Of a stretch of DNA of 64,000 nucleotides, positions 1 through 64,000 are shown one piece after another. The stretch's first letter is position 1. The number at the start of each line of letters is the position of its first letter. Below the pieces are notes generated by a model. It was not told the origin of the DNA. It did not search any database and saw only the letters and a program-made list of their open reading frames with translations. The position numbers and the translations under genes were made by a program. This DNA is from Streptomyces sp. NP160 (GTDB lineage: Bacteria > Actinomycetota > Actinomycetes > Actinomycetales > Quadrisphaeraceae): positions 23,863-87,862 of the forward strand of contig NZ_VDMJ01000044.1 of the NCBI RefSeq assembly GCF_006335115.1, read 5' to 3'.

Positions 1-25
1 GGTGGCCGATCGCCCATGATCACGG
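1..25. repeat. Half of a dispersed hairpin repeat
   Basis: The first 25 bases end in GCCCATGATCACGG preceded by GGTGGC, nearly the right arm of the long hairpin at 6083-6134. The left arm would lie outside the window. It sits just past the stop of the minus-strand membrane protein gene, so it probably forms part of that gene's terminator or an intergenic repeat. Confidence 0.5.
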
Positions 26-31
26 CAGGGG

Positions 32-1135
32 TCAGGCGGCGGCGGGCTCCGGGGCCTGCGGAGCGCGGGGGCTGCGGGCGCGGCCGTCGGCGCGCAGCTG
101 GTGCCAGCGCGCGGCGACCAGGGCCACCACCGCACCGGCCACGGCCCACGCGGCCACCACGAGCAGCCGCTGCCCGACGTCGGCGCCGTCGAAGTAGGCG
201 ATCCGGCGCACCGCGTCCACCGCGGCGCCGTTGGGCAGCACGCCCGACAGCCACGACCAGAAGGGCGGCAGCAGCGCCGGCGGGTACGCCCCGCCCGCGC
301 TCGGGTTGCCGAGGACGACGAACAGCAGCACCGCCAGGCCGATCCCGACCGTGCCGGCGAGCACCTGCAGCGCCATGGTCACGGCGGCGGCCGCCACGAC
401 GACCAGGGCCCCGACCCCCGCGAGGGCCCAGGAGGTCGCGGCGTCGTCGGGCAGCGCGCCGAGCACCGGACCGACCACCAGGGCCCCGCCGATGCCGGAG
501 AGCACCGCGTACGGCAGCACCGCGCCCAGGCGGATCACCGCGCGGCGCAGCGTGGCCGGCCGCGCGCCCCGCGCCACGCCGAGCAGCGCTGCGAGCAGGT
601 ACCCGCCGACCACCCAGCCGGTGACGAGGTAGAAGCCCGACAGACCGCGCGCGTCGCCGCTCGCGGCCGGGAGCACGTCCTGCACGGCCAGGGTGCGGCC
701 CTGGGTCGCCTCGGCCCGGGTGAGCACCGTCTGCACGGCGGTGGCGGTGGCAGCGCCGCCGGCCGTGGTGACGAGCAGCTGGTCCTGGGTGGAGGTGGGG
801 CTGGTGACGAGGACGGCGCTGGTGGTGTCGTCGGCGAGGTCGGCGCGCGCGGCCGCGGCGTCGGTGGTGCCGGTCGCCTCCAGCGGGCTCCCGTCGATGC
901 CGTTGAGCGCGGCGGCGGTCTGGTCGGCCACCTGCTGCGTCGGCCCGACCACCGCCACGGAGACGTCGCGCGGCACCGGGTGGTGGAAGGCGCCGACGTA
1001 GCTGAGCACGAAGCCCAGCTGCAGCAGCAGGACGGCGACGACGAGCGCCACGGTGCGGGGCGCGACGGCGTCGCGGAGCTCGGCGCGCAGCGTGGGGCGC
1101 TCGGGCTCGAGGCGGTGGGCGTGGGGGTGGCTCAT
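32..1135 (-). CDS. YhgE/Pip-like or ABC-2-type membrane protein
   Basis: A 367-residue integral membrane protein. One N-terminal membrane segment (about residues 28-48) is followed by an extracytoplasmic domain of roughly 120 residues, then about five or six hydrophobic segments from residue 165 to 340, and an Ala/Pro-rich cytoplasmic tail. This topology is that of the DUF3533/YhgE-Pip and ABC-2-type permease-like families, often linked to export of lipids or drugs. Its ATG overlaps the stop of the upstream TetR gene (ATGA), so the two are translationally coupled; the regulator probably controls it. The substrate cannot be read from the sequence. Confidence 0.75.
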   Translation of the reverse strand: MSHPHAHRLEPERPTLRAELRDAVAPRTVALVVAVLLLQLGFVLSYVGAFHHPVPRDVSVAVVGPTQQVADQTAAALNGIDGSPLEATGTTDAAAARADLADDTTSAVLVTSPTSTQDQLLVTTAGGAATATAVQTVLTRAEATQGRTLAVQDVLPAASGDARGLSGFYLVTGWVVGGYLLAALLGVARGARPATLRRAVIRLGAVLPYAVLSGIGGALVVGPVLGALPDDAATSWALAGVGALVVVAAAAVTMALQVLAGTVGIGLAVLLFVVLGNPSAGGAYPPALLPPFWSWLSGVLPNGAAVDAVRRIAYFDGADVGQRLLVVAAWAVAGAVVALVAARWHQLRADGRARSPRAPQAPEPAAA

Positions 1136-1728
1136 CGGGGGTCTCCGGGGGTGAGGACGGTGTCGACCAGGTGGTCGCAGAGCTCGTGGGTGAGGGGCTC
1201 GCCGCTGACGAGGCGGCGGTAGAAGAGGGGTCCGAGCAGGCGGGCGGCGACGACGGCGAGGTCGGCGTCCGCGGGGAGCAGCCCGGCACCGCGGACCGCC
1301 CGCAGCTGCTCCTCCAGCGGCTCCCGGTGGCGGGCGATGATCTGCGCCCGGTGCTCCTCCAGGGAGGGGTCGCGCGCCACGAGCTCCAGCAGCGCCGGCA
1401 GGGCGCGCACCCAGGCTCCGGTGGCCAGCTGGTCGGTGGTGGCGTGCAGGCGGCGGACCAGCGCCGCGCGCGCCTGGTGGGCGGTGGGCGCCTGGCCGGG
1501 GGCTGCGAGCGGCTCGGCCGGGACGCTGTCGGGCAGCACCGCGTCGACCGCGGCGCGCAGCACGTCGGTGCTGGTCGGGAAGTGGCGGTAGATGGTGGAG
1601 CGGGCGACGCCGGTGCGCTGGACGACGGCGTCGACGGTGACCGCCCCGGGGCCGTCCTCGAGCAGCAGCTCGGCGGCTCCGGCGACGACGGCGGCGCGGG
1701 AGCGCACCACCCTCGGGTCTTCGGACAC
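1132..1728 (-). CDS. TetR/AcrR family transcriptional regulator
   Basis: A 198-residue TetR-type repressor. The N-terminal helix-turn-helix is clear (residues about 30-50, with TGVARSTIYRHFPTS), followed by a helical ligand-binding domain of the common C-terminal TetR type. The GTG at 1728 is chosen because it has a GGAGGG Shine-Dalgarno a few bases upstream; a longer open frame upstream is non-coding shadow. It is the first gene of a two-gene operon with the membrane protein at 32-1135 and has a strong palindrome at 1755-1783 just upstream, so autoregulation of the pair is likely. The inducing ligand is unknown. Confidence 0.9.
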   Translation of the reverse strand: MSEDPRVVRSRAAVVAGAAELLLEDGPGAVTVDAVVQRTGVARSTIYRHFPTSTDVLRAAVDAVLPDSVPAEPLAAPGQAPTAHQARAALVRRLHATTDQLATGAWVRALPALLELVARDPSLEEHRAQIIARHREPLEEQLRAVRGAGLLPADADLAVVAARLLGPLFYRRLVSGEPLTHELCDHLVDTVLTPGDPR

Positions 1729-1754
1729 GCCACCCTCCTCACGAGCTCGGGGAA

Positions 1755-1783
1755 TTTCGGTACGAGACAGTATCGTACTGAAA
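1755..1783. promoter_or_regulatory. Probable TetR operator palindrome
   Basis: TTTCGGTACGA and TCGTACTGAAA form an inverted repeat with one mismatch in 11 and a 7-base spacer, 27 bases upstream of the TetR start. It is by far the most AT-rich and symmetric stretch of the leader and probably overlaps the promoter. That it binds the adjacent regulator is inference from position. Confidence 0.7.
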
Positions 1784-1851
1784 CTTCCCTGAGGCAACAG
1801 CGTCACCGGATCGCCGGTGGGCAGGCCGACGCCCGTCGGGCAGCCGGGAGC

Positions 1852-1867
1852 CCGGCCCTCGGGCCGG
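1852..1867. terminator. GC-rich hairpin after PAP2-like gene
   Basis: CCGGCCC and GGGCCGG separated by two bases (or a 6-bp stem with a 4-base loop), about 100 bases past the stop of the minus-strand PAP2-like gene. There is no T-run, as is usual in high-GC actinomycetes. Function as a terminator is inferred. Confidence 0.35.
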
Positions 1868-1964
1868 AACCGGGCCCAGGAGTCCCCACCGAGCCTCCGA
1901 CCCCCCTGGGGAGCCAGGTCAGCGGACGACCGAGCTGCGGCCCGCTCAGTGGCCGCCGCGCACC

Positions 1965-2552
1965 TCAGCCGGTGAGGGCGGCCGCCGCCGCCGCGGCGAC
2001 GGCACCCAGCGCGAGGCCCACGAGCACCTGCGCCGGGGTGTGGGCGCCCAGCCGCACGCGTGCGGCTCCCAGCACCGCCACCAGCGGCGCGCCGACCAGC
2101 GCCCACGGCCCCAGCGCCGCCACGAGGGCTCCCAGCGACGCGGCCGCGGCGGCCGCGTGCAGCGACACCTTCCACCGCGTGGACATGAGCACGAGCACGG
2201 CGAGGAGCACGGCCATCGCCGAGAAGAGCACGCGCAGCGCCGGCGGGGCACTCAGCAGCACCTGGAGCGCCGCGGCGGCGACCACGCCCACGAGCACGGC
2301 GCCCAGCACGCGCGGCCTGTCGGCCCGGTCCGGCAGGTGGTGGTCGACCACGCGGCCGCGGCGCACGAGGTGCACCACGAGCAGCACCCCGGGAACCACG
2401 GCCACCACCGCGCCGACGGCCGCCAGTGCGACCCCCGCCCACCCCGCAGCGGCGGCTCCGACCACGAGCGGCACCACCGCTGCCAGCGCGGCGGGCGCGA
2501 GCGCCTCCGAGGCCCACCGCGCCCAGCGCGGCGGCCCCGGTCGGTCAGCCAC
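1965..2552 (-). CDS. PAP2-like (phosphatidic acid phosphatase type 2) membrane protein
   Basis: About 195 residues, very Ala/Val/Leu-rich, with five or six membrane segments. The C-terminal part has the family's last motif in the form ARVRLGAHTPAQVLVG, where most members have R-x5-H-x3-D; here the aspartate is replaced by glutamine. The central PSGH motif is reduced to a lone S/H (WKVSLHAAA). It is therefore a divergent and possibly inactive relative of lipid-phosphate phosphatases. The GTG at 2552 is preferred because it lies a few bases from the stop of the upstream gene; the longer open frame is probably not coding. Confidence 0.6.
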   Translation of the reverse strand: MADRPGPPRWARWASEALAPAALAAVVPLVVGAAAAGWAGVALAAVGAVVAVVPGVLLVVHLVRRGRVVDHHLPDRADRPRVLGAVLVGVVAAAALQVLLSAPPALRVLFSAMAVLLAVLVLMSTRWKVSLHAAAAAASLGALVAALGPWALVGAPLVAVLGAARVRLGAHTPAQVLVGLALGAVAAAAAAALTG

Positions 2553-2557
2553 GCCGC

Positions 2558-2935
2558 TCAGGCGCCCTCGGCGAGCCCGCCGGCGTCGAGCGGGTCGGGC
2601 AGCACGCCGGCGCGCGGCACCTCCACCACGTCTCCGGCGATGTCGCGCAGGCGCACCGAGCGCACCCCCACCGACTGCACGGTCCACGGCTGCTGCCGCC
2701 CGGCACGCACCACCGTGGCGCCGGGGGCCGGCAGGTGGCCCTCCACGCCGGCGGCGTGCACCACGTGCAGCGCCGTGGACGCCGCCGCGTCCGCCGCCAG
2801 CGCCGCAGCGTCCTCGGCGTCTGCGGCGGCGGGCACGGCGAGGGTGAGCAGCACGGTCACCAGGCGCAGCTCGCCACCAGCGCCGGGCAGGTCGCCGTCG
2901 TCGTCGTCCACGGCGCACACGGTGGCACGCGCCAC
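2558..2935 (-). CDS. Hypothetical protein downstream of CitE-like gene
   Basis: About 125 residues beginning at a GTG 15 bases after the stop of the CitE-like gene. The sequence starts with an acidic patch (AVDDDDGDLPG), has a hydrophobic, Ala-rich centre and a basic stretch near RAGRQQPWTVQSVGVR. No family is recognised. Tight spacing to both neighbours suggests it is in the same transcription unit as the CitE-like and PAP2-like genes. The start is uncertain, since a GTG slightly further in is also possible. Confidence 0.45.
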   Translation of the reverse strand: MARATVCAVDDDDGDLPGAGGELRLVTVLLTLAVPAAADAEDAAALAADAAASTALHVVHAAGVEGHLPAPGATVVRAGRQQPWTVQSVGVRSVRLRDIAGDVVEVPRAGVLPDPLDAGGLAEGA

Positions 2936-2949
2936 CGACAGCGGGGCGC

Positions 2950-3801
2950 TCAGCTGGTGGGGATCAGGCCCAGCGCGGTCGCGAGGGTCATGATCTTGCG
3001 GGCGCGGCCGAGGCGCGGCAGGTCGGAGCCGTCGCGCACCACGCGGCCGCGGGCCTCGAAGTCCGCGAGGAAGTCCTGCGCCCACGCGATGTCGGACTGC
3101 GTGGGGCTGATGACCTCGTTGATGACCGGCACTTGCTCGGTCTGCAGGCACAGCTTGCCCGTGAGGCCGAGCGCCACGGTGAGCGCCGACTGCTCGCGCA
3201 GCACGGCGTGGCTCGAGCCGACCGTGGGGCCGTCGATCGGGCCGGGCAGGCCGCCGATGCGGCTGGCGACGACGAGGCGGGAGCGCGGGTAGGCCATCGC
3301 CAGGTCGTCGGCGGCGGTGCCGGTGTCGCGGCGGTAGTCGCCGCTGCCGAAGGCGAGGCGGAACGCGCCCCGGGCGCGCGCGATGCGCACCGACTCCTCG
3401 ATGCCGAGGGCCGACTCGACCAGCGCGATCACGGGCAGGGACCCGCCGAGCCGGTCGAAGGTCTCGGTGACGTGCTCGGGAGCCTCGGCCTTGGCGAGCA
3501 TGACGCCGGCCAGCCCACCGCCGGAGGCGGCGGCGTGCGCGAGCTCGCGCACGTCGTCCTCCCAGAACGTGGTGGTCCTGTCGTTGATGCGGACCCACGC
3601 CGTGTGCCCGCTGGTCTCCAGCCACTCGACGACGCGCTTGCGGGCGTCGGCCTTGTTGGCCGGGTCGACCGCGTCCTCGATGTCGAGGATGACCTGGTCG
3701 GCGCGGGATCGGGCGGCGGGCTCGAAGTCGTCGGGGCGGCCGGCGTTCACGAGGAGCCAGGAGCGGGCGATCTGGGCGTCCACGCCACGGGTCTTGGGCA
3801 T
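2950..3801 (-). CDS. HpcH/HpaI aldolase / CitE-like lyase
   Basis: A 283-residue TIM-barrel protein of the CitE (citrate lyase beta-like) family, which cleaves or forms C-C bonds of acyl-CoA or malyl-type substrates with Mg2+. Visible motifs are DQVILDIEDAVDP (acid patch that binds the metal), WVRIND, VMLAKAE, VIALVESALGI and LAFGSGDYRRD. The stand-alone gene lacks citrate lyase alpha and gamma partners, so a citramalyl-CoA or beta-methylmalyl-CoA role, as for many actinobacterial homologues, is more likely than citrate fermentation. It starts with ATG and heads a short minus-strand unit; 146 bases upstream are non-coding and should carry its promoter. Confidence 0.85.
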   Translation of the reverse strand: MPKTRGVDAQIARSWLLVNAGRPDDFEPAARSRADQVILDIEDAVDPANKADARKRVVEWLETSGHTAWVRINDRTTTFWEDDVRELAHAAASGGGLAGVMLAKAEAPEHVTETFDRLGGSLPVIALVESALGIEESVRIARARGAFRLAFGSGDYRRDTGTAADDLAMAYPRSRLVVASRIGGLPGPIDGPTVGSSHAVLREQSALTVALGLTGKLCLQTEQVPVINEVISPTQSDIAWAQDFLADFEARGRVVRDGSDLPRLGRARKIMTLATALGLIPTS

Positions 3802-3947
3802 CGGGCGGTGCTCCTCGGTGGTGCGCTGCGCGTCGGGGCGCGGCGGCGGGTGTCAGCGGATCGCCCTGAGTCCTACCACGCGGAGCAGCCACCCATCGAA
3901 CGCCGGCGGGGCCCGTCGAGACGGACCTCACGCCCGGCCGGGTGGCC

Positions 3948-4373
3948 TCAGGCGGCGCGGCGGGCGCCGGAGAAGGCCCAGGCGGTCAGCCAGACCGTGA
4001 CGACCGTCGTGATGACGGCGCCGGGGACGTGCACGGCCAGGCTCGCGTGGTCGCCGGTCCAGGCCTGCGCGAAGCCGACCGCGAAGGAGAGCACGGCCAG
4101 CGCCGTCGGCCAGACCGGCCCGCGGGTGGCCCGCTGGAGCAGGAGGGCGGCGACGACGACGAGGCCCTGCACCACGTGGAGGGCGATGGCGCCGCCGGCG
4201 TGCAGCCCCTCGGCGCCCCGCCCGCCGCTGAGCAGCTGTCCCGCGGTGACGAACTGCGCGAGGACCACGAGGACGGACAGGACGGTGGCGGCCTGCAGCA
4301 GGCGCAGGGCGCCGCTGGGAGCGGCGGTGCGGCCGGTGGTGCCGCGGGTGGTGCGGGCGGTGCTCGAGCTCAC
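3948..4373 (-). CDS. Small four-helix membrane protein
   Basis: 141 residues with a Thr/Ser-rich N-terminus and four hydrophobic helices (about residues 25-45, 62-82, 88-106 and 113-133). The arrangement with paired histidines (GLHAGGAIALHVVQG in helix 2) resembles small actinobacterial quinol/haem-type membrane proteins, but I do not recognise a family. It is transcribed divergently from the RNA-repair island across a 187-base region that holds an ACTAC/GTAGT inverted repeat. Confidence 0.6.
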   Translation of the reverse strand: MSSSTARTTRGTTGRTAAPSGALRLLQAATVLSVLVVLAQFVTAGQLLSGGRGAEGLHAGGAIALHVVQGLVVVAALLLQRATRGPVWPTALAVLSFAVGFAQAWTGDHASLAVHVPGAVITTVVTVWLTAWAFSGARRAA

Positions 4374-4408
4374 GGCTGGCCCCTCTCGGCGTCGCCCGAC
4401 GGGCGATC

Positions 4409-4428
4409 ACTACGACGTCGCGGGTAGT
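4409..4428. promoter_or_regulatory. Inverted repeat in divergent promoter region
   Basis: ACTAC and GTAGT flank ten bases (GACGTCGCGG), 35 bases upstream of the small membrane protein gene and inside the divergent intergenic region. TACTAC/GTAGTA-type repeats are typical of BlaI/MecI/CopY repressors, but no such regulator is encoded in the window. Assignment as an operator is tentative. Confidence 0.3.
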
Positions 4429-4560
4429 AGTGGAAAGCTTGATGACGACACTAGGTGACCACCCCGCCGCCGGCGAGGCCGCCGCGCTGGAGACAGCCCC
4501 AGGGCCGTGCCCCTCCACGGTGCGGCGAGGCAGCCCCGCGCGCACCGCGGGGCCCGGGGG

Positions 4561-4836
4561 GTGCGGCTCAAGGCGGAGGCCGCTCGTGCCGATGCCCGGT
4601 CCATGGCCGCCACGCTCGCTGCGCACGTCGACCGCTGGGCCCACGAGATCGTGGCCTCCGGGACGCCCGTCGAGGTGCTCCCCGACCACGGCGCCAGCCT
4701 GGCCCAGGCCTGCCGCGGCGAGCACGCGACCGACCTGCCGTCGGCGCTGGTCGCGGTCGCCCGGCGACTGCCCGACGGGGACCTCGCCTCCCTCGAGGCG
4801 CGCCTGGCGCGCAGCATCGCGCGCGCCTCCGCCTGA
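4561..4836 (+). CDS. Hypothetical protein upstream of rtcB
   Basis: About 91 residues from the GTG at 4561 (an upstream GTG at 4507 gives 109). It is Ala/Arg/Leu-rich and predicted helical, with segments such as AATLAAHVDRWAHEIVASG and SLEARLARSIARA. No family is recognised. It ends 67 bases before rtcB on the same strand and may share its transcript. Coding potential rests on length, helical character and position only. Confidence 0.4.
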   Translation: MRLKAEAARADARSMAATLAAHVDRWAHEIVASGTPVEVLPDHGASLAQACRGEHATDLPSALVAVARRLPDGDLASLEARLARSIARASA

Positions 4837-4903
4837 GCCCCCCCTTCCCGCCGGTGCCGGCGGGAGGCCCAAAAGCCGTTGCACCGCCCCGCACGATGGA
4901 GGG

Positions 4904-6079
4904 GTGGAGAAGATCAACGGCAGGCTGCTGTCCTGGGCCTCGATCCTCGAGGAGGAGACCAGGGCGCAGGCCCTCGCGACGTCACGGATGCCCTTCGTGT
5001 TCCCGCACGTCGCCCTCATGCCCGACGCGCACCTCGGCAAGGGCGCGACCGTGGGCTCCGTCATCCCGACCGACCGCTCGCTCATCCCCGCCGCCGTGGG
5101 CGTGGACATCGGCTGCGGCATGGACGCGGTGCTCACGCCGCTGACGGCTGACGACCTGCGCGCACGGGGCTCGCTCGCCCCGCTGCGGGAGGCGGTCGCG
5201 CGCGCCGTCCCCCTGTCGGCGGGCCGCTACAACGAAGCGCTGACGACGACGGCGGCCGCGCGCGTCACCCAGCTGGAGGCGCTCGCCGAGCAGGCGCGCT
5301 TCGACCCGGGCGCCACGGCCGGCAACTGGCGCCTCCAGCTCGACTCGCTCGGGTCCGGCAACCACTTCATCGAGGTCTCCCTCGACGAGCAGATGCGCGT
5401 CTGGGTGTTCCTCCACTCGGGCTCGCGCGGCGTCGGCAACAAGATCGCGCAGCGGCACATCGCCGTCGCGGCGGAGCTCTGCCAGAAGTGGTGGATCGAC
5501 CTGCCGCACCCCGACCTCGCCTACCTCGTGGAGGGCACCGACGAGTTCTGGGCCTACGTCCGCGAGCTGAGGTGGGCCCAGGAGTTCGCGCGGCTCAACC
5601 GCGCGGAGATGGTCGACAGGGTCATGGACTGCGTGGCCGAGTTCGTCGGTCACGACGTCGAGCGGCTCGAGGAGGTCTCCTGCCACCACAACTACACCGA
5701 GCAGGAGGAGCACTTCGGCCGGAAGGTGTGGCTCTCGCGCAAGGGCGCGATCTCCGCGAAGGAGGGCGAGCTCGGGCTCATCCCCGGGTCGATGGGCGAC
5801 AGGGCGTACGTCGTCGTCGGCAGGGGCAACCGGGTGGCGCTGGACAGCGCGCCGCACGGCGCGGGCCGGGCCCTGTCGCGGGCGAAGGCGCGGCGGACCT
5901 TCACCCAGGAGGACCTCCGCGAGCGCATGGCGGGTGTCGAGTGGGACGCCGCGTCCACGGCGTTCCTCGACGAGCACCCGGGCGCCTACAAGCCCATCGA
6001 CGTCGTCATGGCCGACGCCGCGGACCTCGTGGAGGTCCGGCACGAGCTGCGGCAGGTCGTCAACGTCAAGGGCGACTGA
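4904..6079 (+). CDS. rtcB: RNA ligase RtcB family protein
   Basis: A 391-residue RtcB ligase, the GTP- and Mn2+-dependent enzyme that joins RNA 3'-phosphate or 2',3'-cyclic phosphate ends to 5'-OH ends. The signature stretches are present in order: MPDAHLGKGATVGSVIPT, VGVDIGCGMDAVL, GSGNHFIEV, FLHSGSRGVG, CHHNYTE, GLIPGSMGD and PHGAGRALSR, whose histidine (about residue 318) is the one that carries GMP in characterised enzymes. The GTG at 4904 begins the typical EKINGRLLSWAS start; a GGAGGG lies directly against it, unusually close. Neither archease nor rtcA is next to it. A long hairpin at 6083-6134 separates it from hen1 and pnkp, which act on the same kind of broken RNA. Confidence 0.93.
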   Translation: MEKINGRLLSWASILEEETRAQALATSRMPFVFPHVALMPDAHLGKGATVGSVIPTDRSLIPAAVGVDIGCGMDAVLTPLTADDLRARGSLAPLREAVARAVPLSAGRYNEALTTTAAARVTQLEALAEQARFDPGATAGNWRLQLDSLGSGNHFIEVSLDEQMRVWVFLHSGSRGVGNKIAQRHIAVAAELCQKWWIDLPHPDLAYLVEGTDEFWAYVRELRWAQEFARLNRAEMVDRVMDCVAEFVGHDVERLEEVSCHHNYTEQEEHFGRKVWLSRKGAISAKEGELGLIPGSMGDRAYVVVGRGNRVALDSAPHGAGRALSRAKARRTFTQEDLRERMAGVEWDAASTAFLDEHPGAYKPIDVVMADAADLVEVRHELRQVVNVKGD

Positions 6080-6082
6080 CCC

Positions 6083-6134
6083 CCGTGATCATGGGCGTCC
6101 GCCACCTGGGGGTGGCGGACGCCCATGATCACGG
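6083..6134. repeat. 24-bp perfect hairpin, dispersed repeat or terminator
   Basis: A perfect 24-bp inverted repeat with a 4-base TGGG loop begins four bases after the rtcB stop. Arms start CCGTGATCATGGGC and end GCCCATGATCACGG. The same sequence in half form lies at 1-25. There is no T-tract. It may terminate rtcB, but its repetition elsewhere suggests a REP-like dispersed element. It runs up to 36 bases before the hen1 start. Confidence 0.75.
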
Positions 6135-6169
6135 TCGGGTGGGGTGGTCGGGGTGGAGAGGATGGGCGC

Positions 6170-7597
6170 GTGCTCCTGACGATCAGCGTGGCCGCGTCGC
6201 CGGTGATGCCGGTGGCGCGGGACCTCGGGTTCCTCCTGCACAAGCACCCCGACCGGGCGCAGTCCAGCGAGGTGTTCGGCGGCACCGCGCACGTGCTGTG
6301 GCCGGAGGCCGGCGAGGAGCGGGCCACGGCGGCGCTGCTGCTCGACGTCGACACCGCCGCCCTGCAGCGCGGTCGCAGCAGGGGGCAGACCCCCGAGGGG
6401 TTCGCCCTGGCGGACCACGTCAACGACAGGCCGTACGCCGCGAGCTCTCTGCTCGCCGTCGCGCTCGGGAAGGTCTTCAGGACGGCGCTGGCCGGGCGCT
6501 GTGACGCCCGCCCGGACCTCCCCGGCGAGGCGCTGCCGCTGGAGGTGCGCGTCCCGTCGCTGGTCAGCCGCGGTGGCGCGCCGATGGTGCAGCGCCTGTT
6601 CGCGCCGCTGGGGTGGGACGTCGACGCGCGCCCGCAGCCGCTCGACCCGCAGGTGCCCGGGTGGGGCGACAGCCGCGTCGTCGACGTCCACCTGCGCGGC
6701 ACCGTGCGGCTGGCCGACGCGCTGGCCCAGCTGTACGTGCTGCTGCCGGTCCTCGACGACGCCAAGCACTACTGGGTCAGCGCCGACGAGGTGGACAAGC
6801 TCGTCCGCGCCGGCGGCGACTGGCTGCCCGCGCACCCCGACCGCGAGCTGGTCATGACGCGCTACCTGCGCCACCAGCGGTCGCTGGTGCGCGACGCCGT
6901 CGCCCGCCTCGACGACGTGGAGGACATCCCCTCCCCGACCCTCCTCGCGGAGGAGGCGGCCGAGGAGCGCCCGACGCCGCTGGCGGTGCTGCGGCGCGAG
7001 GCCGTGCTGGGCGTGCTCCGCGAGGCGGGCGCGGCCAGCGTCGTCGACCTCGGCTGCGGCGAGGGCGGCCTCGTGCGCGAGCTGCTGCGCGACCCCCGCT
7101 TCACGCGCGTGGTCGGCGCGGACGTCTCCGCCCGCGAGCTCGAGCGGGCCGCCCGCCGCATCGGCACCGACCGGCTCCCCGACACCGTGGCCGCGCGCCT
7201 GGAGCTGCTGCAGACCTCCGCGACCTACCGCGACGACCGCCTCGCCGGCGTCGACGCCGTCACGCTCGTGGAGGTCGTCGAGCACCTCGACCCACCGCGG
7301 CTGCCGGCGCTGGAGCGCAGCGTCTTCGCGCACGCCCGCCCGCGGACCGTCGTCGTCACCACGCCCAACGCCGAGCACAACGTCCGCTACCCGGCCCTGG
7401 CCGCCGGGGACTTCAGGCACCCGGACCACCGCTTCGAGTGGACGCGCGCCGAGTTCGCCGCGTGGGCCTCGGAGGTGGCCGAGCGCCGCGGCTACGCCGT
7501 CGTCGTGGAACCGGTCGGGCAGGACGACGACGAGGTGGGCCCGCCCACGCAGATGGCCGTCTTCACCCGGCGCGACGGCAGCGAGGAGGCAGCGTGA
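6170..7597 (+). CDS. hen1: 3'-terminal RNA ribose 2'-O-methyltransferase Hen1
   Basis: 475 residues. The N-terminal half (about 1-240) matches the bacterial Hen1 domain that contacts Pnkp; the C-terminal half (about 270-475) is a SAM-dependent methyltransferase with VVDLGCGEGGLVREL (SAM loop), LVEVVEHLDPPRL (the E-x-x-E-H metal site) and VVTTPNAEHNVRYP. Bacterial Hen1 2'-O-methylates the 3' end of cleaved RNA before Pnkp seals it, so the repaired RNA resists the same ribotoxin cut. The GTG at 6170 is chosen over an upstream ATG that falls inside the hairpin repeat. Its stop overlaps the start of pnkp (GTGA), giving strict coupling of the two partners. Confidence 0.93.
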   Translation: MLLTISVAASPVMPVARDLGFLLHKHPDRAQSSEVFGGTAHVLWPEAGEERATAALLLDVDTAALQRGRSRGQTPEGFALADHVNDRPYAASSLLAVALGKVFRTALAGRCDARPDLPGEALPLEVRVPSLVSRGGAPMVQRLFAPLGWDVDARPQPLDPQVPGWGDSRVVDVHLRGTVRLADALAQLYVLLPVLDDAKHYWVSADEVDKLVRAGGDWLPAHPDRELVMTRYLRHQRSLVRDAVARLDDVEDIPSPTLLAEEAAEERPTPLAVLRREAVLGVLREAGAASVVDLGCGEGGLVRELLRDPRFTRVVGADVSARELERAARRIGTDRLPDTVAARLELLQTSATYRDDRLAGVDAVTLVEVVEHLDPPRLPALERSVFAHARPRTVVVTTPNAEHNVRYPALAAGDFRHPDHRFEWTRAEFAAWASEVAERRGYAVVVEPVGQDDDEVGPPTQMAVFTRRDGSEEAA

Positions 7598-10194
7598 GCG
7601 AGAAGGTGCTCGACGTCCCCGACCTCAGCCTCGTGGTGCTGGTCGGCGCCAGCGGCTCCGGCAAGTCGACGTTCGCGGCGCAGCACTTCGGCCCGTTCGA
7701 GGTGGTCTCCTCCGACCACTGCCGCGGGCTCGTCGCCGACGACGTCAACGACCAGGCCGCCACGGCCGACGCCTTCGACGTGCTCCACCACATCGCGGGG
7801 GTGCGCCTGCGCCGCGGCCACCTCACCGTGGTCGACGCGACCAACGTCCAGGCCGACGCCCGCCGCCAGCTGGTGGCACTGGCCCGCGAGCACGACGTGC
7901 TGCCGGTGGCGATCGTCCTCGACCTGCCGGAGCGGGTCTGCGTGGAGCGCAACGCAGCCCGGCCCGACCGCGACGTCGGCGCGCAGGTGGTCAAGCGCCA
8001 CCGCGACGCGCTCCGCCGGTCGCTGCGGTCCCTGCGCCGCGAGGGGTTCCGCACGGTGCACGTGCTGAGCTCGGTGGAGGAGGTGGCGGCCGCGCGGATC
8101 GTCAGGACGCCCCTGCGCTCCGACCGGCGCGGCGAGCACGGCCCGTTCGACGTCATCGGCGACGTGCACGGCTGCCGCTCGGAGCTGGAGACCCTGCTCG
8201 GCGCCCTCGGCTACGTCGTCACGCGCGACGGGCGCGGCCGCCCCGTCGACGCCGCGCACCCCGAGGGCCGGCGCGCGGTGTTCCTCGGCGACCTCGTCGA
8301 CAGGGGCCCCGACACCCCCGGCGTCCTGCGCCTGGTCATGGGCATGGTGCAGGCGGGGCACGCGCTCGCCGTCCCCGGCAACCACGAGGCCAAGCTCGTC
8401 CGCGCCCTCGACGGCCGCGACGTCACCGTCAGCCACGGCCTGGAGACCACGCTCGCCCAGATCGAGGCCATCGAGGACGACGACGAGCGGCGCGCCTTCC
8501 GCGAGCGCGTCCGCGGCTTCGCCGACGGCCTGGTGAGCCACCTGGTGCTGGACGACGGGAAGCTCGTCGTGGCGCACGCCGGGCTCAAGGAGGCGTACCA
8601 CAACCGGGCGTCCGGGCGGGTGCGCAGCTTCGCCCTCTACGGCGACACCACCGGCGAGTCCGACGAGTTCGGGCTGCCGGTGAGGCTGGACTGGGCGCGC
8701 GACTACCGCGGCCGCGCGACCGTGCTCTACGGGCACGTGCCGACGCCGGAGCTGGAGTGGGTCAACGGCACGCTCTGCCTCGACACCGGCGTGGTCTTCG
8801 GGGGCGCGCTGTCAGCGCTGCGCTGGCCGGAGCGCGAGCCGGTGCAGGTACCGGCGGAGGCAGTGCACTACGAGCCGGTGAGGCCGCTCGTCGCCGCGCA
8901 GCCGGTGCGGGACGACGACGACCTCGCGCTCACCGACGTCGTCTCGACCGACGGCGCGGGCCGCGGCGTCGAGACGCGCCTGGCGGGGCGGGTCGCCGTG
9001 GCCGCGGAGCAGGCGGCGGGGGCGCTGGAGGTGATGAGCCGGTTCGCGGTGGACCCGCACCTGCTCTGGTACCTCCCGGCGACCATGGCCCCTGCCGGCA
9101 GCTGGGCGGACGCGCCGGAGCTGCTGGAGCACCCGCAGGCGGCGTTCGAGGCGTACCGCAAGGTGGGCGTCACGGACCTGCTGTGCGAGGAGAAGCACAT
9201 GGGCTCGCGGGCGGTGGTGCTCGTGGCGCGCTCGCGCGACGGGCTCGCGCCGTGGTCGAGCACCGGCGGTGCGGTGCACACGCGCACCGGGCGCTCGTTC
9301 TTCGGCGAGGAGCTGACGGTCGCCCTCCTCGACCGGGTGCGCGCCGCGGCGGAGCGGGCCGGGCTGTGGGACGAGCTGTGCGGCCCGGCTGACAGCGCGA
9401 CCGAGGACCAGTGGGTGCTGCTCGACGCCGAGCTGCTGCCGTGGTCGGCGAAGGCCGAGGAGCTGCTCCGCACGCAGTACGCCGCGGTCGGCGCAGCGGC
9501 GAGGGCGGCGCTGCCGGCCGCCGTCGTCGCCCTGGAGCAGTCAGCGGCCCGCGGGCTCGACGTGGGCGCGCTGCTGGAGAAGACCCGCCAGCGGGAGGTG
9601 GACGCCACCGCGTTCACCGAGGCGTACCGCCGGTACGTGTGGCCGACCGGCGTGGCCGAGGGCCGGCTCGACGGCGTGCAGCTGGCCCCCTTCCAGCTCC
9701 TCGCCGCGTCCGGCGTCCAGACCTTCGGCGACCGCGACCACGGCTGGCACCTCTCCGTGGCCGACCGCCTGGTCGAGGCCGACCCGCAGCTGTTCCGCAC
9801 CACCCGGCGCCACCGCGTCGACGCTGCGGACGCCGCGTCCTGCGAGGCCGGCACCGCCTGGTGGACCGACCTCACGGCTGCCGGCGGTGAGGGGATGGTC
9901 GTCAAGCCGTTCGCCGGAGCCGCGCTGCGCGGGCCGAAGGGCGTCGTCCAGCCGGGCACGAAGGTGCGCGGCGCGGAGTACCTGCGGCTCGTCTACGGCC
10001 CCGGGTACACCCGCGACCTGGAGCGCCTCAGGCAGCGCCAGCTCGGCCGCAAGCGCGGCCTGGCGCTGCGCGAGCACGCGCTGGGGGTCGAGTCGCTGGC
10101 CCGCCTGGCCGACGGCGACCCGCTGTGGCGCGTCCACGAGGCGGTGTTCGCCGTGCTCGCGCTGGAGTCCGAGCCGGTCGACCCCCGCCTCTGA
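7594..10194 (+). CDS. pnkp: Polynucleotide kinase-phosphatase with ligase domain Pnkp
   Basis: 866 residues in three modules. An N-terminal kinase has the P-loop GASGSGKST (about residues 18-26) and phosphorylates 5'-OH RNA ends. A central metallophosphatase (about 180-430) has GDVHGC, FLGDLVDRGP, PGNHEAK and VVAHAG and removes 3'-phosphate or cyclic phosphate. The C-terminal ligase/adenylyltransferase domain (about 480-866) has CEEKHMGSRAVV with Lys534 as the predicted AMP acceptor, and GEGMVVKP. Length and order match characterised bacterial Pnkp. With Hen1 it forms the Pnkp/Hen1 RNA repair complex. The gene starts at a GTG overlapping the hen1 stop. Confidence 0.95.
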   Translation: MSEKVLDVPDLSLVVLVGASGSGKSTFAAQHFGPFEVVSSDHCRGLVADDVNDQAATADAFDVLHHIAGVRLRRGHLTVVDATNVQADARRQLVALAREHDVLPVAIVLDLPERVCVERNAARPDRDVGAQVVKRHRDALRRSLRSLRREGFRTVHVLSSVEEVAAARIVRTPLRSDRRGEHGPFDVIGDVHGCRSELETLLGALGYVVTRDGRGRPVDAAHPEGRRAVFLGDLVDRGPDTPGVLRLVMGMVQAGHALAVPGNHEAKLVRALDGRDVTVSHGLETTLAQIEAIEDDDERRAFRERVRGFADGLVSHLVLDDGKLVVAHAGLKEAYHNRASGRVRSFALYGDTTGESDEFGLPVRLDWARDYRGRATVLYGHVPTPELEWVNGTLCLDTGVVFGGALSALRWPEREPVQVPAEAVHYEPVRPLVAAQPVRDDDDLALTDVVSTDGAGRGVETRLAGRVAVAAEQAAGALEVMSRFAVDPHLLWYLPATMAPAGSWADAPELLEHPQAAFEAYRKVGVTDLLCEEKHMGSRAVVLVARSRDGLAPWSSTGGAVHTRTGRSFFGEELTVALLDRVRAAAERAGLWDELCGPADSATEDQWVLLDAELLPWSAKAEELLRTQYAAVGAAARAALPAAVVALEQSAARGLDVGALLEKTRQREVDATAFTEAYRRYVWPTGVAEGRLDGVQLAPFQLLAASGVQTFGDRDHGWHLSVADRLVEADPQLFRTTRRHRVDAADAASCEAGTAWWTDLTAAGGEGMVVKPFAGAALRGPKGVVQPGTKVRGAEYLRLVYGPGYTRDLERLRQRQLGRKRGLALREHALGVESLARLADGDPLWRVHEAVFAVLALESEPVDPRL

Positions 10195-10251
10195 CCTCGC
10201 TCGCCCTGCTCCCCCGCAGCCGAGTGCCCGGTTGCGGTGCTCGAGCGCTGG

Positions 10252-11337
10252 TCAGCGGCTCGTGGAGGTGAGCTCCTCGCGCAGCAGGGCGGTCCCGGCC
10301 ACCAGGGCGCTGAGCTTGTCCTGCGCCACGGAGCGCGGCAGCGGCGCCATGCCGCAGTTGGTGCTGGGGATCAGGTGGTCCGCGTCGACGAACGCCAGCG
10401 CGCTCCGGAGCGTGTCGGCGACCTCGTCGGGGGTCTCCACCCGCTCGCTCGCCACGTCGATGGCCCCGAGCATGACCTTCTTGCCCCTGACCAGCTCGAT
10501 CAGCTCCAGCGGCACGTGAGAGTGGTGTCCCTCCAGCGAGACGATGTCGATGCTCGACCGCTGCAGCAGCGGGAAGGAGTTCTCGTACTGGCGCCACTCG
10601 GGTCCGAGCGTCGCCTTCCAGTCGGTGTTCGCCTTGATCCCGTAGCCGTAGCAGATGTGGACGGCCGTCTGGGCGCGGAGGCCCTGCGCCGCGCGCTCCA
10701 GCGCCGCCACGCCCCAGTCGCGCACCTCGTCGTGGAAGACGGTGAAGGCGGGCTCGTCGAACTGGATGACGTCCACCCCGGCGGCCTCCAGCTCGCGCGC
10801 CTCCTGGTTGAGGATCGTCGCGAACTCCAGCGCCAGCTGCTCCCGGCTGCGGTAGTGGCGGTCGTAGAGGGTGTCGACCATCGTCATCGGGCCGGGGAGC
10901 GCCCACTTGACCGGCTGGTCGGTCTGGCTGCGCAGGAACGCCGCGTCGTCGACGAAGACCGGCCGCTCACGGCTGACGGCGCCGACGACGGTCGGCACGC
11001 TCGCGTCGTACCGGTCGCGGATGCGGACCGTCTCCCGCTGCTCGAAGTCGACCCCGGAGAGGTGCTCGATGAAGGTCGTGACGAAGTGCTGCCGGGTCTG
11101 CTCGCCGTCGCAGACGACGTCGAGCCCACGGCGCTGCTGCTCCAGCACCACGGCGCGCAGCGCGTCCCGCTTGCCCTCGGCCAGCGCCTCCCCCTCCAGC
11201 CGCCACGGCGCCCAGAGGGTCTCCGGCTGCGCGAGCCACGAGGGCTTCGGGAGGCTGCCGACGATGGCGGTGGGGAGGAGTGCGGACACGGTCGGGGGCC
11301 CTTCGCTGGTGGACGGGGTGCTCGAGGGGGTGCTCAC
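10252..11337 (-). CDS. mesD: Core methionine synthase, MesD-like (MetE C-terminal domain only)
   Basis: 361 residues corresponding only to the catalytic half of cobalamin-independent MetE; the N-terminal folate-binding half is missing. The homocysteine/zinc site is complete: His227 and Cys229 (AVHICYGYG), Glu269 (SLEGHHSH) and Cys328 (STNCGMAPL). VIQFDEPAF is also typical. Families of such core synthases are known; MesD, from aerobic bacteria, works with a DUF1852 protein and oxygen rather than methyl-folate. The DUF1852 gene lies directly upstream and its stop overlaps this GTG (GTGA), which supports MesD. A second GTG at 11289 is a possible start. The methyl donor is not known to me. Confidence 0.85.
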   Translation of the reverse strand: MSTPSSTPSTSEGPPTVSALLPTAIVGSLPKPSWLAQPETLWAPWRLEGEALAEGKRDALRAVVLEQQRRGLDVVCDGEQTRQHFVTTFIEHLSGVDFEQRETVRIRDRYDASVPTVVGAVSRERPVFVDDAAFLRSQTDQPVKWALPGPMTMVDTLYDRHYRSREQLALEFATILNQEARELEAAGVDVIQFDEPAFTVFHDEVRDWGVAALERAAQGLRAQTAVHICYGYGIKANTDWKATLGPEWRQYENSFPLLQRSSIDIVSLEGHHSHVPLELIELVRGKKVMLGAIDVASERVETPDEVADTLRSALAFVDADHLIPSTNCGMAPLPRSVAQDKLSALVAGTALLREELTSTSR

Positions 11338-12326
11338 CCGACGAGCGCCGAGCGGCCGGCGACCCACCGCTCGAGGAGGTCGCGGTGCGGTTCCACGAAG
11401 TGCTCCTCGGTGAAGCGGCCCTGCGTGACGGCGAGGCGGCTGCGCTCCTCGCGGTCGTACTCGACCTGCGTGCGGGAGAAGTCCTCGTGGGCGAGGCTCG
11501 GCGTGTACACGCTCCCCGCCGCCGAGTTCGCGTTGTAGATCTCCGGCCGGTAGATCTTCTGGAACGCCTCCATCGTGGCGGTCGTGCCGATGAGCTGCAG
11601 GTCCGTGTAGTCGCCCAGCAGGTCGCCCCGGAAGTAGAACGCGAGCGGTGCCACCGCGCCGCGGGGCATGAAGAAGCGGACCCCGAGCCCCATCTTCGCG
11701 AAGTAGGCGTCCGTCAGGGAGTGCGCGTCCTGCAGGTACTCGACACCGAGCACGGGGTGCTGGTTCTCCGTCCGGCGGTAGGTCCGGCTCGTCGAGACGC
11801 TGATGCAGATCACCGGCGGCTGCGAGAAGCGCTGCCGGTAGGCGCTGGAGTCGAGGAACTCCGCGAAGAGCTTCCCGTGCAGGTCGCCGAAGTCGTCCGG
11901 CAGGGCGGTCCCGGGTGCACCCCCCGTGATCGAGGGCAGCCGCACGCTGAAGTCGTAGTCGCGGACGTAGGAGGAGAAGTTGTTCCCCACGATGCCGCGG
12001 TGGCGCTGTCCGCTGCGCCGGTCCACGACCTGGAGGTCCAGCACCTCGATCAGCGGGAAGCCGTCGCCCCCGCCGTCCTCGGCGAACCGCAGCTCGACGG
12101 AGACGATCTCCAGCTCCACCGCGTACCGGTCCTGCTCCGGGTTGTCCCAGTCGGCGAGGTCGTTGAACCGGCGGTCGATCATCGTCAGCACGCGGCGCAG
12201 GTTCTGCTGGCGCTGCGGCCCCCGGGCGAGGTTGGCGAAGTTCGTGGTGGCGCGGGAGCCGCTCGACGGCTCGTAGTCCTCGTCGAAGCGGGTGGTGGTG
12301 ATGGTGAAGTCGAAGCCGTTCGCCAC
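11334..12326 (-). CDS. mesX: DUF1852 protein, MesX-like partner of MesD
   Basis: 330 residues of the DUF1852 family: an N-terminal FDFTITTTRFDEDYEPS, then SRATTNFANLARG, LTMIDRRFNDL, RHRGIVGNNFSSYVRDYDFS and a C-terminal YRPEIYNANSAAGSVYTPSL. The family's function is uncharacterised biochemically, but genetics in other aerobes show it is needed, with oxygen, for MesD-dependent methionine synthesis. The GTG at 12326 is chosen because a GGGGG run lies about 7 bases upstream and the family starts at this point; an ATG 27 codons further upstream is unlikely. It is the first gene of the mesX-mesD unit and diverges from a LysR gene. Confidence 0.85.
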   Translation of the reverse strand: MANGFDFTITTTRFDEDYEPSSGSRATTNFANLARGPQRQQNLRRVLTMIDRRFNDLADWDNPEQDRYAVELEIVSVELRFAEDGGGDGFPLIEVLDLQVVDRRSGQRHRGIVGNNFSSYVRDYDFSVRLPSITGGAPGTALPDDFGDLHGKLFAEFLDSSAYRQRFSQPPVICISVSTSRTYRRTENQHPVLGVEYLQDAHSLTDAYFAKMGLGVRFFMPRGAVAPLAFYFRGDLLGDYTDLQLIGTTATMEAFQKIYRPEIYNANSAAGSVYTPSLAHEDFSRTQVEYDREERSRLAVTQGRFTEEHFVEPHRDLLERWVAGRSALVG

Positions 12327-12413
12327 GTGCGCCCCCTGCGGATCCCTGACCAGCCGGGCCGGCCCTGCGGTCGTCGAGCCCCCATCGTGGGGCTGGACCC
12401 CGATCATCAGGTA

Positions 12414-12428
12414 ATCCGCGAACAGGAT
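12414..12428. promoter_or_regulatory. Candidate LysR-type (T-N11-A) box
   Basis: ATCC-N7-GGAT contains a T-N11-A core, the usual form of LysR binding sites, and lies in the 123-base divergent region between mesX and the LysR gene, 22 bases before the LysR start. Assigned from symmetry and position only. Confidence 0.35.
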
Positions 12429-12449
12429 CGCGTCCTACAGTCAACGGCT

Positions 12450-13469
12450 ATGGCGCGACGGTCCAGCGGTGTGACGCTGCAGCAGCTGCAGTACTTCATC
12501 GAGGTCGCGGCGGAGGGGTCCATCTCCGCCGCCGCCGACCTGCTCTACGTCGCGCAGCCGACGCTGTCCGCCGCCATGAAGGAGCTCGAGGCCCGGGTGG
12601 GTCGTCCCCTCCTCCTCCGCTCGGCCCGCGGGGTCACGCTCACCACCGACGGGGCGGAGTTCCTCGGCTACGCCCGGCAGGTGGTCGAGCAGGTCGCGCT
12701 CCTCGAGCAGCGCTACCTCGGCGGGCCGCCGTCGCGGCGGCTGCTCGGGGTGTCGACGCAGCACTACTCGTTCGCCGTGGACGCCTTCGTCCGGATGGTC
12801 CGCCGCGCCGACAGCGCCCAGTACGAGTTCTCCCTGAGGGAGACGCGCACCTGGGACATCATCGAGGACGTCCGCACGCTGCGCAGCGAGGTGGGCATCA
12901 TCTACCGCAGCGACTTCAACCGGGCCGTCATCGACAAGCTGCTGCGGGACTCCGGGCTCGAGTTCCGGCCGCTCTTCCTCGCCGAGCCGCACATCTTCGT
13001 CTCCCGCAAGAACCCGCTCGCCGCCCGGGAGCGCGTGACCCTGGACGACCTCGCGGACCTCCCGCGGCTCACCTTCGACCAGGGGACGAACAACTCCTTC
13101 TACTTCGCCGAGGAGATCCTCTCCACCCTGTCGAGCGCGCGGGAGATCCGCGTCTCCGACCGCGCGACGATCTTCAACCTCATGATCGGGCTCGACGGCT
13201 ACACGATCTCGACGGGCATCATCAGCGACGACCTCGACCCCTCGATCGTCGCCGTCCCCCTCGACGTCGACGAGCGCATCGAGATCGGGTGGATCGACCA
13301 CTCCGCCATCCCCCTCACCGAGCAGGCGCAGCGCTACCTCGACGAGGTGCGTGCCGTGGTCGCGGGCTTCGGCGTCACGCTGCTCGGGCAGGAGCCAGGA
13401 CCGCAGCCGCCCGGCTCCCGGGCACCCGCCGGGCGCGGGGCCCAGCGAGGGGCTTCACTCGGTGCGTGA
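12450..13469 (+). CDS. LysR family transcriptional regulator
   Basis: 339 residues. The N-terminal winged helix (VTLQQLQYFIEVAAEGSIS, LYVAQPTLSAAMKELEARVG) is followed by a periplasmic-binding-like effector domain (about 95-310) and a Pro/Gly-rich tail. It is transcribed divergently from mesX-mesD, with 123 bases between the two starts, so it most likely regulates them in response to a methionine-pathway metabolite such as homocysteine, as MetR does for metE. That link is inferred from position. The ATG at 12450 lacks a strong Shine-Dalgarno, which suggests a nearly leaderless message. Confidence 0.88.
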   Translation: MARRSSGVTLQQLQYFIEVAAEGSISAAADLLYVAQPTLSAAMKELEARVGRPLLLRSARGVTLTTDGAEFLGYARQVVEQVALLEQRYLGGPPSRRLLGVSTQHYSFAVDAFVRMVRRADSAQYEFSLRETRTWDIIEDVRTLRSEVGIIYRSDFNRAVIDKLLRDSGLEFRPLFLAEPHIFVSRKNPLAARERVTLDDLADLPRLTFDQGTNNSFYFAEEILSTLSSAREIRVSDRATIFNLMIGLDGYTISTGIISDDLDPSIVAVPLDVDERIEIGWIDHSAIPLTEQAQRYLDEVRAVVAGFGVTLLGQEPGPQPPGSRAPAGRGAQRGASLGA

Positions 13470-13479
13470 GGTGGGAGGC

Positions 13480-14172
13480 ATGACGACGGACGGCAGCGGC
13501 GGCCGCGGCGCGGTGGCCGCCCTCGAGGCGGAGCAGGTGTCGGTGAGGCTGCGGGCCGCGATGGCCCTGGGCACGTGGCCGGACGTGGAGCACCTGGACG
13601 CCGTGGTGAGGCGCAGCGCGGTGGAGCCCGACCCCTTCGTGCGCGACACCCTGGCGTGGGTGCTCACCCGGCTGCCGGCGGCACCGGTCCTCGCGAGGGT
13701 GCGCCCCGAGCTGGACGACCCGAGGCCGCAGGCGCGCGCCCAGGCGCTGCACGCGCTGTCCAAGGTGCTCGACCGCTCGACGCGGTCGTGGATCACGCCG
13801 GAGCTGATCGCCGACCTCGACGACACCGTCGCCCGCACCGCGTGGAGGGCAGCCGTGGCGCTGACCCCCCGGGACGACCTCGAGGACGGACGGGAGGTCG
13901 ACGCCGCGGCGGAGGCCGAGCGGGCGGAGCTCGCCGAGCTGCTGGGCCGGCAGCTCGGCCGCGGTGACCGCGAGGTGCAGCGCGCCCTGAGCCGCGCCCT
14001 CGAGCAGCTCGGGCCGGCCGCCACCGCCGTGCTGCGCCGCGCGACCGGCTCGTCCCGCCCCGAGGTCGCCGAGCACGCCCGGACGGCGCTGCTGGTGGCG
14101 CACGACCCGCAGGCGGCGTTCGCCTTCGACGTCCAGTCCGCCGAGCGCGCCCAGGGCCGGGCCGGCGACTGA
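13480..14172 (+). CDS. HEAT-repeat protein
   Basis: 230 residues made almost wholly of amphipathic helix pairs of HEAT type, for example SVRLRAAMALGTWPDVEHLDAVVRRS, DPFVRDTLAWVLTRL, PQARAQALHALSKVL and REVQRALSRALEQLG. Such proteins act as protein-binding scaffolds; no enzyme motif is present. The ATG at 13480 has a GGGAGG a few bases upstream and follows the LysR stop by 10 bases, so it may be co-transcribed with it. Confidence 0.7.
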   Translation: MTTDGSGGRGAVAALEAEQVSVRLRAAMALGTWPDVEHLDAVVRRSAVEPDPFVRDTLAWVLTRLPAAPVLARVRPELDDPRPQARAQALHALSKVLDRSTRSWITPELIADLDDTVARTAWRAAVALTPRDDLEDGREVDAAAEAERAELAELLGRQLGRGDREVQRALSRALEQLGPAATAVLRRATGSSRPEVAEHARTALLVAHDPQAAFAFDVQSAERAQGRAGD

Positions 14173-14206
14173 TCAGCCGGCGGGCAGTCGGCGGGGGGTC
14201 CCGCCG

Positions 14207-15346
14207 GTGGACGCGGCCAGCTGGTCGGACGCGCAGGTGCTCCCGCGCGGCTCCGCGCTCGCGGAGGCGATCACGGCGCGGGAGGGTGGCGCCGTGGCCG
14301 AGGAGACCGTCGACGGCATCGAGCGCGCGACCTTCGGCGCCGTGCCCCTCGCCGTCGTCGACGACTGGCTGCGCCGGCACGTGCGCGCCCGCCTCGGCAC
14401 GGACCTCGACGCGGTGGAGCTGCGCTCGGGCCGCGTCGACGCCGTGTTCGGGCTCCGCCTGGCGGACGGGCGGCGCGTCGTCGTCAAGGTCCACCGCGGC
14501 GAGCTCGACGCCTCCCGCACCGCGTCGCTCGCGGCCGCGGTGGAAGCCCAGCGGCTGCTCGCCGCGGCCGGCTACCCGTGCCCCGTCCCGCTCGACGGTC
14601 CCGCCGCCACCGACGGCCTGACCGCCACCACCGAGACCTGGCTCGACGACGGCGCGCCCGGCAACGCCCACCGCGCCCCCGTGCGCCGGGCGCTGGCGGT
14701 CAGCCTCGCCGAGCAGGTCCAGCTGCTGCGCGCCCTGCCCGCCCACCACCGCGACGCGCTGCGGCACCCCCCGGCGTGGGCCGTCCACCAGCACGGGCCG
14801 TGGCCGACCCCGCACGACCCGATCTTCGACTTCAGCACCACCCGGCCCGAGCACGCCTGGCTGGACGACCTCGCCGGCCGCGCCTCGGCCGCCATCAACC
14901 GCCCCGGCGCCCCGCAGACCGAGCGCGTGGTCGGCCACAGCGACTGGTGCTGCGGCAACGTGCGCTTCTCGCCCGCCGCTCAGGACGACGACGGACGCGG
15001 CGAGGTCCGCGTGGTGAGCGCGTGGGACTGGGACAGCGTGGTGGTCGAGTCCGAGGCGGTCGTCGCCGGCATGGCCGCGGCGTCCTTCCCCGACAGCAGC
15101 ACGAGCGGCCCACAGGCGCCGACGCCCGCAGAGGCCGCCGCCTTCCTGGCCGAGTTCGCCGACGTCAGGCGGCGCCCGTTCTCGCAGGAGGAGCAGGTGA
15201 CCGCCGCGGCGACCGTCGCGTGGACGCTGGCGTACAACGCCCGGTGCCTGGTCAGCGCCACCGACATGGGCTTCGCCGTCCCGGGGGGCTCCACGCTGGA
15301 GGCCCTCGCCGCGCAGGGCGAGGCCTACCTCGCGCTGCGCTGGTGA
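14207..15346 (+). CDS. APH-like phosphotransferase family protein
   Basis: 379 residues with an aminoglycoside phosphotransferase (protein-kinase-like) fold. The ATP-binding Lys is in RRVVVKVHRGEL, the catalytic loop reads VVGHSDWCCGNVRF (HGDxxxxN type with S for G and Asp retained), and the metal-binding Asp is in AWDWDSV. The GTG start follows the HEAT-repeat gene by 34 bases. The family covers antibiotic, sugar and homoserine kinases; which one cannot be told here. Nothing nearby suggests a resistance cassette. Confidence 0.7.
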   Translation: MDAASWSDAQVLPRGSALAEAITAREGGAVAEETVDGIERATFGAVPLAVVDDWLRRHVRARLGTDLDAVELRSGRVDAVFGLRLADGRRVVVKVHRGELDASRTASLAAAVEAQRLLAAAGYPCPVPLDGPAATDGLTATTETWLDDGAPGNAHRAPVRRALAVSLAEQVQLLRALPAHHRDALRHPPAWAVHQHGPWPTPHDPIFDFSTTRPEHAWLDDLAGRASAAINRPGAPQTERVVGHSDWCCGNVRFSPAAQDDDGRGEVRVVSAWDWDSVVVESEAVVAGMAAASFPDSSTSGPQAPTPAEAAAFLAEFADVRRRPFSQEEQVTAAATVAWTLAYNARCLVSATDMGFAVPGGSTLEALAAQGEAYLALRW

Positions 15347-15356
15347 GGTTCGAGGG

Positions 15357-16121
15357 TCAGCGGGTGCTCAGAGGGAGCCACGCGAGCACGTCCTGGACGG
15401 TCCGGTCCCAGTAGTCCCAGGTGTGGGCGCCCGGGTCGAAGCCGTCGGTGACGTCGAAGCCCCGCTCGCGCGCGGCCGCGGCGAACCGGCGGTTGGATTC
15501 CACGAGGCCGTCCTCGGTGCCGCAGCGGACGTAGAGCTTCGGCGCGGTGGCCGGGTCGACCCGGTCGAGCAGGGCGAACAGGTCCGCCGAGGTGCCCGCC
15601 AGCGGTGCGTCCGCCACGTGGGAGAACACGTCGAGGGCGTCCTCGCGCTGCAGCTCCGCGGCGTCCAGCGCACCCGACAGGCTCGCTGCGGCGGCGAACC
15701 GCTCCGGCTGGCGCAGAGCTGACAGCGCGGCGCCGTACCCACCCATCGACAGGCCCGCCACGAAGGTGTCCTCGCGGGCGTCCGAGACCCGGAAGAAGCG
15801 CTGGACGACGGCCGGCAGCTCCTCGGACAGGAACGTCCAGTACGCCCCGGTGTGCGCGCCGTCGAGGTAGAAGCTGCGCGCCACCTGCGGCATCACCACG
15901 GCCAGGCCGAGCTCGGAGGCGTACCGCTCGACCGAGGTGCGGCGGGTCCAGGTGGTGCAGTCGTCGGAGAGCCCGTGCAGCAGGTACAGCACCGGCGGCG
16001 GCTCGTCGCCGCCACTGCCGCCCATGCCGATCTGGGAGGCGGTGGGCTGCGGGAGCACCACCTGCATCGACGTGGAGAGGGCCAGGGCGTCGGAGAAGAA
16101 GTCGCAGCGGACCAGGGCCAT
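15357..16121 (-). CDS. Esterase family protein, alpha/beta hydrolase
   Basis: About 254 residues of the esterase D/FrmB/antigen-85-like group. LLYLLHGLSDD-type oxyanion motif (VLYLLHGLSDDCTTW), nucleophile elbow AGLSMGGYGA, Asp in RCGTEDGLV and His in PGAHTWDYW complete the catalytic set. There is no signal peptide, so it is probably cytoplasmic, as S-formylglutathione-hydrolase-like and acyl-ester hydrolases are. The ATG at 16121 is preferred over one three codons upstream because GAGGAG lies 8 bases from it. Substrate unknown. Confidence 0.85.
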   Translation of the reverse strand: MALVRCDFFSDALALSTSMQVVLPQPTASQIGMGGSGGDEPPPVLYLLHGLSDDCTTWTRRTSVERYASELGLAVVMPQVARSFYLDGAHTGAYWTFLSEELPAVVQRFFRVSDAREDTFVAGLSMGGYGAALSALRQPERFAAAASLSGALDAAELQREDALDVFSHVADAPLAGTSADLFALLDRVDPATAPKLYVRCGTEDGLVESNRRFAAAARERGFDVTDGFDPGAHTWDYWDRTVQDVLAWLPLSTR

Positions 16122-16234
16122 CGTCAGCACTCCTCGTCGGGTCGGGGACGACCGCCTCAGCAGACCAGACGTCGTACCGGCGCGCGAGGCGCGGGCGGCA
16201 CCCCTGCGGACCGGTCGGCGTCTCGACGCAGCGG

Positions 16235-16870
16235 TCAGGGGCCGGCGTGCCCGCTGGCCGGCCCCGCCCCCGCCGGCGGCGCCGCACCGGGCCCGGCGCC
16301 CGGCCCGGCGCCAGAGCCAGCCGCGGGTCCCGGCGGAGCAGCCGGCGCTCCCCCGCCGGGAGCCGGGGCCCCCGCTGCCGGTCCCTCCTGGACCTCCGGC
16401 TGCTCCGCCGCGGCGCCGGGGTCTGCACCGACGCGGACGGAGCCCTGCGGCTGCGCCTCCCCCGCTGTCGACCCGCCCTCGACCACCGGCGCGGTGGTCC
16501 GCTCCTGCGTGGCCCGCGGGCCGTTCCCGTCCAGGGCGGCGCTCACCGCTCCGGCGCCGCCGAGCAGCACGAGGCCGACGAGCAGTCCCGCCGGCACGCG
16601 CACCCGGCGCGCGCGCCCGGCGCCCCGCCGGACTGCCCGCCAGGCCCCGCCGTGCGTCCGCGACCGCAGCACGCTGCCGTCCACCACCGGCGGTGGGCCC
16701 TGCTCCGCCGACCGGTGCCGCACGTCGGCGAGGTCGAGGTCGAGGGTGTCGTGCCGCCAGTCGGGTGGCGGTGGGGCGTCCGCCCGCTCCTCGGCCAGGT
16801 GGCGCTCGCGGTCCGCGCGCAGCTGGTCCAGCGGGTTCCCCCTGTTCGGCCGCCCGAGGTCAGCAGCCAC
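16235..16870 (-). CDS. Membrane protein with Pro/Gly/Ala-rich C-terminus
   Basis: 211 residues. The N-terminal 90 residues are charged and hydrophilic (LDQLRADRERHLAEERADAP), a single membrane segment follows at about 93-113 (VPAGLLVGLVLLGGAGAV), and the rest is low-complexity Pro/Gly/Ala, such as GPGAGPGAAPPAGAG. It looks like a type II membrane protein with a disordered extracytoplasmic tail. Its ATG overlaps the 3' end of the CvpA-like gene by 11 bases, so both form one operon. No family recognised. Confidence 0.55.
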   Translation of the reverse strand: MAADLGRPNRGNPLDQLRADRERHLAEERADAPPPPDWRHDTLDLDLADVRHRSAEQGPPPVVDGSVLRSRTHGGAWRAVRRGAGRARRVRVPAGLLVGLVLLGGAGAVSAALDGNGPRATQERTTAPVVEGGSTAGEAQPQGSVRVGADPGAAAEQPEVQEGPAAGAPAPGGGAPAAPPGPAAGSGAGPGAGPGAAPPAGAGPASGHAGP

Positions 16871-17633
16871 CGCTCGTCCCTCCGCCCGTCGTTCCCGTCG
16901 CCGAGGAGGCTCGACCGCTGGCCGAGGCCTCGAGGCCGGCCCGGACCGACGGCAGCGTCAGCGCGCACCCGGTGCCGTCGCCGGTCAGGCCGACGGCGTC
17001 GACCACGCCGAGCGCCGTGCCCGAGGTGCCGGCTCCGGTGGGCAGGGCCGTGCGCACGCCGTCGACGACGCTGCGCGCCCGCGGCACGACCTCCACCGCC
17101 GCGCGCGCCTGCGGCACGACCTCCACCGCCGCGCGCGCCTGCGGCACGACCTCCACCGCCGCGCGCGCCTGCGGCACGACGTCGGCGAGCTCGGAGACCA
17201 CGCTGCTGCGGGCCACCGCGCTGGACGGCGGCGCGAGCGCCAGCACGAGCCCGGCCAGGGCCGAGCAGACGACGAGGGCGACGACCGCGCGCACTCCCGC
17301 CCCCGCCGTCCTGTCGACCAGCCCGAGGTGCAGGCGGCCCAAACCCCGGCCGAGCAGGTCTCCCGCAGCGCCCCCGAGCGCCGCCCCGACGAGGGCGCCG
17401 CCGAGCACGCACACGGCCACGAGCAGCAGGTGCACCAGGGGGGACAGGTGCGCGCCCACCAGCCACGCCGACAGCGCCAGTCCGACGACGGCGCCGCCCA
17501 CGAGGCCGGCGAGGGAGAGCACCGAGCGGCTGGCGCCGGTGCGCCACCCCGCCCGAGCTCCGAAGAGCACCGCCGCCAGCGCGAGGAGGGCGACGGCGAG
17601 GTCGAGCAGCGTCCCGGGGGCGGGGGGCGTCAC
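16860..17633 (-). CDS. CvpA family protein with internal repeats
   Basis: 257 residues. Four membrane segments in the first 150 residues and the pattern DLAVALLALAAVLFGARAGWRTGASRSVLSLAG match the CvpA (colicin V production) family. After the last segment, 3-4 copies of the ten-residue unit VVPQARAAVE follow, encoded by 30-base DNA repeats at 17071-17180, then a Gly/Thr/Ser-rich tail. The GTG at 17633 starts the conserved region; upstream frame is shadow. Function in actinobacteria is unknown. Neighbours: the membrane protein at 16235-16870 overlaps its end. Confidence 0.65.
   Translation of the reverse strand: MTPPAPGTLLDLAVALLALAAVLFGARAGWRTGASRSVLSLAGLVGGAVVGLALSAWLVGAHLSPLVHLLLVAVCVLGGALVGAALGGAAGDLLGRGLGRLHLGLVDRTAGAGVRAVVALVVCSALAGLVLALAPPSSAVARSSVVSELADVVPQARAAVEVVPQARAAVEVVPQARAAVEVVPRARSVVDGVRTALPTGAGTSGTALGVVDAVGLTGDGTGCALTLPSVRAGLEASASGRASSATGTTGGGTSGGC
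17071..17180. repeat. 30-bp tandem repeat inside CvpA-like gene
   Basis: Two exact 30-base copies at 17101-17130 and 17131-17160 (each GCGCGCGCCTGCGGCACGAC followed by CTCCACCGCC), a near copy at 17071-17100 and a partial one at 17161-17180. Thirty bases keep the reading frame, so copy number can change without disrupting the protein. Confidence 0.9.
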
Positions 17634-17733
17634 GGCCGGCCCGCCCAGGCGCGTCTGGGGTCCATGCGACGAGCCTGGGCCCCGCCTCTGAAGCCCACCT
17701 GAAGCGGCCTGCGGTCGTGGAACGGTGCCGGTG

Positions 17734-19365
17734 TCAGGTCCCTCTGGCGGGGGCGGGGGCACGCAGCGCGAGCAGGACGTTGCGGTCGAGCGGTCCTCCC
17801 GAGGCGGGAGAGGCGAAGTCGGCGCCGGGGACGTTGCCGGCCAGCTCGCGGTGCAGGCCCGCCAGGTCGGAGGTGGAGGACAGCGGGCCCGTCGCGGGCA
17901 CCACGCGCCCGTCGTGGTCGAGCATCGTGCACGCGAGCACGAGGACGCCTTCGCCCGCGTCGAGCAGCTCCAGCACCCTCGCCTGGCACGGCCAGTCCAT
18001 GACCGCCGACGTCGTGATCTCCCACAGCCCGCCGCCTGGGCGCTGCGGGTCGGGGTGGGCGTGGACCGCGTTGCGGTGCGTGTGCCCGTTCACCCAGGCG
18101 AGGACCTGGCCGCTGCGCAGCAGCCTGTCCACCAGCTCCGAGCCGCCGGCGAGCGTGGTGGAACCGTGGTGGCTGAGCACCACCACCCACCGCCGCTCGT
18201 GCGCCGCACCGGCCAGCTCCCGGTCGAGCCACCGCAGCTGGGCCTCGTCGAGCGCGCCGTCGGCGCCCCCCGCGGCCACGGTGGTGTCGAGGGTGAGGAA
18301 GCGCACCGGGCCCGCGTCGTGGGCGTAGTAGGCGGACGCCTCCGCGGGGCCGGCTCCGAGGTTGCGGGCGCTGAACCCGTGCCCGTCGGGGCGGCCACCC
18401 GCGGCGAGGTGCGCCTCGACGAAGTCCCGGCGGCTGACGGGCCGCCGCTCGGGGTCGGGGACCACCGCCACGTCGGTCCGGGCGTCGAAGAACTCCTGCG
18501 CCCGGAGGGTGAAGGTCTCCAGCGCGCGGTCGCGGGCGAGACCGGGAGGCAGGCGGGACGGCTTGCGGCCGGAGACCATGAGGACAGCGAGCTCGGGGGT
18601 GACCACGCCGACGCCCTGGGTCAGCGCCTCGTGATTGCCGTAGCAGGCCAGCCACGGCACGGCCAGGCCCTCGGAGTCGAACTCCGCCAGCGCGGCCCGC
18701 AGCAGGCCGGGACGCGTGGGGAAGCCGTACCCGGCGGTCCAGACGTCGTCCAGCCCCGCCGGGCCGCCCGGCGGGGGGCCGTCGGGGCGCCAGAAGACGT
18801 CGTCGGGCAGCAGCGGCCAGGTCGGGGCCTGCACCCCCTCGTAGGTCGGGCCCCCGGAACCGGGACGCACCGCTCCGCCGCCGAGCAGGGCCAGCCAGTT
18901 GCGCAGCTCGTTCCACTGCGCGTTGTCGATGGCGTCACCGGTGGTGACCACGGTGTCCAGGCCCCGGCCGGACAGCGGGGCGCCGTCGGCGTGGAGGCGG
19001 TTGAGGGTCCGCACCATCGCGTGCATCGCCCGCGCCGCGAGCGCCTCCTGGGGCCGCTGGACCGGCACGAGCTTGGCGAAGAGGGGGTCCGCGGCCTCGC
19101 GGTTGAAGAACTCGCACCGCGCGGTCGACTCGACGTCGGCCAGCTGCAGGTCGGTGACGTGAGCGAACGCCAGCAGCGGGCGCAGCCGCGCCTGCGCGAC
19201 CGACTCGGCCGCGGAGATCCCCACGAGGTCAGCGCGCACCCGGTGCGGCTCGCCGGGCTCCACGGCGACCCGCCGGTAGGGGCGCAGCGACCCGCGCCGC
19301 ACCACCTCTCCGGGGCCGAGCCGCCACCCGGTGGTGAGGCCGCCGTGGCCGTGGTCGCCGCTCAC
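17734..19365 (-). CDS. Metallophosphoesterase, TIGR03767-like
   Basis: 543 residues. The calcineurin-like metal sites are spread as in this actinobacterial subfamily: FAHVTDLQLADVE, VVTTGDAIDNAQWNELRNW, CYGNHE, VVVLSHHG and WVNGHTHRN. The sequence shows no obvious signal peptide. It is the last gene of a five-gene operon with an ABC importer; its ATG overlaps the ATPase stop (ATGA). This order, importer then metallophosphoesterase, recurs in actinomycetes and suggests that the transported compound is a phosphate ester or phosphonate, but that is inference. Confidence 0.8.
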   Translation of the reverse strand: MSGDHGHGGLTTGWRLGPGEVVRRGSLRPYRRVAVEPGEPHRVRADLVGISAAESVAQARLRPLLAFAHVTDLQLADVESTARCEFFNREAADPLFAKLVPVQRPQEALAARAMHAMVRTLNRLHADGAPLSGRGLDTVVTTGDAIDNAQWNELRNWLALLGGGAVRPGSGGPTYEGVQAPTWPLLPDDVFWRPDGPPPGGPAGLDDVWTAGYGFPTRPGLLRAALAEFDSEGLAVPWLACYGNHEALTQGVGVVTPELAVLMVSGRKPSRLPPGLARDRALETFTLRAQEFFDARTDVAVVPDPERRPVSRRDFVEAHLAAGGRPDGHGFSARNLGAGPAEASAYYAHDAGPVRFLTLDTTVAAGGADGALDEAQLRWLDRELAGAAHERRWVVVLSHHGSTTLAGGSELVDRLLRSGQVLAWVNGHTHRNAVHAHPDPQRPGGGLWEITTSAVMDWPCQARVLELLDAGEGVLVLACTMLDHDGRVVPATGPLSSTSDLAGLHRELAGNVPGADFASPASGGPLDRNVLLALRAPAPARGT

Positions 19366-20501
19366 GCCCCGGTGGCCCGCTCGGGACCGTCACCGGGGAC
19401 GACGACGACGGGGTCGGGCCGCAGCTCGACCACGGCCGGTGCGCCCACCGGGAAGTGCTCGGCGTCCCAGGTGGCCACCTGGGCCACCACCCGGCCGGTA
19501 CCCGGCAGCTCGACGGTCACCCTGCTCATGGACCCCAGGAAGGCGCAGGAGACCACGGTGCCCCGCCGGGGTCCGGCCTCGCCCTCCTCGGGCCGGCGCA
19601 GGGCGACGGCCTCCGGCCTGACGACCGCCACGCCGGAGGAGGAGCCGGCCTCGAGGCCACCCGACCGCGGCACCACGGGGATCCGCTGGCCCAGCACGAC
19701 CGCCTCGAGGCCCTCCACGGTGGCGGGCAGCCGGTTGCTGAGGCCGACGAACTGGCTGACGAACGGGGTGGCGGGCCGGTGGTAGACGTCAGCGGGGCTG
19801 GCCAGCTGCTCCAGCCGGCCCTGGTTCATGACCCCCACCCGGTCGGCCACCGCGAGGGCCTCCTCCTGGTCGTGGGTGACGAAGAGCGTGGTGGTGCCGA
19901 CCTCGAGCTGGATGCGCCGGATCTCGTCGCGCAGCTGCACCCGGACCTTCGCGTCCAGCGCCGACAGCGGCTCGTCGAGGAGCAGCACCGTCGGCTCGAC
20001 GGCGAGGGCGCGCGCCAGCGCCACCCGCTGCTGCTGGCCCCCGGACATCTGGTGGGCGTACCTGTGGACCTGCGCGCCGAGCCCCACGAGCTCGAGCACC
20101 TCCAGCGCCCTGGCCCGGCGCGCCGAGGCGGCCACCCGGCGCAGCCGCAGCCCGAACTGCACGTTCTCGGACGCCGTCATGTGGGGGAACAGGGAGTAGG
20201 CCTGGAAGACCATCCCCATCCCCCGGCGGTTGGGCGGCTGGTCGCCCACGTCGCGGCCACCGACCAGGATGCGCCCGGCGTCGGCGTCCTCCAGACCGGC
20301 CAGGAGCCTGAGCGCCGTCGTCTTGCCGCAGCCCGAGGGGCCGAGCAGGGCGACCATCTCGCCGGGCGCGATGGTGAGGTCGAGCCCGTCGAGGGCCGTC
20401 ACGGAGCCGTAGCTGCGGCGCAGGCCCTCGAGCCTGACCTCCACCCCCTTGCGTCCCGCGGCACCGGGTGCCTCGGCCTCCTTCGCGGACACGACCGCCA
20501 T
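19362..20501 (-). CDS. ABC transporter ATP-binding protein
   Basis: 379 residues of the PotA/FbpC type. Walker A GPSGCGKTT (about residue 52), Q-loop VFQAYSLFPHM, signature MSGGQQQRVALARAL, Walker B VLLLDEPLSALD and H-loop FVTHDQEEAL are all intact. A C-terminal TOBE-like regulatory domain (about 270-370) follows. The ATG at 20501 overlaps the upstream permease stop (TGATG), and its own stop overlaps the metallophosphoesterase start. It energises the importer encoded by the next three genes. Confidence 0.93.
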   Translation of the reverse strand: MAVVSAKEAEAPGAAGRKGVEVRLEGLRRSYGSVTALDGLDLTIAPGEMVALLGPSGCGKTTALRLLAGLEDADAGRILVGGRDVGDQPPNRRGMGMVFQAYSLFPHMTASENVQFGLRLRRVAASARRARALEVLELVGLGAQVHRYAHQMSGGQQQRVALARALAVEPTVLLLDEPLSALDAKVRVQLRDEIRRIQLEVGTTTLFVTHDQEEALAVADRVGVMNQGRLEQLASPADVYHRPATPFVSQFVGLSNRLPATVEGLEAVVLGQRIPVVPRSGGLEAGSSSGVAVVRPEAVALRRPEEGEAGPRRGTVVSCAFLGSMSRVTVELPGTGRVVAQVATWDAEHFPVGAPAVVELRPDPVVVVPGDGPERATGA

Positions 20502-21388
20502 CACCGACCTCCCTTGCGCCCGCGCTGCGGGCTCGGCACGAGCTGTAGGACCAGGAGCAGCAGGAACACCACGAAGAGGGACCCCGCCGCGGCCGCCACG
20601 GCGGTCCGCGCGTTGGCCTGCGACAGCTCGTTCATGGCCACCTGGAGGGTGTCGTAGTTCAGCAGGGAGGCGACCGTGAACTCCCCGAGCACGAGCGCCA
20701 CGGAGAGCAGGGCTGCGTTGAGCAGGGCGCTGGCCGTGTTGGGGGCGACCACCCGCAGCAGCACGGTCGGCCAGCTGGCGCCGAGGCTGCGGGCCGCCTC
20801 GGACAGGGTCTTGACGTCGATGGCGGACAGCCCGGCGTCCAGGGTGCGGTAGGCGTAGGGCAGCACCAGGACCACGTAGGCGAAGACCAGCACGAGGGGC
20901 GAGCCCTGCAACGGCCGCGGGCTGAGGTAGTCGACCCACAGGTAGATGGGCGCCCACCCGACCACCAGCACGATCGCCGGGATGGTCAGCGGGAGCAGGC
21001 ACAGGAACTCGACCACCCGCGAGACCTGCGGCAGGCGCAGCCGGACCCACACCATGGTGGGCAGGAGCAGGAGCAGGGAGAGCACGGAGGTCAGCACCGC
21101 GAGCTGCGCGGAGGCGGTGATCGCGTCCAGCAGCCCCGGGGCCTGGGGGATCTGGCGCCAGCCGTCGAGCGTGCGGGGGCCGCCACCGGTGCCGCGGGTG
21201 CTGAACTCCACCAGCGACAGCAGCGGGACCAGGAAGAACACCGCGAACGCAGCGAGCACGACGACGCGCACGGCCGCCGCGCGGCGCGAGCGGGTGGCGT
21301 GGACGGCGCGCCTCGGGCCCGGGGAGGGCGCGACGTCGGCGGCGCCGGAGAGCTCCGCGACCGGCCCCGCGGCCTGCCCCGCGGTCAC
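20501..21388 (-). CDS. ABC transporter permease (second)
   Basis: 295 residues, six membrane segments, and the cytoplasmic EAA loop SEAARSLGASWPTVLLRVVAP. This is the PotC/PhnV-type inner-membrane component. The GTG at 21388 overlaps the stop of the first permease (GTGA); upstream frame is not coding. It belongs to the binding protein-permease-permease-ATPase-phosphoesterase operon. Confidence 0.9.
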   Translation of the reverse strand: MTAGQAAGPVAELSGAADVAPSPGPRRAVHATRSRRAAAVRVVVLAAFAVFFLVPLLSLVEFSTRGTGGGPRTLDGWRQIPQAPGLLDAITASAQLAVLTSVLSLLLLLPTMVWVRLRLPQVSRVVEFLCLLPLTIPAIVLVVGWAPIYLWVDYLSPRPLQGSPLVLVFAYVVLVLPYAYRTLDAGLSAIDVKTLSEAARSLGASWPTVLLRVVAPNTASALLNAALLSVALVLGEFTVASLLNYDTLQVAMNELSQANARTAVAAAAGSLFVVFLLLLVLQLVPSPQRGRKGGR

Positions 21389-22260
21389 CCGAGCCACCTG
21401 GCGGACCGGCGCTGCACCAGCGCGTACAGCCCCATCACCGCGGCGACCACCACGACCATGCCGAGCGCCAGGGCCTTGCCGACGTTCTCCTGCCCCAGCA
21501 CCACCTCGCTGGTCAGCGCCGTGCGGATCTGCAGCGGCACGATGACGGCGCCCTGGCTGACCAGCGCCGCGGCGGTGGCGTAGGCCGCGAAGGCGTTGGC
21601 GAACAGCAGCAGGAAGGAGCCCAGGAAGGGCGGCGTCAGGATCGGCACCGCCACGTGCCGCAGGTAGTCCCACGCGGTGCCGCCGAGCGTCTCGCAGGCC
21701 TCGCGCCACTGCGGCCGGACCCCGTCGAGAGCCGGGGTGAAGGTCAGCACCATGAGGGGGATCTGGAAGTAGGTGTAGATGACCACCAGCCCCGGCATGG
21801 CGTACAGCCAGCCGGTCTGCGGCGAGGCGCCGAGGTCGCGCAGCAGGATGGTCAGCAGCCCCTGCGCACCGACGGTGACGATGAACGCGAAGGCCAGGGT
21901 GATGCCGCCGAACTGCGCCAGGACGCCGCACGCGGAGGTCACCACCCGGCGCAGCAGCCCGTCGGGCCTGCCGCTGACCACCACCCACGACAGCAGCGCC
22001 CCCAGGAGGGCGCCCGCCAGGGCGCTGGCCAGCGACAGGACCAGCGAGTTCCAGAAGGCCCCGAGCACCACCGGCTGGAGCAGCGCCGCGACGTTGCCGA
22101 GCGTGGGCCGGCCGTCCGGAGCGGTGAAGGACTGGACCACGACCAGGCCCGTCGGCAGCAGGAGGAACAGGGCGGTGTACCCCAGGAAGGGGAGGACGCC
22201 GGTCCCCGCTGCGAGGTCCCTGGTCAGGCGCCTGGCCTTCCCGCTGCCGACGGGGGTCAT
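21385..22260 (-). CDS. ABC transporter permease (first)
   Basis: 291 residues with six membrane segments and the EAA loop REACETLGGTAWDYLRHVAVP, the PotB/PhnU type. The ATG at 22260 overlaps the stop of the binding-protein gene (ATGA), and the next permease overlaps its own stop, so stoichiometry is set by translational coupling. It pairs with the second permease as a heterodimeric channel. Confidence 0.9.
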   Translation of the reverse strand: MTPVGSGKARRLTRDLAAGTGVLPFLGYTALFLLLPTGLVVVQSFTAPDGRPTLGNVAALLQPVVLGAFWNSLVLSLASALAGALLGALLSWVVVSGRPDGLLRRVVTSACGVLAQFGGITLAFAFIVTVGAQGLLTILLRDLGASPQTGWLYAMPGLVVIYTYFQIPLMVLTFTPALDGVRPQWREACETLGGTAWDYLRHVAVPILTPPFLGSFLLLFANAFAAYATAAALVSQGAVIVPLQIRTALTSEVVLGQENVGKALALGMVVVVAAVMGLYALVQRRSARWLG

Positions 22261-23408
22261 GCGATGGCCCCGGCCCAGTTCGCCGCGACGGTGGACTTGG
22301 CGGCCGTCGCCTGGGCGTCGGTGAGGAACACCGGGGTGCCCTGCACCTGGGGCAGCTTGGCGGCGGCCGCGGCGTCCACCGAGCCCGCCTCCTCCATGGC
22401 GGGCATCCTCACCGGGCGCGCGCCGCCGGCCAGCCAGAGGTTCTGGCCCTCGTCGGAGTAGAGGAACTCCTGCCACAGCCGGGCGGCGGCCGGGTGCGGC
22501 GCGTTCTTGTTGATGGCCTGCGCGTAGTACCCGCCGAGCACGGCGCCGCTGGGCACGAAGACCTTCCAGCTGGGCACCTGCGTGGCGTTGGCGGCAGCCA
22601 GGTAGTCCCAGTCGAAGACCACGGGGGTCTCACCGCTGACCACGGTGGCGGAGGTGGCCTGCACCGGGATGAAGTTGCCGGCCTGCTTGAGCCTGGCGAA
22701 GAAGTCGATGCCCGGCTGCACGTCGTCAGCACTGCCACCGCTGGCCAGCGCGGCCATGACCACGCCGTTGAGGGCGGCGTTGGCCTGCGTCGGGTCGCCG
22801 TTGAGCGCCACCGAGTTCTTGAACGCCGAGCCCATGAGGTCCTCGAGCGAGGTCAGCGCGGGGAACTTGGAGGAGTCGTACCCGACCGCCATGTAGCCGC
22901 CGTAGTCCTGCACCCACAGCCCCGTCGGCTCCTTCTGGGCGGCGTCGATGTCCGCCCAGGTGGCCACCTGGTACGGGGCGAACAGGTCGGTGTTGGCCAG
23001 CGCCACGGACATGCCCACGTCCAGGGTGTCGGGCGCCCGGCTGGTGGTGCCGAGCTGCTTGACGGCGTTGATCTCGTCCTGGCTGGAGGCGTCCGGCTGG
23101 TCGGAGCTGACCTTGATGCCGTACTTGTCCCCGAACGCGGTGATGATCGCGCCGTAGTTCGCCCAGTCCGGCGGGAGGGCGATGACGTTCAGCTGCCCCT
23201 CGGCCTTGGCGGCCGCCACCAGTGCGTCCATGCCGCCGCCCGCCTCGGCGGAGGTCGCGGCGGCCCAGTCGCCGCCGGAGGAGCTGCCACCGGACGACGC
23301 ACCCGAGGGCGGAGGGGAGCACGAGCTCAGGGCACCCGCGGCGCCGAGGGCGCCGATGCCGAGGAGGAGTCCCCGTCGGGAGACGGGAGTGCTGCGGTCG
23401 ACGTTCAC
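22257..23408 (-). CDS. ABC transporter substrate-binding lipoprotein
   Basis: 383 residues. The N-terminus carries an RR-containing signal (SRRGLLLGIGALGAAG) ending in the lipobox LSSC, so it is probably Tat-exported and lipid-anchored outside the membrane. A Ser/Gly linker is followed by a two-lobed binding domain of the spermidine/putrescine-iron-aminoethylphosphonate class (for example VALNGDPTQANAALNGVVMAAL). The GTG at 23408 has GGAGG 7 bases upstream. First gene of the importer operon; the promoter should lie in the 212 bases to the divergent YibE/F gene, which include an AT-rich patch near 23484-23510. Confidence 0.88.
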   Translation of the reverse strand: MNVDRSTPVSRRGLLLGIGALGAAGALSSCSPPPSGASSGGSSSGGDWAAATSAEAGGGMDALVAAAKAEGQLNVIALPPDWANYGAIITAFGDKYGIKVSSDQPDASSQDEINAVKQLGTTSRAPDTLDVGMSVALANTDLFAPYQVATWADIDAAQKEPTGLWVQDYGGYMAVGYDSSKFPALTSLEDLMGSAFKNSVALNGDPTQANAALNGVVMAALASGGSADDVQPGIDFFARLKQAGNFIPVQATSATVVSGETPVVFDWDYLAAANATQVPSWKVFVPSGAVLGGYYAQAINKNAPHPAAARLWQEFLYSDEGQNLWLAGGARPVRMPAMEEAGSVDAAAAAKLPQVQGTPVFLTDAQATAAKSTVAANWAGAIA

Positions 23409-23620
23409 GGGCTACCTCCGCTGGCGTGTCAGAGATGTATCAGGCGGAGGATGACCTGGCGTGGCACCACCTGGAAGGTGCGTAACCGAATATTCATTTT
23501 CGGATCTTTGAGCCTCCTCCTGCTCGCCGCTCGGAGGACGCGGTCCGGCCCGCCCCGCTGCACCCCGGGAATGCTCTGGACCTCAGGACGCCGCGCGTCC
23601 CCAGCGCCGACCATGGGCCG

Positions 23621-25069
23621 GTGACCTCCGACCTGCACGAGCACTCCGCTCACGGTTCCGGGCACGACCCGGGCCTCGCGGCGCACGCGGGGCACGGGCA
23701 CGTCCGCCCCGACGGCTCCCGCCCCGGCGACGACGTCCGGGTGGGCGCCCTCGCCCGGCGCGTCGTCGTCGTCCTCGCGGTGGCGTGCGCGCTGGCGTCA
23801 GTGCTGGGGGTGGCGCTGCTGTGGCCGCCCTCCGGCGCCCTGTCGGCGCTTCGCGACCAGGTCAGCGCAGGAGGGTCGGTGGTCACCGACGTCGAGGCGC
23901 GAGCGGTGTCGCTGGAGCGGAGGACGTGCCCGGGCACCACGCTGGACCGGCTGCCCGACGGCACGGTCCCGGCCACCGCCAGCTGCCCGACCCTCACCGC
24001 GACCGTGCTGGAGGGCCCCTCGGAGGGCCAGCTGGTGCAGGTGGAGGTGCCCGCGCAGGTGGCCGAGGGCGGCATCAGCCCCGGCGACCGGGTGGACCTC
24101 GGCTACTTCCCGCCCACCCCCGGCTACGACGCGACGTGGCAGTGGGTGGACTTCTCCCGCACCCGCCCGCTGGCGCTGGCCGTGGGGGCCTTCGCACTGC
24201 TCACGGTGCTCGTGGCGCGCAGGCGCGGGCTGGCGGCCCTCGGGGGCATGGTGCTGGCCGGCGCGGTGCTGGCCTTCTTCATGATCCCCGCGCTGCTGGC
24301 GGGGCGACCGGCGCTGCTGGTCTCCGTCACGGGGTGCACCGCGATCATGTCGGTGGTGCTCTACCTCACCCACGGCTTCAGCCTGCGCACCGCGGCGGCG
24401 CACCTGGGCACCGTGAGCGGGCTGGCGCTCGTGGGCGTGGCCGCGCACGTGGCGGTCGGTGCCACCCACCTGCAGGGGCTGTCGGACGAGGACTCCGCCT
24501 ACCTGGGCCAGCTCACCTCGATGGAGACGCTGCGGGGGCTGGTGGTCGCCGGGATCGTGCTCGCCGGCGTGGGGGTGCTCAACGACGTCACCATCACGCA
24601 GGCCTCCGCCGTGTGGGAGGTCCGCGAGCACGCGCCCGGCGCCACGTTCACCACGCTGGTGCGCTCCGGCATGCGCGTCGGCCGCGACCACCTGGCCTCC
24701 ACCGTCTACACGGTGGCGTTCGCCTACGCGGGCGCGGCGCTGCCGGTGCTGGTGATCCTCGCCGTGACCGACCCGCGCTGGGTCGACGCCGTGAGCTCGT
24801 CCGCGCTGGCCGAGGAGGTGGTGCGGACGGCGATCGGCGGGATGTGCGTGGCGCTGTCCGTGCCCATCACGACGGCGGTGGCGGCGGCCGCCGTGGCGAG
24901 CGCCTCGGTGCGGGGTGCGGGTCGGCCGAGCGCTCCGGACGACGGGCGCCCGGGTGCTCAGGACCCCGGACCGCGGCTCTGGGAGCCGTCGCCGCGGCAG
25001 GAGCCCCAGAGCCCCGGACGGCGAGCACGGCGGGCAGCAGCGCAGCAGGCACGTCGCCGGCGCCGCTGA
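23621..25069 (+). CDS. YibE/F family membrane protein
   Basis: 482 residues from a GTG. A His-rich N-terminus (DLHEHSAHGSGHDPGLAAHAGHGH) precedes the first membrane segment, then an extracytoplasmic domain (about 75-185), and about seven hydrophobic segments matching YibE/F, e.g. LNDVTITQASAVWEVREHAPG. The C-terminal 55 residues are Pro/Arg-rich and basic. The histidine cluster could bind zinc or another metal, fitting the zinc-linked genes next door, but this is inference. Its 3' end overlaps the convergent ferredoxin-like gene by about 200 bases. Confidence 0.8.
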   Translation: MTSDLHEHSAHGSGHDPGLAAHAGHGHVRPDGSRPGDDVRVGALARRVVVVLAVACALASVLGVALLWPPSGALSALRDQVSAGGSVVTDVEARAVSLERRTCPGTTLDRLPDGTVPATASCPTLTATVLEGPSEGQLVQVEVPAQVAEGGISPGDRVDLGYFPPTPGYDATWQWVDFSRTRPLALAVGAFALLTVLVARRRGLAALGGMVLAGAVLAFFMIPALLAGRPALLVSVTGCTAIMSVVLYLTHGFSLRTAAAHLGTVSGLALVGVAAHVAVGATHLQGLSDEDSAYLGQLTSMETLRGLVVAGIVLAGVGVLNDVTITQASAVWEVREHAPGATFTTLVRSGMRVGRDHLASTVYTVAFAYAGAALPVLVILAVTDPRWVDAVSSSALAEEVVRTAIGGMCVALSVPITTAVAAAAVASASVRGAGRPSAPDDGRPGAQDPGPRLWEPSPRQEPQSPGRRARRAAAQQARRRRR

Positions 25070-25415
25070 GCGAGCCGTGCGCGCCCAGCTCGGCCACCCA
25101 CGCGGCCAGCTGCTCGCGGCGCGCGGCGTCGAGCTGGCCCAGCCAGACCACGAGGTCGGGCCGCTCCCGGCCCTCCACCCGCTGGCCGACCGCGGCCACG
25201 GGCGCCTGCGCGCAGCCGCCGACGCAGGGGCTCGACACGAGCACCCCGCCGCGGGTGCCGCGGACGGCCTCCCGCAGCGAGGCGTCCACGTCGTCGTGCT
25301 CGCCGTCCAGGCGCCGCAGGGCGGCGCACCGGTGCCCGGTGCACACCGCCACGAGCGGCCCCGCCGGCGCACCCGGTCCCGAGGTCGACGAGGACGACGA
25401 CGGGGGCGCGGTCAC
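24867..25415 (-). CDS. (2Fe-2S) ferredoxin-like protein
   Basis: 182 residues. CTGHRC near the N-terminus and CVGGCAQAP about 40 residues later give the four-cysteine pattern of thioredoxin-like 2Fe-2S ferredoxins. The C-terminal 55 residues are Pro/Arg/Ala-rich and are read from DNA that also encodes, on the other strand, the tail of the YibE/F protein. The GTG at 25415 overlaps the L31 stop (GTGA), so it is the last gene of the zinc-independent ribosomal protein operon. Its role there is unknown; the core domain, residues 1-120, is the part I trust. Confidence 0.7.
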
Positions 25416-25678
25416 TGCTGGTCGGCGGGCCGCTGCCCGTAGCGGCGGCGGAACTTCTCCACGCGGCCCTCGGAGTCGAGCACGCGGGCGCGGCCGGTCC
25501 AGAACGGGTGGCTGGCGGAGGAGACGTCCACGTCGACGACGGGGTAGGTCCGACCGTCCTCCCACTCGACGGTGCCCCGCGCGCGCGAGGCGGCGGTCGA
25601 GCGGGTGAGGAACGCGGTGCCCGCGGTGCCGTCGCGGAAGACCACGGGGCCGTACTCGGGATGCAGGTCCTTCTTCAC
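25412..25678 (-). CDS. rpmE2: 50S ribosomal protein L31 type B
   Basis: 88 residues of the L31 type B form ([37 protein letters not shown]) without the CxxC zinc motif of type A. Bacteria express this form when zinc is scarce so the zinc-binding L31 can be released. It is the fifth ribosomal gene of the run L36-L28-L33-S14-L31. Confidence 0.95.
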
Positions 25679-25702
25679 ATCGGGCTCCAGGTGCTCGTCG
25701 GT

Positions 25703-26008
25703 CTACCAGCTGGACTTGGTCACGCCGGGCAGCTCGCCCGCGAGCGCCTTCTCGCGCAGCCGGACGCGGGACAGCCCGAACGTGCGGTAGAAGGCGCGGG
25801 GGCGGCCGTCCACGGCGTCGCGGTTGCGCAGCCGGGTGGGGCTGGCGTCGCGCGGCAGGCGCTGGAGGGCGGCGCGTGCCTCGGCCCGCTGCTCCTCGGT
25901 GGACCCGGCCGCGGTGGCGAGGCGCTTGAGCTCGCTGCGGCGCCCGGCCCAGCGGGCCACCACCTCGCGGCGCTGGGCGTCCTTGGCGATCTTGCTCTTC
26001 TTGGCCAT
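25703..26008 (-). CDS. rpsN: 30S ribosomal protein S14, zinc-free form
   Basis: 101 residues, the long S14 type ([52 protein letters not shown]) lacking the four cysteines of zinc-type S14. It starts with ATG three bases after the L33 stop and precedes L31 in the same operon. The location outside a main ribosomal operon marks it as a paralogue. Confidence 0.95.
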
Positions 26009-26010
26009 GC

Positions 26011-26178
26011 TCAGCGCTCCTCGCGGAAGTCGACGTGGCGGCGCACGACGGGGTCGAACTTGCGCAGCACCATGCGCTCGGGGTCGTTGCGGCGGTTCTT
26101 GCGCGTCACGTAGGTGAAGCCGGTGCCCGCGGTGGAGCGCAGCTTGATGACCGGACGCACGTCCTGGGCCCTGGCCAC
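26011..26178 (-). CDS. rpmG: 50S ribosomal protein L33, zinc-free form
   Basis: 55 residues from a GTG: begins [20 protein letters not shown] and ends [10 protein letters not shown], with the family's [21 protein letters not shown] in between. No cysteine is present, so this is the C-minus paralogue. It lies between L28 (2 bases upstream) and S14 (2 bases downstream). Confidence 0.95.
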
Positions 26179-26180
26179 GG

Positions 26181-26417
26181 TCAGACCACCTCTCCGCGAG
26201 CGCGCAGCTGGGCGACGACGGCGTCGACGCCGAGCCTGTCGATGACCCGCATGCCGGCGGGGGTGAGGTCGAGCCGGACGTGGCGCCCGAGGGACGGCAC
26301 CCAGTAGCGCTTGGACTGGGTGTTGGGCTCGAAGCGGCGCCTGGTGCGCCGGTGCGAGTGCGAGATGGCGTTGCCGGAGCGCCCGCGGCGCCCGGTCACC
26401 TGGCAGGGGCGGGTCAT
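26181..26417 (-). CDS. rpmB: 50S ribosomal protein L28, zinc-free form
   Basis: 78 residues, [20 protein letters not shown] at the start, then [19 protein letters not shown]. Only one cysteine remains, so the zinc site of the C-plus form is absent. It follows the L36 gene by 16 bases and is followed at once by L33. Confidence 0.95.
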
Positions 26418-26433
26418 GGCGGTGCGGCTCCCC

Positions 26434-26556
26434 TCAGCCCTGGCGGGCCTTGAAGCGCGGGTTGAGCTTGTTGATGACGTAGAGGTGGCCGCGGCGGCGG
26501 ACCACCTTGGAGCCGGGCTGGCGCGCGAGCGAGCGCAGCGAGGAGCGGACCTTCAC
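26434..26556 (-). CDS. rpmJ: 50S ribosomal protein L36, zinc-free form
   Basis: 40 residues from a GTG with GGAGG seven bases upstream; starts [20 protein letters not shown] and ends [13 protein letters not shown]. The C-x2-C-x12-C-x4-H zinc motif of ordinary L36 is wholly absent. It is the first gene of the five-ribosomal-protein operon and directly faces the two Zur-like palindromes. Confidence 0.93.
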
Positions 26557-26580
26557 GGGTGACCTCCGGGAGACGAGCAG

Positions 26581-26597
26581 GCGAGAACCGTTCTCGC
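26581..26597. promoter_or_regulatory. Candidate Zur box 1
   Basis: GCGAGAACCGTTCTCGC, a perfect 8+1+8 palindrome, 25 bases upstream of the L36 start. The genes on both sides (zinc-free ribosomal proteins and a COG0523 protein) are classical Zur targets. The repressor itself is not encoded in this window. Confidence 0.7.
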
Positions 26598-26614
26598 CGC
26601 ATGTGCCACTCTAG

Positions 26615-26631
26615 GCGAGAACTGTTCTCAC
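26615..26631. promoter_or_regulatory. Candidate Zur box 2
   Basis: GCGAGAACTGTTCTCAC, with a 6+1+6 perfect core GAGAAC-T-GTTCTC, centred 34 bases from box 1 and 21 bases before the GTG of the COG0523-like gene. The pair would allow one regulator to control both divergent promoters. Confidence 0.7.
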
Positions 26632-26651
26632 TTCGACACCCGGAGCACCCC

Positions 26652-27788
26652 GTGAGCGCTGCCGCCCGCCCGCCCGTCCTGCCCGTCACCGCCGTCACCG
26701 CCGTGGACGCCGCCTCCCGCGACGCCGCGGTGCTCAGCGTCCAGCTGGACGCCCCCGACGCCGTGGTGGTCCGCCACGACATCGCCGGCGCCGGCCAGGG
26801 GCTGCTGCGCCGCGTGGTCAGCGACGGCACCGGCGTGCTGGAGGACGTCGTGGTCCCCCTCGAGCACGCCTGCCTGGCCTGCGCGGTCCGCGAGGACCTG
26901 CTGCCCGCCCTGGTGCGGCTGGCGGAGGGGGGCCGCTGGAGCGCCGCGCTGCTGGCGCTGCCCCTGGCGAGCGAGCCGGTGCCGGTGGTGCGGGGGCTGC
27001 TGGGCCTGCTCGGCGGCGCCTCGCAGGAGCGCGCGGTGCGCGGGCGCCTGTCGCTGGCCGGCGTGGTCGCCGCCGTGGACGGCACCACCGCGGTCGAGGA
27101 CCTCCTCGGCGACGACCTGCTCGACGAGCGCGACCTCGAGCACGGCGACGACGACGCCCGCAGCGTCGGCGAGGTGCTCGCCCGGCAGCTGCGCGGCGCC
27201 GACCTCGTGCTGGCGCCCGGCGCGGACGACCGCGCGCGCACGCTGCTGGAGCACCTGGCCCTGCCCGGCACCGTGGACGCGCGGGACGCCAGCGACCTGG
27301 GCGCCGGCCACCTCCTGCAGCACCGCCACGACCCGCGCGCCTCACGGCTCTGGGACGACCCGCGCGCGGTCGCCCCCAGCGGTGCCCCCGACGCCCGCGG
27401 CGTGTGGACGCTGGACCTCCACGACTGGCGCCCGGCCCACCCCGAGCGCCTGCGCGAGCACCTCGAGGCGCTGGCCTCCGGCCGGCTGGTGGGGCGCGGC
27501 AGGTTCTGGCTGCCCACGCGCCCGGGCTCGGTCGGCGCGTGGGACGGCGCGGGCGGCCAGCTCAGCGTGGGCGACGCGGGCCCGTGGGACGCCACGCCCG
27601 CGGCCGCGGAGCGCAGCACGCGGCTCGTCGTCACCGGGGTGGACGAGGACCCGGCCCGCGTGCGCGACGCGTTCACCGCCAGCCTGCTCACCGACGCCGA
27701 GCTCGCACGGGGCCTGGCCCGGTGGACGGGACGCAGCGACGGCTTCGAGCCGTGGCTGGGCGAGGTGGTGGCCGACGGGGCCGCGTGA
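26652..27788 (+). CDS. COG0523/CobW-like protein lacking a P-loop
   Basis: 378 residues from a GTG. The middle keeps the COG0523 metal motif region as HACLACAVREDLLPAL (Cys74, Cys77 in place of CxCC) and the C-terminus matches the CobW_C domain (VWTLDLHDWRPAHPERLREH, GRGRFWLPTRPGSVGAW). The N-terminus, however, reads PVLPVTAVTAVDAASRDAAV where true members have a GxxGxGKT P-loop, so GTP binding by the usual site is not expected. Divergent from the zinc-free ribosomal operon across two Zur-like boxes; a role in zinc allocation under zinc limitation is likely but unproven. Confidence 0.8.
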   Translation: MSAAARPPVLPVTAVTAVDAASRDAAVLSVQLDAPDAVVVRHDIAGAGQGLLRRVVSDGTGVLEDVVVPLEHACLACAVREDLLPALVRLAEGGRWSAALLALPLASEPVPVVRGLLGLLGGASQERAVRGRLSLAGVVAAVDGTTAVEDLLGDDLLDERDLEHGDDDARSVGEVLARQLRGADLVLAPGADDRARTLLEHLALPGTVDARDASDLGAGHLLQHRHDPRASRLWDDPRAVAPSGAPDARGVWTLDLHDWRPAHPERLREHLEALASGRLVGRGRFWLPTRPGSVGAWDGAGGQLSVGDAGPWDATPAAAERSTRLVVTGVDEDPARVRDAFTASLLTDAELARGLARWTGRSDGFEPWLGEVVADGAA

Positions 27789-27845
27789 CGGCCGAGAGGG
27801 GGACACGCCCCTCACCTCGAGACCGGACGTGCCGATCCGTGGGGC

Positions 27846-30344
27846 ATGAGCCAGGCGGCGGGGACCTCCGCGACAGCGGAGGCGACCGCGCGCGTCGCAG
27901 CGCTGGAGGCGCAGCTCGCCCGGGCCCACCGGGAGGCGGAGGAGGCCCACCGCGCGGCAGACCGCGCGGTCCGCTGCCTCAGCGCCATCGCCCAGCCGTC
28001 GGCGCTGCCGGAGGCGGTGCTCGAGACGGCCCTCAGCGCGCTCGCGCGGGCCTTCGACGCCGACGTGGCCTGCCTGGTGCGGTCCGCGTGGGACGTGGAG
28101 CGCGGGGCCCCCGTGCACGTCGCCTTCTCCCCCACCGGCACGGCGGTCGGCGCCGGGCAGGTGCTGCCGCCGCTGCCGGGCGCGCTCGCCCCGTGGGGGG
28201 ACGGGCTCCCCCGCGCCACCGGCTGGGCGGACGACGGCGCAGCGCGCGCCACGGACGCACCGGGCCGCGGCGGCGGCTCCGCGCCGCCAGCGCTGGAGCT
28301 GGGCGGCACGAGGGTGCGCTCCGGCGCCCGGCTCGTGCCGGACCCCGACGACCCGACGGCCGCGGCCGTGCTGCTCCTGCGGGCCGACCCCTCGCCCTTC
28401 ACCGACGTCGAGCTGGACCTGCTCGCCTCCCTGGCGGACCGCCTCCTCAGCGCCGCCCGCGCCGCCGAGGGCCGCCGCTGCGCCGAGCTGCTGGCGCGCT
28501 CCGGCGCGCAGTGGGGCGGTCACCGCTCGCCGCTGCACCCCGACGTCGCCGCGCTGCTGGCCGAGCTCACCGGTGCCACCTGGGTGGGGCTGCTCGAGCG
28601 GACCGGGGCCGGCGCGGCGGTGCTGCGCGCCCAGGCCAGCCCCCTCGGCCTGTCCGCGCCCGAGGGCTGGTCGCTGCCGCCCCAGCAGCGGTTGGGCGCC
28701 GCGCCCCCCCGCGCGGGCCGGCCCGGCGGCGACGACGACAGGCGTCCGCTCGTCGTCCACGACCTCACCGGGAACCCCGGCGCCCCCGCGCCGCCCGTGG
28801 CCGCGGCCGTGCGCTCCCTGCTCACCGTGCCGGTGCTCGTCGACGGCGCCCCCGCGGCGCTGCTCGTGGCCGTGCACGAGCTGCCGGGCGCCTTCTCGCC
28901 CACCGTGGTGGAGGCCACCACCACGATGGCCGGCTCGGTCGCCGCCACCCTGGTCACCTCGCGCCTGCACGAGGAGCTGGCCCGCAGCGAGGAGCTGGCC
29001 CGCCACCGCGCCACCCACGACGACCTGACGGGCCTGCCCAACCGCGCCCTCGTCAACGACGCGCTCGAAGGGCTGCTGGAGGGCGGCGCGGCGGGGCCCG
29101 GCGGGTCAGCGGGCCAGGTCGGGGTGCTCTTCTGCGACCTCGACGACTTCAAGGTGGTCAACGACAGGTTCGGCCACGACGCGGGCGACCAGCTGCTGCG
29201 CTCCGTCGCCGGGCGCCTGTCCGCGGCGCTGCGGCCGGGCGACGTGCTGGCGCGGCTCGGCGGTGACGAGTTCGTCGTCGTCCTCCCCGGTGCCGCCACC
29301 CCGGGTGAGGTCCAGGCCGTCGGGGAGCGCCTGCTGGCCGCCGTCACCGAGCCGTTCGCGCTGCGCGGCCCGCTCGGCACCACCGAGACGGTCTCCGTGG
29401 GCGGCTGCTTCGGCGGGGCCGTCGGCGCGCGGGGCGCGGACGGGGCGCGGCGGGCCTCCCGGCTGCTGCGGGACGCCGACGCAGCCATGTACGAGGCCAA
29501 GCGCGCCGGCGGGCGCCGCGTGCGGACCTTCGACGAGGCCGCGGCCCGCGAGCTGCACCGCCGCCTCGCACTGGAGGCGGACCTGCCGGCCGCGGTGGCC
29601 TCGGGGGCGCTGCAGGTGCACCACCAGCCCGTCTGGGACCTCCTGACGGACCGCGCGGTGGGCGTGGAGGCGCTCGCGCGGTGGGAGCACCCCGAGCAGG
29701 GCTGGGTGCCACCCGACGTCTTCGTGCGCATCGCCGAGCGCACCGGGGAGGTGGTGGACCTGGGGTCCTTCGTGCTCCGCCGCGCCTGCGCGGACCTGGT
29801 GGGGTGGGGGGCGGCGGCGGAGCACCTGCGGCTGTCCGTCAACGCCTCCCCCGTGGAGCTGCGCCTGCCCGGCTACGCCGACGGCGTGCTGGCGGTGCTG
29901 GCCGAGCACGGTCTCGCGCCGTCCCGGCTGGCCGTGGAGGTCACCGAGGGCCTGCCCCTGGACGGCCCCGAGGCGCAGCAGCTCCGGCGGCTGCGCGCCG
30001 CCGGCGTGGCCGTGCTCGTGGACGACTTCGGCGTCAGCCACTCCGACCTGGCCCGGCTCAAGGCCATGCCGCTGGACGGGCTGAAGATCGACAGGTCGCT
30101 CCTGGTGGGGCTCACGACGGCCCCCACCGCGCACCCCCTCGACACCGGGCTCGTCGAGGCGATCGTCACCCTCGCCCGCGCCGGGGGGCTGTCCGTCGTG
30201 GCCGAGGGCGTGGAGACCCAGGAGCAGCGCGACGCGCTGGTGGCGCTCGGCTGCCGCACGGCGCAGGGGTGGCTGACGGGCCGCCCGGTGCCCGCGGACC
30301 AGCTGCCGGCGGCCCTCGGCGGCGCGCTGGCCGGCTCGGACTGA
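27846..30344 (+). CDS. GAF-like, GGDEF and EAL domain protein (cyclic-di-GMP turnover)
   Basis: 832 residues, cytoplasmic. A short N-terminal coiled coil (about 15-45) leads into one or two GAF-like sensor regions (about 55-210 and 225-375). The diguanylate cyclase domain starts at THDDLTGLPNR with an intact GGDEF at 472-476; the phosphodiesterase domain has GVEALAR (EAL at 608-610), NASPVEL, VDDFG, LKIDRSL and AEGVETQEQ. Both active sites look complete, so net output cannot be predicted. It stands alone between the COG0523-like gene and the copper module. Confidence 0.9.
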   Translation: MSQAAGTSATAEATARVAALEAQLARAHREAEEAHRAADRAVRCLSAIAQPSALPEAVLETALSALARAFDADVACLVRSAWDVERGAPVHVAFSPTGTAVGAGQVLPPLPGALAPWGDGLPRATGWADDGAARATDAPGRGGGSAPPALELGGTRVRSGARLVPDPDDPTAAAVLLLRADPSPFTDVELDLLASLADRLLSAARAAEGRRCAELLARSGAQWGGHRSPLHPDVAALLAELTGATWVGLLERTGAGAAVLRAQASPLGLSAPEGWSLPPQQRLGAAPPRAGRPGGDDDRRPLVVHDLTGNPGAPAPPVAAAVRSLLTVPVLVDGAPAALLVAVHELPGAFSPTVVEATTTMAGSVAATLVTSRLHEELARSEELARHRATHDDLTGLPNRALVNDALEGLLEGGAAGPGGSAGQVGVLFCDLDDFKVVNDRFGHDAGDQLLRSVAGRLSAALRPGDVLARLGGDEFVVVLPGAATPGEVQAVGERLLAAVTEPFALRGPLGTTETVSVGGCFGGAVGARGADGARRASRLLRDADAAMYEAKRAGGRRVRTFDEAAARELHRRLALEADLPAAVASGALQVHHQPVWDLLTDRAVGVEALARWEHPEQGWVPPDVFVRIAERTGEVVDLGSFVLRRACADLVGWGAAAEHLRLSVNASPVELRLPGYADGVLAVLAEHGLAPSRLAVEVTEGLPLDGPEAQQLRRLRAAGVAVLVDDFGVSHSDLARLKAMPLDGLKIDRSLLVGLTTAPTAHPLDTGLVEAIVTLARAGGLSVVAEGVETQEQRDALVALGCRTAQGWLTGRPVPADQLPAALGGALAGSD

Positions 30345-30363
30345 GGCCGGGAACGCCACCAGG

Positions 30364-30380
30364 ACACCCCCCGGGGGTAT
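30364..30380. promoter_or_regulatory. Candidate CsoR operator
   Basis: ACACCCCCCGGGGGTAT, the C-run/G-run palindrome typical of CsoR sites, ends ten bases before the csoR start. Placement there implies autoregulation, lifted by Cu(I). Confidence 0.75.
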
Positions 30381-30389
30381 CTTGGTGGC

Positions 30390-30686
30390 ATGGACGAGGC
30401 GTCGCCGCACGGGTACTCGCACGCCAAGGAGGCCCACCTCAAGCGGCTGCGCCGCATCGAGGGCCAGGTCCGCGGCCTGCAGCGCATGGTCGACGAGGAC
30501 CAGTACTGCATCGACGTCCTCACCCAGGTTTCGGCGGCCACCAAGGCGCTGCAGCAGGTCGCGCTCGGGCTCCTCGAGGAGCACCTGTCCCACTGCGTGG
30601 TCGACGCCGCCCGCCGCGGCGGCCCCGAGGCCGAGGAGAAGGTCCGCGAGGCCTCGGACGCCATCGCGCGCCTCGTCCGCTCGTGA
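30390..30686 (+). CDS. csoR: CsoR-type copper-sensing repressor
   Basis: 98 residues, an all-helical DUF156 protein (HLKRLRRIEGQVRGLQRMV). The Cu(I) ligands are Cys40, His65 and Cys69, exactly the C-x24-H-x3-C spacing of the mycobacterial CsoR. Copper binding releases it from a GC-palindrome operator, one of which lies just upstream. Downstream genes encode a His-rich secreted protein and a DUF305 lipoprotein, so it probably controls a small copper-handling unit. No copper ATPase or copZ is adjacent. Confidence 0.92.
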   Translation: MDEASPHGYSHAKEAHLKRLRRIEGQVRGLQRMVDEDQYCIDVLTQVSAATKALQQVALGLLEEHLSHCVVDAARRGGPEAEEKVREASDAIARLVRS

Positions 30687-30714
30687 GCGGCCGCCCGCGC
30701 CGCGGACCTCGACG

Positions 30715-31179
30715 ATGACGACGGCGAGCGCCGCCGGCCGGCTGCCGCTGCGCCGCGCGCTCCTGGTGCTGGTGGCGCTGCTCGGCGTGGTGGCCATGCA
30801 CGCCCACGCCGGCGCGCCCACCGCGTCCGCCGCCCAGCCGGGGGCCCACGCCCACGCGGCCGACCCGGCCCACGCGGTCGACCCGGCCCACGCGGTTGAC
30901 CCGGCCCACGCGGCCCCCGCTCGGCCGGCACCCCAGCACGAGCACCGGTCCCCGGGTCCGGACGGGCCCGGACACCACGGCAGCGGTCCAACGACCTGCG
31001 ACCTCAAGGCCGGCGGCGCCGCCAGCGGCATCGCTCCCCTGGTCGCGGCCCTGGCCGGCGAGCCCGCACCTCCCGGCGCCTGCCCCGGGTCCCGCCCGGG
31101 GACGGTCCCGGGCGACCCGGGGCTGCCCCCCACCACCGGCCCACCCGGTCCCGCCTCCTCCTGCGTGCTGCGGACGTAG
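30715..31179 (+). CDS. Secreted His-rich protein (DUF6153-like)
   Basis: 154 residues. An N-terminal signal or anchor (LPLRRALLVLVALLGVVAMHAHAG) is followed by AHAHAADPAHAVDPAHAVDP, built by three 18-base DNA repeats, then HEHRSPGPDGPGHH and two later cysteines. The histidine richness suggests metal binding. Similar small proteins sit beside DUF305 and CsoR genes in actinomycetes; the family name is given with low certainty. It follows csoR by 28 bases. Confidence 0.5.
   Translation: MTTASAAGRLPLRRALLVLVALLGVVAMHAHAGAPTASAAQPGAHAHAADPAHAVDPAHAVDPAHAAPARPAPQHEHRSPGPDGPGHHGSGPTTCDLKAGGAASGIAPLVAALAGEPAPPGACPGSRPGTVPGDPGLPPTTGPPGPASSCVLRT
30862..30915. repeat. 18-bp tandem repeat coding DPAHAV
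   Basis: Three copies of GACCCGGCCCACGCGGTC, the second and third differing only at the last two bases. Each encodes Asp-Pro-Ala-His-Ala-Val/Ala, adding one histidine per copy to the secreted protein. Confidence 0.9.
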
Positions 31180-31262
31180 CAGCGCCACGGCACCGGCCGC
31201 GCGCCCCGCGCCGCCGGTGCTGCCGCGCGCCCACCGCCACCTGCAGCACCACGGAGGACCCC

Positions 31263-31985
31263 ATGACCAGCTCCACCCGCCCCGCCCCGTCCGCACGCTC
31301 GCGCCGCACCCGCCGCTCGGCGGTCCTGCTCACCTGCGCGGCGGCCACCGCGATGCTCCTCGCGGGCTGCGGCGGCCCGCCGTCCGCGGGAGCGCACCAC
31401 GGGGAGGCCGGCGCGGAGCACGCCGGCCCCTCGGCCAGCACCACGACGAGCTCCCCGGCCAGCCCCACCGCCAGCCCCACCGGTGCCTCGCCGGCGCAGG
31501 GCGCGTCCGCGCACGGCGACGCCGACGCCGCCTTCGCCCGCGACATGGTGGTGCACCACGAGGGCGCGCTGGAGATGGCCCAGCTGGCCGTCCAGCGGGC
31601 GTCCACGCCGGAGGTACGGGCCCTCGCGGAGCGCGTGGTGGCCGCGCAGCAGCCGGAGATCGACCTCATGCAGGGGTGGCTGGCGGCGTGGGGCGAGGAC
31701 GGCACCGACGGCCAGCACGACGGCCAGCACGGCGGCACGGACATGAGCGCGATGGGCATGTCGGAGCAGGACGCCACCGCTCTCCGGACGGCGACCGGCA
31801 CGGCCTTCGACAGGCTGTTCCTCGAGCAGATGACGGCGCACCACCGGGGGGCCGTGCAGATGGCTCAGCAGGAGCTGGCCTCGGGGACCGACCCGGAGGC
31901 CAGGGCCCTCGCGCAGCGCATCGAGGCCGACCAGACCGCTGAGATCTCCGAGATGGCCGCCCTCCTGGCGGCGCTGCCCGCCTGA
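31263..31985 (+). CDS. DUF305 lipoprotein
   Basis: 240 residues. The signal peptide ends in a lipobox (LLAGC), followed by a Ser/Thr/Pro linker and two DUF305 halves with the signature ARDMVVHHEGALEMAQLA and FLEQMTAHHRGAVQMAQ. The paired histidines with Met and Asp are thought to bind metal; the family is frequently next to copper genes. The ATG has GGAGGACC just upstream. Probably co-transcribed with csoR and the His-rich protein. Confidence 0.88.
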   Translation: MTSSTRPAPSARSRRTRRSAVLLTCAAATAMLLAGCGGPPSAGAHHGEAGAEHAGPSASTTTSSPASPTASPTGASPAQGASAHGDADAAFARDMVVHHEGALEMAQLAVQRASTPEVRALAERVVAAQQPEIDLMQGWLAAWGEDGTDGQHDGQHGGTDMSAMGMSEQDATALRTATGTAFDRLFLEQMTAHHRGAVQMAQQELASGTDPEARALAQRIEADQTAEISEMAALLAALPA

Positions 31986-31990
31986 GCGCC

Positions 31991-32028
31991 TCCCCGGGGG
32001 CCGGCGCCTGCGGCCGGCCCCCGGGGGA
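31991..32028. terminator. Strong GC hairpin after DUF305 gene
   Basis: TCCCCGGGGGCCGGC pairs with GCCGGCCCCCGGGGGA (one extra G) around a 7-base loop, five bases after the stop. It most likely ends the copper unit and insulates the sugar operon that follows. Confidence 0.75.
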
Positions 32029-32061
32029 CGCCCTCTCATAACGAAGGCGTAACGACCCTTG

Positions 32062-32075
32062 CTCAACCGGTTAAG
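32062..32075. promoter_or_regulatory. Candidate LacI-family operator
   Basis: CTCAACCGGTTAAG is a near-perfect palindrome with a central CG, the form bound by LacI/GalR repressors. It sits about 85 bases before the binding-protein start. The LacI regulator at 38208-39278, in the same operon, is the obvious ligand. Confidence 0.65.
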
Positions 32076-32157
32076 TGAGTGTTCTGGTTCTCCCCGCGGC
32101 ACCGCAGCCGCGGACTCGATCGGAGCGGCGACGGCGCCGCCCATGAGGAGGACACCT

Positions 32158-33561
32158 GTGACGTTCACCAGCCACCGGCGCGCCCTGACCGTCGCCGCAG
32201 GCAGCATCGGGCTCGCCATCGCCCTGTCCAGCTGCGCCAGCGCCGAGGAGTCCGGAGCGGCCAGCGCGGAGAACACCGCCGGACAGGCGGTCGCCAGCTC
32301 GGAGATCGACTGCTCGCAGTTCGACGAGTTCGGCGGCAAGGACGCCCTGGACGGCAAGGAGGTCGAGGTCTACACGACCATCGTCGCTCCCGAGGACCAG
32401 CCCTTCATCGACACCTTCGCCCCCTTCACCGAGTGCACGGGCATCACGGTCAACTACAACGGCTCCAAGCAGTTCGAGGCGCAGCTGCCGGTCCGCGTCC
32501 AGTCCGGCGACGCCCCCGACATCGCCTTCCTGCCCCAGCCCGGCCTGCTGCAGCGCATGGTCGCCACCGGCGCCGTCGCGGAGCCGCCCGCCTCGGTGAC
32601 CAAGAACGTGGACGAGAACTGGACCGCGGCGTGGAAGGAGTACGGCAGCGTCGACGGCACGTTCTACGCGGCCCCCCTGGGCGCGAACGTGAAGTCCTTC
32701 GTCTGGTACTCCCCGAAGGCGTTCTCCGACGCCGGCTACGAGATCCCCAAGACCTGGGACGAGCTGATCGCCCTGAGCGACACGATGGCGGCCGACAACC
32801 CGGACGTGAAGCCGTGGTGCGCCGGCATCGGGTCCGACGCGGCGACCGGCTGGCCGGCCACCGACTGGCTGGAGGACACCGTCCTGCGCCAGCACGGACC
32901 CGACGTGTACGACCAGTGGATCGCCCACGAGATCCCCTTCAACGACCCGCGCATCGTGCAGTCGCTCGACACCGTCGGGCAGGTCCTCAAGAACGAGGAG
33001 TACGTCAACGGCGGCCTCGGCGGCGTGACCTCCATCGCCACGACGCCCTTCCAGGACGCCGGCCTGCCGATCCTGCAGGGGCAGTGCATGATGCACCGCC
33101 AGGCCAGCTTCTACCAGGCCAACTGGCCCGACGGCACGACCGTGGCCGAGGACGGCGACGTCTTCGCCTTCCCGTTCCCGGAGTTCAGCGCGGAGGTCGG
33201 CCAGGGCATCGTCGGCGGTGGTGAGTTCGTCGCCGCGTTCAACGACGAGCCGGCCACCCAGGCGCTGCAGTACTACATCTCCACCAGCGACTGGGCCAAC
33301 CTCAAGGCCAAGGCCACCGGCCCCGGCTGGTTCAACGCCAACAAGGGCCTCGACCTCGACAACCTGTCCTCCCCCATCGACAGGCTGGCCGCCGAGCAGC
33401 TCCAGGACGACTCGGTGACGTTCCGCTTCGACGCCTCCGACCTCATGCCGGCGGCGATCGGCTCCGGTGCCGAGTGGACGCAGCTGACGGCGTGGATCGC
33501 CGAGGGCAAGTCGTCCCAGGAGGTCGCCGACGCCGTCGAGGCCGCCTGGCCCGCCTCCTGA
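32158..33561 (+). CDS. Sugar ABC transporter substrate-binding lipoprotein
   Basis: 467 residues. The signal peptide (SHRRALTVAAGSIGLAIAL) ends at a lipobox LSSC; the mature part is a family 1 solute-binding protein of the alpha-glucoside/oligosaccharide type (GDAPDIAFLPQPGLLQRM, EIPKTWDELIALSDTM, FPFPEFS). The GTG at 32158 is chosen over an ATG five codons upstream because GAGGAGG lies about 6 bases before it. First gene of the sugar operon; two hairpins after it may keep its expression above that of the permeases. Confidence 0.9.
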   Translation: MTFTSHRRALTVAAGSIGLAIALSSCASAEESGAASAENTAGQAVASSEIDCSQFDEFGGKDALDGKEVEVYTTIVAPEDQPFIDTFAPFTECTGITVNYNGSKQFEAQLPVRVQSGDAPDIAFLPQPGLLQRMVATGAVAEPPASVTKNVDENWTAAWKEYGSVDGTFYAAPLGANVKSFVWYSPKAFSDAGYEIPKTWDELIALSDTMAADNPDVKPWCAGIGSDAATGWPATDWLEDTVLRQHGPDVYDQWIAHEIPFNDPRIVQSLDTVGQVLKNEEYVNGGLGGVTSIATTPFQDAGLPILQGQCMMHRQASFYQANWPDGTTVAEDGDVFAFPFPEFSAEVGQGIVGGGEFVAAFNDEPATQALQYYISTSDWANLKAKATGPGWFNANKGLDLDNLSSPIDRLAAEQLQDDSVTFRFDASDLMPAAIGSGAEWTQLTAWIAEGKSSQEVADAVEAAWPAS

Positions 33562-33566
33562 GCGGC

Positions 33567-33609
33567 GGTCCGGCGGGGTCGGCCACCTGGCGCACGACCC
33601 CGCCGGACC
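33567..33609. terminator. Intra-operon hairpin 1 (attenuator)
   Basis: GGTCCGGCGGGGTCG pairs perfectly (15 bp) with CGACCCCGCCGGACC around a 13-base loop, five bases after the binding-protein stop. Because the permease genes continue on the same strand, partial termination or mRNA 3'-end protection is the likely role. Confidence 0.65.
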
Positions 33610-33621
33610 CCACCTGCCCCC

Positions 33622-33662
33622 GGGCCCCGCCCCCGGACCGACCTCCGGTGCGGGCGGGGCCC
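33622..33662. terminator. Intra-operon hairpin 2
   Basis: GGGCCCCGCCC pairs perfectly with GGGCGGGGCCC (11 bp, 19-base loop), between the first hairpin and the permease start. It strengthens the view of a processed or attenuated transcript. Confidence 0.5.
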
Positions 33663-33705
33663 GGGCGCCCCCGCACCAGACCCACGCCTCAGAGAGGAGG
33701 ACCAG

Positions 33706-34695
33706 GTGGACTGGTTCCTCGACGCGGAGACCACCCCGCACAAGATCGCCCTGATGCTGGTCGCCATCGCCCTGTTCGCCGGCGTGATGGCGCTGATCCT
33801 CTTCGCCGTCGACAGGCCCAAGCGGGTGCCCTCGTGGGTGGTCGCGGCCGGCTTCTGCGGCCCCGCGCTGCTGCTCGTGACGGTCGGCCTCATCTACCCG
33901 GCGCTGGCCACCATCCGGAACTCCTTCCGGGGGCCGGACCTGTCCAGCTCGGTGGGGCTGGCCAACTACCGGGCCATCTTCACCACCGACGGCCTGCAGC
34001 AGGTGCTCGGCAACACCGTCCTGTGGGTGGTGCTCGTGCCGCTCATCTCCACCGCGTTCGGCCTGGTCTACGCCTACGTCGTGGACCGCACGCGCTTCGA
34101 GAACCTCGCCAAGACCCTGATCTTCCTGCCGCTGGCGATCTCCGGCGTGGCGGCCGGCCTGATCTGGAAGTTCGTCTACGAGTACCGGCCCGACCAGCCC
34201 GGCATCGAGCAGATCGGCCTGCTGAACCAGGTGGCGGTGTGGCTGGGCCTGGAGCCGCAGCAGTGGCTGCTCAACCAGCCCTGGAACACCTTCTTCATCA
34301 TCGCGGTGATGATCTGGATCAACGCGGGCTTCGCGATGACCGTGCTGTCGGCCTCGATCAAGGCCATCCCGGACGACATGGTCGAGGCTGCGCGCCTGGA
34401 CGGCGTCTCCGGCTGGGAGATGTTCCGCTACGTCACCGTCCCGGCGATCCGCCCGGCCCTGGTCGTCGTGCTCACCACCGTGGCCATCAGCACGCTGAAG
34501 GTCTTCGACATCGTCTTCGTCATGACCGGCGGCAACTTCGGCACCTCGGTGGTGGCCAACGAGTTCTACCGGCAGTCCTTCGTGCAGGCCAACCAGGGCC
34601 TGGGCGCCGCCCTCGCCGTGCTGCTCTTCGTGCTCGTCGTCCCGATCATCGTCTACAACGTCCGCCAGATGCGCCTCGCCGAGGAGGTCCGATGA
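33706..34695 (+). CDS. Sugar ABC transporter permease (MalF-like)
   Basis: 329 residues from a GTG with AGAGAGGAGG upstream. One extra N-terminal membrane segment, then six more; the EAA loop reads VEAARLDGVSGWEMFRYVTVP. MalF-type subunit of the CUT1 importers. Its last bases overlap the next permease (ATGA). No ATPase is encoded in the operon, so a shared MsiK-type ATPase elsewhere must power it, as in other actinomycetes. Confidence 0.9.
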   Translation: MDWFLDAETTPHKIALMLVAIALFAGVMALILFAVDRPKRVPSWVVAAGFCGPALLLVTVGLIYPALATIRNSFRGPDLSSSVGLANYRAIFTTDGLQQVLGNTVLWVVLVPLISTAFGLVYAYVVDRTRFENLAKTLIFLPLAISGVAAGLIWKFVYEYRPDQPGIEQIGLLNQVAVWLGLEPQQWLLNQPWNTFFIIAVMIWINAGFAMTVLSASIKAIPDDMVEAARLDGVSGWEMFRYVTVPAIRPALVVVLTTVAISTLKVFDIVFVMTGGNFGTSVVANEFYRQSFVQANQGLGAALAVLLFVLVVPIIVYNVRQMRLAEEVR

Positions 34696-35633
34696 GCAGC
34701 CAGGCGACCCGCGCCGGCGACCCGACCGACGTCGAGGCGGTCACGCAGGAGCAGGCGTTCCGCGCTCCGCGCAAGCTCACCCGCGCCGAGAAGCGGGCCA
34801 TCGACGCCAAGGCCCGGCTGACCTCGCCCGCGGCGTCCTGGATCGCGCTGGCCGTGGCGGTGCTGTGGACCATCCCCACCGTGGGGCTCCTGGTCACGTC
34901 CGTCCGCACCCGCAACGACGTCCAGGCCGACGGGTGGTGGAACGCCTTCGTGCGCCCGCTGTTCACCGGCTTCAACTACCAGCAGGCGCTCGAGGGCGGC
35001 CTGCTCGACGGCTTCGTCAACTCCTTCGTCATCACGATCCCCGCCGTCGTCATCCCCATCACCATCGCGCTGCTGGCCGCCTACGCCTTCGCCTGGATCC
35101 AGTTCCCGGGCAGGGACCTGCTCTTCGTCGCGGTCTTCGCGCTCCAGGTCGTCCCGATCCAGGTGACGCTCATCCCGCTGCTGACGATGTACGTGGACAT
35201 CGGCATCAACGGCAGCTTCTGGCCGGTGTGGCTCTCGCACACGATGTTCGGCCTGCCGCTGGCCATCTTCCTGCTGCACAACTTCATGAAGGACGTCCCG
35301 GCCTCGCTGGTCGAGGCGGCCCGCGTCGACGGCGCCGGGCACGTGACGATCTTCTTCAAGGTGCTGCTGCCGCTGCTGGTGCCCGCCATCGCCGCCTTCT
35401 TCGTCTTCCAGTTCCTCTGGGTCTGGAACGACCTGCTCGTGGCCCTCGTCTTCGCCAACAACGACGCCTCCCCGCTGACCGCGCGGGTGGCCGACCTCGC
35501 CGGCACCCGCAACAACGCGTGGTACCTGCTGGCCTCCGGCGCGTTCATCGCCATGGTGGTGCCGCTGGCGGTGTTCCTGGGCCTGCAGCGCTTCTTCGTG
35601 CGAGGCCTGCTCGCGGGTTCGGTCAAGGGCTGA
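34692..35633 (+). CDS. Sugar ABC transporter permease (MalG-like)
   Basis: 313 residues, charged N-terminus (about 50 residues), six membrane segments and EAA loop VEAARVDGAGHVTIFFKVLLP, the MalG/CUT1 type. It starts in the stop of the MalF-like gene and ends 8 bases before the beta-mannosidase gene. Together the two permeases import an oligosaccharide, probably a manno- or gluco-oligosaccharide given the hydrolases that follow. Confidence 0.9.
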   Translation: MSSQATRAGDPTDVEAVTQEQAFRAPRKLTRAEKRAIDAKARLTSPAASWIALAVAVLWTIPTVGLLVTSVRTRNDVQADGWWNAFVRPLFTGFNYQQALEGGLLDGFVNSFVITIPAVVIPITIALLAAYAFAWIQFPGRDLLFVAVFALQVVPIQVTLIPLLTMYVDIGINGSFWPVWLSHTMFGLPLAIFLLHNFMKDVPASLVEAARVDGAGHVTIFFKVLLPLLVPAIAAFFVFQFLWVWNDLLVALVFANNDASPLTARVADLAGTRNNAWYLLASGAFIAMVVPLAVFLGLQRFFVRGLLAGSVKG

Positions 35634-35640
35634 CCCGGCC

Positions 35641-38211
35641 GTGCGCCGCACCGACCTGTCCAGCGCCGCCGGCGCGCAGTGGGAGCTGCGCGCCGGCGAC
35701 GGCCCCCTGCCCGACGCGCTGGCGCACCTGCGCCGGCGCGGGGTGCCCGCCCGGGTCCCGGGCGAGGTCCACACCGACCTGCTCGCCGCGGGGCTGGTCC
35801 CCGACGTCTTCGACGGCGACAACGAGCGGCTGCTCTCCTGGGTGGGGCGGACGGACTGGACGTGGACGGCGCGCTTCACCGCCGCCCTCGGCGACGAGCG
35901 CCACCACGAGCTCGTCGCCGAGGGCGTCGACACGGTCGCCCGCCTGGTGCTCAACGGCACCGAGGTGGCCCGCACCGCCAACCACCACCGGACCCACCGC
36001 GTCGACGTCACCGGGCTGCTGCGCGAGGGCCCGAACGAGCTGCGCGTCGAGGTGAGCGCTCCCGTGCCCGCCGCCGAGGCCGCCCGCGACCGCCTCGGCG
36101 CCCGGCCGCAGGTGAACCACCACCCGTACAACGCGCTGCGCAAGACGGCGTGCAGCTACGGCTGGGACTGGGGCGTCGACGTCGCCACCTCGGGCGTGTG
36201 GCGGCCGGTGCGGCTGGAGTCGTGGAGCGCGGCGCGCCTGGCGTCGGTGCGGCCGCTCGGGCTCGTCGAGGACGGCACGCCCGTGCTGGAGGTCCACGCC
36301 GACGTGCTGCTCGGCGCCGGCTCGGACGCCGGCTCGGACGCCGGCTCGGACGTCGGCTCGGACGTCGCGCTGCGCGTGCGCCTCGGGGAGCACGAGGTGC
36401 ACGCCCCCGTCTCCGCCGCCGGCGCGGTGGTGCGCCTGGAGGCGCCCGGCGCGGGGCTGTGGTGGCCGCGCGGCCACGGTGAGCCCGTCCTGCACGAGGC
36501 CCGCGTCGACCTGCTGGTCGGCGGGTCCGTCGTCGACGGGTGGGCCGGGCGCGTGGGCTTCCGCACGGTCGAGCTCGACCAGACCCCCGACGACCTGTCG
36601 CCGACCCGGCCCGGCGGCGCCCGCAGCCGGCGGTTCCAGCTGCGCGTCAACGGGGAGGACGTGCACGTGCGCGGCGCCAACTGGATCCCCGACGACGCGC
36701 TGCTGACCCGCGTCGACGACGACGACGTCCGCCGGGCGCTGGACGACACCTGCGAGGCGGGCCTGAACCTCCTGCGGGTCTGGGGCGGGGGACTGTACGA
36801 GTCCGAGGCCTTCTACCGCGCGTGCGACGAGCGCGGCGTGCTGGTCTGGCAGGACTTCCTGCTCGCCTGCGCGGCCTACGCCGAGGAGGAGCCCCTGCGC
36901 TCGGAGTTCGAGGCGGAGGCCCGCGAGGCCGTCGCCCGGCTGTCCGCCCACCCGAGCCTTGCGCTGTGGTGCGGCGGCAACGAGAACCTCTGGGGCCACG
37001 AGGACTGGGGGTGGCAGGAGGAGCTGGCCGGTCGCAGCTGGGGCGAGGGCTACTACCGCGAGCTCTTCCCCGCCGTCGTCGCCGAGCTCGACCCCCGCAC
37101 CCCGTACGTGCCGGGCAGCCCCTTCAGCCCCGACGCCGGGGCGCACCCCAACGACCCCGCGCAGGGCCCGGTGCACGAGTGGGAGGTGTGGAACCGGCAG
37201 GACCAGGACCGCTACCGGGACCTGCACCCCCGGTTCGTCTCGGAGTTCGGCTTCCAGGGCCCTCCCGCGTGGTCGACCCTGACGTCCGTCGTCCACGACG
37301 ACCCGCTCGACCCGTACGGGCCGCAGATGCTGGTCCACCAGAAGGCGGAGGACGGCAACGGCAAGCTCGAGCGGGGGCTGGGTGCCCACCTGCCCCGCTG
37401 GCGGGACGTGGACGAGTGGCACTGGGTCACCCAGCTCAACCAGGCGCGGGCCGTGGCGCTCGGCCTGGAGCACTGGCGCTCGCTGTTCCCGCTGTGCAGC
37501 GGGGCCGTGGTCTGGCAGCTCAACGACTCCTGGCCCGTGGTGTCCTGGGCCCTGGTCGACTCCGCGGGCGTGCGCAAGCCGGTCTGGTACGCCGTGCGGG
37601 ACGCCAGCGCCGAGGTGCTCGTGACGCTGCAGCCGCGCGCAGGGCGCCCCGCCCTGTGCGTGCACAACGACTCGCCGGCCCCGTGGCGGGGCCGGGTGCG
37701 CCTGGCCCGCACGAGCACCGCGGCGGGCTCGCCCGTGCTGGCCGAGGAGCAGCTCGAGGTGGGCGTGGCCCCGCGCAGCGCCGTCGTGCTGGAGCTGGGC
37801 GACGCGGTCGCCGTGCCGGACGACGAGCGCCGGGAGGTGCTCCGCGCGGTCGCCGTCCCCGTCGAGGGCTGCGGTGGGGCGCGGCCCGCCGTGTGGCGGT
37901 GGGCCGAGACGGCCGACCTGGCGCTGTGCGCGCCGCAGGAGGCGTGGACGGCGTCGGCGCAGCTCGACGCGACGGCGCGCTCGGTGCGCGTCACGGTCAC
38001 CGCGGCGGCCTACACCGAGGACCTGTGCCTCTTCCCCGACCGCATCGACCCCGGCGCGCGCGTCGACTCCGGGCTGGTCAGCCTCGTCGCCGGCCAGCAG
38101 CACACCTTCACCGTCACGACATCCCGACCGTGGTCACCTGGGGAGGTGGACGACGTGTGCGCACCCCCGGTGCTCCGCTGCAGCAACGACCTCCTCGCGG
38201 CCCGGGCATGA
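35641..38211 (+). CDS. Glycoside hydrolase family 2, beta-mannosidase
   Basis: 856 residues from a GTG. N-terminal sugar-binding and immunoglobulin-like domains precede a TIM barrel with the acid/base Glu448 ([16 protein letters not shown]) and nucleophile Glu535 ([11 protein letters not shown]). [20 protein letters not shown] is characteristic of beta-mannosidases. No signal peptide, so it hydrolyses imported beta-mannosides in the cytoplasm. An Asp/Gly/Ser repeat at about residues 227-242 comes from a 12-base tandem repeat. Its stop overlaps the LacI start. Confidence 0.92.
36319..36366. repeat. 12-bp tandem repeat in beta-mannosidase gene
   Basis: Four copies of GGCTCGGACGCC or GGCTCGGACGTC, coding Gly-Ser-Asp-Ala/Val, in a surface loop of the N-terminal region. 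In-frame copy number changes would be tolerated. Confidence 0.85.
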
Positions 38212-39278
38212 CGGCCGCCAGCCCCGAGCACGAGCCGGCCCGGCGCGCCACCATCGCCGACATCGCCCTGCGGGTCGGGGTCACCAAGGGGGCGGTCTCC
38301 TACGCCCTCAACGGCAAGCCCGGCGTGTCGGCGGAGACCCGGCGCCGGGTGCTCGAGGTCGCGCGCGAGCTGGACTGGGTGCCGAGCAGCGCCGCGCGGA
38401 TGCTCGCCGGCAACCGGACCTCCACGGTGGGCCTGGCCCTGACCCGGCGTCCCGAGACGCTCGGCGACGAGCCCTTCTTCATGGGTTTCGTGGCCGGGCT
38501 GGAGGCGGCCCTCCAGCCGCGCGGCTACGGGCTCCTGCTGCAGGTGCCCACCCACGCCGAGGCCGAGCTCGAGACCTACCGCGCCTGGGCGGGAGAGCGA
38601 CGGGTCGACGGCGTGGTGGTGCTCGACCCGGTGAGGGCCGACCCGCGCCCCGACGCGCTCCGGGCCCTCGGCCTGCCGGGCGTCGTCGTCGGCCAGGCCC
38701 GTCCCGGCGAGGGCCTCGCCGGCGTGGTCACCGACGACGCGGCCGTCATGAACGCGGTCGTCGACCACCTGGCCGACCTGGGCCACACCCGCGTGGCCCG
38801 CGTCGCCGGGCCCGCCCACCTGCTGCACACCGGGCGCCGCGACCGGGCGTTCACCGCTGCGTGCCGGCGCCGGGGACTGGAGGCCCGGACGGTCCACGCC
38901 GACTACAGCGGCGACCAGGGCGCCGAGGCGACCGCCGCCCTGGTGGGCACCGCCGGCGGGGCCCCGCGCCCCACGGCCGTCGTCTACGACAACGACCTCA
39001 TGGCGGTGGCGGGGCTGTCGTGGCTCGCGGGCACGGGCCTGCGCGTCCCGGAGGACGTGTCGCTGGTCGCGTGGGACGACTCGGCGACCTGCCGCGCCAC
39101 GCACCCGGCCCTGACGGCCACCGGCCACGACGTCGTCGCCTTCGGGCGCGCCGCCGCCGAGGCGCTCTTCCGCCTCCTCGACGACGACCGCGCGACCAGC
39201 ACTACGACCACTCCCGAGCTGCGGGTCCGCGCCAGCACCGCGCAGGCCCCGTCCACGACCGCAGGAGCACGACCATGA
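38208..39278 (+). CDS. LacI family transcriptional regulator
   Basis: 356 residues. The headpiece ([20 protein letters not shown], then [18 protein letters not shown]) is followed by the hinge and a periplasmic-binding-like effector domain. It lies inside the sugar operon between the two glycosidase genes, sharing ATGA overlaps with both, so its own level rises when the operon is induced. The palindrome at 32062-32075 is its probable operator. The inducer is presumably mannobiose, cellobiose or a related sugar. Confidence 0.92.
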
Positions 39279-40717
39279 CCCACCCCGCCGCAACCACCCG
39301 CACCTTCCCGCACGGCTTCACGTTCGGCTCGGCGACCGCGTCCTACCAGGTGGAGGGCGCCGTCGCCGAGGACGGCCGCACCCCCTCGATCTGGGACACC
39401 TTCTCGGCGACGCCCGGGAAGGTCCTCGGCGGTGACACCGGGGAGGTGGCCTGCGACCAGTACCACCGCTACCGGGAGGACGTCGCGCTCATGCGCGACC
39501 TGCGGCTGGGCGCCTACCGGTTCTCGGTGGCCTGGCCGCGGATCACCCCGCACGTCACCCCCGACGCCCTCGGCCCGGTCGAGCAGCGCGGGCTGGACCA
39601 CTACTCCGCCCTGGTCGACGAGCTGCTCGCGGCCGGCATCGCGCCCGCGGTCACGCTGTACCACTGGGACCTGCCGCAGGCCCTGGAGGACGCCGGCGGC
39701 TGGGCCGACCGCCGCACGGCGGAGCGCTTCGCCGAGTACGCCGCCGTGGTGGCCGAGGCCCTGGGCGACCGCGTGCGGACCTTCATCACGCTCAACGAGC
39801 CCTGGTGCGCGGCCTACCTCGGGTACGCCGCCGGCGTGCACGCCCCCGGCCGCACCGAGCCGGCCGCGGCGCTCGCCGCCGTCCACCACCTCAACCTCGC
39901 CCACGGGCTGGCCGCCCGCGCCGTGCGCGAGGCCGCCCCGGGCGCGCAGGTGGCGCTCACCCTCAACCTGGCCTGGGTGCGCCCCGAGGACGAGGCCTCC
40001 GAGGCCGACGTCGACGCCGCCCGCCGCATCGACGGGCTCCAGAACCGCGTCTTCCTCGACCCGGTGCTGCGCGGCACCTACCCCGCGGACGTCCTCGCCG
40101 ACACGGCGTCGGTCACCGACTGGTCGTTCGTGCACGACGGCGACCTCGACGTCGTCGCCCAGCCGCTGGACGCGATCGGCCTGAACTACTACTCCCCCAC
40201 CGTGGTGCGCTCGGTGACCTCCCCGCGGGCCACCGTCGCGCGTCCCGGCGCCGACGGCCACGGCGCGGGCGCGGCCTCGCCGTGGGTGGGCTCGTCTCAC
40301 CTCGTGCAGTTCGTGGACCTGCCGGGCCCGCGCACCGAGATGGACTGGGCCATCGACCCGCGGGGCATGACCGAGCTGCTGCTGCGCCTGCACGCCGAGG
40401 CCCCCGGCGTGCAGCTGCAGGTCACCGAGAACGGCGCGGCCTTCCCCGACGCCGTCGGCGAGGACGGGGTGGTCCACGACGACGACAGGACCGCCTACCT
40501 GCAGGCGCACCTCGCGGCGGTGCTGGACGCCGTGGTCGCCGGGGCGGACGTGCGCGCCTACTTCGTGTGGAGCCTGCTGGACAACTTCGAGTGGGCCTAC
40601 GGGTACTCCAAGCGCTTCGGGGTGGTCCACGTCGACTACGGCACCCAGGTGCGCACCCCCAAGGACAGCGCCCGCTGGTTCGCCCGCCTCGCCGCCTCCG
40701 GCGAGGTGCCCGGCTGA
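39275..40717 (+). CDS. bglB: Glycoside hydrolase family 1, beta-glucosidase-like
   Basis: 480 residues, a complete GH1 TIM barrel. [15 protein letters not shown], the acid/base Glu175 in ITLNEPWCA, the nucleophile Glu385 in VTENGAAF and the C-terminal [17 protein letters not shown] are all present. No signal peptide, so it acts in the cytoplasm on imported beta-glucosides or mixed oligosaccharides. With the GH2 beta-mannosidase it could degrade gluco-mannan fragments. The ATG overlaps the LacI stop. Confidence 0.92.
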
Positions 40718-40786
40718 CGGGTGCGCGGTGTCGGCGCCCGGGGCTAGCGTCTCGGGCACGAGAGGCACCCGCAGCCGGGAGGCACC

Positions 40787-41356
40787 ATGACCACGCTGGA
40801 AGACCGTCCGCAGACCGCGCTGCTCGTCGTGGACGTGCAGAACGACGTCGTCGGGGAGGCGCCCCGGCGCGACGAGGTCGTCTCGGCCATCGCCGGCCTG
40901 GTCGAGCGGGCCCGCTCCGAGGGCGTGCCGGTCGTCTGGGTGCAGCACTCCGACGAGGGGATGCCGCAGGGCAGCGACGCCTGGAGGATCGTCGACGCCC
41001 TGCAGCCCGCCGGCGGTGAGCCGGTGGTGCAGAAGCAGTACGGCGACAGCTTCGAGGCCACGGACCTTGAGGAGGTGCTCGCCGAGCGCGGGGTCGGGCG
41101 GCTCGTGGTGACCGGCGCGGAGACCGACGCCTGCATCCGCTCCACCATCCACGGCGCCTTCACCCGCGGGTACGACGTGACCCTCGTCGGAGACGCCCAC
41201 ACCGCGGGCGACAAGTCGGCGTGGGGCGCCCCGCCGGTGGCCGACGTCGTGGCGCACACCAACCTGTACTGGAGCTTCCAGAGCGCACCCGGGCGCACCG
41301 CTGAGGTCGTGCGCGCCGCCGACGTCGCCCTGGGCGCGGGCGCGACGGCCGGGTGA
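40787..41356 (+). CDS. Isochorismatase-fold cysteine hydrolase
   Basis: 189 residues. Catalytic triad: Asp16 (LLVVDVQND), Lys in VQKQYGDSF and Cys116 (GAETDACIRS). The family includes nicotinamidases, N-carbamoylsarcosine amidases and isochorismatases; the lack of the nicotinamidase metal-binding histidines argues against pyrazinamidase. Its end overlaps the esterase gene (GTGA), so the two are co-translated. Substrate unknown. Confidence 0.82.
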   Translation: MTTLEDRPQTALLVVDVQNDVVGEAPRRDEVVSAIAGLVERARSEGVPVVWVQHSDEGMPQGSDAWRIVDALQPAGGEPVVQKQYGDSFEATDLEEVLAERGVGRLVVTGAETDACIRSTIHGAFTRGYDVTLVGDAHTAGDKSAWGAPPVADVVAHTNLYWSFQSAPGRTAEVVRAADVALGAGATAG

Positions 41357-42444
41357 CGACCCGCCGCGGCCTGCTGGCCGCCTCGGCGGCCGCGGGGTCC
41401 GCGCTCCTGGCCGCCTGCGACCCCGGGGGGGCCGGCCCCTCGCCCTCCCCGACCGGGTCGACGACGGCGCCGTCCCCGGAGCCGGCGCCCACCAGCAGCG
41501 CCGCGCCGCCGGGCACCTCCGCGGCGGGCGGTGCCCGGGTGCTCACCGACCTGGCCTACGCGGACGCGGTGGAGCGGGCGCACCTGCTCGACCTGTACCT
41601 GCCCGACCCCGCCACCGCGCCCGGGCCCTGGCCGGTGGTGCTGTTCTTCCCCGGCTCGGCCTGGCGCAGCGGGGACGCGAAGGGCGGTCCCACCGAGCTC
41701 AGCGGCGGCACCACGGCGGCGCTGCTGGCGCAGCGCTGGGGCCCGCAGGGCTTCGCCGTGGCGGGCGTCAACGTGCGCAGCAGCGCGCAGGCCGTCTTCC
41801 CCGCGCAGCTGCACGACGCCAAGGCCGCGCTGCGGTACCTGCGCTCGCGCGCTGCCGAGCTGGGCCTGGACGCCAGCCGGTTCGCGACGGCGGGCACGAG
41901 CAGCGGCGGCTGGTGCGCCACGATGGCCGGGCTGGTCAGCGGGGTGGCCGACCTCGAGGGCGGCGACCTGGGCCACGCCGACCAGAGCAGCGCGGTGCAG
42001 GCGGTGGTGGACCTGTTCGGCCCCACGGACTTCACGGCCATGGACTCCCAGCTCGTCCCCGGGGGCCAGAGCCACGACGGCGCTGGCTCCCCCGAGTCGG
42101 CGCTGATGGGGTTCCCGGTGCAGTCCGACCCGGAGGCGACGCACCGGGCCGACCCGACGCGCTACGTGGCAGCGGGCAGTCCTCCGCTGTGGATCGCTCA
42201 CGGCACCGCCGACGGCTCGGTGCCCCCCGGCCAGTCGGAACTGCTCTTCGCCGCGTGCGAGCGCGCCGGCGCCACCGCGACCCTCACGCTGGTGGCCGGG
42301 GCGGGCCACACGGACTCCTACCTCGCCGAGGGCGCTCCCGACCGCGAGGTCCGCACGACCCGGGCAGGCCGCACCAGCACGAGCCGCGACCCCGACCCGA
42401 CCTACGACGCCGTGCTCGCCTTCCTGCGCGAGGCGCTGGGCTGA
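41353..42444 (+). CDS. Lipoprotein alpha/beta hydrolase (BD-FAE-like esterase)
   Basis: 363 residues from a GTG. A short RR-containing signal ([18 protein letters not shown]) ends at the lipobox LAAC, then a 45-residue Ser/Pro/Thr linker and a hydrolase domain with LFFPGSAWRSGD (oxyanion hole), the nucleophile elbow AGTSSGGW, and AHGTADGSVP and GAGHTDSY for Asp and His. It is therefore an exported, membrane-anchored carboxylesterase or feruloyl-type esterase. Coupled to the isochorismatase-fold gene; a clear terminator follows. Confidence 0.8.
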   Translation: MTTRRGLLAASAAAGSALLAACDPGGAGPSPSPTGSTTAPSPEPAPTSSAAPPGTSAAGGARVLTDLAYADAVERAHLLDLYLPDPATAPGPWPVVLFFPGSAWRSGDAKGGPTELSGGTTAALLAQRWGPQGFAVAGVNVRSSAQAVFPAQLHDAKAALRYLRSRAAELGLDASRFATAGTSSGGWCATMAGLVSGVADLEGGDLGHADQSSAVQAVVDLFGPTDFTAMDSQLVPGGQSHDGAGSPESALMGFPVQSDPEATHRADPTRYVAAGSPPLWIAHGTADGSVPPGQSELLFAACERAGATATLTLVAGAGHTDSYLAEGAPDREVRTTRAGRTSTSRDPDPTYDAVLAFLREALG

Positions 42445-42448
42445 CGAC

Positions 42449-42484
42449 GACGGAGGGCCCGACCTCACGGTCAGGCCCTCCGTC
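42449..42484. terminator. Terminator hairpin after esterase gene
   Basis: GACGGAGGGCC pairs perfectly with GGCCCTCCGTC (11 bp, 14-base loop), starting five bases after the stop. It also faces the 3' end of tRNA-Lys on the other strand and may serve both. Confidence 0.8.
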
Positions 42485-42489
42485 TGCTG

Positions 42490-42562
42490 TGCGCCCCCTG
42501 GGACTTGAACCCAGAACCCGCGGATTAAGAGTCCGCTGCTCTGCCAATTGAGCTAGAAGCGC
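42490..42562 (-). tRNA. tRNA-Lys (anticodon CTT)
   Basis: A 73-base cloverleaf on the minus strand. Acceptor GCGCTTC pairs with the 3' GGGGCGC, anticodon stem GCGGA/TCCGC encloses CTCTTAA with CTT at 34-36, and the T-arm has CTGGGTTCAAGTCCCAG. Discriminator base A. CCA is not encoded. Confidence 0.95.
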
Positions 42563-42579
42563 GTGATGCGAGGAAGACT

Positions 42580-44934
42580 CTACCAGCCCCCCGGCACGGC
42601 CTCACCCCGGTGGTGCGCGGCTGCCCACGCGACGAGCTCCGGCGCGGTCATCGGCGCCGCGTGCCAGTACCCCTGGGTCTCGTCGCAGCCCAGCTCGGCG
42701 AGCCGGGCCAGGGTGGTGGGGTCCTCCACGCCCTCGGCCACCACGCGCAGCCCCAGGGCGTGCGCCAGGTCCACCGTGCTGGCGGTGATGGCCGCGGCGC
42801 GCTGGTCCGTGAGGAGGTCGAGCGTGAAGGACCTGTCGAGCTTGAGCTCGCTGAAGCGCATGCGGTGCAGCTGCGCCAGGGACGACCAGCCGGTGCCGAA
42901 GTCGTCGATGCTCGTCGCCACTCCGAGCTCGGCCAGCTCGGCCAGCACCTGCGTGGCGCGGGCCTGGTCCCTCGCCAGCGTCGTCTCCGTGACCTCCAGC
43001 ACCAGCCGCGAGGCCGGCACCCGGTGCTCCAGCAGCAGCTCGCCCAGCCGGTGCGGCAGGTGGCGGTCCAGCAGGTCCGTGGCCGAGACGTTGACGGACA
43101 CCCGCAGGTCCAGGCCCCGCCTGCGCCAGTCGGCGCACTGGCGCACGGCGCCGCGCAGCACCACACCGGTGACCTGACCGATCAGGCCGTGGTCCTCGGC
43201 CACCTGCAGGAACCGCCCCGGGGGCAGCAGCCCGTGCACGGGGTGCCGCCAGCGCACCAGCGCCTCGACGCCGACGACAGACCCGTCGGCCACGCCGACC
43301 TGCGGCTGGTAGTGCAGCACCAGCTCACCCGCCTCGAGCGCGCGGCGCAGCTCCTCGGCGGTGCGCAGGGCGTGCTCCCCCTCGCCGTGGACCTCCGGGT
43401 CGTGGACGGCCCACCCGCCACCGCGGCGCTTGGCGGCGTACATCGCGGCGTCAGCGCGCCGCAGCAGCTCCGACCGCAGGCCCACCAGGTCGCCGTCGTC
43501 CGGCTGCGCCCCCGTGTGGACCACGAGCCCGGTGCTGCCGGTCACGTGGACGATCCCGCTCCCGACGTCGTACGGGGGCGCCATGGCCCGCACCAGCAGC
43601 TCCCCCCAGGCACCGGTGGCGCTGCGCGCGGCCCCACCACCGCCACCGGCGTCCACCGAGGGCGGCAGCGGGAGCAGCAGGGCGAACTCGTCGCCGCCCA
43701 GCCTGCCGACCTCGGCCCCGGCCCCGGCGGCGGCGCGCAGCCGCGCGGCGGCCGCCACGAGGAGCGCGTCACCGCTGGCGTGCCCCAGCGCGTCGTTGAC
43801 CTCCTTGAACCTGTCGAGGTCGACCAGGGCGAGCGCGAAGGGCGCGCCGCGCTCCAGCATCGCGTCGGTCCGGTCCAGCAGTCCCCGGCGGTTGGCCAGG
43901 CCCGTCAGCTCGTCGGTCCGCGCCTGGTGGTGGGTGTCGGCCAGCTGGTCCAGCTCGCCGAGGTTGAGCAGCAGCCGGCTCGCCGCCCCGACCGCCCCCA
44001 GGGCCGCCGTGAGCACGGTCCACCGCTGGGCCACGACGTCCTCGGCTCCGGCGCCCGTGACGCCCGCCACGGCCGCCACGGCCACGGCGAGCACGATCAC
44101 GCCGTAGGCCCCGACGGTGGCCGGGGCACCGCGCACCACCTCCGGCACGGCGAGCGCCGAGCGGTGGGCGCTCGCGAGCACCAGCAGCAGCAGGCCCGCC
44201 CCGAACGCGGTGAGCGTCCCCGGCGCCGGGGCGCCCGTCGGGTCGACGGCCACCCCCACCACCCCGGCGGCCACGGGCAGGCCCGCAGCCGTGACCAGCC
44301 AGGTGCTGGGCTCGCGTCCGCCGCGGGTCAGCAGGGCCGTGGAGAGCGCCGTGCCACCGAGCACGATGATCGCGGCGGTGGCGGCGAAGAGCAGCTGCGC
44401 CTGCCACCACGGCAGGAGGTCCAGCGGCCCTCCGGCCAGCTCGGAGACGAGGCCGAGGAGGGCCTGGCCCGCCAGCACCGCGCTGACGGCGTTCAGCCGG
44501 TCGTCGGGGTCGGCGGAGTGGGTGCGGGTGAGGTTCCAGCGGACGAAGGCGCCGTAGACGGGCAGGAAGCAGGCCAGCAGCGCCGCGGCGACGGGTACCC
44601 ACGCCAGGGCCGAGGGGGTGTCGACGGGCAGGGCCTGCGCCAGCAGCGGCTGGGCCGCGAGGGTGGCCCCGACGGTGCCGACGAGCAGGGCCACGGCGCG
44701 CCACAGGCGCCGGTCGGCGCTCGCACGGCGAGCGCGCGCGGCCACCGCCCCGGTGCCGAGCAGCCACAGCACGACCAGGCCCAGCACCACCGCGCCGGGA
44801 GCCGGCAGCGTCCGCGCCACCCCACCGGTCAGCTCGCCGAGCAGCACCACCGCCAGCGCCAGGCAGGCGCCGGCGCGCACCAGTCCCCGCGGCGGCGCGG
44901 CGGCGAGGCCGTCGTGCTCGTCCTGTCGCGTCAC
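42580..44934 (-). CDS. Membrane GGDEF-EAL protein (cyclic-di-GMP turnover)
   Basis: 784 residues from a GTG. About nine or ten hydrophobic segments (residues 18-335) form a membrane sensor, followed by a GGDEF domain (TDELTGLANR, GGDEF at 413-417) and an EAL domain (GVEALVRW with EAL at 557-559, VNVSATDL, SIDDFGTGWSSL, LKLDRSF, AEGVEDP). Both catalytic motifs are intact. The ligand of the membrane part is unknown. No good Shine-Dalgarno precedes the GTG. A second, soluble GGDEF-EAL protein lies at 27846-30344. Confidence 0.9.
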   Translation of the reverse strand: MTRQDEHDGLAAAPPRGLVRAGACLALAVVLLGELTGGVARTLPAPGAVVLGLVVLWLLGTGAVAARARRASADRRLWRAVALLVGTVGATLAAQPLLAQALPVDTPSALAWVPVAAALLACFLPVYGAFVRWNLTRTHSADPDDRLNAVSAVLAGQALLGLVSELAGGPLDLLPWWQAQLLFAATAAIIVLGGTALSTALLTRGGREPSTWLVTAAGLPVAAGVVGVAVDPTGAPAPGTLTAFGAGLLLLVLASAHRSALAVPEVVRGAPATVGAYGVIVLAVAVAAVAGVTGAGAEDVVAQRWTVLTAALGAVGAASRLLLNLGELDQLADTHHQARTDELTGLANRRGLLDRTDAMLERGAPFALALVDLDRFKEVNDALGHASGDALLVAAAARLRAAAGAGAEVGRLGGDEFALLLPLPPSVDAGGGGGAARSATGAWGELLVRAMAPPYDVGSGIVHVTGSTGLVVHTGAQPDDGDLVGLRSELLRRADAAMYAAKRRGGGWAVHDPEVHGEGEHALRTAEELRRALEAGELVLHYQPQVGVADGSVVGVEALVRWRHPVHGLLPPGRFLQVAEDHGLIGQVTGVVLRGAVRQCADWRRRGLDLRVSVNVSATDLLDRHLPHRLGELLLEHRVPASRLVLEVTETTLARDQARATQVLAELAELGVATSIDDFGTGWSSLAQLHRMRFSELKLDRSFTLDLLTDQRAAAITASTVDLAHALGLRVVAEGVEDPTTLARLAELGCDETQGYWHAAPMTAPELVAWAAAHHRGEAVPGGW

Positions 44935-45031
44935 AGAGCCCCCCAGCTCGTGGTCGCGGTCGCTGCGTCTGCACCCGCACCTGGAGATCGGCGGTCCGGA
45001 GCTCCGGGTTGAGCCACCGGTCCGACCGCGC

Positions 45032-46471
45032 TCAGGGCGGCGGGGCGGGCCTCCCCCGTTCGGCGGGTGGGGGCGGGGCCGTGCGGGGCACCAGCCGCAG
45101 GAGCAGGCCGTGCCGGGGCCGCAGGGTGACGAGCGCCTCGAGCTCCGGCTCGTGGCCGGGGGCGGGGTGCACCGCGCGGTCGCGCAGCAGGGCGGCCAGC
45201 ACCAGCACCGCCTCGGTGAGGGCGAAGTCCCGGCCGATGCACAGCCGCGCCCCGGCCCCGAACGGCAGGTAGGCGCCGCGCGGCACCGCCGGGCCCTCGC
45301 CGGTGAAGCGGCCGGGGTCGAAGCGCTCGGGGTCGGGGTGGGCGTCGGCCCGGCGCTGCAGCAGCCACGGGCTGACGATGACGAGCGTCCCCGCGGGCAC
45401 CGCGACGCCGTCCACCACGTCGTCGGCGTCGGCCCGGCGGGTCACCACCCACGCCGGCGGGTACAGGCGCAGCGACTCGTCGACCACGGCGCGGGTCCAC
45501 GGCAGCGCGCGCAGGTCCTCCCACGTCGGCGGCCTCAGCGCGGCGGTGGCAGCACCGGCGGCGCCGGGTGCTGCCGGGTCCGCGAGGACGGCGTCCAGCT
45601 CGGCGTGCAGCCGCTCCTGCGCCTCGGGGTGCCTGGCGAGCAGGTGCAGCGTCCACGTCAGGCACGAGGCGACCGTCTCGTGGCCGGCGATGACCATGGT
45701 CACCAGCTCTCCGCGCACCGCCTCCGGAGGCAGGCGGCCCTCGTCGACGGCGGCGAGCAGCAGCCCCAGCAGGTCCTCACCGAGCTCGCCGGTCGCGCGG
45801 CGCCGGGCGACCACCCGCTCGACCACCTCGTCCATGACGCGGTTGGCGCGCCGCAGCCGCCGCCGCGACGGCGTGGGCAGCCACCCCGGCACGGGCGTGC
45901 GCGCGCGGGAGACCACCACACCGAGGGCCTCCAGCACCGCGGCGACCACGCGCTCGCCGTCGTCGACGCCCTCGGCGGTGACGTCACCGCCGAAGAGGGT
46001 GCGGCCGACCACCTCGAGCGTGGCCTGCAGGGCGGCCGCGTCGACGTCGACCACTCCCCCCGCGCCGCCGGGGCCGCCGCCCGCGGCGTCCCACCGGGCG
46101 CGCAGGCGCTCGGCGGCCGCCACGGACTGCTCGGCGACGGCGGTCAGCCCCGAGCGGTGGAACGCCGGCTGCGCCACCCGGCGCGCCTCGCGCCAGGCGC
46201 TGCCGTCGCTGGTGAGCAGCCCGCTGCCGGTGACCAGCGAGAGCGCGCCGTACTGGACGGTCCGCTTGGACCAGGCCCCGGCGTTCTCCACGAGCACCCG
46301 GCGCGCGCCCGCGACGGTGTTGACGAACAGCACGGGCGTGGTCGGCAGGGGGAAGGCGACGTGGTCACCCCACCGCTGGACGGCGCCGCGCAGGTAGGCC
46401 AGCGGGTCGCGGCGGATGCCCAGCAGGTCCCGCAGCATGTCCCGCGGCAGCGGCCCGGGCGCGTCCAGCAC
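45032..46471 (-). CDS. Cytochrome P450
   Basis: 479 residues from a GTG at 46471. I-helix VIAGHETVASCLTW, ESLRLYPPAW (ExxR), and the haem loop FGAGARLCIGRDFA with the Cys ligand are complete. The type resembles the CYP102/CYP4-like class of fatty acid or terpenoid hydroxylases. It has no membrane anchor. The true start is uncertain: the open frame reaches the stop of the GroES-like gene, where only a CTG overlapping that stop is available. No ferredoxin or reductase gene is adjacent, so electrons must come from elsewhere. Confidence 0.88.
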   Translation of the reverse strand: MLDAPGPLPRDMLRDLLGIRRDPLAYLRGAVQRWGDHVAFPLPTTPVLFVNTVAGARRVLVENAGAWSKRTVQYGALSLVTGSGLLTSDGSAWREARRVAQPAFHRSGLTAVAEQSVAAAERLRARWDAAGGGPGGAGGVVDVDAAALQATLEVVGRTLFGGDVTAEGVDDGERVVAAVLEALGVVVSRARTPVPGWLPTPSRRRLRRANRVMDEVVERVVARRRATGELGEDLLGLLLAAVDEGRLPPEAVRGELVTMVIAGHETVASCLTWTLHLLARHPEAQERLHAELDAVLADPAAPGAAGAATAALRPPTWEDLRALPWTRAVVDESLRLYPPAWVVTRRADADDVVDGVAVPAGTLVIVSPWLLQRRADAHPDPERFDPGRFTGEGPAVPRGAYLPFGAGARLCIGRDFALTEAVLVLAALLRDRAVHPAPGHEPELEALVTLRPRHGLLLRLVPRTAPPPPAERGRPAPPP

Positions 46472-46539
46472 CGTGTACCGCGCGTTGGGGCGCCCGGGGC
46501 CCCGCTGCGCGCCCGGGTCCGCGGCCCGCCGGGACGTGC

Positions 46540-46908
46540 TCAGAGGTACAGACCGGTGGATCCGGCCTCCACGCGGGGGGCGGCCACGGCGTGCAGGTCG
46601 CGCTCGCGCAGCAGCACGAAGTCGCGCCCCGACAGCTCCACCTCGGCGCGGTCCTCCGGGTCGAAGAGCACCCGGTCGCCCAGCTGCACCTGCCGCACGT
46701 GCTGGCCGACGGCCGCCACCTCGCCCCACGAGAGGCGCTTGCCGACCGCCGCGGTGGCGGGGATGACGATGCCCGCCCCCGACCGCCGCTCCCCCGCCTC
46801 GCGGTCCAGGGCGACCAGCACGCGGTCGTGCAGCATCCGGATCGGCAGGCGGCCGTCGTCCCCGGGCGCGGTGCTCGAGGAGGACGGGCTGCCGGGCGTG
46901 GTGCTCAC
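46540..46908 (-). CDS. GroES-like co-chaperonin family protein
   Basis: 122 residues. After a Ser/Gly-rich 20-residue leader comes a GroES fold: IRMLHDRVLVALDREAGERR, IVIPATAAVGKRLSWGEVAAVG, GDRVLFDP and FVLLRERDLHAV. The mobile loop (about 40-60) is present but short. It is not next to groEL, and the P450 gene follows on the same strand, so it may be a paralogue co-expressed with it. Related single GroES-like genes sit near DUF3618 and bcp in other actinomycetes. Confidence 0.7.
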   Translation of the reverse strand: MSTTPGSPSSSSTAPGDDGRLPIRMLHDRVLVALDREAGERRSGAGIVIPATAAVGKRLSWGEVAAVGQHVRQVQLGDRVLFDPEDRAEVELSGRDFVLLRERDLHAVAAPRVEAGSTGLYL

Positions 46909-46939
46909 CCGCCGAAACTACCGCCGGTCGGCGGTGGGC

Positions 46940-47209
46940 TCAGTGGCGGCGCCGGACGGCCAGGCCGGTGAAGAGCCCGACCACGGCGACGACGGCGCCG
47001 CCGACGGCCGCGACCCGCTCGACGCGCACGGCGCCGTCGGAGTCGAGCACCAGCTCCTTGGCCTTCGTCTTGGCGCTCTCGACGCCCTGCTGCGCCAGCG
47101 CCTTGGGCGCGACGCGGGCGGCGAGCTCGTCGACGGTGGCAGCGAGGTGCTGCTGGTGGAGGCTGATCTCGCGCTCGAGGCGCGCGGGCTCGTCGGGCGG
47201 GACGCTCAT
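46940..47209 (-). CDS. DUF3618 protein
   Basis: 89 residues. The conserved part is LEREISLHQQHLAATVDELAARV, a helical region, followed by a linker and a C-terminal membrane helix (VAAVGGAVVAVVGLFTGLAV) ending in basic residues, so it is tail-anchored. Function unknown. The ATG at 47209 is favoured, as the conserved motif begins about ten residues later. It diverges from bcp, a pairing common in actinomycetes. Confidence 0.8.
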   Translation of the reverse strand: MSVPPDEPARLEREISLHQQHLAATVDELAARVAPKALAQQGVESAKTKAKELVLDSDGAVRVERVAAVGGAVVAVVGLFTGLAVRRRH

Positions 47210-47341
47210 GCTCGGCGACGCTAGTGGCAACAGCGGCCTCCGGCAGCCCCGGCCCACCTGCTCGGACGCTCCCTGCTGAGGATCGTGGGGACGCTCGGAC
47301 GCTCGGGCGCCCGTCGAGGGGGCGTCCGATAGCCTCTCCGC

Positions 47342-47812
47342 GTGGCAGAACGCCTCGAGCCGGGTGACCTCGCCCCGGACTTCACGCTCCCCGCGACCCA
47401 CGGCGGCAGCTGGACGCTCTCCGAGCACCGCGGCCGCTCCGTCGTCGTGTACTTCTACCCCGCGGCGGGGACTCCGGGCTGCACCACGCAGGCCTGCGAC
47501 TTCCGCGACAACCTCGCGTCGCTGACCTCCGCCGGCTACGACGTGGTGGGCGTCTCACCGGACCCGCTGGCGAAGCTCGAGGCGTGGTCGGAGGAGGAGC
47601 ACCTGCCGTTCCCCCTCGCCAGCGACACCGAGCGCGGCGTCGTGCAGCGCTGGGGGGCCTGGGGCGAGAAGACGATGTACGGGCGCACCACCACCGGCCT
47701 GCTGCGCTCGACGGTCGTCGTGGGCCCCGACGGCGTGGTCACGCACGCCTCGTACAACGTCAAGGCGACGGGCCACGTGGCGCGGCTGCGCAAGGAGCTC
47801 GGCGTCGACTGA
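47342..47812 (+). CDS. bcp: Thioredoxin-dependent thiol peroxidase (BCP/PrxQ)
   Basis: 156 residues. Peroxiredoxin fold with peroxidatic Cys47 and resolving Cys52 in GTPGCTTQACDF, the atypical two-cysteine arrangement of BCP/PrxQ. It reduces hydroperoxides with thioredoxin in the cytoplasm. Starts at a GTG; a hairpin at 47825-47845 ends the unit before tRNA-Leu. Confidence 0.93.
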   Translation: MAERLEPGDLAPDFTLPATHGGSWTLSEHRGRSVVVYFYPAAGTPGCTTQACDFRDNLASLTSAGYDVVGVSPDPLAKLEAWSEEEHLPFPLASDTERGVVQRWGAWGEKTMYGRTTTGLLRSTVVVGPDGVVTHASYNVKATGHVARLRKELGVD

Positions 47813-47824
47813 CGCCCCAGACGT

Positions 47825-47845
47825 CCCGGCCGGGCTCCGGCCGGG
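47825..47845. terminator. Terminator hairpin after bcp
   Basis: CCCGGCCGG and CCGGCCGGG pair perfectly around a GCT loop, 13 bases after the bcp stop and 3 bases before tRNA-Leu. Confidence 0.7.
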
Positions 47846-47848
47846 GTG

Positions 47849-47930
47849 GCGCGAGTGGTGAAACTGGCAGCCACGCAGGGTTTAGGTCCCTGTGCCTCCG
47901 GGCGTGCGGGTTCGAGTCCCGCCTCGCGCA
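47849..47930 (+). tRNA. tRNA-Leu (anticodon TAG)
   Basis: An 82-base class II tRNA. Acceptor GCGCGAG pairs with CTCGCGC; the anticodon stem CAGGG/CCCTG encloses TTTAGGT, giving TAG; a long variable arm (TGCCTCCGGGCGT region) and the T-arm GCGGGTTCGAGTCCCGC follow. Discriminator A, CCA not encoded. Confidence 0.95.
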
Positions 47931-47963
47931 CGCGGTCCACGGCACCACCGCTGCGGACGCCGC

Positions 47964-48020
47964 GGGGCCAGCGGTGCGGGGGCCAGCGGTGCGGGGGCCA
48001 GCGGTGCGGGGTCAGCGGTG
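47964..48020. repeat. 15-bp tandem repeat after tRNA-Leu
   Basis: Four tandem units of GGGGGCCAGCGGTGC (two full, first 14 bases, last with a T for C) between tRNA-Leu and the phosphatase gene; the last copy contains that gene's stop codon. Confidence 0.85.
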
Positions 48021-49655
48021 TGCGACCACGCGCAGGGCCAGCAGGGCGACGTCGTCCTCGGGCTCCTCGGGCAGCACCCGCGCCAGCACCGCGTCGCACA
48101 GCTCCTCCAGCGGCAGGTGCCCCTCGAGCTCCAGCGCGGCGCGCAGGTCCTCGAGGCCGGCGTCCAGGGACGTGCCGCGGCGCTCGACCAGCCCGTCGGT
48201 GAAGAGCAGCACGGTGCTGCCCGGGGGCAGGTCCGTGCTGCGCTCGCGCCGGGGCGTGCCGGGGTCGATGCCCAGCAGGAGGTCCGTCTCGTCGTCCTCC
48301 AGCACCACCGCGGTCCCGTCGGGCCGGCGCAGCAGCGGCGGCGGGTGCCCCGCGTTCGACCAGACCAGCCGGCGGGCGGCGGCGGCGGGGACGCCGCTGG
48401 TGTCGGAGCAGCCGGCCCAGGGGTCGAGGCGAGCGACGACGGCGGTGGCCGAGGTGGCCAGCTCCAGGCCCTCCACCGCCTCGTCGACGCTGGTCAGCAC
48501 CTCCGCCGGCGGGTGGCCCGTGGCGTGCGCGATGCCGCGCACCAGGCCGCGGACCTGGCCCATCGCCGCAGCGGCGCGGGAGTCGTGGCCGATGACGTCC
48601 CCGATCACCAGCACCGTGCTGCCGTCGCGCTGGCGGAAGGCGTCGTACCAGTCGCCGCCGATCCGCGCCTCGACGGCGGCGCTGACGTAGCGGACGGCCA
48701 GCTCCACGCCGGGCGGGCTCGGCGGCGCGGTGAGGAGGCTGCGCTGCAGCGCGGAGCTGAGCTCGGCCTGCTCCCCGTAGAGGCGGGCGTTGTCGAGCGC
48801 CAGCCCGGCGCGCCGGGCCACCTCGCGGGCGGTCTCCACCTCGGCCTCGGTGCGCTCGGCAGCCGGGTCGGTGCGGACCAGGGCCATCGCCCCGAGCGTC
48901 CTGCCACCGGCGTTCAGGGGGACCACCAGCACGGACGCCGGGGTCAGCACCTCCAGCAGCGCCCGCGCCTCGGCGTCGCCCACCCAGTCGGCCAGGGGCG
49001 GCAGCGCGGGCACGAAGACCTCCTGGCCGGTGCGCAGGCACACGGCGATCGCCGCCTCGCGGCTCATGGTGGCCGCCTGGTAGCCGGCGTAGCGCTCGAG
49101 CACGGGGTCGAGCTCGGGGTCGCGGTGGGCGAAGCCCAGCGTGCGCCGCAGGCGGCCGGTCTGCACCAGCGTGACCGTGCACCAGTCCGCCAGCTCCGGC
49201 ACCACGAGGTGGGCCAGCTCGCCGACGGCGATGCCCTGTCCGGACCCGTGGGAGAGCAGCTCGCTGACGGCGCCGAGCAGCTCCAGGCGCTCCACCGTGC
49301 GCTGCAGCTCCTCCTGGGCGAGGCGCCGTTCGGTGGCGTCGAGCAGGTGCACGTGGAGGGCCTCGCCCTCGGGCACCGCGTGCACGGACAGCCACCGGTG
49401 GACCGTGGTGCCCCACGCCTCGAAGGCCACCGGCTCCCCGGTGCACCGCGCCTGCGCGTACGCGGGGCCGAAGTCGTGGTCGCGCGCGTGGGGGAAGACG
49501 TCCCACAGGGACCTGCCGAGCACCTGCTCGCGGGGCACGCCGAACAGGGCCTCCGCGGGCCGGTTCATGCCGGTGACGCGGTCCTCGGGGTCCAGCCGCA
49601 CCCACGAGGGGGCTACGGCTTCGGGCAGCCCGTGGTGGTCCGGCTCGTCTGGCAC
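48012..49655 (-). CDS. PAS-GAF-PP2C (SpoIIE-type) serine phosphatase
   Basis: 547 residues from a GTG. A PAS domain (about 15-110, WVRLDPEDRVTGMNRPAEALFG), a short coiled coil, a GAF domain (about 130-290) and a C-terminal PP2C/SpoIIE phosphatase with IGGDWYDAF, GDVIGHDSRAAAAM, TDGLVERRG and EDDVALLALR, which hold the Mn-binding aspartates. Such proteins dephosphorylate anti-sigma-factor antagonists (RsbU role). No rsbV or rsbW is adjacent, so its partner is encoded elsewhere. Signal unknown, maybe redox or light through PAS/GAF. Confidence 0.9.
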   Translation of the reverse strand: MPDEPDHHGLPEAVAPSWVRLDPEDRVTGMNRPAEALFGVPREQVLGRSLWDVFPHARDHDFGPAYAQARCTGEPVAFEAWGTTVHRWLSVHAVPEGEALHVHLLDATERRLAQEELQRTVERLELLGAVSELLSHGSGQGIAVGELAHLVVPELADWCTVTLVQTGRLRRTLGFAHRDPELDPVLERYAGYQAATMSREAAIAVCLRTGQEVFVPALPPLADWVGDAEARALLEVLTPASVLVVPLNAGGRTLGAMALVRTDPAAERTEAEVETAREVARRAGLALDNARLYGEQAELSSALQRSLLTAPPSPPGVELAVRYVSAAVEARIGGDWYDAFRQRDGSTVLVIGDVIGHDSRAAAAMGQVRGLVRGIAHATGHPPAEVLTSVDEAVEGLELATSATAVVARLDPWAGCSDTSGVPAAAARRLVWSNAGHPPPLLRRPDGTAVVLEDDETDLLLGIDPGTPRRERSTDLPPGSTVLLFTDGLVERRGTSLDAGLEDLRAALELEGHLPLEELCDAVLARVLPEEPEDDVALLALRVVAHR

Positions 49656-49790
49656 GCCTGCTCCTCCCCCGGTCGTGGTGCCTCCGCTGCCGGGCCGCGC
49701 GGTCGCGGCCCCGGGGCCGCGCCATCCTGGCAGGGGCGGCGGCCTGCGGGGCCACGTCCGGGTCTGCGGGCGACCGCACGGCGCAGCGCC

Positions 49791-49816
49791 GGGCCGGACG
49801 AACGACCGTCCGGCCC
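49791..49816. terminator. Terminator hairpin after rdgB
   Basis: GGGCCGGACG pairs perfectly with CGTCCGGCCC around a 6-base loop, just past the minus-strand rdgB stop. It closes the murI-MBL-rph-rdgB unit. Confidence 0.75.
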
Positions 49817-49826
49817 AGCGGACGGC

Positions 49827-50510
49827 TCAGCGCGGTGACGAGCGGACGGCGTCGGCGAGGTGCGGCGCGAGCGCGCGGAACGCCTGGCCGCGGTGGCTGA
49901 CGGCGTCCTTCTGCTCCGGCGCCAGCTCCGCGCAGCTGACCTGCGAGCCCTCGGGGACGAGCACCGGGTCGTAGCCGAAGCCGCCCGCGCCGCGGGGCTC
50001 GCGTGCGAGCGCGCCGCGGAGCTCACCGAGCTCGACGTGCTCGCGGCCGTCCGGGGTGACCATCGCAGCGGCGCAGACGAAGGCGGCGCCGCGGTGCTCG
50101 TCCGGGACGTCGGAGACCTGCGCGAGCAGCAGCGCCAGGTTGGCGGCGTCGTCGCCGTGCCGCCCGGCCCACCGCGCCGAGAAGATGCCGGGCGCGCCGC
50201 CCAGCACGTCCACCGCGATGCCGGAGTCGTCGGCGACGGCGAGCAGCCCGGTGGCCGCGGCCACGGCACGCGCCTTGAGCAGGGCGTTGCCGGCGAAGGT
50301 CACCTCCGTCTCGGCGACCTCCGGGACCTCCGGCAGCGACGGGTCTCCCACCGCGAGCAGCTCCACCCGCACGTCGGCGGGCAGGTGGGGCGCGAGGATC
50401 GCGCGCAGCTCCCCCACCTTGTGGGCGTTGCGGGTGGCCAGCACCACGCGCACCGGCTCGTGGACGTGGTCGCCCTCAGCACCCCCGGCCCGTCCCGCGA
50501 CCCCGCTCAC
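49827..50510 (-). CDS. rdgB: XTP/dITP diphosphatase, RdgB/HAM1
   Basis: 227 residues with a GTG start. [18 protein letters not shown], the acidic loop [34 protein letters not shown] and [10 protein letters not shown] match HAM1 enzymes that hydrolyse ITP, dITP and XTP to monophosphates and so clean the nucleotide pool. The start overlaps the rph stop (GTGA). Same order, rph then rdgB, as in mycobacteria. Confidence 0.94.
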
Positions 50511-51238
50511 AGCCCCAGGGCCTCGCGCTGCAGGCGCGTCAGCTCGGCGCAGCCGCCAGCGGCCAGCTCGAGCAGCGCGTCGAGCTCGGCCTTGGCGAAC
50601 GGCTCGCCCTCGGCGGTGCCCTGCACCTCCACGAAGCGGCCGTCCCCCGTCATGACGACGTTCATGTCGGTCTGGGCGCGGACGTCCTCCACGTACTCCA
50701 GGTCGAGGACCGGCTGTCCCCTGTCGATGCCCACGCTCACCGCGGCCACGGACCCGCGCAGCGGGTCCTTCCTGACGATGCCCTTCTCGCGGGCCCAGGT
50801 CACGGCGTCGTGGAGAGCCACGTACGCGCCGGTGATGGCCGCGGTGCGGGTGCCGCCGTCGGCCTGGAGCACGTCGCAGTCGAGCACGACGGTGTTCTCA
50901 CCGAGCTTCGTCACGTCCACGGCGGCGCGCAGGGAGCGGCCCACCAGGCGGCTGATCTCCTGGGTGCGGCCGCCGACCTTGCCCTTGACCGACTCGCGGT
51001 CGCTGCGGGTGTTCGTGGCGCGCGGGAGCATCGCGTACTCGGCGGTGACCCAGCCGGAGCCGCTGCCCTTCTTCCAGCGCGGCACGCCCTCGGTGAGGGA
51101 GGCGACGCAGAGGACCTTCGTGCGGCCGAACTCGACGAGGACGCTGCCCTCACCGGCCTCGAGGTAGCGCCGCGTGATGGTCACGTCGCGGAGCTGGTCG
51201 GGACGCCGTCCGCCGGGCCTGCTGGTGCTCTCAGCCAT
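50507..51238 (-). CDS. rph: Ribonuclease PH
   Basis: 243 residues. [29 protein letters not shown], the phosphate-binding SDRES and [16 protein letters not shown], and [19 protein letters not shown] are signature stretches. It trims tRNA 3' ends by phosphorolysis. The ATG at 51238 begins the conserved domain; its stop overlaps rdgB. About 160 bases upstream hold two hairpin repeats rather than another gene. Confidence 0.95.
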
Positions 51239-51278
51239 GCTGCCGAGCCTAGGACCCGCCCCTGACACCCCCGACCAC

Positions 51279-51304
51279 CCCGCACTTGCCGCGGGAAGTG
51301 CGGG
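51279..51304. repeat. Hairpin repeat copy 1
   Basis: CCCGCACTT pairs with AAGTGCGGG around GCCGCGGG. It is the first of two near-identical stem-loops between the MBL gene and rph. Confidence 0.8.
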
Positions 51305-51322
51305 AAGGAGGGGCGTTGGAAG

Positions 51323-51344
51323 CGCACTTGCCGCGGAAAGTGCG
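51323..51344. repeat. Hairpin repeat copy 2
   Basis: CGCACTT pairs with AAGTGCG around GCCGCGGA, 18 bases after copy 1. The shared CGCACTTGCCGCGG core shows duplication. Could act as a terminator or mRNA-stabilising element for the MBL gene. Confidence 0.8.
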
Positions 51345-51399
51345 GGCTGAGGAGGGTGAGGGCGACGACGAGCGGGACGTGCGGCGAGGCAGCCCCGCG

Positions 51400-52206
51400 T
51401 CAGAGGTGGTGGACGGCGCCGGGGCGGGCGAGGTCGGCGGGACCGTCGAAGCGGGAGCGGACCTCCGCGAGCACCGCGTCGGCGTCGGCCCAGGGCGTCA
51501 GGTGCGTCGCCAGCACCGCCCGCACCCGCGCGCGGGCGGCGACGTCCCCGGCCCGGGCGCCCGAGAGGTGGATGCCCCGCTCGAAGGGCAGGTCGTCGGT
51601 GAAGCTCGCCTCGGTGAGCAGCAGGTCGGCGTCGGCGGCGAGGTGGTCCAGGCCGGGGCAGTCGTCGGTGTCGCCGGTGTAGGCGAGCACCGCCGTCCCG
51701 CCCCCCTCGGCGGGTCCGGTGACGCGCAGCCCGTAGGCCTCCACGGGGTGCTCGACCAGCACCGGCTCCGCGGTGAAGGGCCCCACCGCGACCGGCTGGC
51801 GGTCCACCCAGGCGCCGAAGGCGTACTGCTCGGTCATGCCCGGGCCATCCTCGGGGAGGTCGTAGGCGCGCGCCAGCCGCTCCGCCGCACCCGTCGGCGC
51901 CCACAGCGGCACCGGGTCCCGGGGCTCGCCGCGGTGGGCGGCGGGCCCGTACTTGATGGCCACGTAGAGCGCCGTCGTGTCGAGGCAGTGGTCGGCGTGC
52001 AGGTGCGAGAGCAGCACGGCGTCCAGCGCGGTGAGGTCGCCACCGGGCAGGTGCCGCTGCAGCGGCCCCGAGGCGCCGCTGCCGAGGTCGAGCACCACCC
52101 GCCAGGTGCGCCCGTCAGCGGGGTCGTCGGCCTCCAGCAGGTAGCACGACGCCGGGGAGTCCGGCCCCGGCACGGACCCCGAGCTCCCGATGACCGTCAG
52201 CCTCAC
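51400..52206 (-). CDS. MBL-fold phosphodiesterase (Rv1339-like)
   Basis: 268 residues with a GTG start. The metallo-beta-lactamase core shows [30 protein letters not shown] (HxHxDH), [11 protein letters not shown] and TH in [11 protein letters not shown]. The mycobacterial protein at this position, Rv1339, is reported to be a cyclic-AMP phosphodiesterase, and that role is plausible here on synteny, though a broader RNase Z-like assignment is possible. Thirteen bases separate it from murI upstream. Confidence 0.85.
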
Positions 52207-52219
52207 GCCACGTCCCCCT

Positions 52220-53089
52220 CTAGCGGTTGCGCGCCAGCGGCGCCGTGATCTTGGGCAGCAGCCCGGTGTGCAGCACCGTCTCGCGCCGCTCGGCGCGCAG
52301 CTGGGCCGGCGCCGCCGTCCCCAGGAACCGCCGGGCCAGCACCGCGAACCGCTCCGGGTCCGCCGTGGTGAGCCACCGGTGCTGCGGCTCGGGGAACCCG
52401 TCGGGGCGCAGCGCGCCGCGAGCGGTCAGCTCCCGGTACACCGCCTTGGCGGTCTCCTCCGCGCTGGAGACCAGCGTGACGCCGTCGCCCATGACGTAGG
52501 AGATGACACCCGTGAGCAGCGGGTAGTGCGTGCACCCCAGCACGAGCGTGTCGACCCCGGCCTCCTGCACCGGCGCCAGCTGCTCGCGCGCCGCCTCCAC
52601 CAGCTCCGGGCCCGAGGTGATCCCCGCCTCGACGAAGTCGACGAAGCGCGGGCACGGCGTCGTCGTCGTCGTGATCCCGGGTGCGGCGGCGAAGGCGTCG
52701 GCGTAGGCACCGGACGTGGCCGTCGCCGCGGTGCAGATGACGCCCACGCGCCCGGTCCGGGTGCTCGCCACCGCGCGGCGCACGGCGGGGCGGATCACCT
52801 CGACCACGGGCACGGAGTAGCGCTCGCGCGCGTCGTGCAGCACCGCCGCGCTGGCGGTGTTGCAGGCGATGACCAGCAGCTTCACCCCGGAGGCGACCAG
52901 CTCGTCCAGGCACTCCAGCGCGTAGGCGCGCACGTGGGCGAGCGGGCGGGGCCCGTACGGGGCCCGCGCCGTGTCACCGAGGTAGACCACCGCCTCGCCG
53001 GGCAGCTGGTCCAGCACGGCGCGCGCCACCGTGAGCCCGCCGACGCCGGAGTCGAAGATGCCGATGGGCGCCGCGGGGCCTGGGTGCAC
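52220..53089 (-). CDS. murI: Glutamate racemase
   Basis: 289 residues with a GTG start. [15 protein letters not shown] (N-terminal Asp and Ser), [23 protein letters not shown] with the first catalytic Cys, and [12 protein letters not shown] with the second. It makes D-glutamate for peptidoglycan. Operon order murI, MBL, rph, rdgB is conserved in actinomycetes. Confidence 0.95.
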
Positions 53090-53109
53090 CCCCGCAGGCT
53101 AGGACGGGA

Positions 53110-54114
53110 CTACGCGGTGAGCACCATCCGGAAGCGCGGGCGCCCGGCCATCATGGCGTCGAAGGCGTCCTGCGCGTCCTCCAGCGGCGCCTCCTCGACC
53201 ATGGGCCGCACGCCGGTGAGCGCGGCGAAGCGCAGCGCGTCCTCGGAGTCCTTGGAGGTGCCGCTCGCGTGGCCGGCCACCGTGCGGCTGCCCAGGATGA
53301 GGTTGACGGCGTCCAGGGCCAGCGGCTGCTCCGGCACGCCCAGCACCACGAGCCGGCCGCGGGGGCGCAGCCCGGCGGCGGTGCCCGCGATGGCCTCGGC
53401 GTCGGTGACGGTGGCCAGGACCGCCGCGGCGCCGCCCAGGCGCTGCAGGGCCCCGGCGACGCCGCCCTCGCCGGGGTCGGTGGAGTCGACGTAGTGGTGG
53501 GCGCCGAGCTGCTCGGCGAACTCGCCCTTCTCGGCCCCGCGGGCCACCGCGACCACCTCGAAGCCCATCTTGGCGGCGTACTGCACCCCCAGGTGACCGA
53601 GGCCGCCGAGGCCGATGACCGCCACGAGGTCACCCGCGAGCGCCCCGGAGGTGCGCAGGCCGTGGAAGGTGGTGACGCCGGCGCACATGAGCGGTGCGGC
53701 CTCGGCGTCGGTGAGCCCGTCCGGGACGGCGGCGAGCGCGTCGGCGGGTGCCAGCACGTGGTCGGCGTAGCCGCCGTCGGAGGACAGGCCCGTGACGCGG
53801 CCCTCGACGCAGGAGATGAGGTCACCGCGGCGGCAGGGGTCGCAGCGGTAGCAGGCGCCGCCGAACCAGCCGATGCCCACGCGCTGGCCGACCTGCCACT
53901 GCGGCACGTCCTCGCCGACCGCCTCCACGCGGCCGGCGACCTCGTGGCCGGGCACGCGGGGGAAGCCACCCATCCCGCCGACCGCCATGGCGTCGCTGTG
54001 GCAGACGCCGCACGCGGCGACGCGCACCAGCACCTGCCCGCGCCCCCGCCGGGGCACCTCCCGCTCCACCAGCTGGAGGCCTGAGTCCGGACCGCTGACC
54101 TGGATCGCTCGCAC
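53110..54114 (-). CDS. Zinc-dependent alcohol dehydrogenase family protein
   Basis: 334 residues. AACGVCHSDAMAVGG (catalytic Zn Cys), PGHEVAGRVEAVG (Zn His/Glu), a structural zinc cluster in ACYRCDPCRRGDLISC, and the Rossmann loop VIGLGGLGHLGVQYA. The class oxidises short alcohols or reduces aldehydes with NAD(P). The substrate is not predictable. It lies between murI and DUF2017, where mycobacteria carry mec, cysO and cysM, and has a leader of 89 bases after DUF2017, so it may have its own promoter. Confidence 0.9.
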   Translation of the reverse strand: MRAIQVSGPDSGLQLVEREVPRRGRGQVLVRVAACGVCHSDAMAVGGMGGFPRVPGHEVAGRVEAVGEDVPQWQVGQRVGIGWFGGACYRCDPCRRGDLISCVEGRVTGLSSDGGYADHVLAPADALAAVPDGLTDAEAAPLMCAGVTTFHGLRTSGALAGDLVAVIGLGGLGHLGVQYAAKMGFEVVAVARGAEKGEFAEQLGAHHYVDSTDPGEGGVAGALQRLGGAAAVLATVTDAEAIAGTAAGLRPRGRLVVLGVPEQPLALDAVNLILGSRTVAGHASGTSKDSEDALRFAALTGVRPMVEEAPLEDAQDAFDAMMAGRPRFRMVLTA

Positions 54115-54203
54115 ACGACCGTTCTACCCGGCCCCGGCCGTCCCGGCCCGTCGAGCTGCCGGGGGCGAGGAGGACGACGACGGACGACGACGGAGCGGCG
54201 CGG

Positions 54204-54776
54204 TCAGCGCCCCGGCCGCCCGCGGCGCGCGGTCAGCGCCCCGACGAGGGACTCCTGCAGCCAGGTGAGGAAGTCGTAGACGGACGCCATCCACACGCGC
54301 GGGTCCTCCGGGTCGCGCGAGGCGGCGTCGGCGAGCACCTGCTCGGCGTCGTCGTCGGTGCGCAGCCCCAGCCGCTCGGCCAGCACCAGGCGGACGTCGG
54401 TCAGGGACACCAGCCAGGCGTGCGCCTCGTCCGGGTCCAGCACGAAGACACCCGGGCGGTCGAGGGTGGCCCGGGCCCGCTCGAGCGCCTCGCGCTTGCG
54501 GGCGCGCAGGCCCTTCTCGGTGAGGCGGCGGAACTCGCGGGCGGCGTCGGGGTCGTCCGTGGCGCCCTGCGGCAGCAGCCGGGCGACGGCGGGGTCGGAG
54601 GGCGGCGTCGTGGGGCCGCCGGTGCCGACGAGGGCCTCCAGCGGGTCCTCGGACGGCACCGTCCCGTCGTCGAGGAGCTCGGCCACCTCGCCCATGAGGC
54701 CGGCGAGCAGCGCGCGCTCGTCGTCGTCGAGGGTCGCGGTGACCCCGCGCCGGGTGCTCTCGAAGCGGCGGGCCAC
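54204..54776 (-). CDS. DUF2017 protein
   Basis: 190 residues with a GTG start. RRGVTATLDDDERALLAGLMGEVAELL at the N-terminus, a Pro-rich loop and a helical C-terminus (VWMASVYDFLTWLQESLV). The function of this actinobacterial family is unknown; it almost always follows clpS. Here it starts one base after the clpS stop, implying co-translation and perhaps a role in ClpS-dependent proteolysis. Confidence 0.9.
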   Translation of the reverse strand: MARRFESTRRGVTATLDDDERALLAGLMGEVAELLDDGTVPSEDPLEALVGTGGPTTPPSDPAVARLLPQGATDDPDAAREFRRLTEKGLRARKREALERARATLDRPGVFVLDPDEAHAWLVSLTDVRLVLAERLGLRTDDDAEQVLADAASRDPEDPRVWMASVYDFLTWLQESLVGALTARRGRPGR

Positions 54777-54777
54777 G

Positions 54778-55158
54778 TCAGGCGTCCTTCGTGAAGGTGG
54801 CCCACAGGCCGTAGGCGTGCATGGCCTCGGTGTCGCGCTCCATCTCCTCGCGGGTGCCGCTGGAGACCACGGCGCGGCCGGCCTCGTGGACGTCGCGCAT
54901 GAGCTTCTCGGCCTTCTCCTTGGAGTGGCCGAAGTACGTCTGGAAGACGTAGGTCACGTACGACATGAGGTTCACGGGGTCGTTCCAGACGATGGTGACC
55001 CAGGGCTTGGCCACCTCGCCGTCGGGCGCCTCGACGCGCTCCTCGGCCTCGGCCGGCGCGGCCGTCGCGACGACGTGCGACGCAGCGGCGGCGACCAGCA
55101 CGCGCTGTCGCCCGCCGATCACCGTGCGTCCGTCCGGTGGGTGCTCACGCGCCCCCAT
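54778..55158 (-). CDS. clpS: ATP-dependent Clp protease adaptor ClpS
   Basis: Up to 126 residues; the conserved core begins about residue 51 with KPWVTIVWNDPVNLMSYVTY and contains the N-degron pocket residues and MRDVHEAGRAVV. It delivers proteins with N-terminal bulky residues to ClpAP/ClpCP. The start is uncertain: ATG at 55158 and GTGs at 55122 and 55101 are all possible; none has a strong Shine-Dalgarno. Diverges from pncB with only 14 bases between if the ATG is used, so a downstream start, leaving room for promoters, is attractive. Confidence 0.88.
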   Translation of the reverse strand: MGAREHPPDGRTVIGGRQRVLVAAAASHVVATAAPAEAEERVEAPDGEVAKPWVTIVWNDPVNLMSYVTYVFQTYFGHSKEKAEKLMRDVHEAGRAVVSSGTREEMERDTEAMHAYGLWATFTKDA

Positions 55159-55172
55159 CCTACGGTGGCCCT

Positions 55173-56498
55173 GTGGAGACGACCCCGTCGAGCGGCACCG
55201 GGAACCTGCCCAGCACCGCCCTGCTGACCGACGCCTACGAGCTGACCATGCTGGAGTCGGCGCTGCGCAGCGGCGCCGCCGGCCGGCACTGCACCTTCGA
55301 GGTGTTCGCCCGCCGGCTGCCCGACGGCCGCCGCTACGGCGTGGTCGCCGGCACCGCCCGGGTGCTCGACGCCCTGGAGCGGTTCCGGTTCGACGAGCCG
55401 GTGCTGCAGGCGCTGCGCGAGGCCGGCCGGCTGTCGGAGGAGACGCTGGCGCACCTGGCGGGCTGGCGCTTCACCGGCGACGTCGACGGCTACGCCGAGG
55501 GCGAGGTGTACTTCCCGGGCTCCCCCGTGCTGACGGTCACCGGCAGCTTCGGGGAGGCCGTGGTGCTGGAGACGCTGGTGCTCGCCATCCTCAACCACGA
55601 CTCCGCCGTCGCCTCCGCGGCGGCGCGGATGGCGGTGTCCGCAGCGGACCGCCCGATCATCGAGATGGGCAGCCGGCGCACCCACGAGGAGGCCGCCGTC
55701 GCCTCCGCCCGCGCCGCGTACCTGGCGGGCTTCGCCTCCACCTCCAACCTCGAGGCGGGACGCCGCTACGGCGTGCCGACGTCGGGCACCTCCGCGCACG
55801 CGTTCACGCTCCTGCACGACTCCGAGGAGGAGGCGTTCCGCGCCCAGGTGGCGGCCCTGGGCACCGGCACGACGCTGCTGGTGGACACCTACGACATCCA
55901 CGCCGGGGTGGAGACCGCGGTGCGGGTGGCCGGCCCCGGGCTCGGCGCGGTGCGCATCGACTCCGGCGACCTGGCCGTCCTCGCGGTGCAGGTGCGCCAG
56001 CAGCTCGACTCCCTCGGCGCCACGGGCACGCGCATCGTGCTCTCCGGGGACCTCGACGAGTTCGGCATCGCCGCGCTGCGCGCCGCCCCCGTCGACGCCT
56101 ACGGCGTGGGCACCTCGGTGGTCCAGGGCTCCGGCTCGCCCACCGCCGGGATGGTCTACAAGCTCGTCGAGGTCGACGGGCGCCCGGTGGCCAAGCGCTC
56201 GGAGTCGAAGGCGAGCCACGGCGGCCGCAAGCTGGCCGTGCGCCGCCACCGCAGCTCCGGGACCGCCACCGAGGAGGTCGTCAGCGCCGGTGGCCCGCCG
56301 CCCGCCGAGCCGGGCGACCGCCCGCTGCAGGTGCCGCTGGTGCGCCGCGGGGAGCGCGTCGGGCCCGCGTCCAGCGGCGACGGCCTGGCCGCGGCGCGCG
56401 AGCACCTCGGCGAGGTGCTCATCAGCCTGCCGTGGGAGGGACTCGCCCTGTCCAAGGGGGACCCGGCGGTGCCCACCCGGGTGCTGCCGCCGGTCTGA
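55173..56498 (+). CDS. pncB: Nicotinate phosphoribosyltransferase
   Basis: 441 residues from a GTG. ALLTDAYELTMLESALRSG, MGSRRTHEEAAVASARAAY (substrate-binding Arg/His), GTSAHAF, VDTYDIHAGV, RIDSGDLAVL and LSGDLDEF match the enzyme that joins nicotinate with PRPP in the Preiss-Handler NAD pathway. Divergent from clpS in the same arrangement as mycobacterial pncB1. Ends convergent with a small membrane protein gene. Confidence 0.95.
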   Translation: METTPSSGTGNLPSTALLTDAYELTMLESALRSGAAGRHCTFEVFARRLPDGRRYGVVAGTARVLDALERFRFDEPVLQALREAGRLSEETLAHLAGWRFTGDVDGYAEGEVYFPGSPVLTVTGSFGEAVVLETLVLAILNHDSAVASAAARMAVSAADRPIIEMGSRRTHEEAAVASARAAYLAGFASTSNLEAGRRYGVPTSGTSAHAFTLLHDSEEEAFRAQVAALGTGTTLLVDTYDIHAGVETAVRVAGPGLGAVRIDSGDLAVLAVQVRQQLDSLGATGTRIVLSGDLDEFGIAALRAAPVDAYGVGTSVVQGSGSPTAGMVYKLVEVDGRPVAKRSESKASHGGRKLAVRRHRSSGTATEEVVSAGGPPPAEPGDRPLQVPLVRRGERVGPASSGDGLAAAREHLGEVLISLPWEGLALSKGDPAVPTRVLPPV

Positions 56499-56555
56499 GA
56501 CCCGGTGCCGCGTCCGGCCGCCGTCGGAGCAGGCCGACGACGGCGCGGCGGTGCG

Positions 56556-56795
56556 TCAGTGGGCTGCGCCGCCGCGCCCGAGCGGCTCGGCCTGCGGCAG
56601 GCCCTCCCGGACGCGGGCAATCCGCTCCTCCTGCTTGCGCTTGGCGGACACCCGGGCCGACCACAGCAGGCCGATGCCGCCCAGCACGATGCCGCCGAAC
56701 TTGGAGAGGTCGTGCCACAGCGTGATGTCTCCGTTGAGCAGGCCGAGGAAGACCAGCACGGAACCGACGCCCATGAGCGTGAAGGGGATCGCCAC
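56556..56795 (-). CDS. Small two-helix membrane protein
   Basis: 79 residues from a GTG. Two hydrophobic helices (about 3-20 and 32-47, GGIVLGGIGLLWSARV) and a basic tail KRKQEERIARVREGLP. No recognised family. It lies between pncB (convergent) and the lysA terminator, alone. Confidence 0.6.
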   Translation of the reverse strand: MAIPFTLMGVGSVLVFLGLLNGDITLWHDLSKFGGIVLGGIGLLWSARVSAKRKQEERIARVREGLPQAEPLGRGGAAH

Positions 56796-56813
56796 GCCCT
56801 GATCCTGCCAGGT

Positions 56814-56849
56814 GCCGACCGCCGGGCGCTCGCGCGCCCCGCGGTCGGC
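56814..56849. terminator. Terminator hairpin after lysA
   Basis: GCCGACCGC pairs with GCGGTCGGC (9 bp) around an 18-base loop that itself contains a GGGCGC/GCGCCC stem. It begins six bases past the minus-strand lysA stop. Confidence 0.75.
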
Positions 56850-56855
56850 CGCGCG

Positions 56856-58274
56856 TCAGCCGACGTCGAGGGCGAGCAGGTCGTCCTCGGTCTCGCGGCG
56901 CACCAGCACGCGGCTCTCGCCGTCCCTGACCGCCACCACGGGCGGACGGGGCACGTGGTTGTACTGGCTGGCCATGCTGTGGCAGTACGCGCCGGTGGCG
57001 GGCACCACGAGCAGGTCGCCGGCGGCGAGGTCGTCGGGGAGGAACTCGTCCTTGACCACCACGTCGCCGCTCTCGCAGTGCTTGCCCACCACGCGGCTCA
57101 GCACCGGGCGCGCGGACGAGCGGCGCCCGCCGAGCGTGGCGGAGTAGTCGGCGTCGTAGAGGGCGGTGCGGATGTTGTCGCTCATGCCGCCGTCGACGGC
57201 CACGTAGCGCCGGTGCAGGCCGCCGTCGAGGGCGACGTCCTTGGTGGACCCCACCCGGTACAGCGTCACGCCCGCCGGGCCGGCGATGGCGCGCCCGGGC
57301 TCGACGGAGACCTTCGGCACGGCCACGCCCAGCTGCGCGCACGCCGCGGTCACCACCTCGGCCATGCCCCGGGCGAGCTCGGCGGGGGCCAGCGGTGCGT
57401 CCTGCGTGGTGTAGGCGATGCCGAAGCCGCCGCCGAGGTCGATCTCGGGCAGCTCCACGCCGTGCTCGGCCAGCACCTGGGCGTGCAGGCCCAGGAGGCG
57501 GCGGGCGGCCACCTCGAAGCCGGACACGTCGAAGATCTGGCTGCCGATGTGGCTGTGCAGGCCGCGCAGCTCGAGCTCCGGTCGCGCGAGCACCCGCCGG
57601 ACCGCCTCGGCGGCCTGGCCGGAGGCCAGCGACAGCCCGAACTTCTGGTCCTCGTGGGCGGTGGCGATGTAGTCGTGGGTGTGCGCCTCGACCCCGACGG
57701 TGGTGCGGATGAGCACGCCCTGCCGGACCCCGGCCTCGCGGGCGGCGTCAGCGGTCCGCTCGATGTCGTGGAAGCCGTCGACGACGACCTTGCCGACCCC
57801 CGCCCGCACGGCGCGGGTGATCTCGGCGTCGGACTTGTTGTTGCCGTGCAGCAGCACGTGCGCGGGGTCGGTGCCTCCGCGCAGCGCGACGGCCAGCTCG
57901 CCGCCGGTGCAGGCGTCGTAGCGCAGGCCGTCCTCGGCGAGCCAGCGCGCCACCGTCGTGCACGTGAAGGCCTTGGCGGCGTAGTAGACGTCGGCGCCGC
58001 CGCAGGCGTCGGCGAAGGCCTCCGCGAAGGCGTCGCGGAAGGCGGTGGCGCGGGCCCGGAAGTCGGCCTCGTCCACGACGTACGCGGGGGTGCCGTGCTG
58101 CGCGGCCAGCTCGGTGACCGGGACGCCGCCGACGCTCACGACGCCGTCGGCTCCCCGTCGAGCCGTGCTCGGCCAGAGCGCGGGCAGGAGGTCGTTGGCG
58201 TCGTCGGGCTCGCTCAGCCAGCCGGGGCCGCCGAGCCCCGCGGCGTGCTGGGGACCGGCCGGGTGGGCCCTCAC
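56856..58274 (-). CDS. lysA: Diaminopimelate decarboxylase
   Basis: 472 residues from a GTG that overlaps the argS stop. PLP lysine in [53 protein letters not shown] and CHSMASQYN match LysA, which converts meso-diaminopimelate to lysine in the cytoplasm. The first 45 residues precede the conserved barrel and are longer than usual. argS-lysA is a known actinobacterial pair, usually followed by hom and thr genes, which are not here. Confidence 0.94.
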
Positions 58275-59947
58275 ATCCGCTCCGGGGCCGAGACGCCGAG
58301 CAGGGCGAGGCCGTTGGCCAGCACCGTGCGGGTGGCGTCGTTGAGCCACAGGCGGGTGCGGTGCACGTCGGTGACGGCCTCCTCGCCCATCGGCGTGACG
58401 CGGCGCTCGTCGTACCACTTGTGGTAGCTGCCGGCGAGGGACTCCAGGTAGCGGGCCACGCGGTGCGGCTCGCGCAGCTCGGCGGCCTGCGCCACCACCC
58501 GGGGGAAGTCGCCGAGGGCGGCGAGCAGCGTCGACTCGGTGGCGTGGTCGAGCACCGCCGGGTCGAAGCCGTCCTCCGTGCGCACACCGAGGTCGCGGGC
58601 GTTGCGCCCGACGCCGGAGGTGCGGGCGTGCGCGTACTGCACGTAGAAGACGGGGTTGTCGTTGGTCCGCTTGACCAGCAGGTCGAGGTCGACGTCGATC
58701 TGGGAGTCGACGCTGGAGCGCACCAGGGCGTAGCGGGCGGCGTCCACGCCGACGGCCTCGACGAGGTCCTCCATGGTCACCACGGTGCCGGCGCGCTTGC
58801 TCATGCGGACGGGGACGCCGTCGCGCACGAGGTTGACCATCTGGCCGATGAGCACCTCGACCACGGCCGGGTCGTCGCCGAAGGCGGCGGCGGCGGCCTT
58901 GAGGCGCGCGACGTAGCCGTGGTGGTCGGCGCCGAGCAGGTAGATGCACAGGTCGAAGCCGCGGGCGCGCTTGTCGCGCAGGTAGGCGAGGTCACCGGCG
59001 ACGTAGGCGGGGTTCCCGTCGGACTTGATGACCACGCGGTCCTTGTCGTCGCCGAACTCCGTGGAGCGCAGCCACCAGGCGCCGTCCTCCTGGAAGAGGC
59101 GGCCCGAGTCCTTGAGCTGCTGCACCACGGACGCCACGGCGCCGGAGGTGTGCAGGGAGTCCTCGTGGAAGTAGACGTCGAAGTCGACGCGGAAGTCGTG
59201 CAGGCTCTGCTTGACCTCGTCGAACATCAGCGCCACGCCGCGGCTGCGGAACGCCTCCAGGGCCTCCGCCTCCGGCAGGGTGCTCGGGTCGGGCTCACCG
59301 GCGGCGAGGGCGTCGCGGACGATCGTGGAGGCGATCTCCTCGATGTAGTCGCCGCCGTAGCCGTCCTCGGGGGCCTCCTGGCCGAGGGCGCGGGCCAGCA
59401 GCGACCGGGCGAACCTGTCGATCTGGGCGCCGTGGTCGTTGAAGTAGTACTCGCGGGTGACGTCAGCCCCGACGGCCTCCAGCACGCGGGCGAGGGAGTC
59501 CCCGACGGCGGCCCAGCGGGTGCCGCCCAGGTGCACCGGGCCGGTGGGGTTGGCGGAGACGAACTCGAGGTCCACCCTCCGCCCGGCCAGGCCGTCGGTG
59601 CGGCCGAACGCGGGCCCGGCCTCCACGACGGAGCGGGCGAGCTCGCCGGCCGCGGCGGCGTCGAGGACGACGTTGAGGAAGCCCGGGCCCGCCACGTCGA
59701 CGCTCTTGACGCCGGCCACGCCCGACAGGCGGGCGGCCAGCACCTCGGCGACCTTCCGCGGGGGCAGGCCGGCGGGCTTGGACAGCTGCAGCGCCACGGA
59801 GGTGGCCCAGTCGCCGTGGTCGCGGTTGCGCGGCCTCTCCACCTTGACGGCCTGCGGGACGGCGCCCGCCGGGAGGCTCAGCTCACCGGCGTCGACGGCG
59901 CCGGTGAGGCAGGCGCGGATGGCTGCCGACAGCTCCTCGGGGGTCAC
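58271..59947 (-). CDS. argS: Arginyl-tRNA synthetase
   Basis: 558 residues from a GTG. Arg-tRNA synthetase N-terminal domain (about 1-90), HIGH equivalent [37 protein letters not shown] equivalent [11 protein letters not shown], and an anticodon-binding C-terminal domain ending in [14 protein letters not shown]. Class I enzyme charging tRNA-Arg. Overlaps lysA; the receiver gene lies nine bases upstream of the start. Confidence 0.96.
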
Positions 59948-59956
59948 TCCCCCAGG

Positions 59957-60382
59957 TTACTGGCGGGAGGCGGCGGCCCCGGCCGCGCTGGCGCCCCTCG
60001 GCGGCCTGCCGGCGGCGGCCAGGTCCTCGACCACCTGGATCAGCGCCGTGGGCTCGAAGGGCTTGGCCACCAGCGCGTCGACGCCCACCTGCACGGCGCG
60101 GGCGCGCTGGTGGGCCTGCACGCTGGCGGTGACCATGACCACCGGGATGTCGGACAGGGCCGGGTCGCGGCGGATCTCCGCGACGGCGCTCCACCCGTCC
60201 CGGGGCTCCATGACGGCGTCCATGGTGACGACGTCGGGGCGCGGCGCCCCGGGGTCGCGCAGCCGGACCAGGCACTCCTCGCCGTCGGCGGCCTCGTCCA
60301 CCTCGTGGCCCTCGAGCTCGAGGTTGAGGCGGATGAGCATGCGGATCTGCGCCGTGTCGTCGACGACCAGCACGAGAGCCAC
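59957..60382 (-). CDS. Stand-alone response regulator receiver
   Basis: 141 residues holding a single CheY-like domain: acidic pair Asp8-Asp9 (LVLVVDDTAQIR), phosphoacceptor Asp55 (DVVTMDAVMEP), Thr in MVTASVQ and Lys in VAKPFEPTAL. No DNA-binding output domain; the C-terminal 20 residues are Ala/Gly-rich. Histidine kinase not adjacent. It may share a transcript with argS and lysA, since only nine bases separate it from argS. Confidence 0.88.
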   Translation of the reverse strand: MALVLVVDDTAQIRMLIRLNLELEGHEVDEAADGEECLVRLRDPGAPRPDVVTMDAVMEPRDGWSAVAEIRRDPALSDIPVVMVTASVQAHQRARAVQVGVDALVAKPFEPTALIQVVEDLAAAGRPPRGASAAGAAASRQ

Positions 60383-60410
60383 GCGTCAAGGGTAGGAGCG
60401 GCACCTGGGG

Positions 60411-60448
60411 GCCGCCCGGTGACCCGCTGTGCGGGTCCTCCGGGCGGC
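60411..60448. terminator. Terminator hairpin after gabD
   Basis: A long stem with outer arms GCCGCCCGG/CCGGGCGGC and inner arms GACCCGC/GCGGGTC around a TGT loop. It lies between the gabD stop and the receiver gene promoter and should end the gab operon on the minus strand. Confidence 0.85.
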
Positions 60449-60455
60449 AGACGCC

Positions 60456-61961
60456 TCACCAGGCCACGGACAGGTACTGCGTCTCCAGGTACTCCTCGAC
60501 GCCGGCACGGGCCCCCTCGCGGCCGATGCCGGACTGCTTCATCCCCCCGAAGGGCGCCGACGGGTCCGAGACCAGGCCGCGGTTGACGCCGACCATGCCC
60601 GCCTCCACCTCCTCGGCCAGGTGCAGCGCGTCGCCGAGCGGACCGAAGACGTACGCCGCCAGGCCCGTCTCGGTGCCGTTGACGGCGGCCAGCAGCCGGT
60701 CCCACCCGGTGCCGGCGCCCCAGGAGTCGTCGAAGACGACGACGGGCGCCACGGGCCCGAACAGCTCCTCGGCGAGCACGTCGGCGTCGGCGGGCACGTC
60801 GGCGAGCACCACCGGCGCCAGGAAGTGGCCGCTCAGGTGCTCGGGGACGACGGCGCGCGCCGCCACGCGGGCACCCTGCGCCAGCGCCCCCTGCACCAGG
60901 GCCTCGACGCCGGCGCGCTCGCGCTCGGAGATCATCGGCCCCACCTGCGCGCCGGTGCTCGCCGGGCCGACGGTGAGCGCCTCGACGGCCGCGGCGAACC
61001 GGGCCGTGAACTCCTGCGCGAGCGAGGCGTGCACGTAGAACCGGTTGGCCGCCGTGCACGCCTGGCCGCCGCCGCGGAACTTGGCGGTCATCGCCCCGGC
61101 CACCGCCGCCTCGACGTCGGCGCCCGGCAGCACGACGAACGGGGCGTTGCCGCCCAGCTCCATCGAGGTGGTCAGCACGCGGTCGGCGGCCTGGCGCAGC
61201 AGCACCCGCCCGACGCCGGTGGAGCCGGTGAAGGAGACCTTGCGGACGCGGTCGTCCGCCAGCCAGGTGGAGACCACGTCCCCTGCGGCCGTCGTCGGCA
61301 CGAGGTTGACCGCGCCGTCGGGCACCCCCGCCTCGGCGAGCAGGCGCACCACGGCGACGGCGGTGAGCGGGGTCTGCGCCGCGGGCTTGAGCACCACCGT
61401 GCAGCCCGCCGCGAGCGCCGGGGCGATCTTGCGGGCGGCCATGGCGGCGGGGAAGTTCCACGGCGTCACCAGGGCGGCCACCCCGACGGGCCGGTGCGTC
61501 ACGAGGGTGCGCGTGCCACCGGCCGGCGAGCTGCCGTAGTCGCCGTGGGGGCGGACGGCCTCCTCGGCGTACCAGCGGAAGAACTCCGCGGAGTACAGGA
61601 CCTCTCCGCGGGCGTCGGCCAGCGACTTGCCGTTCTCGGCGCTGACCAGGGCGGCGAGGCGATCGGCGTCGCGCACGAGCAGCTCGAAGGCACGCCGCAG
61701 CACCTCGGCGCGCTCGCGCGGCGGGGTGCGCCGCCAGCCGTCGAAGGCCGCCGCCGCGGCGTCGACGGCTGCGGTCGCGTCGGCCGCGGTGCCGTCGGCG
61801 ACGCGGGCGAGCACCTCGAGGGTGGCGGGGTCCTCCACGGGGAAGGTCCCCGCACCGGGCAGGGCCCGCCCGCCGACGAGCACCCCGTGCGCGGGGTCGA
61901 GCTCGGCGAGCAGCAGCTCGAGGTCGGTGGAGGTGCCGGTCGAGCCGGTGGTGGCGGTCAC
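60456..61961 (-). CDS. gabD: Succinate-semialdehyde dehydrogenase family protein
   Basis: 501 residues from a GTG overlapping the gdh stop (GTGA). VTPWNFPAAMAARKIAPAL, KPAAQTPL, FTGSTGVGR, the general base Glu in MELGGNAPF and the catalytic Cys in RGGGQACTAANRF are all typical of GabD-type aldehyde dehydrogenases. It oxidises succinate semialdehyde, the product of GabT, to succinate for the TCA cycle. Last gene of the operon. Confidence 0.92.
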   Translation of the reverse strand: MTATTGSTGTSTDLELLLAELDPAHGVLVGGRALPGAGTFPVEDPATLEVLARVADGTAADATAAVDAAAAAFDGWRRTPPRERAEVLRRAFELLVRDADRLAALVSAENGKSLADARGEVLYSAEFFRWYAEEAVRPHGDYGSSPAGGTRTLVTHRPVGVAALVTPWNFPAAMAARKIAPALAAGCTVVLKPAAQTPLTAVAVVRLLAEAGVPDGAVNLVPTTAAGDVVSTWLADDRVRKVSFTGSTGVGRVLLRQAADRVLTTSMELGGNAPFVVLPGADVEAAVAGAMTAKFRGGGQACTAANRFYVHASLAQEFTARFAAAVEALTVGPASTGAQVGPMISERERAGVEALVQGALAQGARVAARAVVPEHLSGHFLAPVVLADVPADADVLAEELFGPVAPVVVFDDSWGAGTGWDRLLAAVNGTETGLAAYVFGPLGDALHLAEEVEAGMVGVNRGLVSDPSAPFGGMKQSGIGREGARAGVEEYLETQYLSVAW

Positions 61962-63295
61962 GGGTAGAGCCCCCTCTGGGTGTGGGCCTGCGCCACCCGC
62001 TGGACGGCGAGGCTGGTGGCGGCGGCGCGCAGGTCCACGCCGTGCCGCTGGGACTGGGCGAGCACCTGCTGCCAGGCCGAGGTCATGCGGTCGGCGAGGC
62101 GGGCCTCCACCTCGGCCTCGGACCACCAGTACGCCTGGTTGGCCTGCACCCACTCGAAGTAGGAGACGATCACACCGCCGGCGTTGGCGAGGATGTCCGG
62201 CACCACGAGCACCCCGCGCTGCGCGAGCAGCTCGTCCGCGGCCGCGGTGGTGGGGCCGTTGGCGCCCTCCACCACGAGGCGCGCGCGCACACCACCGGCG
62301 TTGCCCTCGTGCAGGACGCCCTCCACCGCGGCGGGCACGAGCAGGTCGACGTCGGCGGTGAGCAGGTCCGCACCGTCGAGCGGGACCCCGCCGCGGAAGC
62401 CGGCCACGGAGCCGGTGGCGTCCACGTGCGCCTCGAGCGCGACCACGTCCAGCCCGGAGCCGTCCGCCGACGGCGCTGCGGCCACAGCGCCGTACTGGTC
62501 GCTGACGGCGCGCACGGCCACGCCGGCCTCGGCGAGGAACCTCGCGGTGCCGCGCCCGACCTTGCCGAAGCCCTGCACCGCGGCGGTGGAGCGCGCCGGG
62601 TCCAGGCCGAGGTGGCGCAGGGCGGCGAGCGCCACGTGGACGACCCCGCGGGAGGTGGCCGAGGCCCGTCCCAGCGACCCGCCGAGGGAGATGGGCTTGC
62701 CCGTCACCACGCCCAGCACCGTGTGGCCCGCGCCCACGGAGTAGGTGTCCATCATCCAGGCCATGGTCTGCTCGTCGGTGCCGACGTCGGGGGCGGGGAT
62801 GTCCTGGACGGGGCCGATGAGCGGGGAGATCTCGCTGGTGAAGCGGCGGGTGACGCGCTCGAGCTCGGCGGTCGAGTACTGGCGCGGGTCGATCCGCACC
62901 CCGCCCTTGGCGCCGCCGTAGGGCACGTCGAGCAGGGCGCACTTCCAGGTCATCCACATCGCCAGGGCGCGCACCTCGTCGAGGTCGACGTGGGGGCTGA
63001 AGCGGACGCCGCCCTTGCCCGGACCGCGGGAGTAGTTGTGCTGCACGCGGTGGCCGGTGAGCACCTCCACGCTGCCGTCGTCGCGGCGCAGCGGGATGCT
63101 CACCGTCACCTCGCGGCGGGGCACCGACAGCAGCTCGTAGGTGCCCCGGTCGTACCCGAGGAGCTCCACGGCGGCGGCCAGCTGCGCGCGGGCGTCGGCC
63201 AGGGTGGCCGCACCGCCCGTCAGCGCCGTCGGCGCCGCCGGCGCGGTCAGCGCCGCCTGCGGCGGGGCCGCGGACCGGTCGTGCACGGCGGTCAC
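61958..63295 (-). CDS. gdh: Glu/Leu/Phe/Val dehydrogenase family protein
   Basis: 445 residues from a GTG. NYSRGPGKGGVRFSP, catalytic Lys region CALLDVPYGGAKGGV, PAPDVGTDEQTMAWM, Rossmann AVQGFGKVGRGTARFL and VVEGANGPTT. These fit a hexameric, NAD-linked glutamate dehydrogenase rather than leucine dehydrogenase. It sits between gabT and gabD with stop-start overlaps on both sides, so it is expected to return the glutamate formed by GabT to 2-oxoglutarate. Confidence 0.9.
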   Translation of the reverse strand: MTAVHDRSAAPPQAALTAPAAPTALTGGAATLADARAQLAAAVELLGYDRGTYELLSVPRREVTVSIPLRRDDGSVEVLTGHRVQHNYSRGPGKGGVRFSPHVDLDEVRALAMWMTWKCALLDVPYGGAKGGVRIDPRQYSTAELERVTRRFTSEISPLIGPVQDIPAPDVGTDEQTMAWMMDTYSVGAGHTVLGVVTGKPISLGGSLGRASATSRGVVHVALAALRHLGLDPARSTAAVQGFGKVGRGTARFLAEAGVAVRAVSDQYGAVAAAPSADGSGLDVVALEAHVDATGSVAGFRGGVPLDGADLLTADVDLLVPAAVEGVLHEGNAGGVRARLVVEGANGPTTAAADELLAQRGVLVVPDILANAGGVIVSYFEWVQANQAYWWSEAEVEARLADRMTSAWQQVLAQSQRHGVDLRAAATSLAVQRVAQAHTQRGLYP

Positions 63296-64000
63296 CGGGC
63301 GGCCGCCGTCGTCGTCGTGGTGGTCGCGAAGGCGGCGTCCAGCACGTCGAAGGCGTCGTGGAGCAGCTCGTCGCTGGTCGACAGCGGCGGCAGGAAGCGC
63401 AGCACGTTCCCGTGGGTGCCGCAGGTCAGCACGATGACGCCCTGCGCCTTCGCCGCGCCGGCCACGGCGGCGGCCAGCGCGGGGTCGGGGGTGAGTCCGT
63501 CCTCACCGACCAGCTCCACGCCCAGCATCGCGCCGCGGCCGCGGACGTCGCCGACGCGGGGGTCGCGGGCGGCGAGGGCGTGCAGGCGGCCCTTGACCAG
63601 CCGCTCGACCTCGCGGGCCCGCGCGAGCAGGCCGTCGCGCTCGACGGCCTCCAGCGCGGCGAGCGCGGCGGCGCAGGCGACGGGGTTGCCGCCGTAGGTG
63701 CCGCCCAGGCCGCCGGTGTGCACCGCGTCGACCAGCTCGGCGCGGCCGGTGACGGCGGACAGCGGCATGCCGCCGGCCACGCCCTTGGCCACCACGACGA
63801 GGTCGGGGACGACGCCCTCGTGGTCGCAGGCGAACCAGTCGCCGGTGCGCCCGACGCCGGTCTGCACCTCGTCGGCCACGAACAGCGCGCCGTTCTCGCG
63901 GCACCAGGCGGCCAGCGCGGGGAGGAACCCGGGGGCGGGCTCGATGAAGCCGCCCTCGCCCTGGACGGGCTCGATGACGACGCAGGCCACCTGGTCGGCG
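63292..64000 (-). CDS. gabT: 4-Aminobutyrate aminotransferase (C-terminal part)
   Basis: The C-terminal 236 residues of a class III aminotransferase; the gene continues past the window edge. VVIEPVQGEGGF, LFVADEVQTGVGRTG, the PLP lysine in VVAKGVAGGMPLSAV, GGTYGGNPVACAAALA and RGRGAMLGVEL are seen. With gdh and gabD it forms a GABA-degrading unit; GabT transfers the amino group to 2-oxoglutarate. The stop overlaps the gdh GTG. Confidence 0.92.
   Translation of the reverse strand, partial: ADQVACVVIEPVQGEGGFIEPAPGFLPALAAWCRENGALFVADEVQTGVGRTGDWFACDHEGVVPDLVVVAKGVAGGMPLSAVTGRAELVDAVHTGGLGGTYGGNPVACAAALAALEAVERDGLLARAREVERLVKGRLHALAARDPRVGDVRGRGAMLGVELVGEDGLTPDPALAAAVAGAAKAQGVIVLTCGTHGNVLRFLPPLSTSDELLHDAFDVLDAAFATTTTTTAAAR

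Follow-up and report, generated by a model that had tools for sequence, protein, structure and literature searches.

The window analysed here, the whole 64-kb stretch of DNA, carries mesX followed by mesD on the minus strand, both with intact reading frames, and a gene for a LysR-type regulator that diverges from mesX across a 123-bp gap (Table 1). A preliminary description had placed a MesX–MesD pair at this locus, and the family models agree: MesX scores 546.1 bits against PF08908 (gathering cut-off 25; model positions 3–323 of 323) and MesD 628 bits against NCBIfam family NF006589 (cut-off 392). This is an actual, intact pair, and it represents a known kind of system rather than a new one.

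Table 1. Features of the mesXD locus, in positions of the window
Feature	Position	Strand	Details
mesX (DUF1852, PF08908)	11334..12326	-	330 aa, GTG start; Pfam and comparison with relatives
mesD, core methionine synthase	10252..11289	-	345 aa, GTG start; PF01717, NF006589, 3RPD, active-site residues
LysR-type regulator ('MesR', name coined here)	12450..13469	+	PF00126 and PF03466; orthologues in 47/47 actinobacterial loci
Putative LysR operator and upstream promoter element	12406..12440	-	CTGTA-N6-GATCC-N10-TTAC-N2-GAT; degenerate, three mismatches to the relatives' module
Putative mesX -10 element	12384..12389	-	CACGAT; conserved spacing

The sole Pfam domain in the 345-aa MesD is PF01717, the catalytic domain of MetE. 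The N-terminal folate domain is absent, which bears out the earlier claim of a MetE-like protein without its folate-binding half. Eight other NCBIfam families are listed for MesD at E ≤ 0.001, each under its own cut-off. Against the MetE model TIGR01371, the match covers the C-terminal half only and reaches 113 bits (trusted cut-off 929.95), so the protein is not a full MetE. We also considered MesA, MesB and MesC. Scores of 226, 111 and 87 bits to NF003317, NF002119 and NF002272, which we take to be the NCBIfam models for these families, are below the respective cut-offs of 406, 258 and 399 and do not support these assignments. The published threshold for MesD is a phmmer score of 560 bits or more to ACIAD3523 (PMC7857596); using the MesD of the Acinetobacter baylyi type strain (locus L081) as a stand-in for ACIAD3523, we obtained 580.4 bits, with 73% identity. 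The nearest solved structure is PDB 3RPD (E = 2.4e-170), which is treated as a MesD in the text of PMC7857596. All seven residues of the zinc/homocysteine site are found, in keeping with the preliminary description: zinc ligands H211, C213, E253 and C312, and homocysteine residues S12, E63 and D178. Across 140 aligned rows, among which some loci are counted twice, these positions show no substitution, with gaps in one row at the Ser and in two at the last Cys. Taken together, the membership tests support assignment of the core enzyme to MesD and of its partner to MesX.

Pfam now describes PF08908 as 'Putative oxygenase MesX'. The window's MesX is 77–82% identical to its genus relatives. A model predicted from an alignment of 92 of 101 non-redundant MesX sequences has a pLDDT of 91 and a pTM of 0.91, and Foldseek searches with it returned nothing at E ≤ 0.001 in PDB (best 0.13) or BFVD (best 0.12). 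The MesX sequence itself has no match in PDB at E ≤ 1. VIA comparisons gave Z values of at most 3.8, with GNAT-kind acetyltransferases in many of the top rows; these matches are too weak to use, and we set a GNAT-like fold aside. Neither Foldseek nor VIA gave a recognisable match of the model to a flavin-oxygenase fold. The absence of a match to a predicted model is not proof of a new fold. Across the 92 sequences, just two histidines (H150 and H190) and one cysteine (C174) are invariant; these residues are among the invariant candidates for MesX chemistry.

The likely start of mesX is the GTG at 12326, because relatives start at the same position and the alternative upstream ATG, at 12407, falls inside a conserved promoter stretch. 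For mesD, a GTG at 11337 is a possible start that would overlap the mesX stop codon, and the preliminary description had the pair translationally coupled. However, the N-termini of relatives and an upstream GAAGGG point to GTG 11289, the start that we favour, which leaves 44 nt between the mesX stop codon and mesD. Coupling by overlap is therefore possible but doubtful. Co-transcription of the two genes is likely, because MesD lies immediately after MesX in 80/80 named loci. These are the best 80 of 591 stretches, chosen by likeness to the window's genus, and the 47 actinobacteria among them are a non-random sample.

The LysR that the preliminary description regarded as the pair's own is real, but it is not peculiar to this genome. 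Among the best 80 of 591 stretches, an orthologue (at least 497 bits) lies beside mesX in all 47 actinobacterial loci, as compared with none of the 33 others, two of which have LysR matches of only 48–51 bits. Identity with MetR was considered and rejected: the best of the 49 NCBIfam families listed gives 71.5 bits, the MetR cut-off being 382, and by BLASTP the protein resembles a MetR-like protein over just 71 aa of the HTH region. These comparisons mark the LysR as a dedicated, lineage-wide partner of mesX in actinobacteria, and not as MetR.

Upstream of mesX, the relatives share a module, CTATA-N6-CATAG-N10-TTAC-N2-GAT, followed by CA-N2-AT at the -10 place, all at fixed spacing. The underlying alignment holds 51 distinct intergenic regions, one of them (L012) wrongly anchored, for which we took the site from genome scans; it leaves out L003, L035, L062 and L145, in which LysR and mesX are on the same strand. 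The putative operator of the window is the sole match in the 64 kb when up to four mismatches are allowed, and the right half-site in this genus is unlike that of other genera. With at most two mismatches allowed, 50 of the 54 actinobacterial genome entries contain the module (46 of them once and four twice), compared to six matches of a reversed-pattern control in the same entries; G454 and G316 are the same contig, as are G423 and G407. The four entries without the module at this threshold are the window genome (three mismatches), G316 and G454, and G436, the last three having LysR on the mesX strand. Three proteobacterial genomes gave five module matches versus 15 for the control, and hence no excess. 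In 45/45 cases checked, the sites lie 988–1147 bp upstream of the MesD match. Since a genome has about one copy of the putative operator, and that copy lies upstream of mesX, the actinobacterial regulator seems to act on essentially a single target. It would activate mesX, and the signal may, as for MetR, be homocysteine. A regulator with essentially a single site would provide a simple reporter for the signal that the cell reads. Literature searches, including for DUF1852 together with LysR, turned up no published report on the actinobacterial mesX regulator.

In the leaders of actinobacterial mesX genes there seems to be a recurrent GGCC-loop-GGCC inverted repeat (e.g. at about 5964–5977 of L047), with changes in both arms at some loci; a conserved GGATTGG lies between the repeat and the start codon. 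RNAalifold predicted no base pairs on the gapped leader alignment. RNA scans covered the window, where they found two tRNAs only, and 22 of the 33 non-actinobacterial loci. In an uncultured Devosia, a cobalamin riboswitch lies upstream of mesX (L069:2410-2619, plus strand), in line with the report that B12 strongly represses the DUF1852 gene of Acinetobacter baumannii (PMC12892962). Another, at L048, is on the strand opposite to mesX, and the remaining matches at the 22 loci are tRNAs and a C4 RNA. Convergent with mesD, at 6125-10194 on the plus strand of the window, are genes for Hen1 (PF12623) and Pnkp (PF16542, PF00149, AAA_33), a bacterial RNA end-repair operon; tblastn did not find these proteins in the stretches around mesXD of other genus members. 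Among the larger neighbour families, with wrong-strand frames set aside, we saw no conserved neighbour beyond mesD, regulators and reductases that suggests a methyl donor.

All six genomes of the genus contain mesX, and none of seven others of the family does. The gene is present in 3/396 genomes of the phylum sample, the window genome included, and in 44/398 of the phylum to which A. baylyi belongs, counting A. baylyi itself. Midpoint-rooted trees of MesX and MesD were built for 63 loci (39 actinobacteria and 24 others). The six genus members cluster in both (support 0.89 for MesX, 0.95 for MesD); the 39 actinobacteria form one clade in the MesD tree (0.946), and the 24 non-actinobacteria one clade in the MesX tree (0.999). 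Four loci (L043, L070, L078 and L083) encode a MesD only ~57% identical to the window's, in a long clade (stem 0.75, support 1.0), together with an ordinary MesX (63–68%); they may represent a divergent MesD subfamily. The preliminary description called the occurrence of the pair and its LysR in an actinomycete notable. Both are indeed there, but Actinobacteria, including Paenarthrobacter aurescens, were already listed for MesXD by Price et al. 2021 (PMC7857596).

We asked which other methionine genes accompany the pair. In the window genome, we found no full MetE (only MesD matched), no MetF and no full MetH. The MetH search gave a single N-terminal-domain match of 46 bits, which corresponds to an MmuM-kind homocysteine S-methyltransferase of 337 aa on contig C99 (NF007020, 302 bits, cut-off 215). 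Enzymes of the MmuM kind need S-methylmethionine or SAM and are not de novo methionine synthases; this one could supply methionine from either compound. Judging from the gene content, mesXD appears to be the only standard final methionine step in this bacterium. None of the six genus genomes has a full MetE, a full MetH or a canonical MetF, and we infer that the genus makes methionine de novo through MesXD alone. Divergent matches to the MTHFR family, of 22–43 bits and over the Pfam cut-off, are present in three of the six, the window genome not among them. Elsewhere in the family, a genome of another genus without mesX (G399) has full MetE and MetF. A second mesX-free genome of the family (G398) shows a 38-bit core-MetE-like match and a 70-bit match to the MetH N-terminal domain, with no MetF match.

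The search for MetE, MetH and MetF took in 50 genomes from the best 80 of 591 stretches, 47 of them actinobacterial. The matches counted as MetF all score ≥215 bits, and partial PF02219 matches of 20–53 bits were set aside. MetE is found in seven of the 47 actinobacterial mesX genomes (including G445, where it is broken by a contig end) and full MetH in nine, and the union of the two is exactly the 11 genomes with canonical MetF (G410, 417, 418, 420, 421, 424, 425, 435, 441, 445 and 449); the other 36 have none. The association has a Fisher P value of 5.7e-11, not corrected for relatedness. Microbacterium and the Arthrobacter group each include genomes of both states. MAGs account for four of the 47 (L022, L025, L035 and L044), all without MetE, MetH and MetF. 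We examined eleven of the weak PF02219 matches (L184-L194), which are about 210–420 aa long. All ten of those scanned with Pfam exceed the cut-off of the MTHFR family, and none of the eight scanned with NCBIfam comes near the MTHFR equivalog cut-off (best 65 bits, versus ≥294). These proteins are divergent members of the MTHFR family. Among the 36 genomes without MetE or MetH, eight have such a protein over the Pfam cut-off, five more have a match below it, and 23 have no match at E ≤ 0.001. According to Price et al. (PMC7857596), 69% of sole-MesD proteomes seem to be free of MetF, as compared with 36/36 without canonical MetF in our actinobacterial set. The methyl donor was left open by Price et al., and actinobacteria that have only MesXD and lack MetF offer natural systems for testing it.

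A flavin reductase is encoded at 48 of the best 80 of 591 loci. The reductases are of two unrelated families that never occur together: a PF01613 type at 31 loci (after mesD in 30) and an MsuE-type FMN reductase at 17, before mesX. These counts come from profiles built here, and individual representatives were scored with the family models. The MsuE-type representative exceeds the cut-off of TIGR03566 (MsuE), and two PF01613 representatives match the HpaC, StyB and HsaB models under cut-off; these are reductases of the kind found in two-component monooxygenases. A relocated reductase gene in Microbacterium sp. cf046 (L012) lies beyond LysR and is preceded by a second copy of the mesX promoter module (L012:4869-4903, minus strand). 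In an expression table for Xanthomonas, an FMN reductase gene and a DUF1852 gene with neighbouring locus tags change by -2.57 and -2.53 (PMC7698356). At one locus (L071, record titled Bacillus subtilis SK6B4), the reductase is like those of Rhizobium and Devosia, and the record is probably mislabelled or contaminated.

A nearby putative flavin reductase had already led Price et al. to predict a flavin cofactor (PMC7857596). The swap of one reductase for an unrelated one strengthens this prediction and points to a flavin link of MesX. Weighing against it, mesXD has no neighbouring flavin reductase either in the window or in the stretches analysed from its genus. The nearest homologue of the actinobacterial-type reductase is elsewhere in the window genome, at 38% identity. 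Reductases accompany 18 of the 47 actinobacterial loci versus 30 of the 33 others (best 80 of 591); the remaining 29 actinobacterial loci have none nearby, and some of these loci end at a contig edge. On balance, we infer that MesX uses reduced flavin. The two unrelated reductases and the one copied mesX promoter point assays towards reduced flavin.

Our main reading, with a probability of roughly 0.8, is that mesX and mesD form a LysR-controlled operon in which MesX, with reduced flavin and O2, makes the methyl donor for MesD. A separate flavin reductase would deliver the reduced flavin to MesX, and the reaction with O2 would yield the donor, be it a methylated side chain of MesX or a small product. 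MesD would then move the methyl group onto zinc-bound homocysteine, so that methionine forms independently of methyl-folate, MetF and B12. In published work on E. coli and Sphingomonas, with S. koreensis genes, MesD is active only alongside MesX and in the presence of oxygen, and can do without MetF or B12 (PMC7857596). By extension from that work, the window's pair would be folate-independent and O2-dependent, and folate independence fits the absence of MetF from the window genome. Besides the missing neighbouring reductase and fold match, points against the main reading are the degenerate operator of the window, the divergent MTHFR-family proteins in eight of the 36 genomes and in three of the six of the genus, and the MmuM-type enzyme. 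A broader version holds that MesX is an FMNH2/O2 enzyme of new fold, served by interchangeable reductases and drawing the methyl group from central metabolism, and that MesXD is often the sole actinobacterial route, under MesR (CTATA-N6-CATAG), permitting repeated joint loss of canonical MetF, MetE and MetH. To this we give about an even chance.

MesX could instead be an O2-dependent metalloenzyme, with the flavin reductases merely keeping its iron reduced. The two invariant histidines and the invariant cysteine would suit such an enzyme, as would the lack of a flavin-oxygenase fold match and the 29 of 47 actinobacterial loci without a nearby reductase. However, the reductases that do occur resemble those of two-component monooxygenases (over the cut-off for MsuE, under it for HpaC, StyB and HsaB), and we consider this alternative unlikely. 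Another proposal, that MesX is a flavin-dependent reductase replacing MetF, which would convert methylene-tetrahydrofolate to a methyl-folate-like donor and need O2 only indirectly, draws on the linkage of mesXD to flavin reductases and on the lack of canonical MetF in 36/36 sole-MesXD actinobacteria of the set. Yet MesD has no folate domain, and the rescue of E. coli delta-metF in air, which fails without oxygen (PMC7857596), is hard to fit with a reductive step; we judge the proposal distinctly improbable. That the window's pair is redundant or decayed, with methionine coming mainly from uptake or an MmuM-type enzyme, could be argued from the degenerate operator and the homocysteine S-methyltransferase gene on C99, but it is hardly credible given two intact frames, the identity of MesX to its genus relatives, a full set of MesD catalytic residues and retention of the pair in 6/6 genus genomes.

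The closest known systems are the MesX–MesD pairs of A. baylyi and Sphingomonas koreensis (PMC7857596), in which the same families occur, mesX precedes mesD and the sites are intact. The window's pair differs in being actinobacterial, with a dedicated LysR and its own operator, in a genus without an adjacent flavin reductase and a genome without full MetH or MetF. Isolates of Acinetobacter and Rhizobium appear to escape N2O via MesD homologues (PMC13059711). With MetE, MesD shares the catalytic C-terminal domain and the zinc ligands, the N-terminal folate domain being the part that is missing. Paenarthrobacter aurescens TC1 (L013, G414) has the same LysR-mesX-mesD order, and searches of its genome found neither a full MetE or MetH nor a MetF; unlike the window, it has a PF01613 reductase gene immediately downstream of mesD and a mismatch-free operator. 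We believe the lineage-specific regulator and operator, the exact pattern of canonical MetF and the linkage to two reductase families to be new, all three as predictions from sequence. The nearest regulatory parallel is MetR of Proteobacteria, likewise a LysR-type regulator, for which Leyn et al. 2014 (PMC4239095) describe a well-conserved PF08908-metE2 target operon. The MetR motif is ATGAA-N5-TTCAT, in contrast to the CTATA-N6-CATAG predicted for the actinobacterial LysR, and the window's LysR resembles a MetR-like protein only in the DNA-binding region.
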